A stretch of DNA of 56,066 nucleotides from an uncultured Clostridia bacterium (GTDB lineage Bacteria; Bacillota; Clostridia; Christensenellales; Borkfalkiaceae), in the NCBI GenBank assembly GCA_947631925.1, contig CANRNE010000014.1, forward strand, positions 1-56,066, in the 5' to 3' direction. A program made the position numbers and the translations under genes. The notes under the pieces were generated by a model. The model did not search any database. It had not been told where the DNA came from and saw only the letters and a list, made by a program, of their open reading frames with translations. Position 1 is the first letter of the stretch. The number at the start of each line of letters is the position of its first letter. Positions 1-56,066 of the stretch are shown here, in pieces.

Positions 1-2
1 TT

Positions 3-68
3 ACGGGCAAACCGCAGGAAGTCCATATCTACTACAAGATAGACATCGACTCGGTACTCACCCCGTAA
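3..68 (+). CDS. C-terminal end of a CDS cut by the window edge, probably a serine recombinase
   Basis: The reading frame is open from the window edge to a TAA at 66-68 and encodes about 21 residues containing EVHIYYKIDID. Large serine recombinases often end in a short strand of this kind; the downstream recombinase has the comparable IVIMLKY. The following recombinase fragment makes this the likely family. Only the tail is visible, so the assignment is an inference from a short motif and context. Confidence 0.4.
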   Translation, partial: TGKPQEVHIYYKIDIDSVLTP

Positions 69-122
69 CTCCCGCCGAACACCCCCGAATGAGCATTATG
101 TCCATTTGGCTTATCGGAAGGC

Positions 123-1328
123 ATGAACCAATACTATTCGGAGGAACTTTCGCAAAAGACCAAACGCGGACTGCGCGAGACGCGCATTAAAGGGTACTAT
201 TCGGGCGGGAGGATAAACTATGGCTATGATCTATCTGACGTGATGGCAGAGGTCAACGGAAAACAGCTCTGCATCGCAAAGAAAATTACCGTGAATGAAA
301 GCGAGGCTGCTGTTATCAAAGAAATATTTACGGAATATGCTGGCGGGAAGAATGTTGCGCAAATCATCCGAGCGCTTACATCGAAGGGGATCATGATGAA
401 CGGAAAGCCGTTCCCCGATAGTACCATATACAACATCTTACGGAACGAAAAATACACAGGGGTATACCATGTCGGGGGTGGGACGTACAATAATATCTTT
501 CCGCCTATTTTATCATGTGAGATCTTTAATATCGTCCGCAAGCGCATCGACTCCAATAAATACGGAAAACATCCGCCCGATGTGAGTTATCTTCTCCGCA
601 ACGTCATCCGCTGCGGCTACTGTGGACGACGGGTCATCTCGTTTACAGGGACATCCAAATCACAGGTCATATGGCGATATTATAAATGCTACAATTCTGT
701 CAAAGGGAAAGAAGGCTGTCACGGGAAGAGCATCAAAAAAGAAGACATAGAAAATCTCGTCGTGGAAACATTGGCAAACCTGATCGGAACGGAAAGCAAT
801 CTGAATTTTCTCGCGGACGCCATCGTCGCACAGAGCGAGAAGGCAGCAAAGGAGAACAATGAAGTGCGTCACCTTGAAGGTGAGCTTGCGAAGGTAAACA
901 AGGCATTAAAAAATCTTTTAGTCGCCATCGAAGCGGGAATATACACCGATACTACACGCGAGCGTATGTTACAGCTCGAGGAAGAAAAGCGCGTACTCTA
1001 TGAAAAACTTGTTGAGCAAAAAGTACAAGCGAAAAATGTGTTGAAAAAGGCGGATGTGCTGAAATATATTCGTCCTGCATTAAACCAAACGAAGCAGATC
1101 CTCGTTGATATTCTCGTGAGGGAAATCCGACTATATGACGATAAAATCGTGATTATGTTGAAGTATGCCGACGAAGCTAAGCCCAATGGACAAAGAAAAG
1201 GCCCCGAGCGGAATCTCTCCGAATGGGGCACCGTCTTGAAGCGTTTTCCGTTTATCTCCGAATGTCGCTCCCGTGGTCGCAACGGTAAAATGCGTTCAAA
1301 GGTTTATGAAGTCATTGTCTGTATTTGA
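123..1328 (+). pseudogene. Large serine recombinase lacking its N-terminal catalytic domain
   Basis: The 401-residue product starts at MNQYYSEELSQKTKRGLRE, which in large serine recombinases is the long helix that follows the resolvase catalytic domain. It continues with the recombinase domain (about residues 20-140), a zinc ribbon with CGYCGRR near residue 165 and a second Cys pair near 190-200, and a coiled coil at about 240-310. The catalytic domain with its active-site serine is absent. The same frame upstream carries a stop at 90-92 and then the end of another gene at 66-68, so no longer version exists in this frame. Codon use is more AT-rich than in the housekeeping genes, which suggests acquisition. 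It cannot carry out strand exchange alone. It is either a remnant or a DNA-binding partner of the gene whose tail lies at 3-68. Confidence 0.7.
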
Positions 1329-1375
1329 TTTTTTTTATTCCTCTAATGTTCTGTTGAGCTTCTTATATCCCCCCT

Positions 1376-1475
1376 CCTCGGGAGGGGGCATGAGGAGCGA
1401 TTCCTCGGGAGGGGGCATGAGGAGCGATTCCTCGGGAGGGGGCATGAGGAGCGATTCCTCGGGAGGGGCATGCAT
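1376..1475. repeat. Tandem 27-bp repeat, three full copies and a partial fourth
   Basis: Three head-to-tail copies of a 27-bp unit (CCTCGGGAGGGGGC followed by ATGAGGAGCGATT) start at 1376, 1403 and 1430. A partial fourth copy at 1457 passes into GCATGCATGGCGCCTCCGTGGG. The reverse complement of one unit and this junction lies at about 13647-13694, so the unit belongs to the dispersed family. No coding function is apparent. Confidence 0.9.
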
Positions 1476-1640
1476 GGCGCCTCCGTGGGTAGCAAACGCA
1501 TTCTTCGCGCACAGCACAGTGCGCTGTGCGCGGCGTTTGCGAAGAGTGAGCGCATTCGCCGCGCGAACGATGACCAAGGGCAGGGCTCTACCTGCCCGAG
1601 AGAGCTGTCGAGCATAGCGAGACTGAGGTGGGACGCATGC
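1476..1640 (+). repeat. Dispersed intergenic repeat with a GCACAGCACAGTGCGCTGTGC palindromic core
   Basis: About 160 bp containing a near-perfect palindrome around CACAGTGCGCTGTG, then GAGTGAGCGCAT, CGCCGCGCGAACG and CTCTACCTGCCCGAGA. The same succession recurs in the same orientation at about 13367-13485 with scattered substitutions. Open frames across it on both strands are judged to be chance products of GC-rich repeat sequence. Confidence 0.85.
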
Positions 1641-1667
1641 AAAAAGACCGCCGAGCATGCGGCGGTC
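1641..1667 (-). terminator. Rho-independent terminator of rplS
   Basis: Read on the minus strand, an 8-bp GC stem (GACCGCCG and CGGCGGTC) with a CATGCT loop is followed by TTTTTG. It starts about 15 bp past the rplS stop. Confidence 0.9.
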
Positions 1668-1682
1668 TCTTTTGCGGAAGAA

Positions 1683-2024
1683 TTATTTCTTTTCCTTGAT
1701 TTTTGCGGCTTTCCCGGTGCGGCCGCGCAGATAGTACAGCTTCGCCCTTCTCACCTTGCCCTGACGGACGACCGTGACGTACGCGATCTTGGGTGAATGG
1801 ATGGGGAAGCAGCGCTCTACGCCGACGCCGAAGGAAAGACGGCGGACGGTGAAACTTTCGCGGATGCCGCCATGCTTCTTGGCAATGACGACGCCCTCGA
1901 AGTTCTGGATTCTCTCCTTGCCGCCCTCGATGATGCGATATCCCACCTTTACGGTGTCGCCGACGTTGAAAACGGGGACGTTTTCCTTCATGTTCTCGGC
2001 TTCAATCATCTCGATGAGTCCCAT
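1683..2024 (-). CDS. rplS: 50S ribosomal protein L19
   Basis: Ribosomal protein L19 of the large subunit lies near the 30S-50S interface. The 113-residue product has the usual length and the diagnostic blocks [36 protein letters not shown] and [13 protein letters not shown], followed by the basic [18 protein letters not shown] tail. The start is supported by GGAGG ahead of ATGGGACTC. The gene stands alone here, not in the common rpsP-rimM-trmD-rplS operon, with its own promoter and terminator. The leader of about 65 nt is long enough to hold an autoregulatory L19 leader, but I could not establish a fold. Confidence 0.98.
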
Positions 2025-2097
2025 TTCGACTTTACCTCCATGTTTTACGCGGCGTTCGTGCCCGATATAGCAGAGGACCGCCCGAAGTCACTTGTCT

Positions 2098-2126
2098 ATT
2101 ATAGAGGAAATCCGCCGAAAAAGCAA
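2098..2126 (-). promoter_or_regulatory. Sigma-A promoter of rplS
   Basis: On the minus strand, TTGCTT (2121-2126), a 17-bp spacer and a consensus TATAAT (2098-2103). The predicted start gives a leader of about 65 nt before rplS. Confidence 0.75.
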
Positions 2127-2173
2127 TCGATTTTCACGGAGTTTGGGAAAATTTTTTCCCGCGGACGCGCTTT

Positions 2174-3409
2174 TTACGCATTTTGCGGAAGGTTTGCGCC
2201 GTCCTTTGCATCCGCCTCGGGATTTTTTCGCCGAAGAATGCCCTGCACGCAGGCGTAGGTGTCCCTTCTGAGAAGGGTGCGCGACAGGATTTTCCCGTCC
2301 CGATAGACGAGAAGATAGCTCTCGCTCGCCAACCCCTGCCGCTCGGCGCGGACGACTTCGTCCTCCTCCCCCGCCACAACCTGCGGCGCGGGCGGGTCGA
2401 GGGTGAACAGCACGCGGCTCTCCACGCGGTACGTCCTCCCGTCCGGTTTTCCGCAGACGGTGAACGAGACCTCGCCCTCTCTTGCGCTTCCGAAGAAATA
2501 GACGGGATAGGGGTGGGGATTTTTGAGTTTCAAGTCGCTCGCGGCGGAGACCATCGCGTCCTCCGAGGGGGAGACATAGCCCACCGTGAGGGAATGCGGA
2601 TGGCTCTCGACGACTTCGAGCCCCGCGCGGAGCGCCGCGCCGAAGAGGGTGGTGCTCACTTGGCACACGCCCCCGCCCACGCCCTGTACGAATTCGCCGC
2701 CCACGATGACGGGCGCCTCCGAAAAGCCGCGCTCCTTCGTCCTCTCCCCCACCTTTGCATTGAAGGAAAAGGTCTCCCCCGCGCCCACTTCCGTCCCCGA
2801 AAGCAGGCGGGTCGCAAGGGCGATATTGTGCGAACGGGGTGCGTTTTCCTCGCTGTACCTCGTCGAAAAGGCGGCGAGCGGACGGGTGCGCCCCTTTAGC
2901 GTCTCCACCGTCTCCGGGGGCGGCTGTTCAAAGACGGAGAGCGAAATCTCCCGTCCGCCGAAGCGGAGCGCGTGCACGGCGTCCTCCACGAGGCGGGCAT
3001 AGTCGCAGACGACGGCGTTTTTGCCCGCACGGTAAGTAAATCCGTCCGCCTGCACGCAAAGGGTTGCATTGACGCCGTCGCGGGCGTTTTGCCTGCAGAG
3101 GGCGAGAAGGTCCTCCTCGAGGGTGGGCCATTCCCGCCGCCAAGTCACAAAAACATGCTCCCCCGCGCGTGCCCGCCGCACGACTTGCTCGGCGTCGTCC
3201 CGATAGTCGAGCGGCGCGAAAAAACTGCCCGTGGGCGCGTTTATGAACAGCGACTCGCGGACATGGTGTGCCCGTAATAGCTCTACGGCCTGCTTTTGCG
3301 GCATGCCGCCGACGTCCATTCCGTCCACCGTGACGCCCCGCTTCACGCGGCCCGCGCTCAGATTGAAAAAAAGGCTCCCCGCGAGGAGGAGCATTCCCAT
3401 TTTCATCAT
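2174..3409 (-). CDS. VanW family membrane-anchored protein
   Basis: The 411-residue protein has an N-terminal hydrophobic segment (about residues 4-20), a variable peptidoglycan-binding-like region, and a VanW domain at about 180-330. The domain is recognised from FSTRYSEENAPRSHNIALA, GETFSFNAKVGERT, the glycine-rich VGGGVCQVSTTLF, and SHPHSL. VanW-domain proteins are widespread in Bacillota envelopes. Their biochemical role is unsettled, and the name comes from vancomycin-resistance clusters without implying resistance. The protein is probably extracytoplasmic. It lies 42 bp downstream of recF and may be cotranscribed with it. A run of close ATGs (MMKMGM) leaves the exact start uncertain by a few residues. 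Confidence 0.9.
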   Translation of the reverse strand: MMKMGMLLLAGSLFFNLSAGRVKRGVTVDGMDVGGMPQKQAVELLRAHHVRESLFINAPTGSFFAPLDYRDDAEQVVRRARAGEHVFVTWRREWPTLEEDLLALCRQNARDGVNATLCVQADGFTYRAGKNAVVCDYARLVEDAVHALRFGGREISLSVFEQPPPETVETLKGRTRPLAAFSTRYSEENAPRSHNIALATRLLSGTEVGAGETFSFNAKVGERTKERGFSEAPVIVGGEFVQGVGGGVCQVSTTLFGAALRAGLEVVESHPHSLTVGYVSPSEDAMVSAASDLKLKNPHPYPVYFFGSAREGEVSFTVCGKPDGRTYRVESRVLFTLDPPAPQVVAGEEDEVVRAERQGLASESYLLVYRDGKILSRTLLRRDTYACVQGILRRKNPEADAKDGANLPQNA

Positions 3410-3451
3410 ACCCTGCCGAGAGGTCCTCTATGGCAGTATGCGCGTATTCCG

Positions 3452-4549
3452 TCATTTGATACCGCAGGAGACGACTTTGCCGTCTTCGATGCGAATCTTG
3501 TTGCACGGCGTGCCCGTAAGGACGCGCTCGGCGTGGGTGCAGGTCAGGATGCACTGCAGGTTCTGCACCCGCGACAAGAGCTTCTTCCTGCGGGGAAGGT
3601 CGAGCTCGCTCAGGACGTCGTCGAGGACGAGGACGGGCGTCTCCCCCGAAAGTTCGGTGAAGATTTCCACTTCGGCGAGTTTCATCGCAAGCGCCGCCGT
3701 GCGCGCCTGCCCCTGCGAGCAGTAGCCACGGGCGTCCTGCCCGCCGATGAGAATTCGGATGTCGTCGCGGTGCGGTCCCACCGAGGTGAAGCCGAAGCGG
3801 ATGTCCCGCTCATAGCTTGCGGCAAGTTCTTCGAGCATGCGGCTGCGCACTTCCTCTTCCCCGCCCGCATAGTCGCCGTCCATGCCGAGGGCGAGCGTCT
3901 CTGCGCCGTCCGAGAGATAGGCATGTGCCTCGGCGGCATACTCCGAGAGCCGCTTGACGTATTCGCGGCGCCGGTGCAAGAGCTTTGCGCCGAAGAGGGC
4001 GAGCTGCTCGTCCCAGACGGGAAGGGTGTCGAGGATGAAGTCCGCGTCGCGCTGCTTTAAGAGATCGTTGCGCTGTCCGAGGATGCGGTTGTAGCGGAGA
4101 AGCGCCGCGCCGTAGTCCCGCGAGGTCTGCGAGATGGAGAGGTTGAGAAAGCGCCTGCGCTCGTCCGGCCCGTCCTGTATGAGCCGCAGTTCCCCCGGGG
4201 AGAAGAACACACTGCGCATGTTCCCGAGAAAGTCCACGGCGCGGGAGAGCTTGTTCCCGTTGACGTAGAGCTCCCTTCCCCCCTCGAAGAGGACGGCTTT
4301 AAGCTCGACTTTGCCGTATCTCCCCTCCGCCTCGGCGGCAAGGACGGCGCGGTCCTGCCCCTTTCGTATCAGCTGTCTGTCGTGGCGGATGCGGAGGGAC
4401 GCGCCCGTGCAGAGATAGAACACCGCCTCCGCGCAGTTTGTCTTGCCCTGTGCGTTTTTGCCCGTGAGGATATTCAGCCCCTCCGAGAACGAAAAGGTCT
4501 CTTCCTCGTAGTTTCTGAAATTTTTCAGGGACAATTTTTTTATCAGCAT
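3452..4549 (-). CDS. recF: DNA replication and repair protein RecF
   Basis: RecF is an SMC-like ATPase that helps load RecA at single-stranded gaps. The 365-residue product has the N-terminal LSLKNFRNYEEE motif, a Walker A GKNAQGKTN at residues 30-38 (the Ala-Gln variant is normal in this family), an ABC-like signature region, and VLVLDDVLSELD near residue 300 as Walker B and D-loop. In many Bacillota recF follows dnaA and dnaN on the same strand. Here it is divergent from dnaA, and no dnaN lies beside it. The intergenic region of 113 bp is shared with dnaA. Confidence 0.97.
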   Translation of the reverse strand: MLIKKLSLKNFRNYEEETFSFSEGLNILTGKNAQGKTNCAEAVFYLCTGASLRIRHDRQLIRKGQDRAVLAAEAEGRYGKVELKAVLFEGGRELYVNGNKLSRAVDFLGNMRSVFFSPGELRLIQDGPDERRRFLNLSISQTSRDYGAALLRYNRILGQRNDLLKQRDADFILDTLPVWDEQLALFGAKLLHRRREYVKRLSEYAAEAHAYLSDGAETLALGMDGDYAGGEEEVRSRMLEELAASYERDIRFGFTSVGPHRDDIRILIGGQDARGYCSQGQARTAALAMKLAEVEIFTELSGETPVLVLDDVLSELDLPRRKKLLSRVQNLQCILTCTHAERVLTGTPCNKIRIEDGKVVSCGIK

Positions 4550-4662
4550 GCGCTAAAAACACTTTCCTTTCGGGCGATTTTATATTATAATAGAAATAAA
4601 CACGGACAGCACTTCCATTATAGCAAATTTTCGCAAAAAGAGAAAGCGTTTGAGAGGGAAAA
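4550..4662. promoter_or_regulatory. Divergent recF/dnaA intergenic region
   Basis: The AT-rich 113-bp stretch carries TATATTATAATAG. This supplies a plus-strand TATAAT at 4586-4591 for dnaA, with a weak TTTCCT 17 bp upstream, and an overlapping minus-strand TATAAT at 4584-4589 for recF. GAGAGGG precedes the dnaA start. I saw no TTATCCACA-type DnaA boxes on either strand, so this does not look like a standard oriC. Confidence 0.6.
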
Positions 4663-5997
4663 ATGGCTGAAAAATCGCAATTCGAAATACTCTGGGAAAA
4701 AGTCAAGGAGCGGGCGCGGCCCCTCATCAACCCCGTCTCCTTCGATACGTTCATCGAGGGACTCGTCCCCGTGGACGTCGTCAACCGGAAGCTTGTTCTG
4801 AAGGCGCTCACCGAGACGGGGGCGGGAACCATCACGAAGAGCCATCTTCCCCAGCTGCGCGAGGCGGCGGTCTCCGCCGACGTGGGACTTTCCGACGTCG
4901 TCATCATCGTGGACGGCAGCTCCACCTACACCCTCGAGGAGGCGCCCGACGCGCTCGAGGAGGTCTCCGTGCGCACGGACAAGCGCTTCACCTTCGACAG
5001 CTTCGTCGTGGGTGAGTCCAACAAGTTCGTCTGTGCGGCGGCAAAATCGGTCGCCAGCGCCCCCGGGGAGAACTTCAATCCCCTCTACATCTATGGCGGG
5101 ACGGGGCTCGGCAAGACCCACCTCATGCAGGCCATTGCCAATGAGCTCGCCGAGAAAAAGCCCTCCCTTCGCGTGCTGTACACGACGAGCGAGAAATTCC
5201 TCAACGACTTCGTGGACAGCCTTGCAAGGAAGGGGGACGGCAGGGAGGCGCGCTTCCGCAACCGCTACCGCAACGTGGACGTCCTGCTCATCGACGACAT
5301 CCAGTTCTGGGCGGGAAAATACGGCGTGCAGGAGGCGTTCTTCCACACCTTCAACGAACTGCTCTCCCAGCACAAGCAGATTGTCATCACCTCGGACTGC
5401 CCCGCGCGCGAGCTCACGACGCTCGAGGAGCGGCTTCGCACCCGCTTTGAGGGCGGCCTCATCGCCGACGTGCAACCGCCCGACCTCGAGACCAAGATTG
5501 CCATCTTAAAGCGCAAGGCGCTCGAAAAGAAATACATCATTCCCGACGACGTGCTCGCCTTCCTCGTCAAGAATTCGGACAACAACGTGCGCACCCTCGA
5601 GGGAAGATTGAACACCGTCATCTTTGCGAGCAAACTGCACGAGGAGCCCATCTCCCTCTCCCTCGCCGCGACGGCGCTGCAGGAGGCCATCAGCGAGGAC
5701 GAAGAGGAAGTCACCCCCGACGCCATCATCCGCGCGAGTGCGGAATATTTCAAGATTTCGCGGGAGGAGCTCATCGGCAAGAGCAAGCGGCAGGAGCTCG
5801 TCAAGGCGCGGCAGGTCTGCACCTATCTCATGTGCGAAATGCTCTCCATGCCCCTCGTCTCCGTCGGAAAGGAGATGGGCGGGCGGGACCACGCCACCGT
5901 CATCTATTCGCGGGAGAAGGTCGCCGAGCTCATCAAGGTGAGCGATGCGACCGCAAAGCAGGTGAACGACATCAAGAGCATCATCTTAAAGCAATAA
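4663..5997 (+). CDS. dnaA: Chromosomal replication initiator protein DnaA
   Basis: DnaA is an AAA+ ATPase that binds and opens the replication origin. The 444-residue product has an N-terminal DnaB-interaction domain (LWEKVKERARPLINPVSFDTFIEGL), a short linker, the AAA+ domain with Walker A GGTGLGKTH at about 145-153 and Walker B LLIDDIQF at about 208-215, and a C-terminal helix-turn-helix with the DnaA-box recognition signature GGRDHATVIYS at about 406-416. The length is typical. It starts an apparent dnaA-mnmG-yggS-phospholipase run, although a GC hairpin follows its stop. dnaN is missing from the usual downstream position. Confidence 0.98.
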   Translation: MAEKSQFEILWEKVKERARPLINPVSFDTFIEGLVPVDVVNRKLVLKALTETGAGTITKSHLPQLREAAVSADVGLSDVVIIVDGSSTYTLEEAPDALEEVSVRTDKRFTFDSFVVGESNKFVCAAAKSVASAPGENFNPLYIYGGTGLGKTHLMQAIANELAEKKPSLRVLYTTSEKFLNDFVDSLARKGDGREARFRNRYRNVDVLLIDDIQFWAGKYGVQEAFFHTFNELLSQHKQIVITSDCPARELTTLEERLRTRFEGGLIADVQPPDLETKIAILKRKALEKKYIIPDDVLAFLVKNSDNNVRTLEGRLNTVIFASKLHEEPISLSLAATALQEAISEDEEEVTPDAIIRASAEYFKISREELIGKSKRQELVKARQVCTYLMCEMLSMPLVSVGKEMGGRDHATVIYSREKVAELIKVSDATAKQVNDIKSIILKQ

Positions 5998-6003
5998 CAA
6001 ATC

Positions 6004-6026
6004 GCCCGCCGCACGGCGGGCATTTT
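6004..6026 (+). terminator. Short GC hairpin between dnaA and mnmG, weak terminator or attenuator
   Basis: GCCCGCCG and CGGCGGGC form an 8-bp stem with a 2-nt spacer and are followed by ATTTTC. The U-tract is poor, so partial termination seems likelier than a strict stop. Confidence 0.5.
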
Positions 6027-6036
6027 CGGAGACCTC

Positions 6037-7893
6037 ATGCAATTTTCGGAAGGTTGCGTGGACGCCGTCGTCATCGGCGCGGGACATGCGGGCGCGGAAG
6101 CGGCCTTGGCGCTCGCCCGAACGGGGCTGTCCACCGTCATCTTGACGCTCAATCTCGACAGCATCGGCTTCATGCCCTGTAACCCCTCCGTCGGCGGCAC
6201 GGCGAAGGGGCATCTGGTGCGCGAAATCGATGCGCTCGGCGGGGAAATGGGCGTGTGCGCGGACAAGTGCGCGCTCCAGTACCGCATGCTCAACGAGGGC
6301 AAGGGTGCGGCGGTGCAGTCTCTGCGCGCGCAGGTGGATAAAAATCAATACCATACCGAGATGAAGCGCACCTTCGAGCACACCGAACACCTTCGCATCG
6401 TGCAGGGCGAGGCCGCCGAAATTCTCGTGGAAGACGGCGCGGTCGTCGGCGTCAAGACGACTTACGGAGGAGTATTTTCCTGCCGCGCGGTCGTGGTCGC
6501 CACGGGCGTCTATCTCAAATCCCGCACGATTACGGGCACCCATGTCCGCGAGACGGGCCCCAACGGCTTCGAGCGCTCCTCCGCGCTTTCGGAGGGGCTC
6601 GAGCGCCTCGGGCTCACCCTCCGCCGCTTCAAGACGGGCACGCCCGCCCGCCTCGACGGGCGCACGGTGGACTTCTCCCGCCTCACGAGGCAGAGCGGCG
6701 AGCATGTCTTCCCCTTCTCCTTCCTCTCGGACGACGTCAAGGGCGAGCAGACGCCCTGCTATCTCGCCTACACGAACGAGGCGACGCACCGCCTCATCCT
6801 CGAAAATCTCGGCCGCGCCCCCCTCTACAACGGGGAAATCAGCTCGGCGGGCCCCCGCTACTGCCCCTCCATCGAGACCAAGGTCGTGCGCTTTTCGGAG
6901 AAGAGCCGCCACCAGCTCTTCCTCGAGCCCGAGGGGGCAGACACGACGGAAGTGTATGTGCAGGGGCTGTCCACCTCCCTCCCCCATGACCTGCAAAAGG
7001 AGATGGTGCGCTCGATTGCGGGGCTGGAACATGCGGAGATTGTGCGATATGCGTATGCCATCGAATATGACTGCATCGACAGCCTCGAACTTCTCCCCAC
7101 CCTCGAATATAAACGGGTGAAGGGGCTGTATTTCGCGGGACAAATCAACGGAACGAGCGGCTATGAGGAGGCCGCGGCGCAGGGGCTTTTGGCGGGGCTC
7201 AATGCCTCCCTCGCCCTGCGGGGACTTGCGCCCCTCGTCCTTCGGCGGGACCAAGCGTACATCGGCGTGCTCATCGACGACCTCGTGACCAAGGGCACCG
7301 ACGAGCCCTACCGCATGATGACTTCGCGCGCGGAGTTCCGCCTCCTCTTGCGGCAGGACAATGCGGACGAGCGGCTCACCGAAATCGGAAGAAGAGCAGG
7401 GCTTGTCAGCGATGCCCGCTATGCGAAGTTTTTGGCGCGTATGAGCGAAAAGGAGGCCACCATGTCCGCGCTCGAGGCGCGCGCAGACCAAGCGATTGCG
7501 GACGAACTGGTGCAAAAACACGGTCAGCCGCCCCTTCTTGCGGGGGTGACGTATGCAGATCTTCTGCGGCGGGGAATCTCCATTTGGGAAATTGCGGACG
7601 CCTTCCGTCTGTTCGGCGGCGTGCGGGCGGACGTGCTCGCCTGCTGTGAGACGGAAATCACCTATGCGGGCTACCTCAAGCGGAGTATGGAGGAGATTGA
7701 GCGGGCGAAAAAGGCGGAGAATACCCCCATCCCCGCGGACATCGACTATCATGCCATCTCGGGGCTTCGCCTCGAGGCGCGCGAGAAGCTTGACCGCATC
7801 CGTCCCTTGAATTTCGGGCAGGCGGAGCGCATTTCGGGGGTCTCCCCCGCGGACATCGCCGTGCTCATGATTTTCTGCTCCATGAAGAGGTGA
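6037..7893 (+). CDS. mnmG: tRNA uridine-5-carboxymethylaminomethyl modification enzyme MnmG (GidA)
   Basis: MnmG works with MnmE to make cmnm5U34 in the wobble position of certain tRNAs, using FAD, NADH and methylene-THF. The 618-residue product opens with the FAD-binding [20 protein letters not shown], followed by the family motif [24 protein letters not shown]. Later it has the GidA motifs [29 protein letters not shown] and [18 protein letters not shown], and the C-terminal MnmE-binding helical domain. The length is that of the family. The start lies 39 bp after dnaA. It is a cytoplasmic housekeeping gene that is often near dnaA in bacteria. Confidence 0.98.
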
Positions 7894-7896
7894 ACG

Positions 7897-8565
7897 ATGA
7901 TTGAAACGCGTGTGCGGGAACTTCTCGAAGAACTCGGGGGCGGAAACCCCTTTCATGAGCCCGTGACCCTCGTTGCGGCGACCAAGACGCGCTCCGCAGA
8001 GGAGATTGCGCGGGCGCTCGGGGCGGGGGCATTTGCCGCGGGCGAAAACTGCGTGCAGGAATTCCGGGAAAAGGCGCCCCTCCTTCCCGAAGCGAGGTGG
8101 CATTTCATCGGAAGACTGCAGACAAACAAGGTGAAGTACCTCGTGGGAAAGTGCGACCTCATCGAGAGCGCCGACCGCGACGAACTGCTCCTCTCCCTCT
8201 CCGAGCGGGCAAAAACCGTCGGGTGCGAGCAGAAGATTCTCATCGAAATCAACGCAGGCGGCGAAGAGAGCAAGGGCGGCTACCCCTTAAAGGAGGGGCT
8301 CGCGGCGCTCGAACGGGCGAGGAATCTCCCGCACCTTCTTCCCTGCGGCTTCATGACGGTGCTCCCCGCATCCGGGGACGAGGCCTATCTTTGCGGCCTT
8401 GCGGACGGCATGCGCGCCCTCTTTGAGGAGGCGAGAAAAAAAGACGGCGCCGTCCGCCATCTCTCGATGGGCATGAGCGGGGACTATCGCCTGTGCGTCG
8501 CGCACGGCTCCAACATGGTGCGGCTGGGGACAACTATCTTCGGTCCGCGTGCTCCAAAGGTATAA
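7897..8565 (+). CDS. YggS family pyridoxal phosphate homeostasis protein
   Basis: The 222-residue protein belongs to the YggS/PROSC family, PLP-binding proteins with an alanine-racemase-like barrel that maintain vitamin B6 balance. The PLP lysine lies in VTLVAATKTRSAEEI. Other family blocks are GENCVQEFREKA, WHFIGRLQTNKVKYL, EINAGGEESKGG and LSMGMSGDYRLCVAHGSNMVRLGTTIFG. The start follows the mnmG stop by 3 nt and uses AAGAGGTG inside the end of mnmG, so the two genes are probably translationally coupled. Confidence 0.95.
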   Translation: MIETRVRELLEELGGGNPFHEPVTLVAATKTRSAEEIARALGAGAFAAGENCVQEFREKAPLLPEARWHFIGRLQTNKVKYLVGKCDLIESADRDELLLSLSERAKTVGCEQKILIEINAGGEESKGGYPLKEGLAALERARNLPHLLPCGFMTVLPASGDEAYLCGLADGMRALFEEARKKDGAVRHLSMGMSGDYRLCVAHGSNMVRLGTTIFGPRAPKV

Positions 8566-8609
8566 ATTCCCCCCAAAACGGCAACCATTCCCCAAAAAAG
8601 GAGCCCTGT

Positions 8610-9443
8610 ATGCCGTCCTCCATCACCCATGAACTCATTGCCAAGGAAGCGGTCCACCTTCTCCCCGCGGGGGCGAAGCGGGCGGCTCTTCGCGCTCCCG
8701 ATTATTATTTTCTCGGCGCGCAGGGGCCCGACCTCTTCTTTTTTTATTTGCCGCTCAAGATGCGGGACAATTGGGGAAAGGGACTGCACCGCGAGGGGGT
8801 CTATGAATGGTTTTCCGCCATGCTCTCTTCCCTCCCCGAGAAGGAGGGGCGGGCGGAGTGCCTCGCGTATGCGCTCGGGTTCTGCACCCATCTTGCCGCG
8901 GACACCGTCTTCCACCCCTTCGTCTATCGCTATCTCGCCGAACACGGGGACAAAAAATTCCGCCACCAGCGCATCGAAAACGACTGGGACGTCTACTTTT
9001 TGCGGGCGACGGAGCGAAAATCCCCCATCCGCTACCGCTTTGCCTTTGACCTTTCTGCCATCGGGCGGGAGAATATTCTCGCCCCCTATCTTGCAAAATG
9101 CGCAAAAAAAACAGGGCGCACGCTTCGCCCTGCGGCTATAAAAAGAATGTTTTCGAACTTTTCGCGCTATCTCTCCCACTTCCACCGTGCGAGAAAGCCG
9201 CTCGCCCTCTTTGGCCTGAAGGACCTCTACCCGCGCGACGTGCCCGACCCCGAAGTCATCTGCGGGGAGGACTTTTCGCGGCTGTCCGTGGGGAAGGGCG
9301 GCGATGCGGACGCGCTCTTTTTTGCCGCCGAGGGGGAGGCCGCCACCTGCATTTCTGCGTTTTATGACGCCTATACCTCGGACATGGTACTGCCGAAATC
9401 GCTCTTCGCGCGAAATTTGCTCACGGGCGAGCCGACTTGCTGA
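8610..9443 (+). CDS. Zinc-dependent phospholipase C-like protein
   Basis: The start is the ATG at 8610, preceded by AAAAAAGGAG; the open frame reaches back to 8493, but that stretch overlaps yggS and has no ribosome site. The 277-residue protein resembles the zinc-dependent phospholipase C/S1-P1 nuclease fold. Evidence is ITHELIAKEAV near the N-terminus, FLGAQGPDLFFF, and the metal-ligand region LGFCTHLAADTVFHPFVY. No signal peptide is visible, unlike secreted phospholipases, so an intracellular hydrolase is possible. Its 3' end overlaps the convergent queH by 23 bp, with no terminator between them. Confidence 0.85.
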   Translation: MPSSITHELIAKEAVHLLPAGAKRAALRAPDYYFLGAQGPDLFFFYLPLKMRDNWGKGLHREGVYEWFSAMLSSLPEKEGRAECLAYALGFCTHLAADTVFHPFVYRYLAEHGDKKFRHQRIENDWDVYFLRATERKSPIRYRFAFDLSAIGRENILAPYLAKCAKKTGRTLRPAAIKRMFSNFSRYLSHFHRARKPLALFGLKDLYPRDVPDPEVICGEDFSRLSVGKGGDADALFFAAEGEAATCISAFYDAYTSDMVLPKSLFARNLLTGEPTC

Positions 9444-10017
9444 AGACGCACCCGCAGTAGTTCTGGCGGTACATGCCGTGCTCCTTGGAGAGCTCCACAG
9501 AGCGCAGATATCCGCCCCGCTTCTTAAAATCGGAGGGAAGATATCGAACGCCGTACTCCTCCTGCAGGGCAAAGCCGATTGCGTTGATGAGGTCGCTGTT
9601 TTTGAGCGGAGACAGGGTAAGCGTCGTCGCAAAATAGTCGTAGCCCCCCTTCTTTGCCTCCTCTGCCGTGCGGCGAAGGCGGAGCGTAAAGCATGCCTTG
9701 CAGCGCGCGCCCCCCTCTTTCTCCCCTTCGAGACCGCGGGCGGCGTCGTAAAACTCCTCCGGGCGGTAGTCGCAGTCGAGAAAATCGGCATACCCCGTCT
9801 CCCGCAGAAAACGCACCTGTTCGGCCTTTCTGCGGGCGTATTCCTCCTCGCTGTCGAGGTTGGGGTTGTAGTAGAGGACGGTCGTGCGGAAAATGGGCGC
9901 GACCTGTTCGAGACAATAGGAAGAACAGGGTGCGCAACAGCTGTGGAGCAGCAGCCTTTTTCCCGCCGCCCCCTTGAAAATTTCCCGCATCTGCGCGTCG
10001 AAGTTGGGCCTGTTCAT
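9421..10017 (-). CDS. queH: Epoxyqueuosine reductase QueH
   Basis: QueH converts epoxyqueuosine to queuosine in the tRNA wobble position and replaces QueG in many bacteria. The 198-residue product has the characteristic HSCCAPCSSYCLE motif near residue 26, CKACFTLRLRRTAEEA near residue 105, and YCGCVFS at the C-terminus. These Cys residues are expected to bind the Fe-S cluster and metal site of the family. It starts 3 nt after the stop of the ruvX-DUF1292 gene with only a weak ribosome site, which points to translational coupling. Confidence 0.95.
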   Translation of the reverse strand: MNRPNFDAQMREIFKGAAGKRLLLHSCCAPCSSYCLEQVAPIFRTTVLYYNPNLDSEEEYARRKAEQVRFLRETGYADFLDCDYRPEEFYDAARGLEGEKEGGARCKACFTLRLRRTAEEAKKGGYDYFATTLTLSPLKNSDLINAIGFALQEEYGVRYLPSDFKKRGGYLRSVELSKEHGMYRQNYCGCVFSKSARP

Positions 10018-10020
10018 GGC

Positions 10021-10767
10021 TTACTCGCCGTCGTCTTCTTCGTCGTCCTCGTCGTAGCGGCGCGTGAACTCCTCGAAGAGTTCGTCGAGCAGGGCGTCGT
10101 CGTCGACGGTTTCGAGGTGTTCGTCCTCCTCACTGCCCGTGACATGGAAGATGGCGACGTCCTCGCCCTCGTCTTCCTCCCCTTCCTCGGCCTCCAATGC
10201 GGGCGTGAGCGCGACATACCACTCGCCCTTGTACTCAAAGGTCATGAGGTGCTCGTAGCGATACGTCGTCCCCTCGTCGTCGACGAGCTCGACGATGCTG
10301 TCGTCCTCGTAATCGTTGCCTTCTTCCTTCATATCCGACATCTTGTGCCTCCTGTCCGAAAGATAATTTTCGAGAATGTACGCCGCTGCAAGCGAGTCGA
10401 CATTCTTCTTTTTTTTGTCCTTTTTTGCGCTGATGCCGAGCGCATGCAAGTCGCTGCGCGCGGCGCGGGTCGTGTACCGCTCATCCGAAAAGCAAATCGG
10501 GATTTTCGCCGCCTCTTGAATCTTTGCGGCGAATTTTCTCGTCTTTGCCGCCTGCACGCCCTCCTCCCCGCTCTCCTCGAGAGGAAGCCCGCAGACGATG
10601 AGGGTTGCGCCCTTTTCCCTTGCGATTGCGGCGAGCGCCTCGGCGTCCTCGGCGGGATTCCCCGTGCGGAAGTAGGTGTCCGAGGGCATGGCGTACTCCC
10701 CGAAGGGGTCGGATGAAGCGACGCCCACCCGTCTGTCCCCGATATCGAATGCAATGATGCGCTCCAT
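10021..10767 (-). CDS. ruvX: RuvX (YqgF) Holliday-junction resolvase-like nuclease fused to a DUF1292 domain
   Basis: The 248-residue continuous frame begins at MERIIAFDIGDRRVG. An in-frame extension upstream of it overlaps a promoter and has no ribosome site. Residues 1-140 form the RNase H-like YqgF domain with the first acidic motif (FDIGD), CGLPLEESG, the SDERYTTRAA glutamate and VDSLAAAYILENYL. From residue 143 (MSDMKEEG) the protein becomes a DUF1292 domain (SIVELVDDEGTTYRYEHLMTFEYKGEWYVALTP) and ends in an acidic tail. In many Bacillota ruvX and the DUF1292 gene are separate neighbours; here the ruvX stop is missing. A perfect ribosome site remains in front of the internal ATG, so a free DUF1292 protein may also be made. 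queH follows 3 nt later. Confidence 0.88.
   Translation of the reverse strand: MERIIAFDIGDRRVGVASSDPFGEYAMPSDTYFRTGNPAEDAEALAAIAREKGATLIVCGLPLEESGEEGVQAAKTRKFAAKIQEAAKIPICFSDERYTTRAARSDLHALGISAKKDKKKKNVDSLAAAYILENYLSDRRHKMSDMKEEGNDYEDDSIVELVDDEGTTYRYEHLMTFEYKGEWYVALTPALEAEEGEEDEGEDVAIFHVTGSEEDEHLETVDDDALLDELFEEFTRRYDEDDEEDDGE
10339..10353 (-). promoter_or_regulatory. Internal Shine-Dalgarno and ATG inside the ruvX-DUF1292 frame
   Basis: On the minus strand AGGAGG (10348-10353), six nucleotides, then ATG (10339-10341) opening MSDMKEEG, exactly at the domain junction. Initiation here would make a 106-residue stand-alone DUF1292 protein ending at 10021. Confidence 0.7.
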
Positions 10768-10773
10768 ACCCAA

Positions 10774-10802
10774 AGTATAGCACGGTTTTTGCAAAAAGGC
10801 AA
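10774..10802 (-). promoter_or_regulatory. Promoter of ruvX-DUF1292-queH, possibly leaderless
   Basis: TTGCCT (10797-10802), a 17-bp spacer and TATACT (10774-10779) on the minus strand. Only six bases (TTGGGT) separate the -10 element from the ATG at 10767, so transcription would begin at or next to the start codon. Confidence 0.55.
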
Positions 10803-10843
10803 GGAATTTGCCCCGCCTTTTGCCGTCCCCTTTGCAATCGGGC

Positions 10844-10876
10844 AAAAAGAACCCCCGCGCTTTTGCAGGGCGGGGG
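10844..10876 (-). terminator. Rho-independent terminator of the large lipoprotein gene
   Basis: On the minus strand, CCCCCGC and GCGGGGG pair around a CCTGCAAAAGC loop and are followed by TTCTTTTT, 8 bp past the stop. Confidence 0.85.
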
Positions 10877-10883
10877 AAGTGCA

Positions 10884-13235
10884 TTACTCTTGTCTGTCGA
10901 GATAGGTGAGCGAATATCTTCCTTTGAAGAAAGCAATCTGCGAGACGGGGCTGTCGTCCGTATTATTGATGATGGAGCATTCTTCCGAACCGAGTTTGAA
11001 GGTGAATTCTTTGTTGGCATAGGCGACGTCGGTTGCGACTTGCTTGACGCCTGCCATTGTCACCTCGATGCCGCTTTCGGAGATGGTGATGACGGTGGCG
11101 CCGTCCTCGCTTTCGTAGGTGCCGTAGAAACTCTCCTCAGTCAACGTCGGGCCGACGGGGGTGTCGCTGCCCGAACTTCCCTGCCGCGTGAGATTTACAG
11201 TCGGGTCTTGCCAATAATCAGGGACAAGGCAAATTTCATCCACGGTATCGCCCGTGCTGTAATTCCGTATCACATACTCCTTCCCGTCCAACGTGATTGA
11301 AATGTCCCCATAGCGCGCGTCATAGCCGACATAATTGACGGGCTTGGGGGTGCCGTCCACCGTGATGACGATGCCGCCTGCGGAGATGATGACGACATAC
11401 GCCGAGCCGTCCGCCGTCTCCCCCTCATAGGTGCCGTGGAACTTCTCGGGATAGCCCGAGGGCGTGGGCACGGGGTCGCTTTCGAAGGTGACGGGGAGGA
11501 CCGTCTCGTCCCAGTCGCGGTAGGTGAAGGTGTAGGTGGTGACGGAGTTGTAGAGGCGCGTCGTGACGGTAAGGGACTTCAGGGTCTCGTTCTCCACCGT
11601 CAGTACAAGTTCCTCGGCAAAGGACATCGTCACGGTGTCGTTGCCGTCGTAGAAGAGCTGGGCGATGGCAGGGACGAGGTCGACGTCCTGTGCGCGCACG
11701 GCGAATTTTCCCTCCCCCTTCGGCTCGAAGAGGGCGGCGGAGACGCTGTCGAAGTGCGCCTGCAACTCGGAGATGTCACCCGTCTGGTGGTTGCCGTAGT
11801 TGCCGTCCGCATTGTAACCCTCCACCGAGGCGGGGGCGCCGATTTCTCCCCGCGTGCCGTTTACCGTGAATTCATGCACGAGGCCGTCGTGCAGGATAAA
11901 GCCGAGCTCTGCGTCATTCTCGTCGTTGTAGACGGCATTCTCCGTCACATAGACGTTGTATTCGTAGGTCCCGAAATTGTCCTGTTCGACGACATGATAG
12001 GTATAGCTGTTCGCCTCCGCCGCGCTCTGCAGCGCCCGCTCGAGGGCGGTGTGCTCGTTCGCGTATTCGTATGGCGTCTTTCTGCCCGAGAGGTCCTCCG
12101 CCGCTTCCACGGTGAAGTCGTAATTCGCCACGTAGACGTAGTCGAGCTCGATGCCGTGGGCGGGGCATTCCTCCGTCTCGATGTGGAAGGCATACACGCC
12201 CTCGTCCGCCGAGGCATATGCCTCAAAACGGGCCACGTTGTCCGTCTGTCCCGTGAGGGCACGGGCCGCTATCTGCGCCTTGCCCGCGTCGCGGATGACA
12301 TACACGCCCGTGCGCACGAGGGAGAAATCGGACGCCTGCACGAGGGTGCCGAAGGGATTGCGGTAGTTGTCGAAGCTCTCACCCGTGAGCGTCGTCGTCT
12401 CCACCCGATTGTCGAGGGTGCGCTCATATTCGACCACGCTGCCGTTCTCCTGTGAGAAGAGGCTGTTGTAGTACAGGATATTCATCCCCGTGTCCCGCTT
12501 GAGGCGGAGCACGTTTTCATGGCCGTCGAAGGCGGTGCGGAAGGCATATTGATAGATGATGGGGAAATCCTCGTACCCCTCATAGATGCGGTCCTCTTCT
12601 CCCGTGCCGATGACGGAGAAGGGCGCCGTGACGGAGGCAAGCAGCGCCGCTTCCATGTTGGGCGCCGTCTCAAACGTCACCGAGATGTTGAGATTTTCCG
12701 TCACTTTTTCCTTATGAGAGTTGTTGCCGTCGAGCGTCTTCGTCTCGCCGTTGACTTGGAAGGCGGAGACGATGTACCCCGCGACGGGTTCGACGGTGAA
12801 GGTGACATCGGTGCCCGCGGGATAGACATTCCCCACGCGTGCGGGAGAGAGCACGACCGCGCCCTTTTCCGCCTCGCAGTCCACCGTAACCGTGTACTCG
12901 GAGGATTCCGAAGGGGCAAACGTCACCGAGAGCGCAATGTTCTTCGTCACGGTGAAGGTGTACGTGTTATCCGTCAAAGGCGTGGAGATGCCGTCCGCGA
13001 GGAAGTCGTCGACGGCGTAACCCGCCTTGGGGGTCACGGTGGCGGTGACCACGGTGCCCGAATCGTAGCGATTGTTCTCGCGCGGGGGATTGAGGGTCAG
13101 GGTGCCCATCGTCTCGTCGCAGGTAACGGTGACGGAATATTTACTGCCCCCTTGCGGCGCACATGCCGCCAGCCCCGCCGCAAGAAACAGCGTCGAGAGC
13201 ACTGCCAGTATGGCGATGAGAATGCGTTTTTTCAT
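10884..13235 (-). CDS. Large surface lipoprotein with bacterial repeat domains
   Basis: The start is the ATG at 13235, 7 bp after GAAGGAGG; an upstream TTG in frame lies on top of that ribosome site and is rejected. The 783-residue product has a type II signal peptide with lipobox LAAC, placing the lipidated Cys at residue 25. Two related extracellular modules of about 80 residues follow (YSVTVTCDETMGTLTLNP and YTVTVDCEAEKGAVVLSP), each with GYAV/GYIV and VTFAP/VTFE ends, typical of bacterial repeat domains. A long central region is unrecognised. The C-terminus carries two more related modules (FHGTYEGETADGSAYVVIIS and FYGTYESEDGATVITIS). The substrate or partner is unknown; adhesion or polysaccharide contact is a guess from the architecture. 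Confidence 0.85.
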   Translation of the reverse strand: MKKRILIAILAVLSTLFLAAGLAACAPQGGSKYSVTVTCDETMGTLTLNPPRENNRYDSGTVVTATVTPKAGYAVDDFLADGISTPLTDNTYTFTVTKNIALSVTFAPSESSEYTVTVDCEAEKGAVVLSPARVGNVYPAGTDVTFTVEPVAGYIVSAFQVNGETKTLDGNNSHKEKVTENLNISVTFETAPNMEAALLASVTAPFSVIGTGEEDRIYEGYEDFPIIYQYAFRTAFDGHENVLRLKRDTGMNILYYNSLFSQENGSVVEYERTLDNRVETTTLTGESFDNYRNPFGTLVQASDFSLVRTGVYVIRDAGKAQIAARALTGQTDNVARFEAYASADEGVYAFHIETEECPAHGIELDYVYVANYDFTVEAAEDLSGRKTPYEYANEHTALERALQSAAEANSYTYHVVEQDNFGTYEYNVYVTENAVYNDENDAELGFILHDGLVHEFTVNGTRGEIGAPASVEGYNADGNYGNHQTGDISELQAHFDSVSAALFEPKGEGKFAVRAQDVDLVPAIAQLFYDGNDTVTMSFAEELVLTVENETLKSLTVTTRLYNSVTTYTFTYRDWDETVLPVTFESDPVPTPSGYPEKFHGTYEGETADGSAYVVIISAGGIVITVDGTPKPVNYVGYDARYGDISITLDGKEYVIRNYSTGDTVDEICLVPDYWQDPTVNLTRQGSSGSDTPVGPTLTEESFYGTYESEDGATVITISESGIEVTMAGVKQVATDVAYANKEFTFKLGSEECSIINNTDDSPVSQIAFFKGRYSLTYLDRQE

Positions 13236-13285
13236 AGAGACCTCCTTCAACGCAGGAATTTACAAATTCTTTTGAATATATTTGT

Positions 13286-13314
13286 ATTGTAACGCATATT
13301 TTTCCGTTTGTCAA
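13286..13314 (-). promoter_or_regulatory. Sigma-A promoter of the large lipoprotein gene
   Basis: TTGACA (13309-13314), a 17-bp spacer and TACAAT (13286-13291) on the minus strand. Confidence 0.85.
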
Positions 13315-13360
13315 GCATATTGCGTGCATATATTCATTTTATGGAGAGACCTACCCCTCG

Positions 13361-13505
13361 TGGGGGTCGCAAACGCATTTCTCGCGCACAGCACAGTGCG
13401 CTGTGCGCGGCGTTTGCGGTGAGTGAGCGCATCCGCCGCGCGAACGGTGCCCGAGGGCAGGACTCTACCTGCCCGAGAAAGCTCCGCCGTAGGCGGTGAG
13501 GGGGT
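13361..13505 (+). repeat. Second copy of the GCACAGCACAGTGCGCTGTGC dispersed repeat
   Basis: Same orientation as the copy at 1476-1640, with the palindromic core at about 13386-13408, then GAGTGAGCGCAT, CCGCCGCGCGAACG and CTCTACCTGCCCGAGA. The flanks differ, so the unit is mobile or was copied by recombination. Confidence 0.85.
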
Positions 13506-13520
13506 GCCGCTTCCCAATCC

Positions 13521-13589
13521 GTCACCCTGAGCCTGTCGAAGGGTATCCTTATGATACTGCGGATATGCTTCGACTTCGCTCAGCATGAC
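13521..13589. repeat. Short palindromic interspersed element with GTCA...TGAC ends
   Basis: GTCACCCTGAGCCTGTCGAAG at the left and CTTCGACTTCGCTCAGCATGAC at the right are imperfect inverted repeats around about 27 bp. The arms resemble a short interspersed palindrome seen in many bacterial genomes. No coding capacity. Confidence 0.7.
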
Positions 13590-13599
13590 GAAGTAGAAT

Positions 13600-13694
13600 G
13601 CGCCCCACCTCGGTCTCGCTTCGCTCGACAGCTCCTCCCACGGAGGCGCCATGCATGCCCCTCCCGAGGAATCGCTCCTCATGCCCCCTCCCGC
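13600..13694 (-). repeat. Inverted copy of the left-edge repeat block
   Basis: CCCCACCTCGGTCTCGCTTCG followed by the Cys-poor GC stretch CTCCCACGGAGGCGCC and ATGCATGCCCCTCCCGAGG is the reverse complement of parts of 1376-1640. One 27-bp unit (CGCTCCTCATGCCCCC) is present once here instead of three times. Confidence 0.85.
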
Positions 13695-13830
13695 GGAGGG
13701 GGGTAGGGGGGTGGGTACGAGTTCTAAATTCTTTGCCGTAGGCGGAATTCACTTCCGCCGTGGGCGTCCCCATTTGCAACGCCACCGCAGGCTTATTGTC
13801 CGATAACACGACCGCGACAGTGAGCATGTT
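13695..13830 (-). repeat. Dispersed repeat shared, inverted, with the right end of the window
   Basis: GGTAGGGGGGTGGGTACGAG, GGCGGAATTCACTTCCGCC, GTGGGCGTCCCCATTTGC and CCACCGCAGGCTTATTGTC occur here. Their reverse complements occur in the same order at 55949-56066, and in part at 55779-55817. It contains an internal palindrome around GGCGGAATTCACTTCCGCC. The 13.3-13.9 kb stretch as a whole holds only repeats; I see no gene in it. Confidence 0.9.
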
Positions 13831-13886
13831 GAGGCGATTCGGCTAATTTCCTCGCGCGCATTTATTTTGCGTAGCAAAAGAAATCG

Positions 13887-13932
13887 CGCGAAACAAGCAA
13901 GTGTGCCGCCGAGATTTCGGCGGCACACTTGC
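13887..13932 (-). terminator. Long perfect-stem terminator after the small membrane protein gene
   Basis: A 16-bp perfect stem (13897-13912 with 13917-13932) around a 4-base loop is followed on the minus strand by TTGTTTCG. The stem is strong and the U-tract modest. Confidence 0.75.
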
Positions 13933-13938
13933 TCTTGC

Positions 13939-14139
13939 TTATTTTTCCTTCTTTTTGGGGGTCTTTTTTTCCTCTGCGCTCTCCATGGCGCCGAGGCGTT
14001 CGTCCATCATTTCGTCCACCTTCTGCATGACTTCGGCCTGACTCTTTTTGACGAGCGAGCGCGCCTTATAACTGTTGGCTACGAGCAGCGCGCCCCCTAC
14101 CATGCCCAAGGCTACCCCCAAGCAAAACAATTTTTCCAT
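13939..14139 (-). CDS. Small YtxH-like single-pass membrane protein
   Basis: The start at 14139 is chosen because GGAGGAAGGT lies directly ahead of ATGGAAAAA. The 66-residue product has one N-terminal membrane segment (CLGVALGMVGGALLVANSY, about residues 6-24) and then a charged helical tail (VKKSQAEVMQKVDEMMDERLG) ending in a lysine-rich KKTPKKKEK. This layout resembles YtxH-type envelope-stress proteins, but the similarity is structural only. It follows the Myb-like gene by 40 bp and is probably in its operon. Confidence 0.7.
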   Translation of the reverse strand: MEKLFCLGVALGMVGGALLVANSYKARSLVKKSQAEVMQKVDEMMDERLGAMESAEEKKTPKKKEK

Positions 14140-14179
14140 ACCTTCCTCCATGCCCGTAGTTTGTGAAGGTATGCCTTTG

Positions 14180-14746
14180 TTATTCCCCTTTTTCGCTGCG
14201 TAATTTTTCCAGTTCGGCGCGCAGGCGGGCGTTCTCCTCCTTGAGCCCCTCTGCGATGCGAGCATACAGGGCGTCAATCTCCCGCTCCAGCCGCTTTTGC
14301 AGGAAGGGGTCGGGAGCGCCCTTGTCGCGGGCGGCGCGCTCCACGCGCTCGGGCTGTTTTTTGAGGAGATTGCGGTACTTGTTCTGCATGCGAAGCATGA
14401 GTTTTTCGTCCCCACCCGACGCCTCGAGAATGCTTTTCCGCACCGAATACCCCTTGCGCCTGCCCTCGAGGACCTTGTCGAGGAGCTGTTCGGTCTCCGC
14501 CTCGGTGAAGGGCTTGATTTCGCCCGCGGAGAGGTTTTTCCCCTCGAGAATGCGCTGTACGCGGCTGTCGTCCTGCCGCTTGAGGAAGGCATAGTAGTAG
14601 TTGCGCACGCTGCCCTTGGCGCGGCTGTGCTCTTTCCCGTACGTCTCGAAGAGGTAGGAGAGCGTCTTGCCCGCGTTCTTTCCCGTGTAGATATACTCAA
14701 TCAAGCCGCTGGCTTCCTCTTCCGTGTAACCGTTGATTTTATTCAT
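14180..14746 (-). CDS. Myb/SANT-like DNA-binding protein with C-terminal coiled coil (RsfA-like layout)
   Basis: The start is the ATG at 14746, preceded by GAGGTGACTTTC; the frame upstream lacks a ribosome site. The 188-residue product begins with a Myb-like segment (YTEEEASGLIEYIYTGKNAGKTLSYLF, then GSVRNYYYAFLKRQ). This resembles the tandem-helix domain of the Bacillus prespore regulator RsfA. A middle helical region (LLDKVLEGRRKGYSVRKSILEASGG) follows, and a charged coiled coil from about 140 to the end. A regulator of sporulation genes is a reasonable hypothesis given the germination loci nearby, but it rests on fold resemblance alone. Confidence 0.65.
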   Translation of the reverse strand: MNKINGYTEEEASGLIEYIYTGKNAGKTLSYLFETYGKEHSRAKGSVRNYYYAFLKRQDDSRVQRILEGKNLSAGEIKPFTEAETEQLLDKVLEGRRKGYSVRKSILEASGGDEKLMLRMQNKYRNLLKKQPERVERAARDKGAPDPFLQKRLEREIDALYARIAEGLKEENARLRAELEKLRSEKGE

Positions 14747-14768
14747 GAAAGTCACCTCGGCAAAATTG

Positions 14769-14796
14769 TTGACATATATGCGCGGGTTTATACATA
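14769..14796 (+). promoter_or_regulatory. Promoter ahead of the 292-residue unknown gene
   Basis: TTGACA (14769-14774), a 16-bp spacer and TACATA (14791-14796). The expected start site is only about 5 nt before the ATG at 14808, so the message would be nearly leaderless. Confidence 0.5.
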
Positions 14797-14807
14797 CCGT
14801 TATAGGG

Positions 14808-15686
14808 ATGCGTACGATATTTTTGGCGGACAGGAAATGCGCCCTTACGGTGAGCGGGCTGTATCTCGGCATGGTGGATACTTTTGAGCGCGCGGCGGAG
14901 CTCGACCCCGCGGAAAAACACTTCGTGGAGTTAAAACCGGAGGGCTTCCACGCGGTGCGGTTCTGCTTTGACGACGCCTTTCTCCTCTCCCCGCCCGAGC
15001 AAATCTCCCTCTACTACACGCGCACGGGCGTTGCCCTCTTCTGCGGCGGATTCTTGCGCGAGGACGCCTCTTTGAACGTGCTTTGGCAAAGGCGGCTGCG
15101 CGGCGGGCTCTTCACCCTCACGCGCCAGCAAAAAGTGCAACTTGTATGCGAAAATGAGGGGGGATTTGCCGTCGTCAACCTTCCCGACGCCTTTGAAAGC
15201 TGTGAGATTTCCGAGGCGGGAGAGCTCCTCCTTCTCGAGGGGGAGGACTGCTTTGCCCTTTTGACCTCTTCTGGGGAAGTGAAGGTGCTCTCCGAGGGAA
15301 GGGTGCTCGAGCGGGGCGCGTGCGTCAAGGCGGAAATTCCCTTCCATGACAGCATGGGACACTCCGCCGTCGCCGAATGGACAGAGGGCGTGATGACGGC
15401 CTGCTCCATCCGCACGGCAAGGGAGCCGAAGCCCGCGACGTACGCCCTCGCCCTCTTCGAGAGCGCCCTCATCGGGGCGGACTGCACCCCCTTCCTCTCC
15501 CCTGCGCTTCAAGAAAAGGCGGCGGCGCTCGGGGAATTTCTCGGGCAATACACCTCCGCCGTGCTCACGGAGCGGGAGGACGAAGTGGGGCTCGTCTATC
15601 CGCGCAAGAAGAACGTCTTCGACGTGCGCTACTTCCGCACGACGATAGAGGACGGGCGCATCGCCAACATCGAAGAGGTCCCGTAA
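14808..15686 (+). CDS. Conserved-looking protein of unknown function
   Basis: I chose MRTIFLADRKCALTV at 14808 because the frame upstream overlaps the promoter and the divergent gene. The 292-residue product has no signal peptide or membrane segment. It reads as mostly beta: short alternating strands such as GVALFCGGFL, KVQLVCENEGGFAVVNLPD and ELLLLEGEDCFALLTSSGEVKVL, with an acidic bias. The C-terminal third (TYALALFESALIGADCTPFLSPALQEKAAALGEF) is helical. I recognise no family. A terminator follows. The ribosome site is weak, so a start at a later codon is possible. Confidence 0.7.
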   Translation: MRTIFLADRKCALTVSGLYLGMVDTFERAAELDPAEKHFVELKPEGFHAVRFCFDDAFLLSPPEQISLYYTRTGVALFCGGFLREDASLNVLWQRRLRGGLFTLTRQQKVQLVCENEGGFAVVNLPDAFESCEISEAGELLLLEGEDCFALLTSSGEVKVLSEGRVLERGACVKAEIPFHDSMGHSAVAEWTEGVMTACSIRTAREPKPATYALALFESALIGADCTPFLSPALQEKAAALGEFLGQYTSAVLTEREDEVGLVYPRKKNVFDVRYFRTTIEDGRIANIEEVP

Positions 15687-15704
15687 AACTTTCCCGAAAA
15701 TTCG

Positions 15705-15730
15705 GCGCCGCCCGTCGGCGTCTTTTTTTT
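15705..15730 (+). terminator. Rho-independent terminator after the unknown gene
   Basis: GCGCCG and CGGCGT pair around CCCGT and are followed by CTTTTTTTTG. Confidence 0.85.
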
Positions 15731-15739
15731 GTTTCTCCC

Positions 15740-15768
15740 TTGTCAACGCGCGAAATTTATGGTATAAT
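15740..15768 (+). promoter_or_regulatory. Sigma-A promoter of the purine permease
   Basis: TTGTCA (15740-15745), a 17-bp spacer and TATAAT (15763-15768). The leader would be only about 20 nt, too short for a purine riboswitch. Confidence 0.9.
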
Positions 15769-15796
15769 AGAAAAAAACAAACAAAAGGGATACGAT

Positions 15797-17341
15797 ATGA
15801 AAGAAACTGACATGCCCGAGGACGTAGAGCCCAAGGCGGAAGAGGCCGCGGCCGAGTCTTCGTTGCCCGCGCCCGAGGAACCGAAATATCGGGGATTTCT
15901 CGGCAAGGTGGACAACTTCTTCGGCATCACGAAGAGCGGGTCGGATTTCAAGCGGGAGACGGTTGCGGGTCTCACCACCTTCATGGCGATGGTCTACATC
16001 CTCATGGTGACTGCGGGGATGTTCGAAAAGACGGGCGTGAGCTACGGCGCCGCCTACATTGCGACGGCCATCGGGGCGGTCATCGGGACGATGATCATGG
16101 CGTTCCTCGCCAAGATGCCCCTCGCGCAGGCGTCGGGAATGGGCATCACCGCCTTCCTCGTGTACAATCTCCTCCTCAAGGGGACGGGGCTCACCTATGC
16201 GAACTGCATGGTGTTCACCCTCATCGACGGCGTCGTCTTCCTCATTCTGACCGTCACCGGTCTCCGCAAGAAGATTTTCGAGGCCATTCCCGCGGGGATT
16301 CGCCATGCCATTCCCGTCGGAATCGGGCTATTCATCGCCTTTATCGGCATGCAACAGGCGGGAGTCATCCTCAATGACGAGGGGACGCTCGTCAAGTTTG
16401 CCTCCTTTGACGTGCTCAGCGGCACCGCCCACTTCATGACCTTTGAAGAGGGCTCCGTCGGCGGCATGCTGCCCGCCCTCATCGCCATCTTCGGCGCACT
16501 CACCATCGCCGTCCTCTCCAAAAAGAACGTGAAGGGCGCCATCCTCTGGGGAATGCTCGGCTCCACCGCCCTCTTCTTCGCCGCGGCGGGCATCGCCTAT
16601 GCCTGCGGCTCCACGGGCGCCCATGCCTTCTTCGCATCCATCACCTTCAACTCCCCCTTTGCGGCGTTTGCGGACTGGGGAACGCAGTCGGTGGGACAGG
16701 TCTTTGCCTCGGGGTTTGACTTCTCGAATTTTTCGGGAAATGCGGGCGAACTCGCCCTGCTCATCTTCACCGCCGCCCTCTCGGTGTGCATGCTCGACAT
16801 GTTCGACACCATCGGCACCCTCTACGGGGCGTGCGTGCGGGGGAATCTTCTCGACGAGAAGGGCATGCCCATCCGCATGGAGCGCATGATGCTCGCCAAT
16901 GCCCTCGCGGCGTCCGCGGGCGCCATCATGGGAACCTCCACCGTGACGACGTGCGTGGAGAGCTCCTCGGGCGTTATGGCGGGCGGAAAGACGGGCTTTA
17001 CCGCCTTTGTCACGGGAATTTTGTTCCTATTTGCGATGTTCCTCTCCCCCATCGCCCAACTCATCCCGAGCTGTGCGACGGGCGCCGCCCTCATCTGGGT
17101 GGGTGTGCTCATGATGAACTCGGTCACCAAGGTAGACTGGTCGGACGCCGTTGACGCCATCGTGGCATTTCTCACTTTCATCGTCATGCTCCTCGGCTAC
17201 TCCATCTCCAAGGGCATCGGCGCGGGCATCATCGCGTACATCTTCTGCAAGGTCTGCACGGGGAAAATCAAGGAAATTCACATCGCGACGTGGATTATCG
17301 GCGCGCTCTTCCTCGCGACCTTCCTCCTGAGCGCCATGTAG
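15797..17341 (+). CDS. NCS2 family (AzgA/PbuG-type) guanine/hypoxanthine permease
   Basis: The start at 15797 follows AAAAGGGATACGAT. The 514-residue membrane protein has a hydrophilic N-terminus of about 55 residues and then the AzgA-type signatures GLTTFMAMVYILMV, KMPLAQASGMGITAFLVYN, EAIPAGIRHAIPVGIGLFIAFIG and MLDMFDTIGTLYGACV. Later it has GTSTVTTCVESSSGVMAGGKTGFTA, where the transport-motif glutamate lies, then the final helices with GYSISKGIGAGIIAY. Proton-coupled uptake of adenine, guanine or hypoxanthine is the family role; the exact purine cannot be read from sequence. It is monocistronic, with its own promoter and terminator. Confidence 0.92.
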   Translation: MKETDMPEDVEPKAEEAAAESSLPAPEEPKYRGFLGKVDNFFGITKSGSDFKRETVAGLTTFMAMVYILMVTAGMFEKTGVSYGAAYIATAIGAVIGTMIMAFLAKMPLAQASGMGITAFLVYNLLLKGTGLTYANCMVFTLIDGVVFLILTVTGLRKKIFEAIPAGIRHAIPVGIGLFIAFIGMQQAGVILNDEGTLVKFASFDVLSGTAHFMTFEEGSVGGMLPALIAIFGALTIAVLSKKNVKGAILWGMLGSTALFFAAAGIAYACGSTGAHAFFASITFNSPFAAFADWGTQSVGQVFASGFDFSNFSGNAGELALLIFTAALSVCMLDMFDTIGTLYGACVRGNLLDEKGMPIRMERMMLANALAASAGAIMGTSTVTTCVESSSGVMAGGKTGFTAFVTGILFLFAMFLSPIAQLIPSCATGAALIWVGVLMMNSVTKVDWSDAVDAIVAFLTFIVMLLGYSISKGIGAGIIAYIFCKVCTGKIKEIHIATWIIGALFLATFLLSAM

Positions 17342-17355
17342 CGCGATTGGAATCG

Positions 17356-17386
17356 AAAAAGGCGACGCATGTCGCCTTTTATTTTT
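17356..17386. terminator. Bidirectional terminator between the permease and ypeB
   Basis: AAAAAGGCGAC, GCAT, GTCGCCTTTT followed by ATTTTT. The stem has U-tracts on both strands and serves the two convergent genes. Confidence 0.85.
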
Positions 17387-19301
17387 ATCGGAGATAGCTG
17401 CCCTGCGCGCTCTCGCGGACGCGGAAGAGCTGCACTTCTTCGCCGCTCGCCGCATCGAGGTAGACGAGGTATTCCTCCTCCCCGTACTTGCAGGAGAACT
17501 CATAGGTGAGTACCTCTTCCTCCCCCACGGGAATGAGGGCGAGGTTGGAGGAGACTATCTCGAGGCTGTCGCTGAGATGCGCCTCCGCCTCCTTCTTTGT
17601 GAGACTTGCCGTGAGGGAGCGGTCTCTGTGGTTGAGAAGATAGCCGCTCGCGTCGAGCCCCACCACTCTGCCCTTCTCCTCGCACACGCGCACCCGAAGG
17701 ATTTCGGGATAGAGGCGCACGCCGTCCTCCACCGCGGTGTAGGTGAGGTTGGCAATCATGCCGCCGTCGGAGAGCCACACGGCCTCCGCCTCGTCGATGC
17801 CGAGGGTCGCAAGATATTCGCGGGCGATGGCGTCGCAGGTCGCAAGGTCGAAGTTCTTCGTCGCGCACTCCTCGTAGGTGTCGAAGAAGACGAGTTTGCC
17901 GCCGTTCTTGGAGATTTGGGCGAAGATTTCCAGCCCGTCCTCGGTGGAGAGGGTGAAGTTATAGCAGGAAATTTCCCGCGCCACCGTCTCGCCCGTGTAG
18001 CTCGCTTCGCGGACATGGTATGCCCCGAAGAGCTCCATGGCGCGCTGCTGTGCCTCTGCGGAGGAGATTTCCTCCATGGCCGCGAGCCGATTTTTCCCGA
18101 CGTTCCCCTCATCTATGAAGGGCGCCTCTTCGAGCTCGCCGATGGCCTTCCCCATCCCCGAGAGCTTTTCGCCGACCTCGCCGCCCTTGCCGTTGACAAA
18201 GGTGCGAAGCTGCCCTGCGTCGAGGTGGGTGATGAGCTCGTTGAGCTCGCGGTAGAGCGTTTCGTTGGTCTCATGCAGGGCGGAGAGGGAATGCCTCTCT
18301 TCCCCCGTGAGCGTGCCGCCCGCCGAAACCTTGGAGAGCAGTTCGCGCGAGAGGGTCGCCGTTCTGTTGACAAATCCCGAGATGTCCGTCCCCGTCACCG
18401 CGTCCACGGGAATCTTTTCGAGGGCGCTCTCCATGAGCGCGGCGTCCACCAAAAGGTTGGTGAGGAGCTGTTTTTGGGAATTCCCCGAGGAGATGCGCAG
18501 TTTCGCAAGGCTGTCGTCCATGTCCTCGCTGGCGGCGACCATCTCATAGAGGTTGGTGCGGTATCCGCTCTCTGCGGAGACCTGCATGTCGTTCATGCGG
18601 ATGGATTCCGCCGTGACGACGGTGCCGAGGGCAAGGCAGGCGACGCCGAGGGAGATGACCGCGGCAAGCCAGCCGCCGAACCCGGGGGCATGCTTTCTGC
18701 GCTCCGTCTTCTGCTCGCGCCTGTGCTTTCTGTCCTCCGCTCTGCGCACACGGGCGGCTTCACGCGCCTTGATTTTGCGCTCCCGCTCCCGTTCCTTGGC
18801 CTCGCGCCGCTTGACTTTGAGGGCGAGGCGCTCCTTCTTCTCCCGTGCGATGCGCTTCTGCCGCTCCGCCTTGGATTCGTTTCTGAGCATCTCCTTGCGG
18901 GCGGTCCGCTCGGCGCGCTTCTCGACGCGCCGCTCCTTGAGGTCGGCACGGCGCTGTTGGCGCTTTTCGATGCGCTCTGCCTTCTTGCGGGCGAGAAGTT
19001 CCTTGCGCTCGAGCTTCTTTTCGGCGATTTGCTGCCGCTTTTCGAGCTGTCTCTGACGGATTTTTGCGCGGTTTTCGAGTTTTTCCCGCTTGATATCCGC
19101 ACGGCGCTTCGCCTTTTCCTGCTTCTTGTCCGCGCGCGATTTCGCCGCCGCAACCCGCTTATTTGCCGCGGCGTGCTCCACCTTTACGGCTTTCGAAGAG
19201 GAAGTGCTCTTTTTCTTCGCGGGCTGCTTCGGTTGCTGCCGCGCGGTCTTTTCCACTTTTTCTGCCCCGCTCGATACATTCGTTCCGATTTCTTTCTTCA
19301 T
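17385..19301 (-). CDS. ypeB: Spore germination protein YpeB with a long basic N-terminal arm
   Basis: YpeB is needed for SleB to accumulate and work in spores. In this 638-residue product, residues 209-230 are a membrane segment (WLAAVISLGVACLALGTVV). The YpeB N-terminal domain follows (ESGYRTNLYEMVAASEDMDDSLAKLRISSGNSQKQLLTN) and then repeated PepSY-like modules to the C-terminus. Unlike the roughly 450-residue Bacillus protein, whose membrane segment is at the very start, about 205 residues precede the membrane here. They are extremely rich in Lys, Arg and Glu, with heptad-like charge alternation suggesting a long single alpha helix. The topology would put this arm on the cytoplasmic or spore-core side. 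The start uses AAGGAGGAG and lies 9 bp after sleB. Confidence 0.93.
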   Translation of the reverse strand: MKKEIGTNVSSGAEKVEKTARQQPKQPAKKKSTSSSKAVKVEHAAANKRVAAAKSRADKKQEKAKRRADIKREKLENRAKIRQRQLEKRQQIAEKKLERKELLARKKAERIEKRQQRRADLKERRVEKRAERTARKEMLRNESKAERQKRIAREKKERLALKVKRREAKERERERKIKAREAARVRRAEDRKHRREQKTERRKHAPGFGGWLAAVISLGVACLALGTVVTAESIRMNDMQVSAESGYRTNLYEMVAASEDMDDSLAKLRISSGNSQKQLLTNLLVDAALMESALEKIPVDAVTGTDISGFVNRTATLSRELLSKVSAGGTLTGEERHSLSALHETNETLYRELNELITHLDAGQLRTFVNGKGGEVGEKLSGMGKAIGELEEAPFIDEGNVGKNRLAAMEEISSAEAQQRAMELFGAYHVREASYTGETVAREISCYNFTLSTEDGLEIFAQISKNGGKLVFFDTYEECATKNFDLATCDAIAREYLATLGIDEAEAVWLSDGGMIANLTYTAVEDGVRLYPEILRVRVCEEKGRVVGLDASGYLLNHRDRSLTASLTKKEAEAHLSDSLEIVSSNLALIPVGEEEVLTYEFSCKYGEEEYLVYLDAASGEEVQLFRVRESAQGSYLR

Positions 19302-19310
19302 ATCTCCTCC

Positions 19311-20045
19311 TTATATGGCAAAGACGTGCTTGCCGATGACGGTCACCGTCTTGCGGTCGAAAATCCACGCGCTCGTCGCAACGGCGGGATTGTAGTAGTA
19401 GAGTGCGCCGTAGGTGGGGTCCCAACCGTTCATCGCATCGCGGGCGGCGTTGTACGCCGTCTGGTTGGGCTCGAGGTTAATCTGTCCGTCCGTCACCGCC
19501 GTGAATGCGCCCTTCTGATAGATGACGCCCGAGACGGTGTTGGGGAAGGAGGGACTCTTCACCCTGTTCATGATGACGGCGCCGATGGCAACCTGTCCCG
19601 TGTAGCTCTCCCCTCTCCCCTCGGCGTAGATGGCCTTGGCGAGAAGATAGAGGTCGGACGAGGTGTACTTGCTCCCGCCCGAGGACGAGGACGAGCCGCC
19701 GTTTAAGACGTTGTAGGAAGCCGTCATGCCGAGCGCCTTGTAAGTAGCCTTCCCGACAATGCCGTCCGCCGTGAGGCCGTTCTTCTTCTGAAAGGCGATG
19801 ACCGCCGCCTTGGTGCCCGAACCGAAGATGCCGTCCACCGCGCCCGAATAATATCCCCAGTTTTTGAGCCTGCGCTGGACTTCCTTGACTTCGGAGCCGC
19901 GGCTACCCTGCCGCAGGACCGCAGCTTCCACGGCGACCGCAGCAACTTCCCGAGTCCCTGCCGAAGTCGCGACGGCTGCGCCCGTTCCCGCCGCAAAACA
20001 GGCTGCCGAGAGCGCAATCGCCGCTGCCAAATAAATCTTTTTCAT
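19311..20045 (-). CDS. sleB: Spore cortex-lytic enzyme SleB
   Basis: SleB is a lytic transglycosylase that attacks muramic-lactam cortex peptidoglycan on germination. The 244-residue product has a signal peptide ([20 protein letters not shown]), a peptidoglycan-binding domain at about 45-105 ([40 protein letters not shown]), a Ser/Gly linker, and the hydrolase domain at about 130-244 with the catalytic Glu region [21 protein letters not shown] and FCxP-like repeats ([15 protein letters not shown]). The start follows GGAGGAATTT. Pairing with ypeB 9 bp downstream is the standard arrangement and supports both calls. Confidence 0.95.
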
Positions 20046-20061
20046 AAATTCCTCCTACGCA

Positions 20062-20092
20062 CAATGTGCGCAAGAGAAATTTTTTTTATGCA
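20062..20092 (-). promoter_or_regulatory. Possible sigma-G promoter of sleB-ypeB
   Basis: TGCATA (20087-20092), an 18-bp spacer and CACATTG (20062-20068) on the minus strand partly fit the forespore sigma-G consensus. The -35 matches well and the -10 only in part. The -10 lies in a CGCACAATGTGCG palindrome. Confidence 0.35.
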
Positions 20093-20142
20093 AACCGAAA
20101 AGGACGAGAACTTATCTTCCCGCCCTTCTCGCTTATGAGTAC

Positions 20143-21306
20143 TTATTTGTTACCCTTTGCCCGATTGTGCGTGGCGCACAGCATCGTGCAGTTGCCGATA
20201 TCCGTTGCACCGCCCCGGCTCCATGCCGTAACATGGTCCGCGTCCATCTCTTTTAATTTGTAGATACGGCGTTGGTTGCTGTCGCGCCCCAGTGCGCAGA
20301 GCGGACAATTCGAGATGCCCTTCTCCTTCGCTTCCGCCGTCTGCCGTTCATAGACGACCTGTTTTGTGCGGTCATCGAAGACGCGTATTTCAAGGAGTTT
20401 GGTATCGACGCATCCGCCCAAAATATATTCGAAGATGCCCTTGGGGTTTCCGACGGAGAAGTCGGCAAAAAGTTTCGACACCTTTTCGTGTACATCGTTC
20501 GGGTCGTATGCGTTTGCGTGGAACCGCTCATAGAGCTCTCCCCAGTTCAGTCCGCGCATCTGCGGCTTCACATCGAGAAAGACGCTCGAAACCCAATCGA
20601 TTACGCTATTGAAATACGTCTTTAATTCGTTGATATCGGTATCGTATCTGTGGCGCCCCATGTAATCGTCGATGTTGCCCTTGCTCACCCACATGAGTGC
20701 GGTGCGCAAAAAATCCTGCCGCTTGACGTCTCCGCCGATATACGCCGACCACTTTTGAATATTTGCATTTTGGCTGTTGGAAAATTCCGCCTTTGCGAGC
20801 GTGACGAACGGGCCCGAGAAGATGGCATTCAGAAGTTCCTGATCGTTGAGGGGGACGCCCGCGATATTGATTGTGCGGAACCATTCTTTGATTTCGCTCT
20901 CCGTGCCGCTGCATTCATAAATTGTCAGCTTCGTATCAAGAATTTTGCGCTGTAAATCCTCTGCCAAGCCGCGGAAGTATCGCTGTATCCCCCTGTCGTC
21001 CGAGATGGGGAATTTCATCGTCAGAAAGCGGCCGATGCTCGTGATGCGCTGCTGCCCGTCGAGAATTTCGAACTTATCCTCTGCAACCTTGGTAAAATAG
21101 ATGAGCCCAATCGGATAGCCTTTGAGCAGCGATTGGATGACGGCAACGTCTTTTTTGCCGTCCGCGTAAATATAGTTGCGCTGGTATTCGGGCTGGATGA
21201 CAAGTTTCCCCGCGAGCCCGAACAGCCCTTTGCCCTCATATTCGTTGTACACAAAGCCCTCGCACACCTTCTCGACGGTGAGGTCGATATTCAACCGCGT
21301 TATCAT
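20143..21306 (-). CDS. DUF262-HNH nuclease (GmrSD/SspE-like defence protein)
   Basis: The start at 21306 is the ATG in ATGA overlapping the methylase stop and follows AAGGAGGACGAACCA. The 387-residue protein has an N-terminal DUF262 (ParB-like nucleotide-using) domain with PEYQRNYIY and [16 protein letters not shown]. Its C-terminal HNH domain has [25 protein letters not shown] and [11 protein letters not shown]. Proteins with this pair of domains include the GmrSD type IV restriction enzymes and SspE, which act on modified or unmodified phage DNA. Coupling to an adenine methylase suggests the partner methylation protects the host. Base composition is more AT-rich than in the neighbours, consistent with horizontal acquisition. 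Confidence 0.88.
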
Positions 21307-22415
21307 TGGTTCGTCCTCCTTTTGATTAAAATTCTGCCGTAGGGACAAGCGTGCGTTCCGTCAACGGTGAAAGATAAATCGGTTCGCCCCCGATAATTTT
21401 TCCCTATCCCCAATTCTTTTGCGCTGTCTCCTGTTCCTATCCCCAAGATTACAAATTGTTCGGGATTATATCGGTCTAAAAAAGTGGACGGCACGCCCAT
21501 AATCCCATTATAATCTGCCGGAATTGCGTCGATATACGGCACATCAATTGCATCAAAATTGTCATAATGAAGATATCCGCCCCGTGCCACAATATCCGAA
21601 TGCCTGCTGTACCGCAAATTGTCCGCCATGGTCATGAGCTCCAACGGCTGGTGCCTGCGGCCGTGGTCGAGGTTGGTATACCATGTGCAGTTGCGGAACT
21701 TTACCAGCTTTGTCACAGGGTCATAAACGCCGTCGGCATAATCGTTTTTTGCCCCCTCCGGAATTCCGAAGAAGGCATTGCCGTCCTGAAAGCCGCGCCC
21801 CTTCCATATTTTGTTGTCCTTTATCAGGGGAAAAATCTCTTTGTAGGTCGCCATCCCGATTTGCCCGATAATCAGGAATTTTTTGTTTGCCTCCAAAATC
21901 CACGCAACAAAATCCCGAAACAGCGAGAAGGGCGGATTTGTGACGATGAGGTCCGCCTCGTCGCGCAGTCTTTTGACTTCTTCCGATTGAAAATCGCCCG
22001 TCCCGTCCAAATACGACCATTCCAAATCGTCAAAGTCGATGTTTCCCGAGCGGTCGGCGTCCCTTGTCAGGGTGAAAATTTTCCCCTTCGTGACGGCTTT
22101 CTCCGCATCGTACTGCGGGAACGCGGTTTCAAATAGGGACATCTGATGAAATTTTTCGTACTTTTCTCGCTTCGATTCGATTGAATAGCTCGTGCTGATG
22201 AGCTTTTTCAGCCCGAGATTTTCGAAGTTCTGGGCGAAAAACTTCGTAAAGTTGCTCCACTCCGGGTCGTCGCAGGGGCACAGAACGACTTTGTCACGGA
22301 ATGTGTCGGGGTCATACTCCAAATAGGCGTTGATTTCCCGTTGGATATCGTCGAATTGCGTATAGAATTCGTCGTTTTGCTGTTTCTTCGCATTCAATAA
22401 CGCATCGTTTGCCAT
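21303..22415 (-). CDS. EcoRI-type adenine-specific DNA methyltransferase
   Basis: The 370-residue protein matches the EcoRI methylase family: [43 protein letters not shown] at its N-terminus, then the catalytic NPPF of [16 protein letters not shown] near residue 160, and [18 protein letters not shown]. EcoRI methylase makes N6-methyladenine in a short palindrome; the recognition site cannot be read from sequence. The gene begins in the AT-rich region opposite the Xre gene and overlaps the nuclease by 4 nt. Together they look like a restriction-modification pair whose nuclease is not the usual type II enzyme. Confidence 0.9.
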
Positions 22416-22434
22416 TTTTTACCGCCATTTAGTC

Positions 22435-22533
22435 CTATAGATATGAATATTGTAACACTATAAAACTAAAAAAGCAATCCTATAAAACTACATATTTTGA
22501 AAAAGGCGCGTAAAATTATATTTATAACACTAA
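22435..22533. promoter_or_regulatory. Phased direct repeats, likely operators of the Xre controller
   Basis: CTATAAAACTA occurs exactly at 22458-22468 and 22480-22490, 22 bp apart. A 9-of-11 match (TTATAACACTA) lies at 22523-22533, and a weaker match (CTATAGATATG) at 22435. The spacings of about 22 and 43 bp keep the copies near one face of the helix. Copy one lies between the -10 and -35 of the methylase promoter, and copy three ends 12 bp before the Xre start codon. Confidence 0.65.
22449..22477 (-). promoter_or_regulatory. Promoter of the methylase-nuclease operon
   Basis: TTGCTT (22472-22477), a 17-bp spacer and TACAAT (22449-22454) on the minus strand, overlapped by the direct repeats. 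Confidence 0.65.
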
Positions 22534-22545
22534 TTGCGAGGAAAT

Positions 22546-22827
22546 ATGGAAGTCGGGGCACGAATCAGGGAACTGCGCGAGCGGGCAGGGTTCACACAGA
22601 ATAAGTTGGCGGAATGGGCAGGCGTATCGCAGACGCATTTGCGGCGGGTCGAGCTCGGACAGCAGGATATCACCGTCGGGCATTTGCAGCTCGTATGCGA
22701 CGCGCTCGGCATCTCCTTAAAGGATTTCTTCAACATCAGCGACGACAAGGAAGAGATTTCCGTTGCGATGTCGAACTTAACGCCCCGTCAAAAAAGCCTT
22801 TTGATTGAATTTTTGAAAAGTCTGTAA
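22546..22827 (+). CDS. Xre/Cro-type helix-turn-helix regulator, probable controller protein
   Basis: The start at 22546 follows GCGAGGAAAT. The 93-residue product is a single HTH_3 domain (RIRELRERAGFTQNKLAEWAGVSQTHLRRVELGQQDITVGHLQLVCDALGI, in part) with a short C-terminal helix (LTPRQKSLLIEFLKSL). Its size and position, divergent from the restriction-modification operon, match controller (C) proteins that delay restriction until methylation is complete. It would bind the direct repeats in the shared intergenic region; this is inferred, not seen. Confidence 0.85.
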   Translation: MEVGARIRELRERAGFTQNKLAEWAGVSQTHLRRVELGQQDITVGHLQLVCDALGISLKDFFNISDDKEEISVAMSNLTPRQKSLLIEFLKSL

Positions 22828-22830
22828 CAA

Positions 22831-22863
22831 GAAAGCGGGCCCGAAGAGATCGGGGCCGCTTTC
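22831..22863 (+). terminator. Terminator after the Xre gene
   Basis: GAAAGCGG and CCGCTTTC flank an inner GGGCCCGA/TCGGGGC stem and are followed by TTC. The hairpin is long, but the U-tract is short. Confidence 0.65.
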
Positions 22864-22870
22864 TTCATAA

Positions 22871-22908
22871 AAAGACGAAAAAGCGGCGCCGAAAGGTCGG
22901 AGCCGCTT
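22871..22908 (-). terminator. Terminator of the EFR1 ferredoxin operon
   Basis: On the minus strand AAGCGGC-TCCGA and TCGG-C-GCCGCTT pair around CCTT and are followed by TTTCGTCTTTTT, 18 bp past the stop. Confidence 0.8.
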
Positions 22909-22925
22909 GGGGGAAGTAAATTTTG

Positions 22926-23801
22926 TTATTCGTGCTTTTCGGGGGAAGGAGCTTCCTTTGCGTCCTGTTCCGCCTCGTGGAAGTAGCGGAGATACATCTT
23001 GCGCAGATAGCGGCAGACCTCGTCGTCCGTTGCGGATTCCCCCTCGAAGGAGTACTGTCCGTTGACCCGCCAGAGGTTGAGCAGGGAGATGCGGACCGCA
23101 TCTTCGGGGCAGGAGAAGGCGCACGCCATGCACCCCACGCAGTGCCCGCCGAACTTGGGCACGCCGTTCTTCATCGTAATATTCGCGCGCGGGCAGGCGG
23201 ACACGCAGGCGGCACAGCCGACGCATTTCTTCTTGTCGATGTGGAAACCCCTGCCGAGGACGGGCATGGCGGGGTGTTCGATTCTCACGACCGCGGCCGC
23301 CGTTCTGCGGACGGGGCCCACCTTGCGGAGTTTGCTCCCGCCGTCGTGGGCGAGGAGGGCGTCGCGCGGAATTTGCATCTTTGCCGCCTCCCACATGCGC
23401 TTCGCCATCTTGTCCGAGTGGCGGAAGATGATGTTGTAGGGCATGACATAGGCGAATTCCCCGCGCACGTCGTAGCCCTTCTTCTTCAGGATGCGCTTGG
23501 GGGAGATGCCCGAGGCGTCGTTGAGTTTGGACGGCTCGCCCGAGGTGCGCAAGAGGTAGACGGGGACGCTCCCCGCGGGGAGTTTTTTGAGGAAGGTGAG
23601 CACGGGCTTGGGCGCGTTGAAGGCGTGGACGGGGTAGCCCACGATAATCTTATCGAAGCCCTCGGTCGCGGGCATGGGTACGTCGTCGCGAATCATGACG
23701 ACTTCCGTTTCCTCGCCGAGCTCATGGAGCGCATCTGCAAAATACAGTCCCGCGCGCTTGGTGTTTCCCGTCCCCGAGAAGATGCAAAAGAGCGTCTTCA
23801 T
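22926..23801 (-). CDS. EFR1 family ferrodoxin (flavodoxin fold plus 2x[4Fe-4S])
   Basis: The 291-residue protein has an N-terminal flavodoxin-like domain with the FMN phosphate loop FSGTGNTKRAG and GYPVHAFNAP. Its C-terminal bacterial ferredoxin domain has two Cys clusters, CVGCAACVSACP and CVGCMACAFSCP, at about 195-235. It should be a cytoplasmic electron carrier; partner enzymes are not identified by sequence. Its ATG overlaps the end of the upstream epimerase gene by 4 nt, so the two are translated together. Confidence 0.92.
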   Translation of the reverse strand: MKTLFCIFSGTGNTKRAGLYFADALHELGEETEVVMIRDDVPMPATEGFDKIIVGYPVHAFNAPKPVLTFLKKLPAGSVPVYLLRTSGEPSKLNDASGISPKRILKKKGYDVRGEFAYVMPYNIIFRHSDKMAKRMWEAAKMQIPRDALLAHDGGSKLRKVGPVRRTAAAVVRIEHPAMPVLGRGFHIDKKKCVGCAACVSACPRANITMKNGVPKFGGHCVGCMACAFSCPEDAVRISLLNLWRVNGQYSFEGESATDDEVCRYLRKMYLRYFHEAEQDAKEAPSPEKHE

Positions 23802-25339
23802 GCCTTGTCCTCCAACGGACGGGCGACGGCCTTTCCGCTCTCGTCGAAGTCATAGACGACGTCCTCGTCTTTTTCGTGGGAATCGTACCATACCTGCGCG
23901 TAGAAGGGATTGGACTTCGCGAGGCGGTCGAAATCCCACGGCGTGGGCTGGCCGCAGACGGGGCACCAATGCCCGCCGCGAAGGATGGTGTACGGGGAGG
24001 ATTCGAAGGTGTGCCCGTCATGGCAGCGCCATTGCAGTTTATGGTAGGGGTCGCCGTCGTAGCTGTCCGAAAGGAGGGCGCCGCCGCGGAATGCCGCCGC
24101 ACGGGAAAAGTCGGTGAGCGACCAGTCCTCCTGCGGTTTGCTCTCGTCGTAGCCGTGGTCCAACAGGACGGCGCTTTCGGTGTCGCGCATCTTGTCATAG
24201 TCGCCGAAGTCCCCCTTCGCGAGGAGCTTGTACCCCTCCCAGCGCGAGGGCAGGGCCTTGGCGGCCTCCATCGAGCCGAATGTCGCCTTGACGCGCGCCG
24301 TATCGCCGTTCTTCACCCAGCGGTAGGGCGAATTGGGGTGATTGCGGAGCCTTCTGAACAGGAAGAGGTCGATGAGGCACTTGGGGACGAATTTGCCGAG
24401 CGCGTAAAGTTTGTGCGCGGCGCCGATTTCCTTCCAATATTCATGCACGTCGTCCCGCTGGTAGCCGAAGAGCTCCTCGAGCTCTGCGCCGTCCGAAAAC
24501 CACATGCCGTGGAAGTTGCGCGTTGCGAGCCATTTCGGCTGAAAGAACTTCTCCGCCGAGCCGCCGATGATGGCGAACCCGTCGTTGAAGGTGTCGTAGC
24601 CCGTCTCCATGCCCTTCTTGCCTGCGCCGATGTTGTAAATCTTCTTCCAGAACGAGGGGACCTCCCCCTTTTCGTCCCGTTCGAAGATGCGCTTGACGAG
24701 ATAGCCGCTGTCCCGCGAGCTCACCCATTCGAGGGGGGCGTTAGGGGCGGTGTGGAACATGAGCCCGTCCGAGATGTTGTCGTGCATCATGTTGGGGTGG
24801 AGCATTGCCGTCTGGCGCAGGACGACCCAACAGTCGAGTCCCGCCTCGAGGCAGTACCGCTCGCCGTACAGCTTGTGCATGGCGTAGTGGTCGAAGGGGC
24901 TGACGAGGAGGGGGTCCCCCACCCGTCCGAAGGGATGTTTTTCGTTGCGGTTCCCGTAGAGGGCGACCGTCGAGATGTGAATGTACTTGGGCTGGGGCGA
25001 GCAGGCCTTCACCGCGTCAATGAGGGCAACGGCGCCCCGCTTGTTGCATGCCTCGCTCGCGGCGGGGCTTGCGTCGGATGCGGGCGGGATGACCGCCGCC
25101 ATATGGAGGACGTAGTCCATTCCCTCGACGAGCGCGTCGCACGCCTTGCGATTTTCCAGATAGCCGCGCACAATTCCGATGCGCCCTTTATATAATTTCT
25201 TAAGTTTTTTGGCAAGTTTATCGTTCTTCTTTTTCGGGGTGAGGAAGACGCGGACGTACTCGACCCCCTCGAGCTCCATCGTCTGGCGGAGCGCTTCGCG
25301 CCCCATATTTCCGCTGACACCAGTCATGGCAATCTTCAT
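23798..25339 (-). CDS. NAD-dependent epimerase/dehydratase family protein with C-terminal zinc ribbon
   Basis: This 513-residue protein starts with the Rossmann motif MKIAMTGVSGNMGRE and has HMAAVIPP, an IHISTVALYG strand and the catalytic YxxxK of FDHYAMHKLYGE, so the N-terminal 300 residues form an extended SDR. The C-terminal part is unusual: residues of about 435-475 read CHDGHTFESSPY, then GGHWCPVCG. This is the CxxGHxF...WCPxC layout of a treble-clef zinc ribbon. I know no standard epimerase with this domain. The ribosome site is AAGGAGAAG. It is the first gene of an operon with the EFR1 ferredoxin, suggesting a redox or cofactor-linked reaction. The substrate is unknown. Confidence 0.85.
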   Translation of the reverse strand: MKIAMTGVSGNMGREALRQTMELEGVEYVRVFLTPKKKNDKLAKKLKKLYKGRIGIVRGYLENRKACDALVEGMDYVLHMAAVIPPASDASPAASEACNKRGAVALIDAVKACSPQPKYIHISTVALYGNRNEKHPFGRVGDPLLVSPFDHYAMHKLYGERYCLEAGLDCWVVLRQTAMLHPNMMHDNISDGLMFHTAPNAPLEWVSSRDSGYLVKRIFERDEKGEVPSFWKKIYNIGAGKKGMETGYDTFNDGFAIIGGSAEKFFQPKWLATRNFHGMWFSDGAELEELFGYQRDDVHEYWKEIGAAHKLYALGKFVPKCLIDLFLFRRLRNHPNSPYRWVKNGDTARVKATFGSMEAAKALPSRWEGYKLLAKGDFGDYDKMRDTESAVLLDHGYDESKPQEDWSLTDFSRAAAFRGGALLSDSYDGDPYHKLQWRCHDGHTFESSPYTILRGGHWCPVCGQPTPWDFDRLAKSNPFYAQVWYDSHEKDEDVVYDFDESGKAVARPLEDKA

Positions 25340-25407
25340 CTGTTCTTCTCCTTCGCCGCAAAATTTGCGCGGCGGCGCGGATAGGAGGGCCCCTCCGCGC
25401 TACCTTA

Positions 25408-25436
25408 AGTATACTTCTTTTCGCGGGCGATGTCAA
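25408..25436 (-). promoter_or_regulatory. Sigma-A promoter of the epimerase-ferredoxin operon
   Basis: TTGACA (25431-25436), a 17-bp spacer and TATACT (25408-25413) on the minus strand. Confidence 0.9.
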
Positions 25437-25510
25437 CCTCGTAATACTTTGATATGACTATTTTTTGTCGAAAAAGTGCGAAAGGACGGGAAAATTGTCA
25501 AAATATGCCA

Positions 25511-25538
25511 ACATCCGCCCGCAGGCGGATGTCTTTTT
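25511..25538. terminator. Hairpin at the end of the cdaA-tex array
   Basis: ACATCCGCC and GGCGGATGT form a 9-bp stem. The U-tract (CTTTTT) is on the plus strand; on the minus strand, where tex ends, only TGGCATATTTT follows, so termination there is less certain. Confidence 0.55.
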
Positions 25539-25546
25539 GAAAGCAT

Positions 25547-27715
25547 TTATGCTTTCGGCTTCTTCATCGTGAGGGAGATGCGGTTCTTCTTTTCGTCCAC
25601 TTCCTTCACCCAGACGGTGACGACGTCCCCCACCGAGAGCACCTCGGAGGGGTGGCGGATGAAGCGGTCGCAAATCTGGGAGATGTGGACGAGGCCGTCC
25701 TGATGCACGCCGATGTCCACGAAGGCGCCGAAGTCGATGACGTTGCGCACCGTCCCCTTGAGCTCCATGCCGACGGCGAGGTCCTTGATTTCGAGCACGT
25801 CGGTGCGGAGGACGGGCTTGGGCAGCTCGTCGCGGGGGTCCCGCCCCGGTTTCATGAGCTCGGTCGCGATGTCGTTCATGGTGGGGACGCCGACGCCGCA
25901 TTCCTCGGCGGTCTTTGCCTCCCCGTGCGCCTTGATGCGGTCGCGGAGCTCGGAGAGTCTGCCCGCGCGCACGTCCTCTTCGGTGTAGCCGCAGAGGGTG
26001 AGAAGTTTGCCCGCCGCGGGGTAGCTCTCGGGGTGGACTGCGGTGTTGTCGAGCACCTCGCGGCTCTCGGGCACGCGCAAGAATCCCGCGCATTGCTCAA
26101 ATGCCTTCGCGCCCACGCCCTTGACCTTGGTGAGCTGTCTGCGCGAAGTGAAGGCGCCGTTCTCCTCCCGATATTTGACGATATTCGCCGCGACGCCCGC
26201 ATTCAGTCCCGACACGCGGGAGAGGAGGGGCGCAGAGGCCGTGTTGACGTCCACGCCCACCGCGTTGACGCAGTCCTCGACGACGCCCGTGAGGGCATCC
26301 GAGAGCCGCTTTTCGGGCATGTCGTGCTGATACTGTCCGACGCCGATGGACTTGGGGTCAATCTTTACGAGCTCGGCGAGCGGGTCCTGCAATCTCCTTG
26401 CGATGGAGACGGCGGAGCGGAGGTTGACGTCGTATTCGGGGAATTCCTCCGCCGCGAGTTTGGAGGCGGAATACACCGAGGCGCCCGCCTCGTTGACAAT
26501 CATGTAGGAGACGCCGCTGCCGCTTCCCAAAGAGGCGATGAGCTCGACCGTCATGCGCTCCGTCTCGCGGCTCGCCGTGCCGTTGCCGATGGCGATGTGT
26601 TTGACTTTGTCCTTTCTGATGAGGGCAGAGAGCTTGGCGATGCACTCCTGCTTCTGCCGTTCCCCGTAGGTGGGATAGACGACGGTCGTGTCGAGCACCT
26701 TTCCCGTGCCGTCGACGACGGCGACTTTACAGCCCATGCGATATCCGGGGTCGAGCCCCATCGTGACGAATCCCTTGACGGGGGGCTGCATGAGGAGGGG
26801 CTTTAAGTTGAGGGCGAACTGCCCGATGGCGCCCTCGTTTGCCGCATCCGTGAGCATGGAGCGAATCTCCCGCTCGACGGCGGGGAAGATGAGGCGGTCG
26901 TAGGCGTCCCCCGCGGCGGCCTCCACAAGGGCGGTGGAGGCGCAGTCGGGTTTCTTCACCGAGCGGCGCGTGACGAGGGCGAGCGCGACGCTCCTGTCGA
27001 TGGAGATGCCCACTTTGAGTACTTCCTCCCGCTCCCCGCGGTTGAAGGCGAGCACCTGATGGCCCTGCACCTTGCAGACGGGCGAGGAAAAGGCATAGTA
27101 GTTGCGGTAGACGGTGTCCTCGGGGTCCTTCTTCGCCGCCGCCGTGACGACGTTGGCGTACTTTATGAAGAAGTTGCGGAGCGCCTTTCTGATCTCCGCG
27201 CTGTCCGAGATGCGTTCCGCGATGATGTCGGACGCCCCCGCGAGCGCTTCCTCGGGGGTGTTGACGCCCTTCTCGGGGTCGACGTATTTTTTCGCCTCCT
27301 CTTCGGGGACGGGGCAGTCGGGCTCCTGCGCAAACAGGATGTCCGCGAGGGGCTCCAACCCCCTCTCCTTGGCGACGGTGGCGCGCGTTCTGCGCTTCTG
27401 CTTGTAGGGGCGGTATAAGTCCTCCACCTCGGCGAGCGTGGCGGCGTTTTCGATGGCCGTCTGCAGTTCGGGGGTGAGCTTGCCCTGCCCCTCGATGGAG
27501 CGGATGACTTCCCCCTTTCTCTCCTCGAGGTTGCGAAGGTAGGCGAGGCGGTCGGCAAGGGTGCGGATGGCCTGATCGTCCATCGCGCCGTGCATCTCCT
27601 TGCGGTAGCGGGCGATGAAGGGCACGGTGTTGCCCTCATCGAGCAGGGTGACGACGTTTCTCACATGGTCTTCCTGTTTTCCGAGTTCTGCGGCGAGTGT
27701 CTTGATGATATCCAT
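25547..27715 (-). CDS. tex: Tex family RNA-binding protein with S1 domain
   Basis: Tex is a conserved transcription-associated protein. The 722-residue product has the Tex N-terminal helical domains (LLDEGNTVPFIARYRKEMHGAMDDQAIRTLADRLAYLRNLEERKGEV, in part), the YqgF-like RNase H fold (GLDPGYRMGCKVAVVDGTGKVLDTTVVYPTYG), helix-hairpin-helix motifs (VDVNTASAPLLSRVSGLNAGVAANIVKYR), and a C-terminal S1 domain at about 645-715 (LKGTVRNVIDFGAFVDIGVHQDGLVHIS). The length is typical. It is the last gene of the array and follows AAGGAGACACT. Confidence 0.97.
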   Translation of the reverse strand: MDIIKTLAAELGKQEDHVRNVVTLLDEGNTVPFIARYRKEMHGAMDDQAIRTLADRLAYLRNLEERKGEVIRSIEGQGKLTPELQTAIENAATLAEVEDLYRPYKQKRRTRATVAKERGLEPLADILFAQEPDCPVPEEEAKKYVDPEKGVNTPEEALAGASDIIAERISDSAEIRKALRNFFIKYANVVTAAAKKDPEDTVYRNYYAFSSPVCKVQGHQVLAFNRGEREEVLKVGISIDRSVALALVTRRSVKKPDCASTALVEAAAGDAYDRLIFPAVEREIRSMLTDAANEGAIGQFALNLKPLLMQPPVKGFVTMGLDPGYRMGCKVAVVDGTGKVLDTTVVYPTYGERQKQECIAKLSALIRKDKVKHIAIGNGTASRETERMTVELIASLGSGSGVSYMIVNEAGASVYSASKLAAEEFPEYDVNLRSAVSIARRLQDPLAELVKIDPKSIGVGQYQHDMPEKRLSDALTGVVEDCVNAVGVDVNTASAPLLSRVSGLNAGVAANIVKYREENGAFTSRRQLTKVKGVGAKAFEQCAGFLRVPESREVLDNTAVHPESYPAAGKLLTLCGYTEEDVRAGRLSELRDRIKAHGEAKTAEECGVGVPTMNDIATELMKPGRDPRDELPKPVLRTDVLEIKDLAVGMELKGTVRNVIDFGAFVDIGVHQDGLVHISQICDRFIRHPSEVLSVGDVVTVWVKEVDEKKNRISLTMKKPKA

Positions 27716-27724
27716 AGTGTCTCC

Positions 27725-28234
27725 TTAGCGTCTGCGTTTCTTTTTCCCTTGGAAGAAGCCGCAGAGTTTGAGCATGCAGAATCCCGCGACGAGGAAGAGC
27801 AAGACTGCGGCAAAGAAGATGACGACGAGCCAGCCGAGCGCCTTGGAATTGGCGTCGTCGTTGTATTGGTCGAGGGAGGCGATGTTTTCCTTGAAATCCT
27901 CGATGCGGAAGGCGACTGCGAAGTTCTCCTCCCCCTTCTTGAGGCCGTAGGCAATCTTCTGCCCCACGGCGATATGGGTGGGGTCCCCCTCGATGGCGTT
28001 GGGGTCGAGGGTGAAGGAGAGCTCCTCCTTTTCCCCCTCCTTGGTCTCGTGTTCCACCGTGATGAAGTACCCCTCTTCCCGCTCTTCGCAGGAGAGGACG
28101 ACGGCGTTGCCCGTCTCCCCCATCTGCGCCGCCCCGAAGAACCCGGGGACGAGCAGGAATACGACCAGAAGGCCGATGTCGAGCAAGAGACAGAGACAGA
28201 TTACGGTGATGTAGGCAATGTTGCGTTTTGTCAC
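27725..28234 (-). CDS. Two-pass membrane protein of unknown function
   Basis: The 169-residue protein has an N-terminal membrane segment (ITVICLCLLLDIGLLVVFLLV, about 8-28) and a second at about 130-155 (LGWLVVIFFAAVLLFLVAGFCML). A soluble acidic region of about 100 residues between them should face outside, and the tail is KKKRRR. The middle region (GNAVVLSCEEREEGYFITVEHETKEGEKEELSF) reads as beta strands and may be a small barrel; I recognise no family. The start overlaps the lysC stop by 4 nt, and tex follows 9 bp on. Confidence 0.75.
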   Translation of the reverse strand: MTKRNIAYITVICLCLLLDIGLLVVFLLVPGFFGAAQMGETGNAVVLSCEEREEGYFITVEHETKEGEKEELSFTLDPNAIEGDPTHIAVGQKIAYGLKKGEENFAVAFRIEDFKENIASLDQYNDDANSKALGWLVVIFFAAVLLFLVAGFCMLKLCGFFQGKKKRRR

Positions 28235-29547
28235 GTCTGACCTCCGAAAAATTCGTCGTAGACCGCACGCACGGTGCGCTCGTAGTTTTCCTCCGCCACG
28301 CCCACGATGATGTTGAGCTCGGAGGAGCCTTGGTCTATCATGCGGACGTTGACGCCCGCACGGGCGATGGCGCGGAAGAGGCGGGCGGAAGTGCCCACGT
28401 TGCGGCTCATGCCGTGCCCCACGACGGCAATCAGCGCGATGTCGCCGAAGGTTGCAATCCTGTCGGGGTGCGCCTCCGCCCGAATCTCCTCGAGGACCTG
28501 CCCCAGCGTGTCCCCCTTCAGATAGTCGCTGTCGATGATAAAGGACATGGTGTCGATGCCCGAGGGGAGATGTTCAAAGGAAATCCCGTGCCGAAGCAGG
28601 ACGCCGAGGACGCGGTAGGTGAAGCCGAGCTCGGTGTTCATGAGGGACTTTTCGAGCTGAATGACGGAGAAGTTCTTCCTGCCCGCGATGCCCGTCACCG
28701 TCCTGCCCGAATACTGATATTTGGAGGTGGGGACGATGAGCGTTCCCCTGTCCCCGGGGCGGAAGGTGTTGCGGATGGAGATGGGGATGTCCGCCTCCCG
28801 CACGGGGAAGATGGACTCGCTGTGCATGACGCTTGCGCCCATGTAGGACAGCTCGCGCAGTTCGCGGTAGGAGAGCGTGGGAATGCCCGCGGGCGCGGGG
28901 ACGATGCGGGGGTCGCAGGCGAGAAACCCGCTCACGTCCGTCCAGTTTTCATAGAGGTCCGCCCCCACCGCACGGGCGACGACGGCGCCCGAGATGTCGC
29001 TCCCTCCCCGCGAGAAGGTGACGACGTTCCCCTCTTCGTCGGAGCCGTAAAATCCCGCGACGACGGCGCGCTGCCCCACCGCCCTTTTCACGAGGGGATA
29101 GGACGCTGCGGGGTCGAAGACGCCGCCCGAAAACTTCACGCAGGTCGCGGCGTCCACAAAGGGAACGTCGAGGAGGGCCGCCATGACGATGCCCGTCAGG
29201 TACTCCCCGCGGGAGGCGGTGAACGCCTCGCTGCGCACCGCTTCGATGCGGCGCCCGGTCTCCTCGAGAAGGGATTGGATATCGAGCGTGATGCCCGTCT
29301 CGCGGACGATGGAAGTAAAGCGCGCAGCGACTTTTTGATAGCTCTCGCCGACATGCCCCTCCCGCATGAGCTCCGCGTGGGCGGCATACAGAAGGTCGGT
29401 GACCTTGTTGTCCCCGCCGTACCGCTTCCCCGGCGCCGAGACGACGACATATTTTCTCGCGGGGTCCTCTTCGAGAATATCTTTGACGTGCAGCATCGTG
29501 ATGCCGTCCGCCATCGAGGTCCCGCCGAATTTACAGACCTTAATCAT
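28231..29547 (-). CDS. lysC: Aspartate kinase
   Basis: Aspartate kinase phosphorylates aspartate, the first step towards lysine, methionine, threonine and diaminopimelate. The 438-residue protein has the N-terminal KFGGTSMADG signature, the kinase fold with FSRGGSDISGAVVARAVGADLYENWTDV (in part) near residues 190-220, and two C-terminal ACT domains (FSVIQLEKSLM, LIAVVGHGMSRNVGTSARLFRAI). The ACT domains imply feedback by an amino acid. A monofunctional kinase is predicted. It overlaps the DUF1015 gene by 8 nt. Diaminopimelate is also needed for spores, but no direct link is visible. Confidence 0.96.
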   Translation of the reverse strand: MIKVCKFGGTSMADGITMLHVKDILEEDPARKYVVVSAPGKRYGGDNKVTDLLYAAHAELMREGHVGESYQKVAARFTSIVRETGITLDIQSLLEETGRRIEAVRSEAFTASRGEYLTGIVMAALLDVPFVDAATCVKFSGGVFDPAASYPLVKRAVGQRAVVAGFYGSDEEGNVVTFSRGGSDISGAVVARAVGADLYENWTDVSGFLACDPRIVPAPAGIPTLSYRELRELSYMGASVMHSESIFPVREADIPISIRNTFRPGDRGTLIVPTSKYQYSGRTVTGIAGRKNFSVIQLEKSLMNTELGFTYRVLGVLLRHGISFEHLPSGIDTMSFIIDSDYLKGDTLGQVLEEIRAEAHPDRIATFGDIALIAVVGHGMSRNVGTSARLFRAIARAGVNVRMIDQGSSELNIIVGVAEENYERTVRAVYDEFFGGQT

Positions 29548-30634
29548 ACCCGATTTCTCTCACCTCGAGCGCATACCGCTCCTCGCCCGCGGGGAGGGCG
29601 AAATAGGGCATGGGGAGCTCCTTGGGGGAGACGAACAGGTCCCCCTTGTCGGGCACGGGGAGAAGGATTGCCGCGCAGTCCGCCCCCTCGGCACGCGCAA
29701 TCGCCGCTCCCTCGTCCCGCTCATAGAGCACGGAGCCGCCGCACTCCTCTGCAAGACGGGCGAGCAGTCCGTCGCACCGCGCGATATTCTCGGGCGTCGC
29801 AAGGGAGAGACGGAAGACGTTCCCCTGCCGCTTGCAGCGAAGATTCCGGTTGAAGCAGCTCGCGACGAGGTCGGACGGGATTCCCTCCGCGATGCGGTGA
29901 ATGGGCGAAAGACGGACGGCGTCGTCGTACGCATTGACGTACTCTGCCGTGACGAAGCGGGCGGGATGGTTGCGCAACGCCTCGCGGGAGATGCTCTTTT
30001 TCACCTCCTCCCAGTATGCCTTGGCGGCGACCGCCTCCTCGAGCCCGCCGATGACGGTGTAGCACGGGTCCCCGCGGGAGAGCGTCTCTTCGGACACCCC
30101 CTTCGCGAGGGGCATGGGGATAAACTTCCCCGTCACCTTGCCTTGGGACGGGGTGAAGGAGTACATCTGTTCGAGGTCGCTTCCCGCCTCGGAGAGCGCC
30201 CGTGACCGCTTGTCGCGGTAGAGCACGACGACGGTGGAACATTCTATCGGCATGCGTCTGCGGAGACGGAGCAGGGACTTCGCGCGGGTCTCGTCCCAGA
30301 GGGAGGAGAGCACGGCGAGGGAATTCCCCGTCCCGATGGAGAGCGCCTCGAGGTCGAGTGTGGCGACAAGCCCCCTTCGCACCCCGCCCTCCACACGGCG
30401 CTCCGCGAGAATGGAGCCGCGGCGAATTTTCTCCACCCTGTCCGAAGTCAGAAGGCGGAATGCCCGCTCGCGCAGGACCTCAATCGCCTGTTCCTCCTCT
30501 TCCTCGGAGAGCCCTTCGGGGAGAAAGAGGTCGGCTGCGGTGTCCTCTTCCGAAGTTCCGAAAGACGCGGGCCAGCGCTGTTCCCCCTTGACAGGCAAAA
30601 TGAAGCGGGGGATTTTCGTGCAATCGCGTATCAT
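29540..30634 (-). CDS. DUF1015 family protein
   Basis: The start at 30634 is the ATG overlapping the TGA of the 40-codon gene, with GGCGGT just ahead. The 364-residue protein has the DUF1015 pattern RRGLVATLDLEALSIGTGNSLAVLSSLWDETRAK (read in parts), followed by an RMPIECSTVVVLYRDKRS strand that matches the iRxxAxlElPH region of that family, and SPIHRIAEGIPSDL, which corresponds to its conserved His region. The function of DUF1015 is unknown; family members often lie near amino-acid genes, and lysC follows here. Divergence from the usual motifs lowers confidence. Confidence 0.7.
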   Translation of the reverse strand: MIRDCTKIPRFILPVKGEQRWPASFGTSEEDTAADLFLPEGLSEEEEEQAIEVLRERAFRLLTSDRVEKIRRGSILAERRVEGGVRRGLVATLDLEALSIGTGNSLAVLSSLWDETRAKSLLRLRRRMPIECSTVVVLYRDKRSRALSEAGSDLEQMYSFTPSQGKVTGKFIPMPLAKGVSEETLSRGDPCYTVIGGLEEAVAAKAYWEEVKKSISREALRNHPARFVTAEYVNAYDDAVRLSPIHRIAEGIPSDLVASCFNRNLRCKRQGNVFRLSLATPENIARCDGLLARLAEECGGSVLYERDEGAAIARAEGADCAAILLPVPDKGDLFVSPKELPMPYFALPAGEERYALEVREIGYD

Positions 30635-30753
30635 ACCGCCAACATGCGTGCCACGAAGACGGCGAGGGCGCACGCAAATCCGCAGGCGAGTGCGAGAAGT
30701 TTGAGGGGCACGTGCTGTGTGAACAGTCTCTTCAAGAATTCTGCAAATTTCAT
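30631..30753 (-). CDS. 40-residue CdaR-like membrane protein behind cdaA
   Basis: ATG at 30753 overlaps the cdaA stop (ATGA) and the stop at 30631-30633 overlaps the next ATG, so this small frame is tightly coupled on both sides. The product has a charged N-terminus (MKFAEFLKRLFTQH), then VPLKLLALACGFACALAVFV as one membrane segment, and ends RMLAV. CdaR proteins, usually encoded directly after cdaA, begin with the same pattern (a short amphipathic stretch, then PLKLLALLLAxxLW). Here the extracellular YbbR repeats are wholly missing. It looks like CdaR reduced to its membrane anchor, but a chance or unrelated small protein is possible. It has no separate strong ribosome site. Confidence 0.7.
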   Translation of the reverse strand: MKFAEFLKRLFTQHVPLKLLALACGFACALAVFVARMLAV

Positions 30754-31574
30754 TTCTTACCCTCCGCGTTGAATTCCTTCCAGTAGTATTCTTTGAGGAA
30801 GCGTTTCAGCCCCTCGGAGTCGACATAGCGGGTGATTTCCCCGTGCTTTACGGTGGAGACAATGCCCGTCTCCTCGGAGACGACGATGGCGGACACGTCC
30901 GCAATCTCGGTGACGCCAATCCCCGCGCGGTGACGGGTGCCGTATTCCTTGGGGAAGTCCTTCTGCGTAAGGGGCAAAAAGCACCCCGCCGCCTGAATGC
31001 TGTCGCCGAAGATTATCATCGCGCCGTCATGCAGGGGCGCCTTGGGAATGAAGATTCCCTCGATGAGCTGGCTGGAAATCTTTGCGCCGAGCGCCACGCC
31101 GCTCTCGATAATCTCCTTGGGCAGGTTGCCGTTGGAGAGCACGATGAGGGCGCCGATGTCGTTCTTGGACAAATTCTGCACCGCCTTCACGATGCCTGTG
31201 ATGTATTCGTCCGCCCGCACGGCGACTGCCGTCGAATGGGCTGCCGCGGCGGAGGAGGCCGCCTTGGGCGCGTGCTTGCCCGCATTCCAGATTCCCCTCT
31301 TGAGTTCGGTGTTGAACAGGAAGAGGAAAAAGAGGGAGAGCGTGAGGAAGCTGACATAAAATTCCGTCACGAAGGAATGCCCCGAGCACAGAAGGACGGT
31401 GACGAGCATGGCGACGAGGACGAGATAGACGGGCAGAAAGCGCCGCGCGTTGTTCTCCCACAGCGTGCGCATGACGAGATAGAGCACGACGGTGAAGAAG
31501 AGCGCCTCCAAAATGACGGTCCATTCGAAGCCGTCTGCCGTGAAGAATTGTTTGAGGCTTTCCCAAATGGGCAT
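30750..31574 (-). CDS. cdaA: Diadenylate cyclase CdaA
   Basis: CdaA condenses two ATP to c-di-AMP, which controls potassium transport and wall turgor. The start is the ATG at 31574 after AAGGAGGATTTT. The 274-residue product has three N-terminal membrane helices within about residues 15-95. A DAC domain follows with the active-site motifs PLHDGAMII near residue 190 and GTRHRAGIGVTE near 220. The length matches the family. The usual downstream order cdaA-cdaR-glmM is broken: a 40-codon CdaR-like frame follows and then DUF1015, lysC and tex instead of glmM. A promoter lies 59 bp upstream. Confidence 0.95.
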   Translation of the reverse strand: MPIWESLKQFFTADGFEWTVILEALFFTVVLYLVMRTLWENNARRFLPVYLVLVAMLVTVLLCSGHSFVTEFYVSFLTLSLFFLFLFNTELKRGIWNAGKHAPKAASSAAAAHSTAVAVRADEYITGIVKAVQNLSKNDIGALIVLSNGNLPKEIIESGVALGAKISSQLIEGIFIPKAPLHDGAMIIFGDSIQAAGCFLPLTQKDFPKEYGTRHRAGIGVTEIADVSAIVVSEETGIVSTVKHGEITRYVDSEGLKRFLKEYYWKEFNAEGKK

Positions 31575-31632
31575 AAAATCCTCCTTTCCGCGTGCGGGCG
31601 GGCCCGCGCGCAACGTAGTTTCACTATTGTAT

Positions 31633-31661
31633 TATAGCGGTTTCCGAAAAAAATTGCAATG
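31633..31661 (-). promoter_or_regulatory. Sigma-A promoter of cdaA
   Basis: TTGCAA (31656-31661), a 17-bp spacer and TATAAT (31633-31638) on the minus strand. It lies just past the holA stop, with no terminator between, so upstream read-through into cdaA is likely. Confidence 0.8.
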
Positions 31662-31680
31662 CGTTTTCGGCGGCTTTTGC

Positions 31681-32661
31681 CTATGAGAAAAATATTTTTG
31701 CGATTGCGGTGTGCAGTGCGCCGTCCGGCTTCATCTGCCCGCTCCGAAAGGCGGAGAGCAGGGAGTAGAGGTCGAGGTAGAGCGCCTGCGCCCTATCCGC
31801 GCCGAGGCGGGAGAGCGCCTCGCGGTTCTTTTTGACGGCGTACGGCTTGATGCCGAGCACAGCGGCGAGGTCGGCGTCCGTTCCGCGCATGCCGCCGAGT
31901 TCGGAGAGCGTCTTGAAATGGGAGACGAGCGCGGCGAGCACGGATGCCTCGTCAAAGCCCTTTTCGAGAAGGTCGCCCTCTATCTCGAAGAAGGCCTTTG
32001 CGTTGCGGCGGGAGGCGGCCTGCGTGAGTTCGTAGATTTTGTATTCGACGTCCTTTGCGACGTTGTCTTCGACAATTTGACGCGTTATCCGCCCACCATG
32101 TCCGAGGAGGAGGCTCAATTTTTCCACTTCGAGCTTCATGCGCGCGGCGTCGAGATTGCAGTAGCGGACCATGAGCGCGGCGGCCTCCCCGTCGATTTCC
32201 AGCCCGCTTCTTCTCGCCACGCCGAACAGCCAGCGGCAGAGCGCTTCCTCGCTCTCGCGGGCGCAGTCGACAAAGGTCACGCCCCCCTTGCGCTTCAAAT
32301 CCGTCCCCTTTTTCGCGCCCGCGTTGATGACGGCGAGCACGGTGGAGGGACAGGGCGAGGCGGCATACCCCTTGAGAAGTTCCCACTCCCGCTCCGTGGG
32401 GTAAAATTCATAGACGCGGACCAACCGCCTCTCGTCGAAGAAGGGAAGGGTCTGAAGGTCGGAGAGGAAGGAGAAGAATGCGTCTCCCTTGAGGGCGTCC
32501 CCCTCGTAGCGGACGTCGTTGAGGGTGGGGTTCGCGATGGCGCAGGCGGCGCGGATGGCCGAGAGAGCGCGGTCGCGGAAGAAGGTCTCCTCTCCCTCGA
32601 TGAGGTAGAAGGGCTTGAGCCCCTCCTCTTTGAGACTGGTTGCGAGCTGTACGAATTTCAT
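31681..32661 (-). CDS. holA: DNA polymerase III delta subunit
   Basis: HolA opens the sliding clamp inside the clamp loader. The start at 32661 is the ATG in ATATGA at the end of comEC. The 326-residue product has the PFYLIEGEETFFRDRALSAI region (degenerate nucleotide-binding fold), LPFFDERRLVRVYEF, and the C-terminal helical domain (AFFEIEGDLLEKGFDEASVLAALVSHFKTLSEL, in part). The comEC-holA pairing is usual in Bacillota and supports both. It is cytoplasmic. Confidence 0.93.
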   Translation of the reverse strand: MKFVQLATSLKEEGLKPFYLIEGEETFFRDRALSAIRAACAIANPTLNDVRYEGDALKGDAFFSFLSDLQTLPFFDERRLVRVYEFYPTEREWELLKGYAASPCPSTVLAVINAGAKKGTDLKRKGGVTFVDCARESEEALCRWLFGVARRSGLEIDGEAAALMVRYCNLDAARMKLEVEKLSLLLGHGGRITRQIVEDNVAKDVEYKIYELTQAASRRNAKAFFEIEGDLLEKGFDEASVLAALVSHFKTLSELGGMRGTDADLAAVLGIKPYAVKKNREALSRLGADRAQALYLDLYSLLSAFRSGQMKPDGALHTAIAKIFFS

Positions 32662-34646
32662 ATCTCTTTGATTATACCATCCCGAAAGAAAAATATCAAG
32701 TCCCCGCACCCCGAATGCACGAAGAAATCGGAGCCGAGCGCCTCTTTTCCCAAGAAATCGATTTCGATGAGCACCCCTTCCCCCTCAACCGTCAGCTTTT
32801 CGCGCGTCAAAAAGGTGAAGGTGAGCCCGCCCGCCTCCGCTTGCTCCGTGAAGACGACGGGGGAATGTTGCAGACCCGTCTCCACCTCGTCCTTGGCGTA
32901 GATGACGCGCGTGTCGAGGAAGATGGCGTGGTTGATGCCGTCCGTCTCCTTCCCCGAAGCAACAAAGACCGCGTCGAGCGTCCCTTGATAGCGATGGGCG
33001 AGAAATTCGTTGCAATCCTCCGCCGTGATGGTGCCGTCTATGACGAGCACATGGGAGGACGGGGTCTGAATGAGGACGGCGCTCCCCGTGTGCGCGTCGT
33101 ATGCCACCGCCTTCCCGCCCGAAAAGACGACATTCTCGAAGAGGCAGCAGAGGGCGATGAGAAGGGAAAGGCAACCCGCCAGGACGGTGCGGGGGAGCAG
33201 CTTGAGGCGGAATCGCTCGGAGAGCAAAACGCTCCCCATAAGCCACACGATGCCGCCCGCGCCGAGGGAGAACCCCGTGAGCACGGCGGTGAATTCTCCC
33301 CATGAGAGGACGAAGAGAAAGAGGGACAATAGCCCCTTCGGCAGAATGAGAAAGAACGCCGCGGCGGGCGGAATACACAATGCGATGACCGAGCAGAGGA
33401 GCACGGCGAGAAAGAGCACGGGCAGGCAGGGAATGAGGAAGAGATTGAGTACAAATCCCCACCACGAGAAGTAGCCGAAGGTCTCGAGGAGGATGGGGAG
33501 CGTGAAGAGCTGGACGGACAGATTCGCCGAAAAATAGGAGGAGAGAAAGCGCGGGAACTTGGGGATTTTTGCAAAGAGTCGGGAAAGGCTCCCAGAATAG
33601 AGCGCGAGCCCCACGCATGCGCCGAAGGAGAGGCGGAACCCGGGCGAGAGAAAGTCGGCGGGAAAGATGAGGAGCACGATGACGGCGGCAAGGGAGATGG
33701 AATTCAAAAAGTCATACTTCTTCCCGAAGGCGCGGAAGAATGCCATGACAAGGCACATGATGGCGGCGCGCAGCGAGGAGACGGAGAAGCCGCAGAAGGC
33801 GCAATAGAGAAAGGCGAGAACAGACGAGGGCAGGAAGGCATACTTCTTGAGCGGACGGAAGACGAGCATCGCCGCGCCGAACAAAATCCCGATGTGCAGA
33901 CCGGAAACCGCAAAGATGTGTGCGATTCCGCCCCGCCGCACCTCCTCGGTGAGTCCCTCATCCATTCCCTTCGAACTGCCCGTGAGGAGCGCATAGGCGA
34001 CATCGGCCTCGGTGCCTCCCATCCCCTCTTCGAGGCAGTCATAGAGGGCGGCATTCAGCCGAAGGAAGATATTCTTGCTCGTCCCCACCTTGTTGAAGGA
34101 TTGGTCGGGGGCGAAATAGCGGATATCGGTGTAAAAATAATAATATTCCGCCTCCGAGTTGGGAAGTTCCCCGCGCAGAAGTTCGGCCTCGAAGCTGACG
34201 ACGTCGCCCGGGCGGACCGCCTCGCTCTCGAGGCTGACGGAGAGCTTTCCGCCCACCCGCTTGCCGTCCACGGTGAGGTCGCCGAGCAGAACATGCGTCA
34301 CGCCGACGGCGGGCGTGAAGGAGACGACCGTCCCCTCGACGGTATAGTCCCCCTCCGCGGGGCCCGAGAGGTAGGAGTTTGCATAGGCGTTTGCGACGAG
34401 CGCACCCGCTCCGCCGAAGAGGACAAAGGCAAGGGCCATCGCAAGAAGACGCTTCTTCTCGAGAGGAAAGAGGGCGCAGACGAAAAATGCGGCGATAAAA
34501 AGAAAATCCGAGGGCCGAAGACCCCCGAACATCAAGCGAAAACAGAGAAAGATACCGAAGAGAAGACCGAGGGCGCAGAAGATGAGAATCCGCAGATTGA
34601 TGCGGGGAAGTTCTCTTGTGGAGCGTTTTCTGGGTCGGTGGGGCAT
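32658..34646 (-). CDS. comEC: ComEC/Rec2 family DNA-uptake channel with a degenerate C-terminal domain
   Basis: The start at 34646 follows GAGGCGCGCAT. The 662-residue membrane protein has the N-terminal soluble domain (ANSYLSGPAEGDYTVEGTVVSF), the competence domain with LLTGSSKGMDEGLTEEVRRGGIAHIFAVSGLHIGILFGA (in part), and about ten membrane helices. In ComEC a metallo-beta-lactamase domain with HxHxDH follows. Here the last 150 residues keep only its opening beta strands (AVAYDAHTGSAVLIQTPSSHVLVIDG) and lack the histidine motif. The channel could work, but nuclease activity of this part is unlikely. It overlaps holA by 4 nt. Confidence 0.9.
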   Translation of the reverse strand: MPHRPRKRSTRELPRINLRILIFCALGLLFGIFLCFRLMFGGLRPSDFLFIAAFFVCALFPLEKKRLLAMALAFVLFGGAGALVANAYANSYLSGPAEGDYTVEGTVVSFTPAVGVTHVLLGDLTVDGKRVGGKLSVSLESEAVRPGDVVSFEAELLRGELPNSEAEYYYFYTDIRYFAPDQSFNKVGTSKNIFLRLNAALYDCLEEGMGGTEADVAYALLTGSSKGMDEGLTEEVRRGGIAHIFAVSGLHIGILFGAAMLVFRPLKKYAFLPSSVLAFLYCAFCGFSVSSLRAAIMCLVMAFFRAFGKKYDFLNSISLAAVIVLLIFPADFLSPGFRLSFGACVGLALYSGSLSRLFAKIPKFPRFLSSYFSANLSVQLFTLPILLETFGYFSWWGFVLNLFLIPCLPVLFLAVLLCSVIALCIPPAAAFFLILPKGLLSLFLFVLSWGEFTAVLTGFSLGAGGIVWLMGSVLLSERFRLKLLPRTVLAGCLSLLIALCCLFENVVFSGGKAVAYDAHTGSAVLIQTPSSHVLVIDGTITAEDCNEFLAHRYQGTLDAVFVASGKETDGINHAIFLDTRVIYAKDEVETGLQHSPVVFTEQAEAGGLTFTFLTREKLTVEGEGVLIEIDFLGKEALGSDFFVHSGCGDLIFFFRDGIIKEI

Positions 34647-34684
34647 ATGCGCGCCTCGGAAAAAATGATGAATCCTATGAATAA

Positions 34685-34713
34685 ATCGTACCATATGCGC
34701 GCCATTTTGTCAA
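34685..34713 (-). promoter_or_regulatory. Sigma-A promoter of comEC-holA
   Basis: TTGACA (34708-34713), a 17-bp spacer and TACGAT (34685-34690) on the minus strand. Confidence 0.85.
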
Positions 34714-34882
34714 CCCGTTCGGTAAATTTTCCCGAAATTTTCAAAACTTTACGCCGCCCGCGCCGTGATTTTTCCCTCTAATCGAAACGTTTGGAGCAAT
34801 CCGACAAAAAAATCCCCGAAAATACAAGCTACGCCGCGCAATTCCCCGCCCCGCGGGAGTAGGATAGGGGCAAGAGGTGAAC

Positions 34883-35581
34883 ATGCAACTTTCGACACTC
34901 ATCGGAAAACCCGTACTCACACCCGCAGGCGAAGAGCGGGGCTATGTCCTCGCCGCGAATCTCTCCCGCAATCTCTCCAAACTTGCCTGCCTCATCTGCG
35001 CGGACGGCGAAGAGGAGGAATTTTTCCTGCCCGCAAGCGCGATTTCCGCCATTTCGGACGCCGTCATCGCAAAGGGCGCCAACATGGAACAGCAAAGCGG
35101 CGTCCCCTCCCCCATCGGGCGGGCGGCCTACACCGCGGGCGGCACCCTGCTCGGGGTCGTCTCCGACGTGCTCCTCTCCGAGGGCGCCGAGACCGTGCTC
35201 ATCGTCACGGGAGAGCATGCGCTCACGCAGATTCCCGCGGCGAGCGCGGCAATCGGGGACCGCGTCATCGTCCATCCGAAAGAGGCGCCCCGCCCCAAGC
35301 GGGCTCCCAAAAAACGGCCTCAGACAAAAAAAGAGGCACCCATGTCCGAGGACAAGGTGCAAAATTTGAAAATTCCCGTGCGGACGGAGCTCCTCTCGGG
35401 AACGGATTTGCTCGGCAAAGTCGTGCGGCGGACCGTCTTTGACGAGCGGGGCGGCGTCATCGCGACGGCGGGGGAAAAAGTCACGCTCGCCGTGCTTTCG
35501 CGGGCGCGGCGTAAAAACAGGCTCGTCCGCCTTGCGGTCAACACACTGACGGGAACGGTTACAACTGATACTTCGCCGTGA
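34883..35581 (+). CDS. PRC-barrel domain protein
   Basis: The ATG at 34883 follows AAGAGGTGAAC; a GTG two codons earlier lies in that ribosome site. The 232-residue protein has a first PRC-barrel at about 1-65 (LIGKPVLTPAGEERGYVLAANLSRN), a second at about 75-130 (GRAAYTAGGTLLGVVSDVLL), and a Lys/Arg/Pro-rich linker (PRPKRAPKKRPQTKKEAP). The C-terminal beta-rich segment contains DLLGKVVRRTVFDERGG, resembling a third small barrel. Single-barrel YlmC/YmxH proteins are common in spore formers, but this triple form is unfamiliar to me. No promoter is clear in the 188-bp gap upstream. The 3' end overlaps the convergent gene by 23 bp. Confidence 0.75.
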   Translation: MQLSTLIGKPVLTPAGEERGYVLAANLSRNLSKLACLICADGEEEEFFLPASAISAISDAVIAKGANMEQQSGVPSPIGRAAYTAGGTLLGVVSDVLLSEGAETVLIVTGEHALTQIPAASAAIGDRVIVHPKEAPRPKRAPKKRPQTKKEAPMSEDKVQNLKIPVRTELLSGTDLLGKVVRRTVFDERGGVIATAGEKVTLAVLSRARRKNRLVRLAVNTLTGTVTTDTSP

Positions 35582-36155
35582 GTTTGAGCGCGGCGGCGAG
35601 GCAGTCGTTGAGCATGGAGAGCTCCTCCTCCGAGAGGGGCTTTTCTCGATACAAATCGAGCGAACGGGCGAGGACGTCGACTTCCAGTCTGTCGGAGGGC
35701 GACAGGGGCAGCTTTTTGAGGCGCTCGAGCAGCTGTTCGGCGTGTCCGAGCTCCATTCCGCTCTCCTTTGCGGTCGTCTGCGGCTCGGAAAATTTCTCCA
35801 CTTTAGGGGGAATGGGGCAGGTTGCGGCGAGGTCGGCGTGGAATTTTTCGTACATGCGCTCCTCGCGGCTCACCCTCTTTTCCCGTTTGGGGACGGGGAT
35901 AAAAAAGAGGGCGGAGAGCGCCGCGGCGAGGGCAAAAAAGCACCCCATGTACGCAAAACCGCCCGAAATGTCCTTTGCCGCGGTCATGGCAAAGGCGATG
36001 CCGCCCAAGAAAATTGCGGCGACGGGATAGCCCTTTCTTCCGCCGAAGAGGCAAAACAGGACTGCCGCCATAGAGAGCAGGGCGGGGAGAATGATGAGGG
36101 GGACGAAATCGGGCACCGCGGCGAGGGCGGATAAGAAGGGCTGCAAAAATTCCAT
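35559..36155 (-). CDS. Small membrane protein of unknown function
   Basis: Starting at MEFLQPFLSALAAVP (36155), the 198-residue product has three to four membrane segments in its first 95 residues (LIILPALLSMAAVLFCLFGG, YPVAAIFLGGIAFAMTA, YMGCFFALAAALSALFFIP), then a cytoplasmic tail with a helical domain (RLKKLPLSPSDRLEVDVLARSLDLYREKPLSEEELSML, in part). I recognise no family. The ribosome site is poor, so the start could be elsewhere, but the membrane pattern argues for this frame. addA ends 62 bp upstream of its start. Confidence 0.65.
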   Translation of the reverse strand: MEFLQPFLSALAAVPDFVPLIILPALLSMAAVLFCLFGGRKGYPVAAIFLGGIAFAMTAAKDISGGFAYMGCFFALAAALSALFFIPVPKREKRVSREERMYEKFHADLAATCPIPPKVEKFSEPQTTAKESGMELGHAEQLLERLKKLPLSPSDRLEVDVLARSLDLYREKPLSEEELSMLNDCLAAALKLTAKYQL

Positions 36156-36216
36156 ACGGGGAATTTTACCCCCAAACAGGGGTCGGATTCCCACTCTTTT
36201 TGCAATATGGTGTCGT

Positions 36217-39200
36217 TTATGCGAAAATAATCTCGCGGGCAGCGGCGATGTTGACAATCGTCACGCGGACGTTCTCCTCGGCGACCCGACAGATTTTCGC
36301 GACCGCCTTGCGGTAGAGGCGCATCTGGGGCGCATAGCCCGCGCAAATGGCGTCGTCGGAGCGCGCGGAGTCCTTATAATCGATAATATGATACCCCTTT
36401 TCGTCGAGGACGAGGAGGTCGAGCGCGCCCTGAAAGAGTACTTCGGTGTCCCCTTCCTCCGCCTCATAGAAGAGCTCGGCGGGGAGGGAGACGAGGAAGC
36501 GCTGTTCCCGCCACGTTTGCTTCCCTTCGAGGGCTTTGAGCGTCGGAATCCCGAGAATGCGGCAGAGCCGCTCCTCGTCGAGCAGGGCAATTTGTTCCGC
36601 GGAGAGCAGCCCCTCCCCCTTCATGCGGGCGAGTTCCTCCCTCGCGTCGGCGCCGAAGCGGACGTGCTCCAAGAACGCGTGGTAGGCGAGCCCCTCCTCG
36701 CGCGAGTGCGGAGCATCCCCCAAAACGGGCGCGAAGAAGTCCTCTTCGACAGAAAACGGGGCACCCATGTCCGAGGTAGAGCCCTCTTTTTCGTGCATGC
36801 GGCGAATGAGACCCGTTGCGGAATCCTTGACGGGAATTTCCGTCGCCTTGGGGAAGGGATAGGAAAACACGGCGCGCTCGATGTCGGCGAGCGAGAAAGC
36901 TTTTTCCTCCTTTTCTTCGGGCGGCGCCTCTTCCTGCGTCCAAGTCCCCGCGAGGGGCTCTAACAGGAAGCGGGGCGCGAGCCAAGCGAAACTTTCCGTC
37001 TTTTCGTTGGTCTTCTCCCTCTCATAGACGAGGTGCAGGCGGCATTTGGCGCGCGTCATGGCGACATAGAGGAGGTTATATTCCCCCTCCCGCTCGTCGT
37101 TGGAGAGGAGATTTTTCGCGGCGAGACGGGCGAGCGTGCCCCGCGTCGTGCGCGTCTTGAAATCGAAATACTTGGGCGCGGCGCCGAGCTCATCCGTCCA
37201 GAGCGTCTCGTCCTTTTCGTCCGGCATGCGGAAGGACGTGTCGATATCGGTGAGGATGACGACGGGGTACTCGAGCCCCTTGGAGGAGTGCATCGTAGTG
37301 AGCTTGACGGCCCCCTCCCCGCCGCTCTCGGCAAAGACAATCTTGTCGCCGCCGTCGGCAATTTTCTTGAGGAAGGCATGCACGCTCATCCCCGCCCCCT
37401 CTTCGGTAAAGCGGGCGGCACGGGCAAGCGCTTCCTCCCCGCCGCTCGCCGCGATTTGCGCCTCGAGCCCGTCCGAAAGGAGAAGGAACAAAATTTCCTG
37501 CGCCGTCTTGACCTGCGAAAGGGTGCGCATGCGCTGTGTATAGGACAGAAATGTGCGAAGTTTTTCCGCCAAACCGTCGTGGCGGGCGAGATAGCAGGTG
37601 CACGCCTCGCGGAAGGTCGTGCGCGGGGGTGCGGCGAGGCGGATTTGCCCGAGTTCGCCGTCCGTAAAGCCTCCCGCCGCGGAGAGCATACAGCCCGCGA
37701 GCGGAATGTCCTGCTCCCCGTTGTCGAGGAAGGAGAGCCAGTTGTAGAGGAGCTTGCCCTCAAAGAAATCCAAAACGTTGCTCTCTGCCGTCGCGGTGAC
37801 GGGAATTCCGCGCTCTGCGAGCCGCCCGAGAATGGCGCGCGCCGTGGCGGTCTGCTTGCGCACGAGAATGGCGATGTCGCCGTACTCCGTCCTTCGCACC
37901 TCGCCAAGGTCGGGGTCGAAGAGCGGTCTGCCGCGCTCCGCCTCCACAATCTCCACCACCTTGCGGGCGATTGCGCTCTGCTCCTCATCCCCCGTCGCCT
38001 GCAGGACGGAATAGACGCCGCGCTCCACCGTCTCCTTCGCGTCTTTCGGCGCGGTGTGGAGATAGAGCTCCCCATCCGTCGGGAACCTGTCCCCGCCCGT
38101 CATGGGGACATATCCTTCGAGGACGGTCGAGAAGACGGTATTCACCGCGTCGAGCACGACGGGGGCAGAGCGGAAGTTGCGGTCCAGAGAGAGCGCGCCG
38201 CCCAGCGCATGCTCCTGTTCGGTGAAGAACTTGGCGCGGCTGCCGCGGAACCCGTAGATGGCCTGCTTCTTGTCGCCGACGAGGAAAATTTCCTCCCCCG
38301 AAACGGCCTCCAGAATGGCATTCTGCAGGGGGTTGATGTCCTGATATTCGTCCACAAAGACAAATTTATATCTGTCCCTCACGGCGGCGCGCACTTCGTC
38401 GTCGGAGAGAACCGCAAGGGCGAGATGCTCGAGGTCGTCGTAGTCGAGCACGCCGCTCTCCCGCTTCTCCACGGTGTAGCTCTCGTCGAAGAGAAGGACG
38501 AGGCGCAGAAGTCCGTCCGCCGTCTCCTTGGCGTTTGCGTAGTCGGAAAGCGCCTGCGCGCGGTCGGCCTTTTCGGAGAGAATGTTGGCAATCAGCGCGT
38601 CCCGCCGCCTTGCGAGAAGGCGCATGCGGTCGACACAGCGGGTGAGCGCGGGGTCGTTTTTGCTGCGCTTGGGAACGGCGGGGAAGGTAAACGTCGTGAC
38701 GAGTTTTTGGAGCGCATAGAAGTCCTCCTGCGCCGCGACCGCGTCCGCGAATTCCGCCGTTGCGATGAGCGCGGGAACGCCTTTCGGAGCGTCTGCCTCG
38801 GACATGGGTATGAGCTCTCTGCTCGAGGCGGCGATTTTCCTCGCCTGCGAACGGTAGGATTCCATGAGACAGGCGAGCATGTCGGAAAAGCCCTCTTCGG
38901 GACTTTTTGCGATGTCTTCTTCGAGGCGGGTGCGATAATTTGCCGCGTTGCGCACGGCGGCATACAGCGACCGCACGACGCCGCGGAGCATGTCGTCCTT
39001 CTTTCTGCGGTAATAAATCTTGAGAAGGCGGGCAAACCACGGGGGATTCTCCTCATAGACGCGCTCGAATGTCGCGTCCTCGGCGCGTTTTTTGATGGAA
39101 GCGCCCTCCCCGTCCTCGCCCGCGATGCGGAACTTGGGGTCCTGCCCCACGAGATAGAAATAGGTGCGCACGAGCCGCCCGCAGAAGGCGTGAACGGTGC

Positions 39201-39489
39201 AGATATCGGCGAGGGGCAGGGCGTCGAGCTGGGCGTGAATGTGCGCTTTTTTGACCCCATCCGCACATTTTGCGCGCTCGAGGAGCTTTTTGCGCATGCG
39301 TTCGCGCATCTGCGCCGCCGCTTTGTTCGTGAAGGTGACGGCGAGCACGCGGTCCACGCTCTCCCCGCTCTCGACAAGGTCTGCGAGACGGTCTATCATG
39401 ACCGTCGTCTTGCCGCTGCCCGCGGAGGCGGAGACGATGACTTTCCCGCGCGCGGAAATGGCCGCGCTCTGTTGCTCTGTATAGCTCAT
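36217..39489 (-). CDS. addA: ATP-dependent helicase/nuclease subunit A (AddA)
   Basis: AddA is the UvrD-like helicase and nuclease of the AddAB complex, which processes double-strand ends for RecA. The start is ATG at 39489 after AAGGAGGAGTC, overlapping addB by 4 nt. The 1090-residue product has Walker A SAGSGKTTVM near residue 23, helicase motifs (VLAVTFTNKAAAQMRERM; KFVFVDEYQDINPLQNAIL; FLVGDKKQAIYGFRGS; LTTMHSSKGLEYPVVIL), and the C-terminal RecB-like nuclease with ALDLLVLDEKGYHIIDYKDS. It is slightly shorter than most AddA proteins. Confidence 0.97.
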   Translation of the reverse strand: MSYTEQQSAAISARGKVIVSASAGSGKTTVMIDRLADLVESGESVDRVLAVTFTNKAAAQMRERMRKKLLERAKCADGVKKAHIHAQLDALPLADICTVHAFCGRLVRTYFYLVGQDPKFRIAGEDGEGASIKKRAEDATFERVYEENPPWFARLLKIYYRRKKDDMLRGVVRSLYAAVRNAANYRTRLEEDIAKSPEEGFSDMLACLMESYRSQARKIAASSRELIPMSEADAPKGVPALIATAEFADAVAAQEDFYALQKLVTTFTFPAVPKRSKNDPALTRCVDRMRLLARRRDALIANILSEKADRAQALSDYANAKETADGLLRLVLLFDESYTVEKRESGVLDYDDLEHLALAVLSDDEVRAAVRDRYKFVFVDEYQDINPLQNAILEAVSGEEIFLVGDKKQAIYGFRGSRAKFFTEQEHALGGALSLDRNFRSAPVVLDAVNTVFSTVLEGYVPMTGGDRFPTDGELYLHTAPKDAKETVERGVYSVLQATGDEEQSAIARKVVEIVEAERGRPLFDPDLGEVRRTEYGDIAILVRKQTATARAILGRLAERGIPVTATAESNVLDFFEGKLLYNWLSFLDNGEQDIPLAGCMLSAAGGFTDGELGQIRLAAPPRTTFREACTCYLARHDGLAEKLRTFLSYTQRMRTLSQVKTAQEILFLLLSDGLEAQIAASGGEEALARAARFTEEGAGMSVHAFLKKIADGGDKIVFAESGGEGAVKLTTMHSSKGLEYPVVILTDIDTSFRMPDEKDETLWTDELGAAPKYFDFKTRTTRGTLARLAAKNLLSNDEREGEYNLLYVAMTRAKCRLHLVYEREKTNEKTESFAWLAPRFLLEPLAGTWTQEEAPPEEKEEKAFSLADIERAVFSYPFPKATEIPVKDSATGLIRRMHEKEGSTSDMGAPFSVEEDFFAPVLGDAPHSREEGLAYHAFLEHVRFGADAREELARMKGEGLLSAEQIALLDEERLCRILGIPTLKALEGKQTWREQRFLVSLPAELFYEAEEGDTEVLFQGALDLLVLDEKGYHIIDYKDSARSDDAICAGYAPQMRLYRKAVAKICRVAEENVRVTIVNIAAAREIIFA

Positions 39490-42400
39490 GACTCCTCCTT
39501 CGCTTTTGCATTGCGGACGATTTCGGTGACGGTGCCGCAGCCGATGTCGCGCTCCTTGCGCGGGGTGCCGCAGAAACCGCACAGCCCCTTAAATTGACAA
39601 TAGGTGCAGCTTTCGCCGTAGGGCGAGGGGCGGATATTCCCCTGCCGCATCTCTCCCTCCGCCTGTTTGGAGACGAGGCGGGCATATTCGAGAAAGTCCT
39701 CGAATTCGGCGCGGTCCATGCCCTTTTCCGACCGTTCCCCGTCCGAGAAGAAGGCGCTCGCCTCCCCCTCCGCGCGCACAGTGTCCATGTCGCGCACCGT
39801 CTCGGGTTCGTTGCAGAAGAAGCCGAGCAGGCGGAATTTGCCGTCGAGCTTGTCCCCCGCCACGACGTCGTCCGCCGCGGGGAAGTAGAAGGCGCCCGCC
39901 GCCCGCTTTTTTCCCTCTCCGCGCTGTTTTTCCGCCGCAGCGAGGAGGTAGAGCTCGAGCTGGAGCTTGCGCCCCGTATAATATGCGGCCACCGAGGCGT
40001 CGATGTCGCCCGTCTTGTAGTCGATGACGCGCACGCTGCCGTCCGTCTCGTCCACGCGGTCCGCCTTCCCGCGGAGGGAGAGCCCCTCGAGCGAAATGTC
40101 GGATTCCGTCTCCGCGACGCGGAAATTGGACCCTGCGAGCTGGCGGTATGCCGCTTTCGCGACGGAGGCGGCCTCCTCGGCGAGCCGTTCGCCCGTGTAC
40201 GCGCCCGCCTTGGTCTCCGAAAGGGGCGCATAAAGCGGGGCGGCAAGAAGGGTCTTTGCGATATCTCTTGCCGCGGTCTCACACTCCTCTTCGCTTGAAA
40301 AATTGTTGAAGAGGCGGGCGGTCTGCTCCAGAACGGTGTGCACGAAGGTGCCCGCGTCGGCGGCGTTGCCCGTCTTTCTCTGCTCGAAGAGATGCAGGCC
40401 GTATTTTGCAAAACTTTTGTAGGGACACTCGAAATAGCTCTCGAGCACGGTGGGCGAGACGGTGGGAGAAAACCACAGCCGCGGCGCCGTATCCTGCGGC
40501 GTCTTTTGCAGGCTCTTTTTCATCTCTTCAGGGTCTACGGGCATACCATGTCCGAAGATGTCCTTCAAAAATGCCTCTCTGAGCGCTTCGCCGCGGACGC
40601 CGTTTTCCGAAAAATATGCGGCGAGGGCGGGCGCAAACGCACCGTATTCGAAGGGATAGCGCGGCGGGGCTTCCCTGAGGGAAAAAGCGCGGCGCAGATA
40701 TAAAAACAGCTCGCTCGGGGAGACCTCCCCGCTCTTTTTTCTGCGGGGACAGCTGACATACAGCGCCTCGGAAAAGGCGCAGACGTTGAGCGCGAACGCC
40801 TCCCGTGCACGGGCGTTGACGACGGCGATGGCGGGCTCCACTTCGACGCGAAGTTTGGAAAGGGTTCCTATCTCGGCGTCCGTGATGACGGCGGTGTCCT
40901 GCGAGATGCGGGGAACGGCTTCCGTCATGCCCGCGAGAAAGAGCACTTCGGAGCGACACAGACGGCTCTCCCCGATGTCGCCCACGAAGACCGCGTCCGC
41001 GCGGCGGGGCAGCATGGAAATTTCGAGCGCGTCCAGCCCGTTTTCGAGGAGATGGTAGAACTGCCGCGCCGTGAATTTCCCCGCGGGGACGACTTTCTCC
41101 GTCTCGTCGAGAAGGGTGGAAAATTTTGAGATGTCGAGGAAGGCGCGCTCCTCTTCGCAGGAGGAAGAGAGCCTCTCGGTAATCTTCTCCCCGTCCACAA
41201 GTTCCCAAATCCTGCGCACGGCGTTGACATAGCCCGCGCCCGTGTCCTTGGGACGCACGAGGGAAAGAAGGGAGAGAAGTTTCTCCCGCGCGGCCTTGAG
41301 CTCTTCGAAACCCGCTGTCCCCTCCCGAATTTCCCGCCTTGCCGCATACCGTCCGCCCGAGGCGGAGAGGTAGTTGCGATAGGCGCCGCCGTCCCCGAAA
41401 TAGACGGAGGAGGCGATGTCTGCCGCGCTCGAAGTGATGCCGCCGTTTGCCGCGGCGTCGAAGACGGAGAGCACGAAGGCGCAGAAGGGATGACCCGCGT
41501 ACTTTCTGCGCCGATCGAGATAGTAGGGAATGTTCTGGGCGGAGAAGGCCTTCTCTGCGGCGGGCAAGTCGTCCGCACTGCCGACGAGGACGGAGATGTC
41601 GCGATAGCGCCGCCCCATGGAAACCTCCCGCTTGATGTAGGCGGCAACGGTGGAAAATTCTTCGCGGTCGTCCGCGGCCTCGAAGACGAAGATGCTGTCC
41701 GACTCCTGCCGCTTTCCGCCGTCGGGATTGAAGAGTTCCCGTTGGAGAATGGCGGCGTCCCCCGAGAGGGTGCTCTTCTCCATATGTACTTCACAGCTTC
41801 CCCGCTCCTCACAGAGGGTGCGGAAAATATGCGCCGCCTCGTTGGTGTAAAAGCGTTCCCTTCCCGCGAGGAAAATTCCCGTCACGGAGCCTGCGGCAGA
41901 GAGGGCGGCGCGCACCCCCTCCCGCGCCTGTTTTGTGAAGGAGGAGAACCCGAAGAAGAGGACGGCCTGCGGGCGTTCGCGCTCGATTTTTTGGGGAAGC
42001 AGGGCGAGAAAGCCGTTCTCGTCGAGCAGATTTCTCTCCTGCAGAAAGGCTTCGTACCGCTCGAGAAGGAGGGCGAGGTCGGCAAGTTTGCGCGCGAGCA
42101 TGCCGCCCGCAAGGGACGCGCTCTCGCGGAGCATGTCTGCGGTGACGCGGGAGGCGAGGAGCTGGGCGAGCGTCTCATACACCGCCTGCGCCGCCCCCAC
42201 GCCGAAACAGCGGAGATTGTCCGCCTCTTCCTCCATGATGGCGGAGAGCGCCATGACGGAGCCGAATTTGGACACGGTATGCGCTTCTCCGCTCAGATAG
42301 CGGGCAAATGTGGTGACTTCGGTGAGAAAACTTCCCCCCGAGAGGCGGATTGCCGCCCGTTCGGCGAGCAGCGTGAGCCTGTCCTCGCAGAACACGAGAA

Positions 42401-42491
42401 CATGCTCGTTTTTCGCTTCGTGATAGGCGACCTCCCGCCCGAGCGCCGTGAGCGCGTCGTCGAGGGTGGGCGCGCCGATAATCTTTGCCAT
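39486..42491 (-). CDS. addB: ATP-dependent nuclease subunit B (AddB)
   Basis: AddB carries the second nuclease of AddAB and the Chi-scanning inactivated helicase fold. The 1001-residue product has helicase-like regions without a clear Walker A, an exonuclease region with GKADRVDETDGSVRVIDYKTGD near residue 850, and the C-terminal Fe-S staple: one Cys in FECPYKSFAKYGL near residue 725 and three in SCTYCQFKGLCGF near 970. The two-part Cys arrangement is the AddB hallmark. The start follows AAGGGGA. A TATAAT at 42519-42524 lies about 30 bp upstream, divergent from the lipoprotein promoter. Confidence 0.95.
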   Translation of the reverse strand: MAKIIGAPTLDDALTALGREVAYHEAKNEHVLVFCEDRLTLLAERAAIRLSGGSFLTEVTTFARYLSGEAHTVSKFGSVMALSAIMEEEADNLRCFGVGAAQAVYETLAQLLASRVTADMLRESASLAGGMLARKLADLALLLERYEAFLQERNLLDENGFLALLPQKIERERPQAVLFFGFSSFTKQAREGVRAALSAAGSVTGIFLAGRERFYTNEAAHIFRTLCEERGSCEVHMEKSTLSGDAAILQRELFNPDGGKRQESDSIFVFEAADDREEFSTVAAYIKREVSMGRRYRDISVLVGSADDLPAAEKAFSAQNIPYYLDRRRKYAGHPFCAFVLSVFDAAANGGITSSAADIASSVYFGDGGAYRNYLSASGGRYAARREIREGTAGFEELKAAREKLLSLLSLVRPKDTGAGYVNAVRRIWELVDGEKITERLSSSCEEERAFLDISKFSTLLDETEKVVPAGKFTARQFYHLLENGLDALEISMLPRRADAVFVGDIGESRLCRSEVLFLAGMTEAVPRISQDTAVITDAEIGTLSKLRVEVEPAIAVVNARAREAFALNVCAFSEALYVSCPRRKKSGEVSPSELFLYLRRAFSLREAPPRYPFEYGAFAPALAAYFSENGVRGEALREAFLKDIFGHGMPVDPEEMKKSLQKTPQDTAPRLWFSPTVSPTVLESYFECPYKSFAKYGLHLFEQRKTGNAADAGTFVHTVLEQTARLFNNFSSEEECETAARDIAKTLLAAPLYAPLSETKAGAYTGERLAEEAASVAKAAYRQLAGSNFRVAETESDISLEGLSLRGKADRVDETDGSVRVIDYKTGDIDASVAAYYTGRKLQLELYLLAAAEKQRGEGKKRAAGAFYFPAADDVVAGDKLDGKFRLLGFFCNEPETVRDMDTVRAEGEASAFFSDGERSEKGMDRAEFEDFLEYARLVSKQAEGEMRQGNIRPSPYGESCTYCQFKGLCGFCGTPRKERDIGCGTVTEIVRNAKAKEES

Positions 42492-42518
42492 GCGACTTCC
42501 CCTTTGTGAATTTCCTCT

Positions 42519-42594
42519 ATTATAACATATTTGCGGAAAAAATTCTCCGATTCGCGCGTTTTATTTTTACAAAACGCAAAATTTATGCTATAAT
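42519..42594. promoter_or_regulatory. Divergent promoters of addBA and the 42.6-kb lipoprotein
   Basis: Plus strand: TTTACA (42566-42571), a 17-bp spacer and TATAAT (42589-42594) for the lipoprotein. Minus strand: TATAAT at 42519-42524 for addB, with no good -35. The two promoters face away from each other across an AT-rich gap. Confidence 0.75.
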
Positions 42595-42623
42595 GACATC
42601 AACGACTACTGTTAGGAGTTCTT

Positions 42624-43607
42624 ATGAAGCCCAAGAAACTCGCACCGCTCGCGCTCGCTCTTCCCCTTGCGCTGCTTGCCGCCTGTGCCGCAGCCGACCC
42701 CGGCCTCGCCTTCTCGGCGCGGTGGTTCCCCTCTCCCTCCCATCCCGACCAGACCAAGGCGAGCGAGACGCTCGAATATACCGTCTCCACGGCGGAAATC
42801 GAGAACAAACAGCCCGACGCCCTGTATGCCGAATATGAGGGCAATTATAGGGCGACGCTCGAGTACACCGTCTACAACTCCGTCCCGTCCTATCACTTCA
42901 CGGGCGACTTCACCGCCGCCGTGACGTATACGGGGCAGGATGCAATCACAGAGACCGTGCGCTCCGAGGTGTGGTTTGCCTTGGAAAACGACAAGACGGC
43001 GCCCATGCGGCCCTTCTACAGCGTGCGCACCGTGGACAGCGTCGTGCCCGACGTCTCCGCGGAGGGCTCCCCGCTCACCCACTATCACTACACATTCGCC
43101 GTGACCTATGACTGGGAAGCCGACAAGGCGGCGGTAAAATTCGACAACCTGTTGGGGGACGGCACGGACAGCTTCCGCAAGGACGGAGCGAAGGATGAGG
43201 AAGCGACCGTCGACTTGCGCGGGAACGGGACCTATCTCGACAATGAGGAGATTTTGTTCGCCCTGCGCGGCGTGTCGCTCGAGGGCGGCGTGAGCTTCCG
43301 CTCCATCAACCCCGTCAAGGACAAGACGTACCGCTGTGTGCCCGTCTCCACCCAGACTTCGACGGCGGTGGAATACGAGACAAATTTCATGCAGAACGGG
43401 AATGAGGTCAAGGAGAAAATCGACGCGCACCGCATCACCATCGGCTACACGGAGGGCAATACGGGTTCGCCGCGGACGTATGTCTATGCCGACACCGTGA
43501 GCGGGGAAAACACTTACCGCAATGTCCTGCTTGAAATGCGGGAGCCGCTCATCGGCGGCATGGGCACCCTCGTCTATACCCTCTCCGCCGCAAAATTCAT
43601 CGGATAA
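42624..43607 (+). CDS. Lipoprotein of unknown function
   Basis: The 327-residue product has a short signal peptide (KKLAPLALALPLALLAAC) with lipobox LAAC, so Cys21 would be lipidated. The mature region is beta-rich and carries many aromatic and Thr residues (ATLEYTVYNSVPSYHFTGDFTAAVTYTG in part). I recognise no family. The order of strands resembles a solute-handling or beta-sandwich surface protein, but no function can be given. It is monocistronic with its own consensus promoter and terminator, and the ribosome site GGAG lies 6 bp upstream. Confidence 0.75.
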   Translation: MKPKKLAPLALALPLALLAACAAADPGLAFSARWFPSPSHPDQTKASETLEYTVSTAEIENKQPDALYAEYEGNYRATLEYTVYNSVPSYHFTGDFTAAVTYTGQDAITETVRSEVWFALENDKTAPMRPFYSVRTVDSVVPDVSAEGSPLTHYHYTFAVTYDWEADKAAVKFDNLLGDGTDSFRKDGAKDEEATVDLRGNGTYLDNEEILFALRGVSLEGGVSFRSINPVKDKTYRCVPVSTQTSTAVEYETNFMQNGNEVKEKIDAHRITIGYTEGNTGSPRTYVYADTVSGENTYRNVLLEMREPLIGGMGTLVYTLSAAKFIG

Positions 43608-43634
43608 CCCCCATCTTTTTCGCATCCTCATATG

Positions 43635-43662
43635 CACCCTCGCCCCGCGAGGGTGTTTTTTT
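43635..43662 (+). terminator. Terminator of the 42.6-kb lipoprotein gene
   Basis: CACCCTCGC and GCGAGGGTG pair around CCC and are followed by seven T. Confidence 0.9.
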
Positions 43663-43665
43663 GTA

Positions 43666-43696
43666 AAAAGAAACCCCTGCGTTTCCGCAGGGATTT
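43666..43696 (-). terminator. Terminator of the GH3 gene
   Basis: On the minus strand CCCTGCG, GAAA, CGCAGGG then GTTTCTTTTT. Confidence 0.85.
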
Positions 43697-43742
43697 CAGG
43701 GAGGAGGAGAAATGTAACAACTACATTTCAGGTGCATGCATG

Positions 43743-46700
43743 TTATTCATCTTCTTTGGCTGCCTTTTCGCGGCGGAAGCGGAGCACGACGGAGGTGACG
43801 CCCCAAGCGGTCAGAGCCGCGGTGATTACCCACACGGCGCCGATGATGAGCCAGTAGTAAGCGAACGGGGTATCCGCTATCTGCACGCCGTGGGTGATGC
43901 CGTTCATCGCGTTGGAGTTGACCACGGTGTAGAGAACGTGCTTCATCGCCTGTCTCATATAGTACTGCGTCGCCGCATTGTTTTGGTTGGGGCCGGAGCT
44001 CGTCGCGAAGTTGGTGAGCTTGAGGTCGCCGCCCGCGCGGAGGCATTGCTCGGTGTCCATATAGCCGCCGTTGTCGTAGTCGGTGATGACGGAGCCGTTG
44101 AATGCCCACTCCTCACGGAGGACCTTGGTGATGAGCTGATAGTTGCCGCCCGCCCAAGTGCAACCGATGCGGTTGAAGGAAGTCATGACAGCCATGACTG
44201 CGGGAATCTCGAGTTCCTTCTTGGTGAAGGTTTCCGTCTCGGCGTCATACTGCTGGACCATAATCTTCTGCGTGCCGCGCTCTTCGATGCAGGTCTGGAA
44301 GGGCTTGAGGTAGATTTCGCGGATGGCCTGCTCGTTGGCAAACGTCGCGACGCTGCTTCTGTGGTCCTCTTGGTCGTTGAGGCAGAGGTGCTTGATGTAG
44401 GAATACACGCCCTTGTAAGCCGTCTCGCGGGCAGCCTGCAACGCCATCTCGCCCGACAGGAAGCCGTCCTCGGAGTAGTACTCGAAGTTACGGCCCGCAA
44501 ACGGGGTGCGGTGGATGTTCATCGCGGGAGCGTACCAGCCGGAGATGACGTCCTTGTACTGGTGTCTGCCGAAGTGGGTCTCGTCGGCATGCAGTGCGTC
44601 TTCGGAGACATAGTAGCCGTGGAGACGGGAGTTCTCGCGGTTCCAGCTCGATGCGATGTTGGCAGCGCAGGGATAGGTGATGGAGTACGGGGAGTGCGAG
44701 ACGCCGCCCTCGTTGAGGCCGGAGGGACCGTCGTAGTCAATCGCTTCGGGCTTGCCGATGCTCTGTGCACGGGCCGTCTTGTAACCGCCCTGACGAATCA
44801 TGCCTCTGATTTCGGTGAGGGTCATCTGGCTGATGTAGGCATCCCAGTCGACGTCCTCATACCTTAAGCCGCGGGCATCGACGAGCTCGAGATTGCCTTC
44901 CACGCCGAATGTGCCCGCCTTGGCGCCGGCTTCCTCTTCCGTCATCGGGTTGAGGGAGGCATCCGCGCCGACTTTATTGACCTCATCTGCGGTCGCTTGG
45001 TCGACCTCGACTTGCCATGTGTACCCGTTGAGTTCGCTGAAGCCCGACTTCTTCTGAGCATCTTGGTTGCCGTGGCGCTTGGGGAAGGTGCCTACCCAAT
45101 CCTGACGGGTGAGGTACTTGCTGCGCTCGGTGATGTTCTGGTGGCCTGCCCAGAGTGCATGGTCGAACCGGTTGGTGATGGTAACACCTGCCGCAGACTT
45201 GGAGTACGTCGTCTTGTCGACGCCGCCGTTGTCGGTGTACTCATAGGTGTACTTGCCGACGAAGTTCTTGTCGCCTGCGCCGAAGAGACCGTCCGTCTCT
45301 TTGCTGTTGTACGTGAGGAAGTTGTTGTTCGCCTCGTGCGCGTTGTGCGCCGCGGTGAGGAGATAGTCGCCCGCCTCGAGGATGTACGTCTTGGCGTTCA
45401 CGTCGTCGTAGGAGATGAAGTCCTTCAGGTTGACGGTGATTTCCACGGTCACGGGATCCGCATCGGGCTGAAGGGTATCCGTCTTGGCGAAGCCGACGAG
45501 GGAGGAGGACGCCTTCTCCACGAAGTTGGTCTTGTCGTACTGGGTGTAGGGAGCGTTGAGGTAGAGCTGGACGACTTCCTTGCCTGCGACGGTGCCCGTG
45601 TTCTTGACTTTGACGGAGACGGTGATGTCGCCGTTGTCGTCGGGCTGGCTCATCGTGAAGTCGCTCCACGTGAATTCGGTGTAGGAGAGGCCGTAGCCGA
45701 AGGGATACTGCACGGTCTTCGAATAGTCGTATTCGCCGACATTGGCAGCGCCGTTCTTCACGTCGTAGTAGCGGGTCTCGTAGTACTTGTAGCCGACGTA
45801 GATGCCTTCGTCGTAGAAGACGCCGTAATGATCTCTCTCCACCGTGCTGTTAATCGATTTTCCGTCATGGACCAATTCGATGTCGCCCATGTTCTGCATG
45901 GCGGGAGAGGAGAGGGCGTCGTATGCGAACGTGTCCACAAGGTGGCCGGAGGGGTTAATCTTGCCGGAGAGCACGTCGACGATGGAACGGCAGGTGTCGC
46001 CGCCCGCACCGGGCGCCCAGAGGACGGCCGTGATGTTCTCATAATCTTCGACCCAACCGAGTTCGAACGCATTGTTGGTGTTGACGATGATGATGACGTT
46101 GTCGAAATTGTCGTTGAGGTAGTCGATGACGCTCAGCTCGACGCTGTCGGGCTCGAGATAGTGCTTCGGCTGGTCCGCTGCAATTTCCGTCCAGTCGCCC
46201 ATGTATCTGCCGAGGTCACGGCCTTCGCCGCCCGTACGGGAGAAGACAAAGATGGGCGTGGTGCCCTGCGCTTCCGTCTTGGCAGCGTCGGGGATATCGT
46301 TGATGTGCGTCTCGTTGATGGACCAATCTTCCGCGCCGCCGTAGGAGATGGCGCCGCCGCCGCGCTTTCTGCCCGTGCCCTTATAGAAGTCCCAGAGCTC
46401 CTTGTTGACGGAGAAGCCCTGTTCTTTGAACGCCGTCCAGAGGTCGGAGGACATCGTGCTCACGCCCGAGCCCGTGCCGCCCGCAACGGGGTCTACAGAG
46501 GACTGGGAGAAGAGGGAGACTTTGCTCGACGCTGCGAGAGGAAGTCCCTTCGCGCCGTCGGTGTTCTTGAGGAGGACAAAGCCCTCCGCGCCGCCCTCGC
46601 GGGTGTATTTCTGTTCGGCAGCTTCAAGAGTGTTGATGTCGGTAAAGTCGCTCTTGTAATATTCGGTATCGATATTTGCGTTCTGTTCCGTCCCCGTGTT

Positions 46701-46856
46701 CTTCGCTTCCGCTTCGCCGAAGATGGTGCGGAACACGCCGTCGTACATCGTCGCCGAGACGATGGGAAGGACGATGGAGATGACCCAAAGAATTGCGAGG
46801 CCGCAGCCGACGAGAATGGCCAGAAGCTTCGCGCTGAGTTTCGTACCCTTTGCCAT
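43743..46856 (-). CDS. Circularly permuted glycoside hydrolase family 3 with two membrane anchors
   Basis: The 1037-residue protein reads in swapped order. An N-terminal membrane helix (LLAILVGCGLAILWVISIVL, about 9-33) is followed by the GH3 C-terminal domain (EGFVLLKNTDGAKGLPL; FSRTGGEGRDLG; LWAPGAGGDTCRSIVDVLSG; YPFGYGLSYTEF). Next come a fibronectin-like domain (VSVKVKNTGTVAGKEVVQLYL) and the GH3 N-terminal TIM barrel at about 690-950 (IDYDGPSGLN; APAMNIHRTPFAGRNFEYYSEDG; KHLCLNDQEDHR). The nucleophile Asp lies in VITDYDNGG near residue 925. A second membrane helix (YYWLIIGAVWVITAALTAWGV) follows. Both ends face the cytoplasm, leaving the enzyme outside. It probably removes glucose or xylose units from plant or mucus oligosaccharides. 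It follows the CBM-like lipoprotein gene after a terminator. Confidence 0.92.
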   Translation of the reverse strand: MAKGTKLSAKLLAILVGCGLAILWVISIVLPIVSATMYDGVFRTIFGEAEAKNTGTEQNANIDTEYYKSDFTDINTLEAAEQKYTREGGAEGFVLLKNTDGAKGLPLAASSKVSLFSQSSVDPVAGGTGSGVSTMSSDLWTAFKEQGFSVNKELWDFYKGTGRKRGGGAISYGGAEDWSINETHINDIPDAAKTEAQGTTPIFVFSRTGGEGRDLGRYMGDWTEIAADQPKHYLEPDSVELSVIDYLNDNFDNVIIIVNTNNAFELGWVEDYENITAVLWAPGAGGDTCRSIVDVLSGKINPSGHLVDTFAYDALSSPAMQNMGDIELVHDGKSINSTVERDHYGVFYDEGIYVGYKYYETRYYDVKNGAANVGEYDYSKTVQYPFGYGLSYTEFTWSDFTMSQPDDNGDITVSVKVKNTGTVAGKEVVQLYLNAPYTQYDKTNFVEKASSSLVGFAKTDTLQPDADPVTVEITVNLKDFISYDDVNAKTYILEAGDYLLTAAHNAHEANNNFLTYNSKETDGLFGAGDKNFVGKYTYEYTDNGGVDKTTYSKSAAGVTITNRFDHALWAGHQNITERSKYLTRQDWVGTFPKRHGNQDAQKKSGFSELNGYTWQVEVDQATADEVNKVGADASLNPMTEEEAGAKAGTFGVEGNLELVDARGLRYEDVDWDAYISQMTLTEIRGMIRQGGYKTARAQSIGKPEAIDYDGPSGLNEGGVSHSPYSITYPCAANIASSWNRENSRLHGYYVSEDALHADETHFGRHQYKDVISGWYAPAMNIHRTPFAGRNFEYYSEDGFLSGEMALQAARETAYKGVYSYIKHLCLNDQEDHRSSVATFANEQAIREIYLKPFQTCIEERGTQKIMVQQYDAETETFTKKELEIPAVMAVMTSFNRIGCTWAGGNYQLITKVLREEWAFNGSVITDYDNGGYMDTEQCLRAGGDLKLTNFATSSGPNQNNAATQYYMRQAMKHVLYTVVNSNAMNGITHGVQIADTPFAYYWLIIGAVWVITAALTAWGVTSVVLRFRREKAAKEDE

Positions 46857-46900
46857 ATAACATTCTCCTTATGATTTTTGTGGGGAATCCCCCTTTGGTC

Positions 46901-46939
46901 AGAAAAAATAAGTCCCCGCCGCCGTGATGTGCGGCGGGG
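46901..46939 (-). terminator. Terminator between the CBM-like lipoprotein and GH3 genes
   Basis: On the minus strand CCCCGCCGC and GCGGCGGGG pair around ACATCACG and are followed by ACTTATTTTTTC. Partial termination would lower GH3 expression below that of the upstream genes. Confidence 0.75.
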
Positions 46940-46966
46940 CGAGTTGTCATTCGGTGAGCCGAGCGA

Positions 46967-47665
46967 TTAGCCTTGCTGGCCAACGCGGTCGCTGTTGTCG
47001 GTGGGCGTCCACGTAAGTTTCGACGGGGACTTGACAACGATTTTATCCACGTTGATGCCGCCCTGTCCTCCGTTCATGCCCTGCGCCGTAAGCACGATGG
47101 TGTTGTCGCCTTCTTTGAGGTCGACAACCACTTTGCCGGTGCCGATGTTCTTCATGAGTGCGCCCCACGTGCCGTCCATCATCCAGCCGAAAAGCCCCAT
47201 GTCGCCTTCGGGGGGATCGAGGGTAAGTCCGGGAAGGGTGCCTTTGAGCTTCGCGTCGGTGCCGTTGACGGAAAGCTTCACCGCCTCGTCCTTAGAGAGG
47301 TCTATGGCATCGATGATAAACTTTTCGGGAGCTTCACTGCCGAAGAAGGCCCGCATGTTGCTGTTGGTCGACGACGCATAGAGCGTAATCTCAACTTTGC
47401 AAGCGGCCTCAGCCTTGATGTTGAACGTAATCGTTTCGTTTGCAGCCGTGAAATAGCCGACCATCGTGGCTTCGGTCGACGTGCTGGCCTTGTCGCCGTC
47501 CCACACGAAGCCCGTTTCTACCTGAGGAGCGGTAGACAGAACCGCGTTCTCAGCTTCGAAGGTGTAGTCATCACCCGAAACGCCGCAAGATGCGCAGGCA
47601 ACTGCGATTCCGCAAGCCAACACGGTAGATGTGGCAGCAAGGACGATCTTTTTCCAGTTTTTCAT
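46967..47665 (-). CDS. CBM-like carbohydrate-binding lipoprotein
   Basis: The 232-residue product has a signal peptide (KKIVLAATSTVLACGIAVACASC) ending in a Cys-rich lipobox with two possible lipidated Cys (about 24 and 27). The mature domain starts YTFEAENAVLS and ends with DNTIVLTAQGMNGGQGGINVDKIVV. Both are typical of family 6/35 carbohydrate-binding modules, which open with FEAE and close with a strand of this type. No catalytic domain is present, so it would capture glycans near the cell for the esterase and GH3 enzymes encoded on each side. The ribosome site is GGAGGAAATGAA. Confidence 0.8.
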   Translation of the reverse strand: MKNWKKIVLAATSTVLACGIAVACASCGVSGDDYTFEAENAVLSTAPQVETGFVWDGDKASTSTEATMVGYFTAANETITFNIKAEAACKVEITLYASSTNSNMRAFFGSEAPEKFIIDAIDLSKDEAVKLSVNGTDAKLKGTLPGLTLDPPEGDMGLFGWMMDGTWGALMKNIGTGKVVVDLKEGDNTIVLTAQGMNGGQGGINVDKIVVKSPSKLTWTPTDNSDRVGQQG

Positions 47666-47778
47666 TTCATTTCCTCCAAAATTTTTCTATGTTTTTTTAT
47701 GAAATGTTATGACGGCCGCGCGTGAACTACCATCACGACTCATCCCCGCGCGGCGCGCCAGCTAAAAATAGCCGAACG

Positions 47779-49194
47779 TTATGCCTTCTTCTGCGCAGCC
47801 ATCCACTCCCAGAGGCTGGCTGTCTTCGTGCAGTTTGCGGGGGTGAGATAATCCACGCCCGTCACTTTGCTGTTGTCGAATTCCTTCTTCACGCCGTCGT
47901 TGAAGACGTAAATCCAAGACCAGTGTCCGTCATAGGTCACGCCGGGGGCGTCGGTGCCCACAACGCTCTCGAAGAGGGTCATGTGCACGTCGGTTGCACC
48001 CGCCTTCAGAAGACGGTCGAACGTGGGCTTCTCGAAGTTGGCGGGGGCCACGGTGCCGTCGTCGTTGGAGAGGATGAACCAAATCTTGTTGTTCTTGATC
48101 TGTGCAATCATATCGTCCGAGATGCGGCCGTCGACATACGCCTCGCAGGTGGGATAGTACGCCGCGAAGTAGTCGCTGTGGTGGAACATCATGTTCATCG
48201 TCATGTAGCCGCCGTTGGAGCAGCCGCCGAGATAGATGCGGTTGGTGTCGACGTCCGTGTTGCCTTCCACATACGTCGTAATGGCCTGCCAAAGAGCCTC
48301 GGTGTACCAGCTCTCCTGCGGGGAGCCGTCGCCGACGTCGGTGTGATTATAGGTGCCCTTGCCGTCCTGATCCATCCACATGGTGGGCGTCTGCACCGCG
48401 AGCACGTACGCGCCCGCAAGTCCGTCCTTCTTAAAATAACTCTGAATGGTCGTGTCGGTGAGTGCGGTCACCTCGTTGCCAAGAAGGTCGATGTCGATGT
48501 CCGTGCCGCCCTCGCCCGCGCCGTGCAGCCAGATGACGAGCGGGTTTTTGCCGCTGTCCGTGGCAGCGCCGTCGGGCGTCCAGCTTGCGCGCTGCAGGGT
48601 GATGTCCTTCTCGTCCTCCGTGTAGCGGACGGTGTCCTTGGCCCATGTAGCCGTCTGCGGGACGATTTTATCGGTGGCGACGGTCGCCGTGTAGGTGAAT
48701 TTGTCTCCGCCCTCGTACTTCTTGTCCCCCGCCGTAAAGTTCTTGCCGTCGGCGACGGTCACGGTGAAGGCGAACTTCTCCGACCAGTTGTTCATGTTGC
48801 TGTAGGTGAAGGGATTGCCGAGCACGTTCGCGCCCTTGTATCCGCCGAAGTTATATGCGGAAGCCTCATACTTCATCGTGACGGTGACATAGGACGATGC
48901 GGCCGTGGTCTTGTTGCCCGTAGCGTCGGAGACGAACGCGTCGACTACCGTGCGCTTGTCGTTCCCCGTCTTCACGGTGAAGGTGTCCTTGGAGACGCCC
49001 GAGACGTTGCCGCCCAACTTCATGACGATGCCGTCCACGGTGGGGCCGCCCTCGTAGCCGTGCACGATGATGCGCGACTCGGTGAGCGCCTCTGTGACGG
49101 GCGTGTGGGGCTCCTCGGGAGCACATGCCGCGATGGCCGCCATCCCGAAGGCGAACATCGCCGCGAGTGAAATCGCAACTGCTTTCTTCCTCAT
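47779..49194 (-). CDS. Secreted lipoprotein alpha/beta-hydrolase esterase
   Basis: The start at 49194 follows GGAGGAATGTAAG. The 471-residue product has a lipobox (AIAAC, Cys24), an N-terminal beta region of about 160 residues, and an alpha/beta-hydrolase fold. The fold shows NPLVIWLHGAGEGG (oxyanion-side strand), the nucleophile in IYLGGCSNGGYMTMN (GCSNG), an acid candidate in FILSNDDGTV, and a His candidate in DGHWSW. The layout matches secreted carbohydrate esterases of the PHB depolymerase/feruloyl type. It is first in the esterase, CBM, GH3 series and carries the LytTR-type site upstream, so it is probably induced by the neighbouring two-component system. Confidence 0.88.
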   Translation of the reverse strand: MRKKAVAISLAAMFAFGMAAIAACAPEEPHTPVTEALTESRIIVHGYEGGPTVDGIVMKLGGNVSGVSKDTFTVKTGNDKRTVVDAFVSDATGNKTTAASSYVTVTMKYEASAYNFGGYKGANVLGNPFTYSNMNNWSEKFAFTVTVADGKNFTAGDKKYEGGDKFTYTATVATDKIVPQTATWAKDTVRYTEDEKDITLQRASWTPDGAATDSGKNPLVIWLHGAGEGGTDIDIDLLGNEVTALTDTTIQSYFKKDGLAGAYVLAVQTPTMWMDQDGKGTYNHTDVGDGSPQESWYTEALWQAITTYVEGNTDVDTNRIYLGGCSNGGYMTMNMMFHHSDYFAAYYPTCEAYVDGRISDDMIAQIKNNKIWFILSNDDGTVAPANFEKPTFDRLLKAGATDVHMTLFESVVGTDAPGVTYDGHWSWIYVFNDGVKKEFDNSKVTGVDYLTPANCTKTASLWEWMAAQKKA

Positions 49195-49236
49195 CTTACA
49201 TTCCTCCAATCAAGCCGCTTTCCGACTTGTGCAAGC

Positions 49237-49305
49237 ATTATAAAAAAAGAAGGGCGGCCCGTCAATGGGGTTGCCCTACTCTTTCTTTTTTTGTCCTATT
49301 CTTAC
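49237..49305 (-). promoter_or_regulatory. Esterase promoter with upstream LytTR-type site
   Basis: Minus strand: TTGACG (49260-49265), a 17-bp spacer and TATAAT (49237-49242). The 34-bp site at 49272-49305 starts 6 bp upstream of the -35 and reads GTAAG, AA, TAGGACA, seven A, then GAAAG, AG, TA, GGGCA. It matches the site upstream of the response-regulator gene at 24 of 34 positions without a gap. Confidence 0.8.
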
Positions 49306-49337
49306 ACCGCGGAGGGGGATTTCTGTGCCTTTATGAC

Positions 49338-50675
49338 TCAAGCAATGTGCCGCGATTCCGCCGTGGGGAACATCATGGTGATGGAGAAGATTCCGTCTTC
49401 AAACGAGAAGTCGAACTGGCCGCCGTACTTCTTCGCGAGCATGCGCATGCTCTTTAATCCAAATCCGTGGTTGACGACGTCCCGCTTGCTCGTTGCGGGC
49501 AGTCCCGCCTCGAGACGGAGCTTCCCGTCGTAGTAATTCACGCAGTTGACGAGCACGACGCCGCCGCTCTTTCTCACGGTGAGGTCGATGCACCGCCGCT
49601 CCTCGTCGCGGATTCTCCGCACGGCCTCGATGGCGTTGGAGAGCATGTTCCCAAAGAGGGAATAGAGGTCGTAGTCGCGGATATAGCCGAGCGATTTGCC
49701 GTCCACCATGCAGGAGAGGCGAATGCCCGCCTCGTTGCAGATGAGACTCTTCTCGGTGAGGAGCACGTCGATGGGCTCACAGCCCGTGGAGACCCGCGCG
49801 TCATAGATGGAGATGCACTTCTCCATCTCCGCCGCCTCCTCCTCGGAGAGCTCGCCCTCCTGCTTCATGATGCGAATCCGATGCTTCATGTCATGGCATT
49901 TGACGTTGATGAGGTCGATGGTCTCCTTGGCAATCTCATACTGCCGTCTGTCCTGCTGCCAGAGCTGGCGCACCGTCTCGACGTCGCTCTTGAGCACGAT
50001 GCGCTCGAGCATGCCCGACTGAATCCAAAGAATAAAAATGTTGGCAAAAATGGAAAAACAATAGATGACGAGGCTGAGCTGCCAGCTCATATAACCGAAG
50101 GTGTTGGTCACCGAACAGAGGACGACGGTGATGACGAGGGTGACGAGGGAGAGCAGGAGCACATTCCAGCTGTACAAATTCTCCATGCCCTGCGCGCACA
50201 CTTTGCGCACGAAAAACAGATAGAATAACAGGCCTGTGGCGGCAAAGATGCCGACATGGAGAATGCACTCCGCCCAGCCGAGGCCGATTTGCCCCGCGAG
50301 CAAATTCAGAGCGCCCGTGACCTCGAAGATGGAGACGAGACGGTAGCAAAGATTCTGGAAGGCATACGCGCCCGCACCGTAGAAGAGCAGAATGCGGAAG
50401 GGAACGTCGTAGCAGACGCGGAAGACAACCAGCGTGCACAAAAAGACGATGATGTAGCCGAGCGCGCCGACGATGGGGTCACCGTCCGCAAGGGAGAGCA
50501 GACAGCACATCAGAAAGGAGACGGCGACGATGAGAAAAATCCCGGGGACGAGAAATACCCAGAAGAGCGGACGACGGCGGCAGGAGCGCACAAGCAGCCC
50601 CTCCGCCGTGAGCAATTCCACGAGGAACGTCGGATACATGAAGATGCACATCCAAAGGGCGGCTTCGACGTTCAT
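49338..50675 (-). CDS. GHKL-type sensor histidine kinase (AgrC-like)
   Basis: The 445-residue product has six to seven membrane segments within about residues 1-205 (for example FLVELLTAEG, FWVFLVPGIFLIVAVSFLMCCLL, IIVFLCTLVVFRVC). A helical dimerisation region follows with the phospho-acceptor His in INVKCHDMKHRIRIM, then a GHKL ATPase domain with the N-box NMLSNAIEAVRRI and the GFGLKSM glycine box. This class senses peptides or lipids in many Bacillota. No agrB/agrD-like peptide gene is visible beside it, so the signal is unknown. Its start overlaps the response-regulator stop by 4 nt. Confidence 0.92.
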   Translation of the reverse strand: MNVEAALWMCIFMYPTFLVELLTAEGLLVRSCRRRPLFWVFLVPGIFLIVAVSFLMCCLLSLADGDPIVGALGYIIVFLCTLVVFRVCYDVPFRILLFYGAGAYAFQNLCYRLVSIFEVTGALNLLAGQIGLGWAECILHVGIFAATGLLFYLFFVRKVCAQGMENLYSWNVLLLSLVTLVITVVLCSVTNTFGYMSWQLSLVIYCFSIFANIFILWIQSGMLERIVLKSDVETVRQLWQQDRRQYEIAKETIDLINVKCHDMKHRIRIMKQEGELSEEEAAEMEKCISIYDARVSTGCEPIDVLLTEKSLICNEAGIRLSCMVDGKSLGYIRDYDLYSLFGNMLSNAIEAVRRIRDEERRCIDLTVRKSGGVVLVNCVNYYDGKLRLEAGLPATSKRDVVNHGFGLKSMRMLAKKYGGQFDFSFEDGIFSITMMFPTAESRHIA

Positions 50676-51382
50676 TTGTTGCCTCCGGCGTACAGATTCA
50701 TGAAGTCCTTCATAAACTGCCGATGGCGCGGATGGCTGATTTTGAGAACTTGTCCGCCCACATCGATGTCATAGCCGCGTACCCAGTTGACGAATTTCGC
50801 ATTGACGAGATAGCAGTTGTTGCACCGCAGAAATCCGTAGCCCTGCAGGCGTTTTTCGATGTCCGCAAGGGTGCCGCGCACTTCGATGACGTCGTCGACG
50901 AGATGAAAGCGGAGCTGGTGCCCCATGACCTCGACGAACATGATTTTATCCGTCGTCATGCAGATGGCGCCGCTCCCCGTCTGCACGGCAATGGACTGCG
51001 TCTCGCGGGCACGGGCGACGTTGATGGCCTTCTTGACTTTGAGGCAAAAATCGGCATACCGAAGGGGCTTCACGATGTAGTCGAGCGCGTCCACCTCGTA
51101 TCCCTTCTGCGCATATTGCGCCATGCGCGTGATGAACAGGAGCACCACGGCGGAATCCTTGTAGCGGAGCCTGTGCGCCGCCTCAATCCCGCTGATACCG
51201 GGGAGCTCGATGTCCATGAAAATGATGGAAAACTCGGACACGCGATAGGACGCGAGAAAGCGCTCGGCATCCGCAAAATGCCTGACATGAAATTCCATGC
51301 CCACTTGTGCACCGTACTGCCTGAAGTAGTCGGTTAAATTGGCGGCGGTGGATACGTCATCGTCGATTACTGCAATATTCAT
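50672..51382 (-). CDS. LytTR-family response regulator
   Basis: The 236-residue product has a receiver domain with the acidic pair IDDD, the phospho-acceptor Asp in FSIIFMDIELPGISGIEAA, and the switch Lys in YIVKPLRYADF. From about residue 135 it has a LytTR DNA-binding domain (DKIMFVEVMGHQLRFHLVDDVIEVRG; FLRCNNCYLVNAKFVNWVRG). The downstream kinase is its partner. Its own promoter has the same 34-bp site as the esterase promoter, suggesting autoregulation and control of that cluster. Confidence 0.95.
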   Translation of the reverse strand: MNIAVIDDDVSTAANLTDYFRQYGAQVGMEFHVRHFADAERFLASYRVSEFSIIFMDIELPGISGIEAAHRLRYKDSAVVLLFITRMAQYAQKGYEVDALDYIVKPLRYADFCLKVKKAINVARARETQSIAVQTGSGAICMTTDKIMFVEVMGHQLRFHLVDDVIEVRGTLADIEKRLQGYGFLRCNNCYLVNAKFVNWVRGYDIDVGGQVLKISHPRHRQFMKDFMNLYAGGNK

Positions 51383-51407
51383 ACTATTCCTCTCTCCTCA
51401 CTGTGAA

Positions 51408-51487
51408 AGTATATCATGTACGCGCGACAAATTCAAGGGAGGGGGCAGATTTATGACGTAAACTTTCAAATTCTGTCCTAAACTTAC
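51408..51487 (-). promoter_or_regulatory. Response-regulator promoter with upstream LytTR-type site
   Basis: Minus strand: TTGAAT (51431-51436), a 17-bp spacer and TATACT (51408-51413). The site at 51454-51487 reads GTAAG, TT, TAGGACA, G, AATTT, then GAAAG, TT, TACGTCA. It begins 17 bp upstream of the -35, 11 bp further than at the esterase, or one helical turn. It holds two AAGTTTA repeats 20 bp apart. Confidence 0.75.
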
Positions 51488-51583
51488 TATACGGCGAAAA
51501 ACCCGAAATCATTCCTCCCTTCTTCCCGAGCGGCGCGAGAGGGCGGGCGCATAGAATAAGGAGCGGGGCGGCATACTTCTTTC

Positions 51584-53017
51584 ATGACACAGATTACAAA
51601 AGACCGAAAAAGAAGCGTAGAGGCGCTGAAGAGGCTTCTGCCCGCAGAGGACATCTTCACCTTCGACTTTGCCGCCGAGGGCGGACTGCTCTTCACCTGC
51701 GTCTACTCGGATGCCGTCACCGACAAGACGGTGCTCGGCGACCAGATTGTACGGCCGCTGCAAGGGTATCGCGGCGAGGCGCGGGCGGAGGAAATTGCGC
51801 GGCGGGTGGATTTTCCCGAACTGCGCCTCGAGGTCTCCCTCGAAAAGCTCGCGGGCGAGGTGCTCTCGGGCAATCCCGCCGTGCTCTTTGACGGCATGGA
51901 CAGGGCGCTCATTGCGGGCACCAAGGCCGTCTTCGTGCGCGCCGTCGCGGAGCCCTCCACCGACGTCGCCGTGCGCGGCCCGCGGGAGGGATTCATCGAG
52001 GATATCAAGATAAATTCCTCTCTCGTCCGCCGCCGCCTCAAGACGGGGGAGCTGCGCATCGACATGATGCAAATCGGCAGGCGCTCGCAGACCGCCGTCG
52101 CCCTCTGCTATCTCGCGGGGACGACGCCGCAACAAACTGTGGATGAGGTGCGCAAAAAGCTCGGGGAAATCGACATCGACATCGTGGCCGACTCCTCCTA
52201 TCTCACCCATTTCCTCTCCTCGCGCCCCTTCTCCCTCGTCAAGCAGGTGGGGACGACGGAAAAGCCCGACATCTTCTGTGCGAAAATTGCCGAGGGCCGG
52301 GTGGGGATTCTCGTGGACGGGACCCCCATCGCGCTCACCGTCCCCTACCTTCTCGTCGAAGATTTTCAGTCGAGCGAGGACTACTTCGTGCCGGCCTACC
52401 GCGCGACGTTCACCCGCGTTTTGCGCCTGCTCGCCCTGCTCGTCGCCGTCTATCTCCCCGCCTTTTACATCGCGGGACAGCTCTTCAAACTGCGGCTCTT
52501 TCCCGTAAAACTGCTCCTCACGATTGCGGGGAGCATCCGCGACATTCCCTTCTCCCCCTCCCTCGAGATGCTGCTCGTCCTTCTCGTGCTCGAAGTGCTC
52601 AACGAGGCGTCCATCCGCATGCCGAAATACGTCGGAATGGCGCTCTCCGTCGTGGGCGCCCTCGTGCTCGGCGAGACGGCCGTCTCTGCGGGATTTGTCT
52701 CCACGCCCGCCATCATCATCATTGCCTTCTCGGGGATTGGGCTGTATGCCGTGCCCAATCTCATCGAACAGACGAGCGTGTTGCGCCTCGCCATGCTCCT
52801 CGTCGCGGGAAGCGTGGGGACGTACGGGATTATTTTGTCGACGGCATTCGTCCTTCTCTACCTCGTGACGGCGGAGAACTTCGGCGTGCCCCTCCTTGCC
52901 CCCTTCTCCCCCGTCGTCAAAAACGATTTCAAGGATTCCCTGCTCAAATACAACCTCGGCTCCCTCAAGCGCCGTCCCGTGACGCTGGAGAGCCCGAATA
53001 AGAGGAGGCAGAAATGA
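51584..53017 (+). CDS. Spore germination receptor subunit A (GerA family)
   Basis: A-subunit of the inner-membrane germinant receptor. The 477-residue product has a large soluble N-terminal region (about 1-270) with VAVRGPREGFIEDIKINSSLVRRRLKTGELR (in part), a strong GerA hallmark, then four to five membrane segments, with RDIPFSPSLEMLLVLLVLEVLNEASIRMP and the C-terminal VVKNDFKDSLLKYNLGSLKRRP. No ribosome site is strong at this start (the nearest AAGGAG is 20 bp upstream). The upstream region up to the response-regulator gene (about 200 bp) holds the LytTR site but no clear sigma-G promoter. It overlaps gerB by 4 nt. Confidence 0.95.
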   Translation: MTQITKDRKRSVEALKRLLPAEDIFTFDFAAEGGLLFTCVYSDAVTDKTVLGDQIVRPLQGYRGEARAEEIARRVDFPELRLEVSLEKLAGEVLSGNPAVLFDGMDRALIAGTKAVFVRAVAEPSTDVAVRGPREGFIEDIKINSSLVRRRLKTGELRIDMMQIGRRSQTAVALCYLAGTTPQQTVDEVRKKLGEIDIDIVADSSYLTHFLSSRPFSLVKQVGTTEKPDIFCAKIAEGRVGILVDGTPIALTVPYLLVEDFQSSEDYFVPAYRATFTRVLRLLALLVAVYLPAFYIAGQLFKLRLFPVKLLLTIAGSIRDIPFSPSLEMLLVLLVLEVLNEASIRMPKYVGMALSVVGALVLGETAVSAGFVSTPAIIIIAFSGIGLYAVPNLIEQTSVLRLAMLLVAGSVGTYGIILSTAFVLLYLVTAENFGVPLLAPFSPVVKNDFKDSLLKYNLGSLKRRPVTLESPNKRRQK

Positions 53018-54072
53018 TTTCCCGCCGCCAACTGCTATTTCTGCTCGCCTTCCTCTTCCCTGTCTCCAAGCTCGTCATGCTGCCCGCGGCGCTCGCCGAG
53101 CATGCGGAGGGCGACCTGCTCCTTCCCGCCGCCCTGCACCTTCTTCTGCAGACGGGCGCCGTCTTCTGCGCCCTCCTTCTCGCAAAGCGGGGGCAAAGTT
53201 TTTCCGAGCTCCTCGAAAATGCCTTCGGGCGGGTGTTTTCCCGCATCCTTCTCGTCCTGTATGCCCTCTTTTTGCTCTTTGCGGGACTCCTTCCCATACT
53301 CGAGCAGAAGCTCTTCGTGCAGGCGATTTTTTATGATACATTGCCCTCTGTTGCGGCGTTTGCGCCCTTCTTTCTCTTCCTCGCCTATGTCGTCTCCAAG
53401 CCGCTCCCGTCCTACGGGCGGGTGTGGGACATCCTCGCGCCCCTCTCGGTGGCCGCCTATCTCGGGCTCATCGCCCTTGCGGTGGGAGAGACCGACTTCG
53501 GCGCCCTCCTTCCCGTGGGTGCAAGCGGGTCGCAGGGCTTTTTCGGGGGTACCATGTCCGCGAGTGGGTGGTTCTATGACGCGGCGCTCCTCCTTCCCCT
53601 TCTCAAAAAATACGAATACAAAAAGGGGCTCGCTTGGAAGGGTGCGCTCTCCTATTTAGGCGGGGGATGCGCCGTGCTCTTCTTCCTCGCCGTCTTCTAC
53701 GGCGTCTATCAGGGGACTGCCGCCAACCGCCTCTTTGCGATTGCCACCGTTGCGCAGTATTTCTCGGGGATTACCATGCTCGGGCGGGTGGACTATCTCT
53801 TTGTCTTCGCCCTCTCGCTCACCCTCGCCTTTCTCGCCGCATTTCCGCTGCAGGGGGCGGCAGAGTGCCTTCTGCAGGCGTTCGGGAGAAAGAAATATTT
53901 GCCCACGGTGTACGGCGTCGTCGGCAGCGCCCTCTTCGCCGTGCTCGCAATCGTCCTCGACTACCGCTTCGGGGAAGTGCTCCTCGCCCTCGCGAAAGTG
54001 TTCTGGGTCTTCCCCCTCTTCTCCGTCGCCGTGCCCGCATGTACTCTGCTTTTCAGGAGGCGCCATGCGTAA
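53014..54072 (+). CDS. Spore germination receptor subunit B (GerB family)
   Basis: The 352-residue product has ten predicted membrane helices in the APC-transporter-like GerB fold. Visible stretches are RQLLFLLAFLFPVSKLVMLPAALAEHAEG at the start (GerB proteins usually begin with a similar hydrophobic pair and the Q-x-x-x-L pattern), and VSKPLPSYGRVWDILAPLSVAAYLG and ATVAQYFSGITMLGRVDYLFVFALS in the middle. It carries the germinant-binding site in the family. The end overlaps gerC by 8 nt. Placement between gerA and gerC supports the call, which sequence alone would make less certain. Confidence 0.9.
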   Translation: MISRRQLLFLLAFLFPVSKLVMLPAALAEHAEGDLLLPAALHLLLQTGAVFCALLLAKRGQSFSELLENAFGRVFSRILLVLYALFLLFAGLLPILEQKLFVQAIFYDTLPSVAAFAPFFLFLAYVVSKPLPSYGRVWDILAPLSVAAYLGLIALAVGETDFGALLPVGASGSQGFFGGTMSASGWFYDAALLLPLLKKYEYKKGLAWKGALSYLGGGCAVLFFLAVFYGVYQGTAANRLFAIATVAQYFSGITMLGRVDYLFVFALSLTLAFLAAFPLQGAAECLLQAFGRKKYLPTVYGVVGSALFAVLAIVLDYRFGEVLLALAKVFWVFPLFSVAVPACTLLFRRRHA

Positions 54073-55240
54073 ATTTTTGAAGACAGTCCCCATGAAACTG
54101 TGGATATTGCTCTTTTTTGCGGTGCTCTTCTTTTTCTTCTCCAACGATTTCGGGCTCGTGGACATTCAGAAGACTGCCATCATTCTCGCCGTCGGAATCG
54201 ATAAGGCGGAGGAGGGATTTGCCCTGACTGCGCAGATTGCCGTCCCCAAGGGGAGCGACCGCACGACGGGCGGGACCTCGAGCGTGGAAATCCGTTCGGA
54301 GGGAGAGACGGTCTCCGACTGCGTGACCGCCCTCTTCGCCAAGACGGGCTGGGTGCCCAAGCTCGTCTTCTGCGACCTCGTGCTCCTCGGGGAAGAGGCG
54401 GCAAAAGAGGACGTCGTGGACTGCCTCAACTACTTTCTCCGCAACGATTACATGCCCGACTCCTGCCGTCTCGCCGTCTGCTGCGGAAGGGCGGAGGAGG
54501 TCATCTCCTCGCAGAGCGCCATCGACGACGCTTCCTCGCTCGCCATCGGCAAACTCTTCTCGGATGCGGCGGAAAAGTCGGGCGTCGTCATGCCCAACTC
54601 CCTCAAGAACTTCGCCATCGGCTACTACGGACCCTCGGAGAGCAGTTTCCTGCCCTATATCCGCATGCAGACGCAACAGGGCGGACAGAGCGGCGGCCCG
54701 GAGGGGACGGGAAATATCGACATGCCGCAGAGCGGAGAGCAAAAAATCTACACCGCGCAGGAGACTGCCATCTTCCGCAAGGGGAAGATGGTGGGACTGC
54801 TCACCCCCGAGGAGACCTTTGCGTACAGCCTGCTCGAGGGGAAGGTGTTCACGGGGACGTTTGACGCGGAGGAAGCGGGAAAGCCCGTCACGCTCACCAT
54901 CATGAAGAACGAGGGAAAGGTCTCCCTCAAAGAACACGCCCCGCCCCTTGCCGAGCTCTCCCTCAAAGTCACCGTGCGGCTGTGCTGCCGCGACATCTCC
55001 GCCCCCATCGCGGACATCGCCTCCGACAAGGTCTCGCCCGAGGTCTTGAGAAGCGCAAAGAACGTTCTCGAGCGGTCGGTGAAGTCGCTCTGGGAAAACA
55101 GCAAGGCGTGCGGGTGCGACCTCTTCGGACTGCGCCGCTCCCTCTTCCGCACTTCCCTCAAGGAATATGCGCAAAAGAAGGAACTGCTCCCCGCGTCGGC
55201 GGAGGCGAACATCTTCGCGGAGGTCGTCTCGGTCAAATAA
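54065..55240 (+). CDS. Spore germination receptor subunit C (Ger(x)C family) without a lipobox
   Basis: The start at 54065 overlaps the gerB stop. The 391-residue product shows the GerC pattern: VDIQKTAIILAVGIDKAEEGFALTAQI, LVFCDLVLLGEEAAKEDVVDCLNYFLRN, ETAIFRKGKMVGLLTPEETFAYSLLEG, and a C-terminal helical ending (YAQKKELLPASAEANIFAEV). GerC is normally a lipoprotein with a Cys right after its signal peptide. Here the N-terminal hydrophobic segment (MKLWILLFFAVLFFFFSND) has no Cys in or after it, so the protein is probably held by an uncleaved membrane helix. Confidence 0.93.
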   Translation: MRKFLKTVPMKLWILLFFAVLFFFFSNDFGLVDIQKTAIILAVGIDKAEEGFALTAQIAVPKGSDRTTGGTSSVEIRSEGETVSDCVTALFAKTGWVPKLVFCDLVLLGEEAAKEDVVDCLNYFLRNDYMPDSCRLAVCCGRAEEVISSQSAIDDASSLAIGKLFSDAAEKSGVVMPNSLKNFAIGYYGPSESSFLPYIRMQTQQGGQSGGPEGTGNIDMPQSGEQKIYTAQETAIFRKGKMVGLLTPEETFAYSLLEGKVFTGTFDAEEAGKPVTLTIMKNEGKVSLKEHAPPLAELSLKVTVRLCCRDISAPIADIASDKVSPEVLRSAKNVLERSVKSLWENSKACGCDLFGLRRSLFRTSLKEYAQKKELLPASAEANIFAEVVSVK

Positions 55241-55271
55241 AAAAATTTCCGAAAAAATTTTCCCAAACCCC

Positions 55272-55299
55272 TTGACAAATCCCGAAAGTATGTTATAAT
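55272..55299 (+). promoter_or_regulatory. Strong promoter of the structured RNA
   Basis: A perfect TTGACA (55272-55277), a 16-bp spacer and a perfect TATAAT (55294-55299). It is the strongest promoter in the window by consensus and feeds no protein-coding gene. Confidence 0.9.
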
Positions 55300-55305
55300 A
55301 AAGCT

Positions 55306-55697
55306 GAACTTGAAAGAAAACAACAAAAAACGTTACTTTCAAACGGAGGAAAGTCCCATGGGCTAACCAACTCCGAACTTAAGGAGCAACAACCGAAGCG
55401 CATCGATGCGCAATCACAGGAAAGCCGAGAGGAGGGCAGAAAGGCTTTCGAAAGTTTCATATCGGAGGTACGCGATATGAGAGTAAAGTTCCTTGAAATC
55501 ACGTAAAAGGAGGAGCATTCCAGTGTACCATTTTATGACAGGGGCGGAACAGGCGTAAGCAGCCGTCGCGCGGACAGAAAATTGCCGCGCAGGGAACAAT
55601 TCCCGCAACAAGCTGTGTAGCCGCCGCGGAAAAGCGCTCCTGCACAACTGAATAAAAACTTCACCCCGTGCGAGTTTGCACGGGGTATAATTTTTTG
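55306..55697 (+). ncRNA. Candidate structured non-coding RNA of about 390 nt with GGA-bearing hairpin loops
   Basis: The segment begins about 7 bp after the -10 element and ends at a strong terminator. It holds no open frame above 30 codons in the transcript strand. Hairpins with perfect stems are visible: ACTTTC/GAAAGT (55335-55354), GCGCA/TGCGC (55398-55411), GAAAGCC/GGCTTTC (55420-55449), TCATATCG/CGATATGA (55457-55480), GCGCGG/CCGCGC (55568-55590) and GGGAA/TTCCC (55592-55604). The first, third and fourth carry GGAG or GAGG motifs in or next to their loops, and I count about 12 GGA motifs in all. One 11-nt stretch (GAGGAAAGTCC) equals a conserved RNase P block, but the other RNase P blocks are missing. 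Possible roles are sequestering a CsrA-type protein or pairing with the anti-Shine-Dalgarno; both are guesses. Confidence 0.7.
55664..55697 (+). terminator. Terminator of the structured RNA
   Basis: CCCCGTGC and GCACGGGG pair around GAGTTT and are followed by TATAATTTTTTG. Confidence 0.9.
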
Positions 55698-55908
55698 TTT
55701 CGGCGAAAAGCTTTGCTTCGCAAATCTTTTCGTCGAGGAAATTGGCGTTTGCGGCTTAATTTGTCTGGTCGTCGCGGTCGTTTCATCGGACAATAAGCCT
55801 GCGGTGGCGTTGCAAATTGAGGCGCGCAGCGCAAAAGCGTGGTTTTGCTCGCGCAAGTGGGTTTAGGTTTCGGCGAAAAGCTTTGCTAAAGCAAATCTTT
55901 TCGTCGAG
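55697..55908 (+). repeat. Duplicated 42-bp inverted repeat (CGGCGAAAAGCTTTGC...)
   Basis: Copy one at 55697-55737 and copy two at 55867-55908 share CGGCGAAAAGCTTTGC, a short variable loop, then GCAAATCTTTTCGTCGAG. Each is itself an imperfect inverted repeat with 16-bp arms. Between them, at 55779-55817, lies part of the TTTCATCGGACAATAAGCC repeat. Confidence 0.85.
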
Positions 55909-55948
55909 CGGATAAACGTCCGCGCCTTCATATACTCTTAGCCGCGCA

Positions 55949-56066
55949 AGCAGAACTGTTTCATCCGACAATAAGCCTGCGGTGGCGTGGCAAATGGGGA
56001 CGCCCACGGCGGAAGTGAATTCCGCCTAAGGCAAGGAATTCAGAACTCGTACCCACCCCCCTACCC
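55949..56066 (+). repeat. Dispersed repeat, inverted copy of 13695-13830, cut by the window edge
   Basis: TTTCATCCGACAATAAGCC, CTGCGGTGGCGTGGCAAAT, GGGGACGCCCAC, GGCGGAAGTGAATTCCGCC and CAGAACTCGTACCCACCCC follow in the order expected from the reverse complement of the 13.7-kb copy. From 55698 to the end there are only repeats; I see no gene. Confidence 0.9.

Follow-up and report, generated by a model that had tools for sequence, protein, structure and literature searches.

A movable fiber-digesting gene cluster that appears to carry a sensor switching on both itself and its enzymes through two matching DNA sites

Two-component systems with a LytTR-type regulator are familiar chiefly from quorum sensing, virulence and the control of bacteriocins. 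In the agr system of Staphylococcus aureus, in which the two promoters face each other, the GHKL kinase AgrC is paired with the LytTR regulator AgrA. Paired direct repeats lie immediately upstream of both promoters, according to the accessible part of the AgrA account (PMC4227749). In the LytTR Regulatory Systems of Streptococcus mutans (HdrRM, BrsRM), a regulator under the control of an inhibitory membrane protein positively regulates its own promoter via direct repeats, mostly 12 bp apart (in a minority of cases 11 or 13) and strongly biased to a position 10 bp before the -35 element (PMC6193735, accessible part). LytTR regulators and kinases also adjoin glycan enzymes in Gram-positive polysaccharide utilization loci (gpPULs), for example, the Roseburia gpPUL Ros-7 with its RR[LytTR] and HK, and the hybrid two-component systems of the Bacteroidetes PULs follow a similar logic of a dedicated glycan-locus sensor (PMC5320581, accessible part). 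The accessible portion of that gpPUL account names neither binding sites nor a fused terminator-promoter, and nothing in the partly accessible literature on LytTR with glycan genes, or on promoters inside terminators, was recognized as the system described here.

The window analyzed here, a stretch of 56,066 nucleotides from an uncultured Clostridia bacterium of the Borkfalkiaceae, contains a five-gene module (regulator-kinase-esterase-CBM-GH3), with all genes on the minus strand between positions 43743 and 51382 (Table 1). The regulator consists of an intact receiver (PF00072, E 1e-16) and a LytTR domain (PF04397, E 2e-10), both above the curated cut-off; D57, T85 and K105 are invariant in 8 aligned rows, and the contact motif departs from the FFRCHNS of AgrA at positions that include the H and the S. 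The kinase matches Pfam HATPase_c_5, its C260-H261-D262, H265, N343 and N347 are invariant in 9 aligned rows, and the top PDB folds for its model are the AgrC kinase domain structures 6e95 and 6e52. With a polytopic membrane sensor, an H box and a GHKL ATPase, it belongs with the AgrC-like GHKL (HPK10-type) kinases. The pair differs from HdrRM and BrsRM in being a true two-component system with enzyme targets: an intact receiver and a GHKL kinase partner are found in place of the inhibitory membrane protein.

Table 1. Features of the module and of its two promoter regions in the window
Feature	Positions	Strand	Description
Site R	51454..51487	-	Two direct repeats, GTAAGTTTAGGACA-N6-GAAAGTTTACGTCA, with a period of 20, ahead of the regulator promoter
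Regulator promoter	51408..51436	-	TTGAAT-17-TATACT; 9/12 consensus; -35 starts 17 bp after site R
LytTR response regulator, 236 aa	50672..51382	-	Receiver and LytTR domain; motif FLRCNNC
GHKL sensor kinase, 445 aa	49338..50675	-	About seven N-terminal helices; H261 in CHDMKH
Site E	49272..49305	-	GTAAGAATAGGACA-N6-GAAAGAGTAGGGCA, ahead of the promoter of the esterase operon
Hairpin, then T-rich run	49251..49277	-	Loop contains most of the -35 (AGGGCAACCCCATTGACGGGCCGCCCT); putative terminator of the regulator-kinase transcript
Esterase operon promoter	49237..49265	-	TTGACG-17-TATAAT; 11/12 consensus; -35 starts 6 bp after site E
Esterase, 471 aa	47779..49194	-	Ig-like domain and alpha/beta-hydrolase; lipoprotein-like signal (by eye)
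CBM35/CBM6-like protein, 232 aa	46967..47665	-	Lipoprotein-like signal (by eye)
Permuted GH3, 1037 aa	43743..46856	-	GH3_C domain precedes GH3_N; hydrophobic segment at both ends (by eye)

The esterase matches Pfam EstA_Ig_like and Peptidase_S9, with a further PHB-depolymerase-type match under the curated cut-off, and matches the esterase PDB 3doh (E 1e-11). Overall, the Pfam searches uphold the regulator, kinase, esterase and GH3 labels given in an earlier note on this DNA. Its CBM label stands on the predicted fold only, with CBM35 structures as the top PDB folds for the AlphaFold model (pLDDT 78), and has no Pfam match; the L120 and L082 rows were left out for this protein because of stop-codon errors. 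Glycan enzymes with a dedicated regulator are one mark of a gpPUL, a transporter in the locus being another, and the esterase, CBM-like protein, GH3, regulator and kinase make up such a set of enzymes and regulators. The module differs from Ros-7 in consisting of GH3, esterase and lipoproteins without a recognized transporter (none among the five module proteins, and the flanking frames are not common to species), and from the Bacteroidetes hybrid systems in having a separate GHKL kinase and LytTR regulator. The neighboring genes differ from species to species, with the exception of one near-identical pair, in a comparison that used the longest open frames, some of them on the wrong strand; these varied neighborhoods fit the label ‘self-contained’ that had been given to the module.

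The earlier note had placed a matching 34-bp minus-strand site ahead of the regulator and of the esterase, and both sites are found at those coordinates. With 24 of the 34 positions identical, they are unsurpassed by any other ungapped pairing of 34-mers from the two intergenic regions (60 dinucleotide shuffles: mean 18.5, sd 1.1, maximum 21), whereas the flanking 34 bp match at 11/34 positions above and 7/34 below. Each site consists of two 14-bp direct repeats with a period of 20, a feature absent from that note. The common pattern, with up to 3 mismatches, has 2 matches in the window (100 shuffles: mean 0.00) and exactly 2 in the 1.92-Mb genome, which holds 6 LytTR genes, compared with 0 for the reversed control pattern, so the genome scan that the note had suggested yields R and E and no further good matches. 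A sequence-only profile of 15 sites recovers the same two genome sites (E 1e-8 and 7e-7), with the next best at E 0.6 and 0.9 among the 150 scored of 645 first-look candidates. In having two direct repeats near the -35 with a spacing of about two helical turns, the sites look like LytTR sites: 11 bp separate the 9-bp cores, the second of which ends 10 bp before the esterase -35, so that the proposed LytTR-like geometry agrees with that described in the accessible part of PMC6193735. A transcribed RNA element was also considered for the 34-bp site and rejected because both sites precede the -35.

The site is shared well beyond the window, as would be expected from the link originally drawn between the two loci. 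The relatives examined were 103 genomes of the genus and three further species (L124, L125 and L130). Both sites are present in all eight genus genomes that encode a regulator at least 71% identical, and only in those among the 103, as well as in the three further species (regulator 55%), so that 8/8 genus genomes and 3/3 further species with the regulator and the esterase operon retain them. The pattern is matched in only 4 of the other 95 genus genomes, each time once and with 3 mismatches; such lone matches carry no meaning because the reversed pattern, with up to 3 mismatches, yields 26 matches in 23 of the 103 genomes. By the same token, three module sites out of 16 (R and E of G257, E of G243) themselves have 3 mismatches and are counted only by virtue of their position. 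The period is 20 at all 11 E sites, the 8 genus R sites and the R site of L124, and 21 at the R sites of L125 and L130, which have diverged repeats recognized by eye and missed by the profile. In the held-out L124, both sites are recovered by a profile lacking them (E 1e-6 and 3e-6). The E site has the top score on the locus in L125 and L130 (26.6 and 34.9 bits versus 1.9 and 2.1 for the next), with profile E-values of 0.14 and 0.034, that is, partial, weak matches; the R sites there give no match. Conservation is 0.79–0.81 within the sites versus 0.26–0.32 upstream and, within one genome, R and E match at 19–26 of 34 positions compared with 4–14 of 34 for their flanks (8 species).

Sigma-A-type promoters lie 6 and 17 bp beyond the sites, as had been claimed. 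The shorter distance, that of site E, is kept at all 11 esterase promoters, and for site R the distance is 17 bp in the 8 genus genomes, 16 bp in L124 and L125, and 27 bp in L130. As judged from the sequence, these distances differ by whole helical turns, which keeps the same face of the DNA. The arrangement resembles agr in that two promoters have paired repeats immediately upstream, and differs from it in the glycan-active targets, the repeat period of 20 and the tandem orientation of the promoters, 2.2 kb apart. The loci of the esterase/CBM/GH3 module type are denoted here group A, and one sister group, group B. Because the esterase -35, with the hairpin described below, sits 59–79 bp past the kinase stop in all 11 group A loci, there is no room between the kinase and the esterase for an agr-type peptide precursor gene or a processing or export gene.

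The -35 of the esterase promoter coincides with a hairpin. A fold is predicted at each of the 11 esterase promoters (z -2.05 to -5.64; -2.47 for the window copy) and at none of 9 regulator promoters (z -0.17 to +1.85), and a hairpin around the -35, with a T-rich run after it, also occurs at 18 of the 19 GH16-type promoters and 7 of the 16 sister GH3 promoters. The stem of the window copy is imperfect, with two unpaired positions per arm, and an automatic hairpin scan reports it on the plus strand only; the right arm is displaced by one or two columns in L117, L118, L125 and L130. The placement of the hairpin ‘after a gene’ rests on kinase matches because the scan of open frames does not discriminate: same-strand frames, some surely antisense, lie 47–346 bp upstream of all 8 regulator promoters tried as well. 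By kinase matches, 12 of the 19 GH16-type hairpin copies lie within 100 bp after a kinase, and of the four group B GH3 promoters directly after a kinase, three have the hairpin and L091 lacks it. A G+C-rich hairpin followed by a T run after a gene is the signature of an intrinsic terminator and, notwithstanding the imperfect stem of the window copy, this combination suggests that the enzyme promoter is a putative fused terminator-promoter.

The module is one of several related systems. The regulator is linked to GH3 in 45 of the 51 sister LytTR/kinase loci, and in group B, GH3 and GH16-type genes are preceded by a paired repeat whose sequence differs but whose geometry is the same. The two profiles do not cross: the best match of the group A address in the sister-module loci has E 1.4, and the group B profile finds nothing at E <= 1 in the window or in any group A locus. 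Neither the group A profile (at E <= 5) nor the group B profile (at E <= 1) matches L085, with a regulator at 48%. Training of the group B profile (R2) used 14 sites of L086–L093 and its test used L094–L107; this test is only partly independent because the training sites were chosen via a scan that covered all loci; in alignment A7, the GH16-type promoters of L090, L091 and L097 were excluded, and those of L105 and L106 included with the arms shifted by one. A consensus-blind, within-locus test found pairs in 8 of 49 loci versus 0 of 147 shuffles and is a weak detector because only 2 of its 8 positives are group B loci. At the five other LytTR loci of this genome (L109–L113), no convincing or comparable paired sites were found, so the address rule is not demonstrated to hold for these.

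We consider it very probable that the adjacent LytTR regulator has its DNA address in R and E and would activate both itself and the enzyme operon. Site specificity, co-occurrence, helical phasing, conservation and portability are computed directly; binding, the direction of control, the signal and termination are inferred. The membrane GHKL kinase would sense a signal, probably glycan-related, and then phosphorylate the regulator, which could bind each 34-bp element as two subunits, one per half-site on the same DNA face, and bring in RNA polymerase. The result would be positive feedback at the regulator promoter and expression of the esterase, the CBM35-like protein and the GH3 at the esterase promoter. 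The latter promoter seems to be merged with an apparent intrinsic terminator, with the -35 at or within the loop of the hairpin and the T-rich run as part of the spacer; the regulator-kinase transcript should stop there, and the enzymes would therefore need a site of their own. The earlier idea that the regulator activates itself and the polysaccharide cluster is thus supported, as far as sequence comparison goes. A simple activation story is complicated by two unforeseen features, an esterase promoter that is close to consensus and a hairpin that covers its -35.

Indeed, a promoter at 11/12 consensus, compared with 9/12 for that of the regulator, does not by itself require an activator, and its -35 is invariant in the 8 species of the anchored profile (L125 and L130, outside the profile, have TTGAAA). 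The regulator could bind both sites and merely restrain or fine-tune an intrinsically strong enzyme promoter, with autoregulation as its main purpose. This seems improbable given that the sites lie wholly upstream of the -35 and in phase, the position of known LytTR activator sites (the promoter-proximal AgrA repeats are centered near -60, in the accessible part of PMC4227749), and that the site is kept at 11/11 enzyme promoters. The partner itself is assigned from sequence in a genome with 6 LytTR genes, and one of the five other LytTR regulators, for instance, might be the true reader of the sites; the chances of this appear very small because the two sites occur in 8/8 genomes with this regulator and in 0/95 others, including 20 with a sister LytTR regulator at E <= 1e-50, and because group B has its own, distinct address. 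That the likeness of R and E results from chance or recent duplication, which might be suspected of a short sequence with just two copies per genome, is to all intents ruled out by conservation and shuffling: the 24/34 match exceeds every shuffle, and the sites are kept in 11 species with their flanks at background.

A further alternative concerns the hairpin: instead of a terminator, it might be a palindrome to which another protein, for example a repressor, binds as its operator. It covers the -35 and has two mismatched stem positions in the window copy, and covariation in group A is weak (n = 11), the percentage paired being reached by 74 of 500 shuffles and the covariation score by 22 of 500. 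Against this, covariation with U-G pairs is seen between the arms of the 16 group B copies (doubly changed cells: 22 versus 7.9 in shuffles, reached by 0 of 500), and 5 pairs are changed on both sides versus 2.6 in shuffles (20 of 500 reach this), although the number of pair types is not raised (491 of 500 reach it). Considering also the T-rich run after the hairpin and its position downstream of the kinase (11 group A copies; 12/19 GH16-type copies), an operator is unlikely, and the terminator remains the preferred interpretation.

Regulation of the module by its own regulator through R and E, with the enzyme promoter inside a putative terminator, remains the preferred reading. This family of gut Clostridia might possess an enlarged repertoire of parallel LytTR/GHKL glycan modules, each with its own period-20 address and with enzyme promoters inside the terminator of the upstream gene, a generalization to which we give somewhat less than even credence; if it is true, transcription of the sensor gene into the terminator would compete with, or gate, the transcription of the enzymes. 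The fused terminator-promoter would be a compact element. A mostly uncultured gut lineage seems to use LytTR pairs as dedicated switches of plant-glycan modules, of which one genome contains several. With the sites lying within the module and a different address in the sister group, these modules form a natural experiment on DNA recognition by LytTR regulators and might also supply portable genetic switches that work independently of one another.

The two 34-bp elements that the earlier note had placed on the minus strand, site R before the regulator promoter and site E before the esterase operon promoter, are present as described. They are identical at 24 of 34 positions, against a shuffle expectation of 18.5 +- 1.1 (maximum 21; 60 pairs of dinucleotide shuffles). 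Each is a direct repeat with a period of 20, composed of two 14-bp units separated by 6 bases, with 9-bp cores (e.g. TAAGTTTAG and ACAGTTTAG) that match the LytTR consensus, [TA][AC][CA]GTTN[AG][TG]. The scan proposed in that note yields two matches to the shared pattern at up to 3 mismatches in the 1.92-Mb genome, which are the two in the window, and a sequence-only profile built from 15 sites recovers just sites R and E in this genome (next matches, E 0.6 and 0.9).

Features of the module and of its two regulatory sites
Feature	Sequence or composition	Position	Strand	Remarks
Site R	half-sites GTAAGTTTAGGACA / GAAAGTTTACGTCA	51454-51487	minus	
Site E		49272-49305	minus	
Regulator promoter	TTGAAT-17-TATACT			-35 begins 17 bp after site R
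Esterase promoter	TTGACG-17-TATAAT			-35 begins 6 bp after site E
Regulator	receiver and LytTR domain			D57, T85, K105 invariant
Kinase	GHKL, about seven N-terminal helices			top fold match AgrC
Esterase	Ig-like domain and alpha/beta-hydrolase			
Small protein	lipoprotein-like signal, no Pfam match			predicted model (pLDDT 78) closest to CBM35
GH3	permuted, C domain first			

The claimed location of both sites just upstream of sigma-A promoters also holds, and the 6- and 17-bp distances are kept in all eight genus genomes with the module. Counted by the 9-bp cores, the gap between the second repeat and the -35 is 10 bp at the esterase promoter and 21 bp at the regulator promoter. According to PMC6193735, the repeats in LytTR Regulatory Systems are mostly 12 bp apart, with a minority at 11 or 13, and are strongly biased to 10 bp before the -35. 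Site R lies 16 bp from the -35 in L125 and 27 bp in L130, two more distant carriers, so that distances across the carriers are only 6, 16–17 or 27 bp, that is, steps of one helical turn.

Among the 103 genomes of the genus set, the regulator is at least 71% identical in 8 and at most 48% identical in 20 more, with none at E <= 1e-50 in 75. Comparison of these relatives, also suggested in the earlier note, finds two relaxed-pattern sites in all eight genomes of the first class and in no other; in one (G257), the sites lie on two separate contigs, each adjoining the expected genes. A single 3-mismatch match occurs in 4 of the remaining 95 genomes, which is noise, since a reversed control pattern gives 26 matches across 23 of the 103 genomes, by our count. 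In a collection with one genome per species (84,980 species), the regulator search finds seven genus relatives, uncultured Clostridia whose isolate names start with 'Lapin' (the French word for rabbit), which suggests a rabbit host, and adds three species with a 55% identical regulator (L124, L125 and L130). Both L124 sites are recovered by a profile built without them (E 1e-6 and 3e-6). For L125 and L130, the same search gives only partial matches to the E sites (E 0.14 and 0.034) and none to the R sites; in a position-weight scan these E sites stand far above all else on their loci, and visual inspection identifies their R sites as diverged repeats with a period of 21. In a set of 8 non-redundant species that includes L124 but not G033, pairwise identity of the sites is 0.79 and 0.81, compared with 0.32 for the 34 bp upstream; within 8 genomes, R and E agree at 19–26 of 34 positions and their flanks at 4–14.

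All sufficiently long contigs of the 11 carriers (group A) share the gene order regulator, kinase, site E, esterase, one or two CBM-like proteins and GH3. Open frames in the flanks are unrelated between species, the exceptions being L122/L123, which are nearly identical, and two weak (25–32%) matches, in a comparison of the longest open frames, some of them on the wrong strand; with gene order shared and flanks unrelated, the module behaves as a portable unit holding its own regulatory sites. In the window, its divergent neighbours at 51584–54072 are spore germination genes of gerA and gerB type (GerA, Spore_permease), and used as queries these find nothing above 25% identity in 40 loci. The exception to the shared order is L130, where no GH3 match is present on the fetched locus; its kinase consists of two adjoining matches in different frames (L130:9761-11037), and from these two features this copy may be decaying. 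At L120:13386-14090 and L082:3748-4422, the second CBM-like gene has an in-frame stop within its tblastn span, which could be either a decayed copy or alignment overrun.

The regulator's LytTR motif reads FLRCNNC, compared with FFRCHNS in AgrA. There is no room for a peptide-signal gene between kinase and esterase. The ranges matched in PDB chains 5wug and 5k6l suggest that these have the same permuted GH3 order.

Association with GH3 extends beyond this module. Each of the genome's six LytTR genes (contigs C1, C3, C14 and C15) shares its contig with a GH3_C domain about 1.2–6.5 kb away, although only 12 such domains are found genome-wide (chance about 5e-7 by our arithmetic, 7 kb either side). 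Among loci fetched by regulator similarity, GH3 lies within 7 kb at 45 of 51 LytTR matches; of the other six, five loci run off the end of the contig and L130 is the one genuine miss. Sister modules with regulators 42–48% identical to that of the window (group B; 22 loci, L086-L107) differ in their paired repeat, which is approximately RCAATYKGTGTAAAAA..RCAATTTGAGAAAC, with the period of 20 and the 10-bp gap unchanged. A clear break in score, from 13.1 to 1.7, sets off 35 group B sites (e.g. L103:6581-6620), which precede 16 GH3 genes, 18 genes of one family (GH16 in 4 of 4 members tested) and one truncated frame. When trained on 14 sites from 8 loci, a profile finds sites in all 14 other group B loci, with no match at E <= 1 in the group A loci and the window and none in the window's own genome. 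In five genomes with both modules, its best matches are at the B module; three further matches lie elsewhere, of which that in G033 C4 is strong and the other two are weak (E 0.008 and 0.026). No B site is seen upstream of group B regulator genes, and autoregulation therefore looks, from sequence, like a group A trait. In several loci (e.g. L086, L087 and L088), the -10 of the group B regulator promoter lies within a dyad such as CTTCATCTGTTACAATACGGATGAAG, which may act as an operator or form a leader hairpin.

Each of the 11 group A enzyme promoters carries a hairpin whose loop contains or adjoins the -35 (z -2.05 to -5.64), its left arm overlapping the final bases of the second half-site and the T-rich run after it making up part of the promoter spacer; the regulator promoters (n=9) have no such hairpin (z -0.17 to +1.85). 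Among group B GH16-type promoters, 18 of 19 reach z <= -2.25 (the stem takes in half of the -35 in L097); among group B GH3 promoters (n=16), only 7 fall below -2, and 6 reach -4 or lower. Among 255 promoter-like sites examined, 31 have a stem of at least 8 around the -35, and we count 27 of these as LytTR-site promoters; the window's own hairpin, which has mismatches, is absent from the 31. Group B arms covary, with 22 doubly changed cells against 7.9 +- 3.6 (reached in 0 of 500 shuffles; at most 6 in slid controls). Pairs changed on both sides number 5 against 2.6 expected (reached by 20 of 500), and pair types show no excess in the group B hairpins (9 versus 9.3). For the group A hairpins by themselves, 74 of 500 shuffles reach the percentage paired and 22 of 500 the covariation score. 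Group A hairpins lie 59–79 bp past the kinase stop; of the GH16-type hairpins, 12 of 19 lie 32–83 bp past the kinase match and 7 at least 1.4 kb further on. We read the hairpin as a putative terminator of the upstream gene that would double as a promoter (fused terminator-promoter).

The specificity and geometry of the sites are established computationally; regulator binding, direction of control, signal and termination we infer. A signal would pass through the kinase to the regulator and on to two promoters, with positive feedback at the regulator's own promoter and enzyme induction at that of the esterase. As far as it is testable computationally, the original interpretation, that the regulator activates itself and the esterase/CBM/GH3 cluster through two matching sites, is supported, and the case of this module leads to a wider family of LytTR/kinase glycan-enzyme modules.
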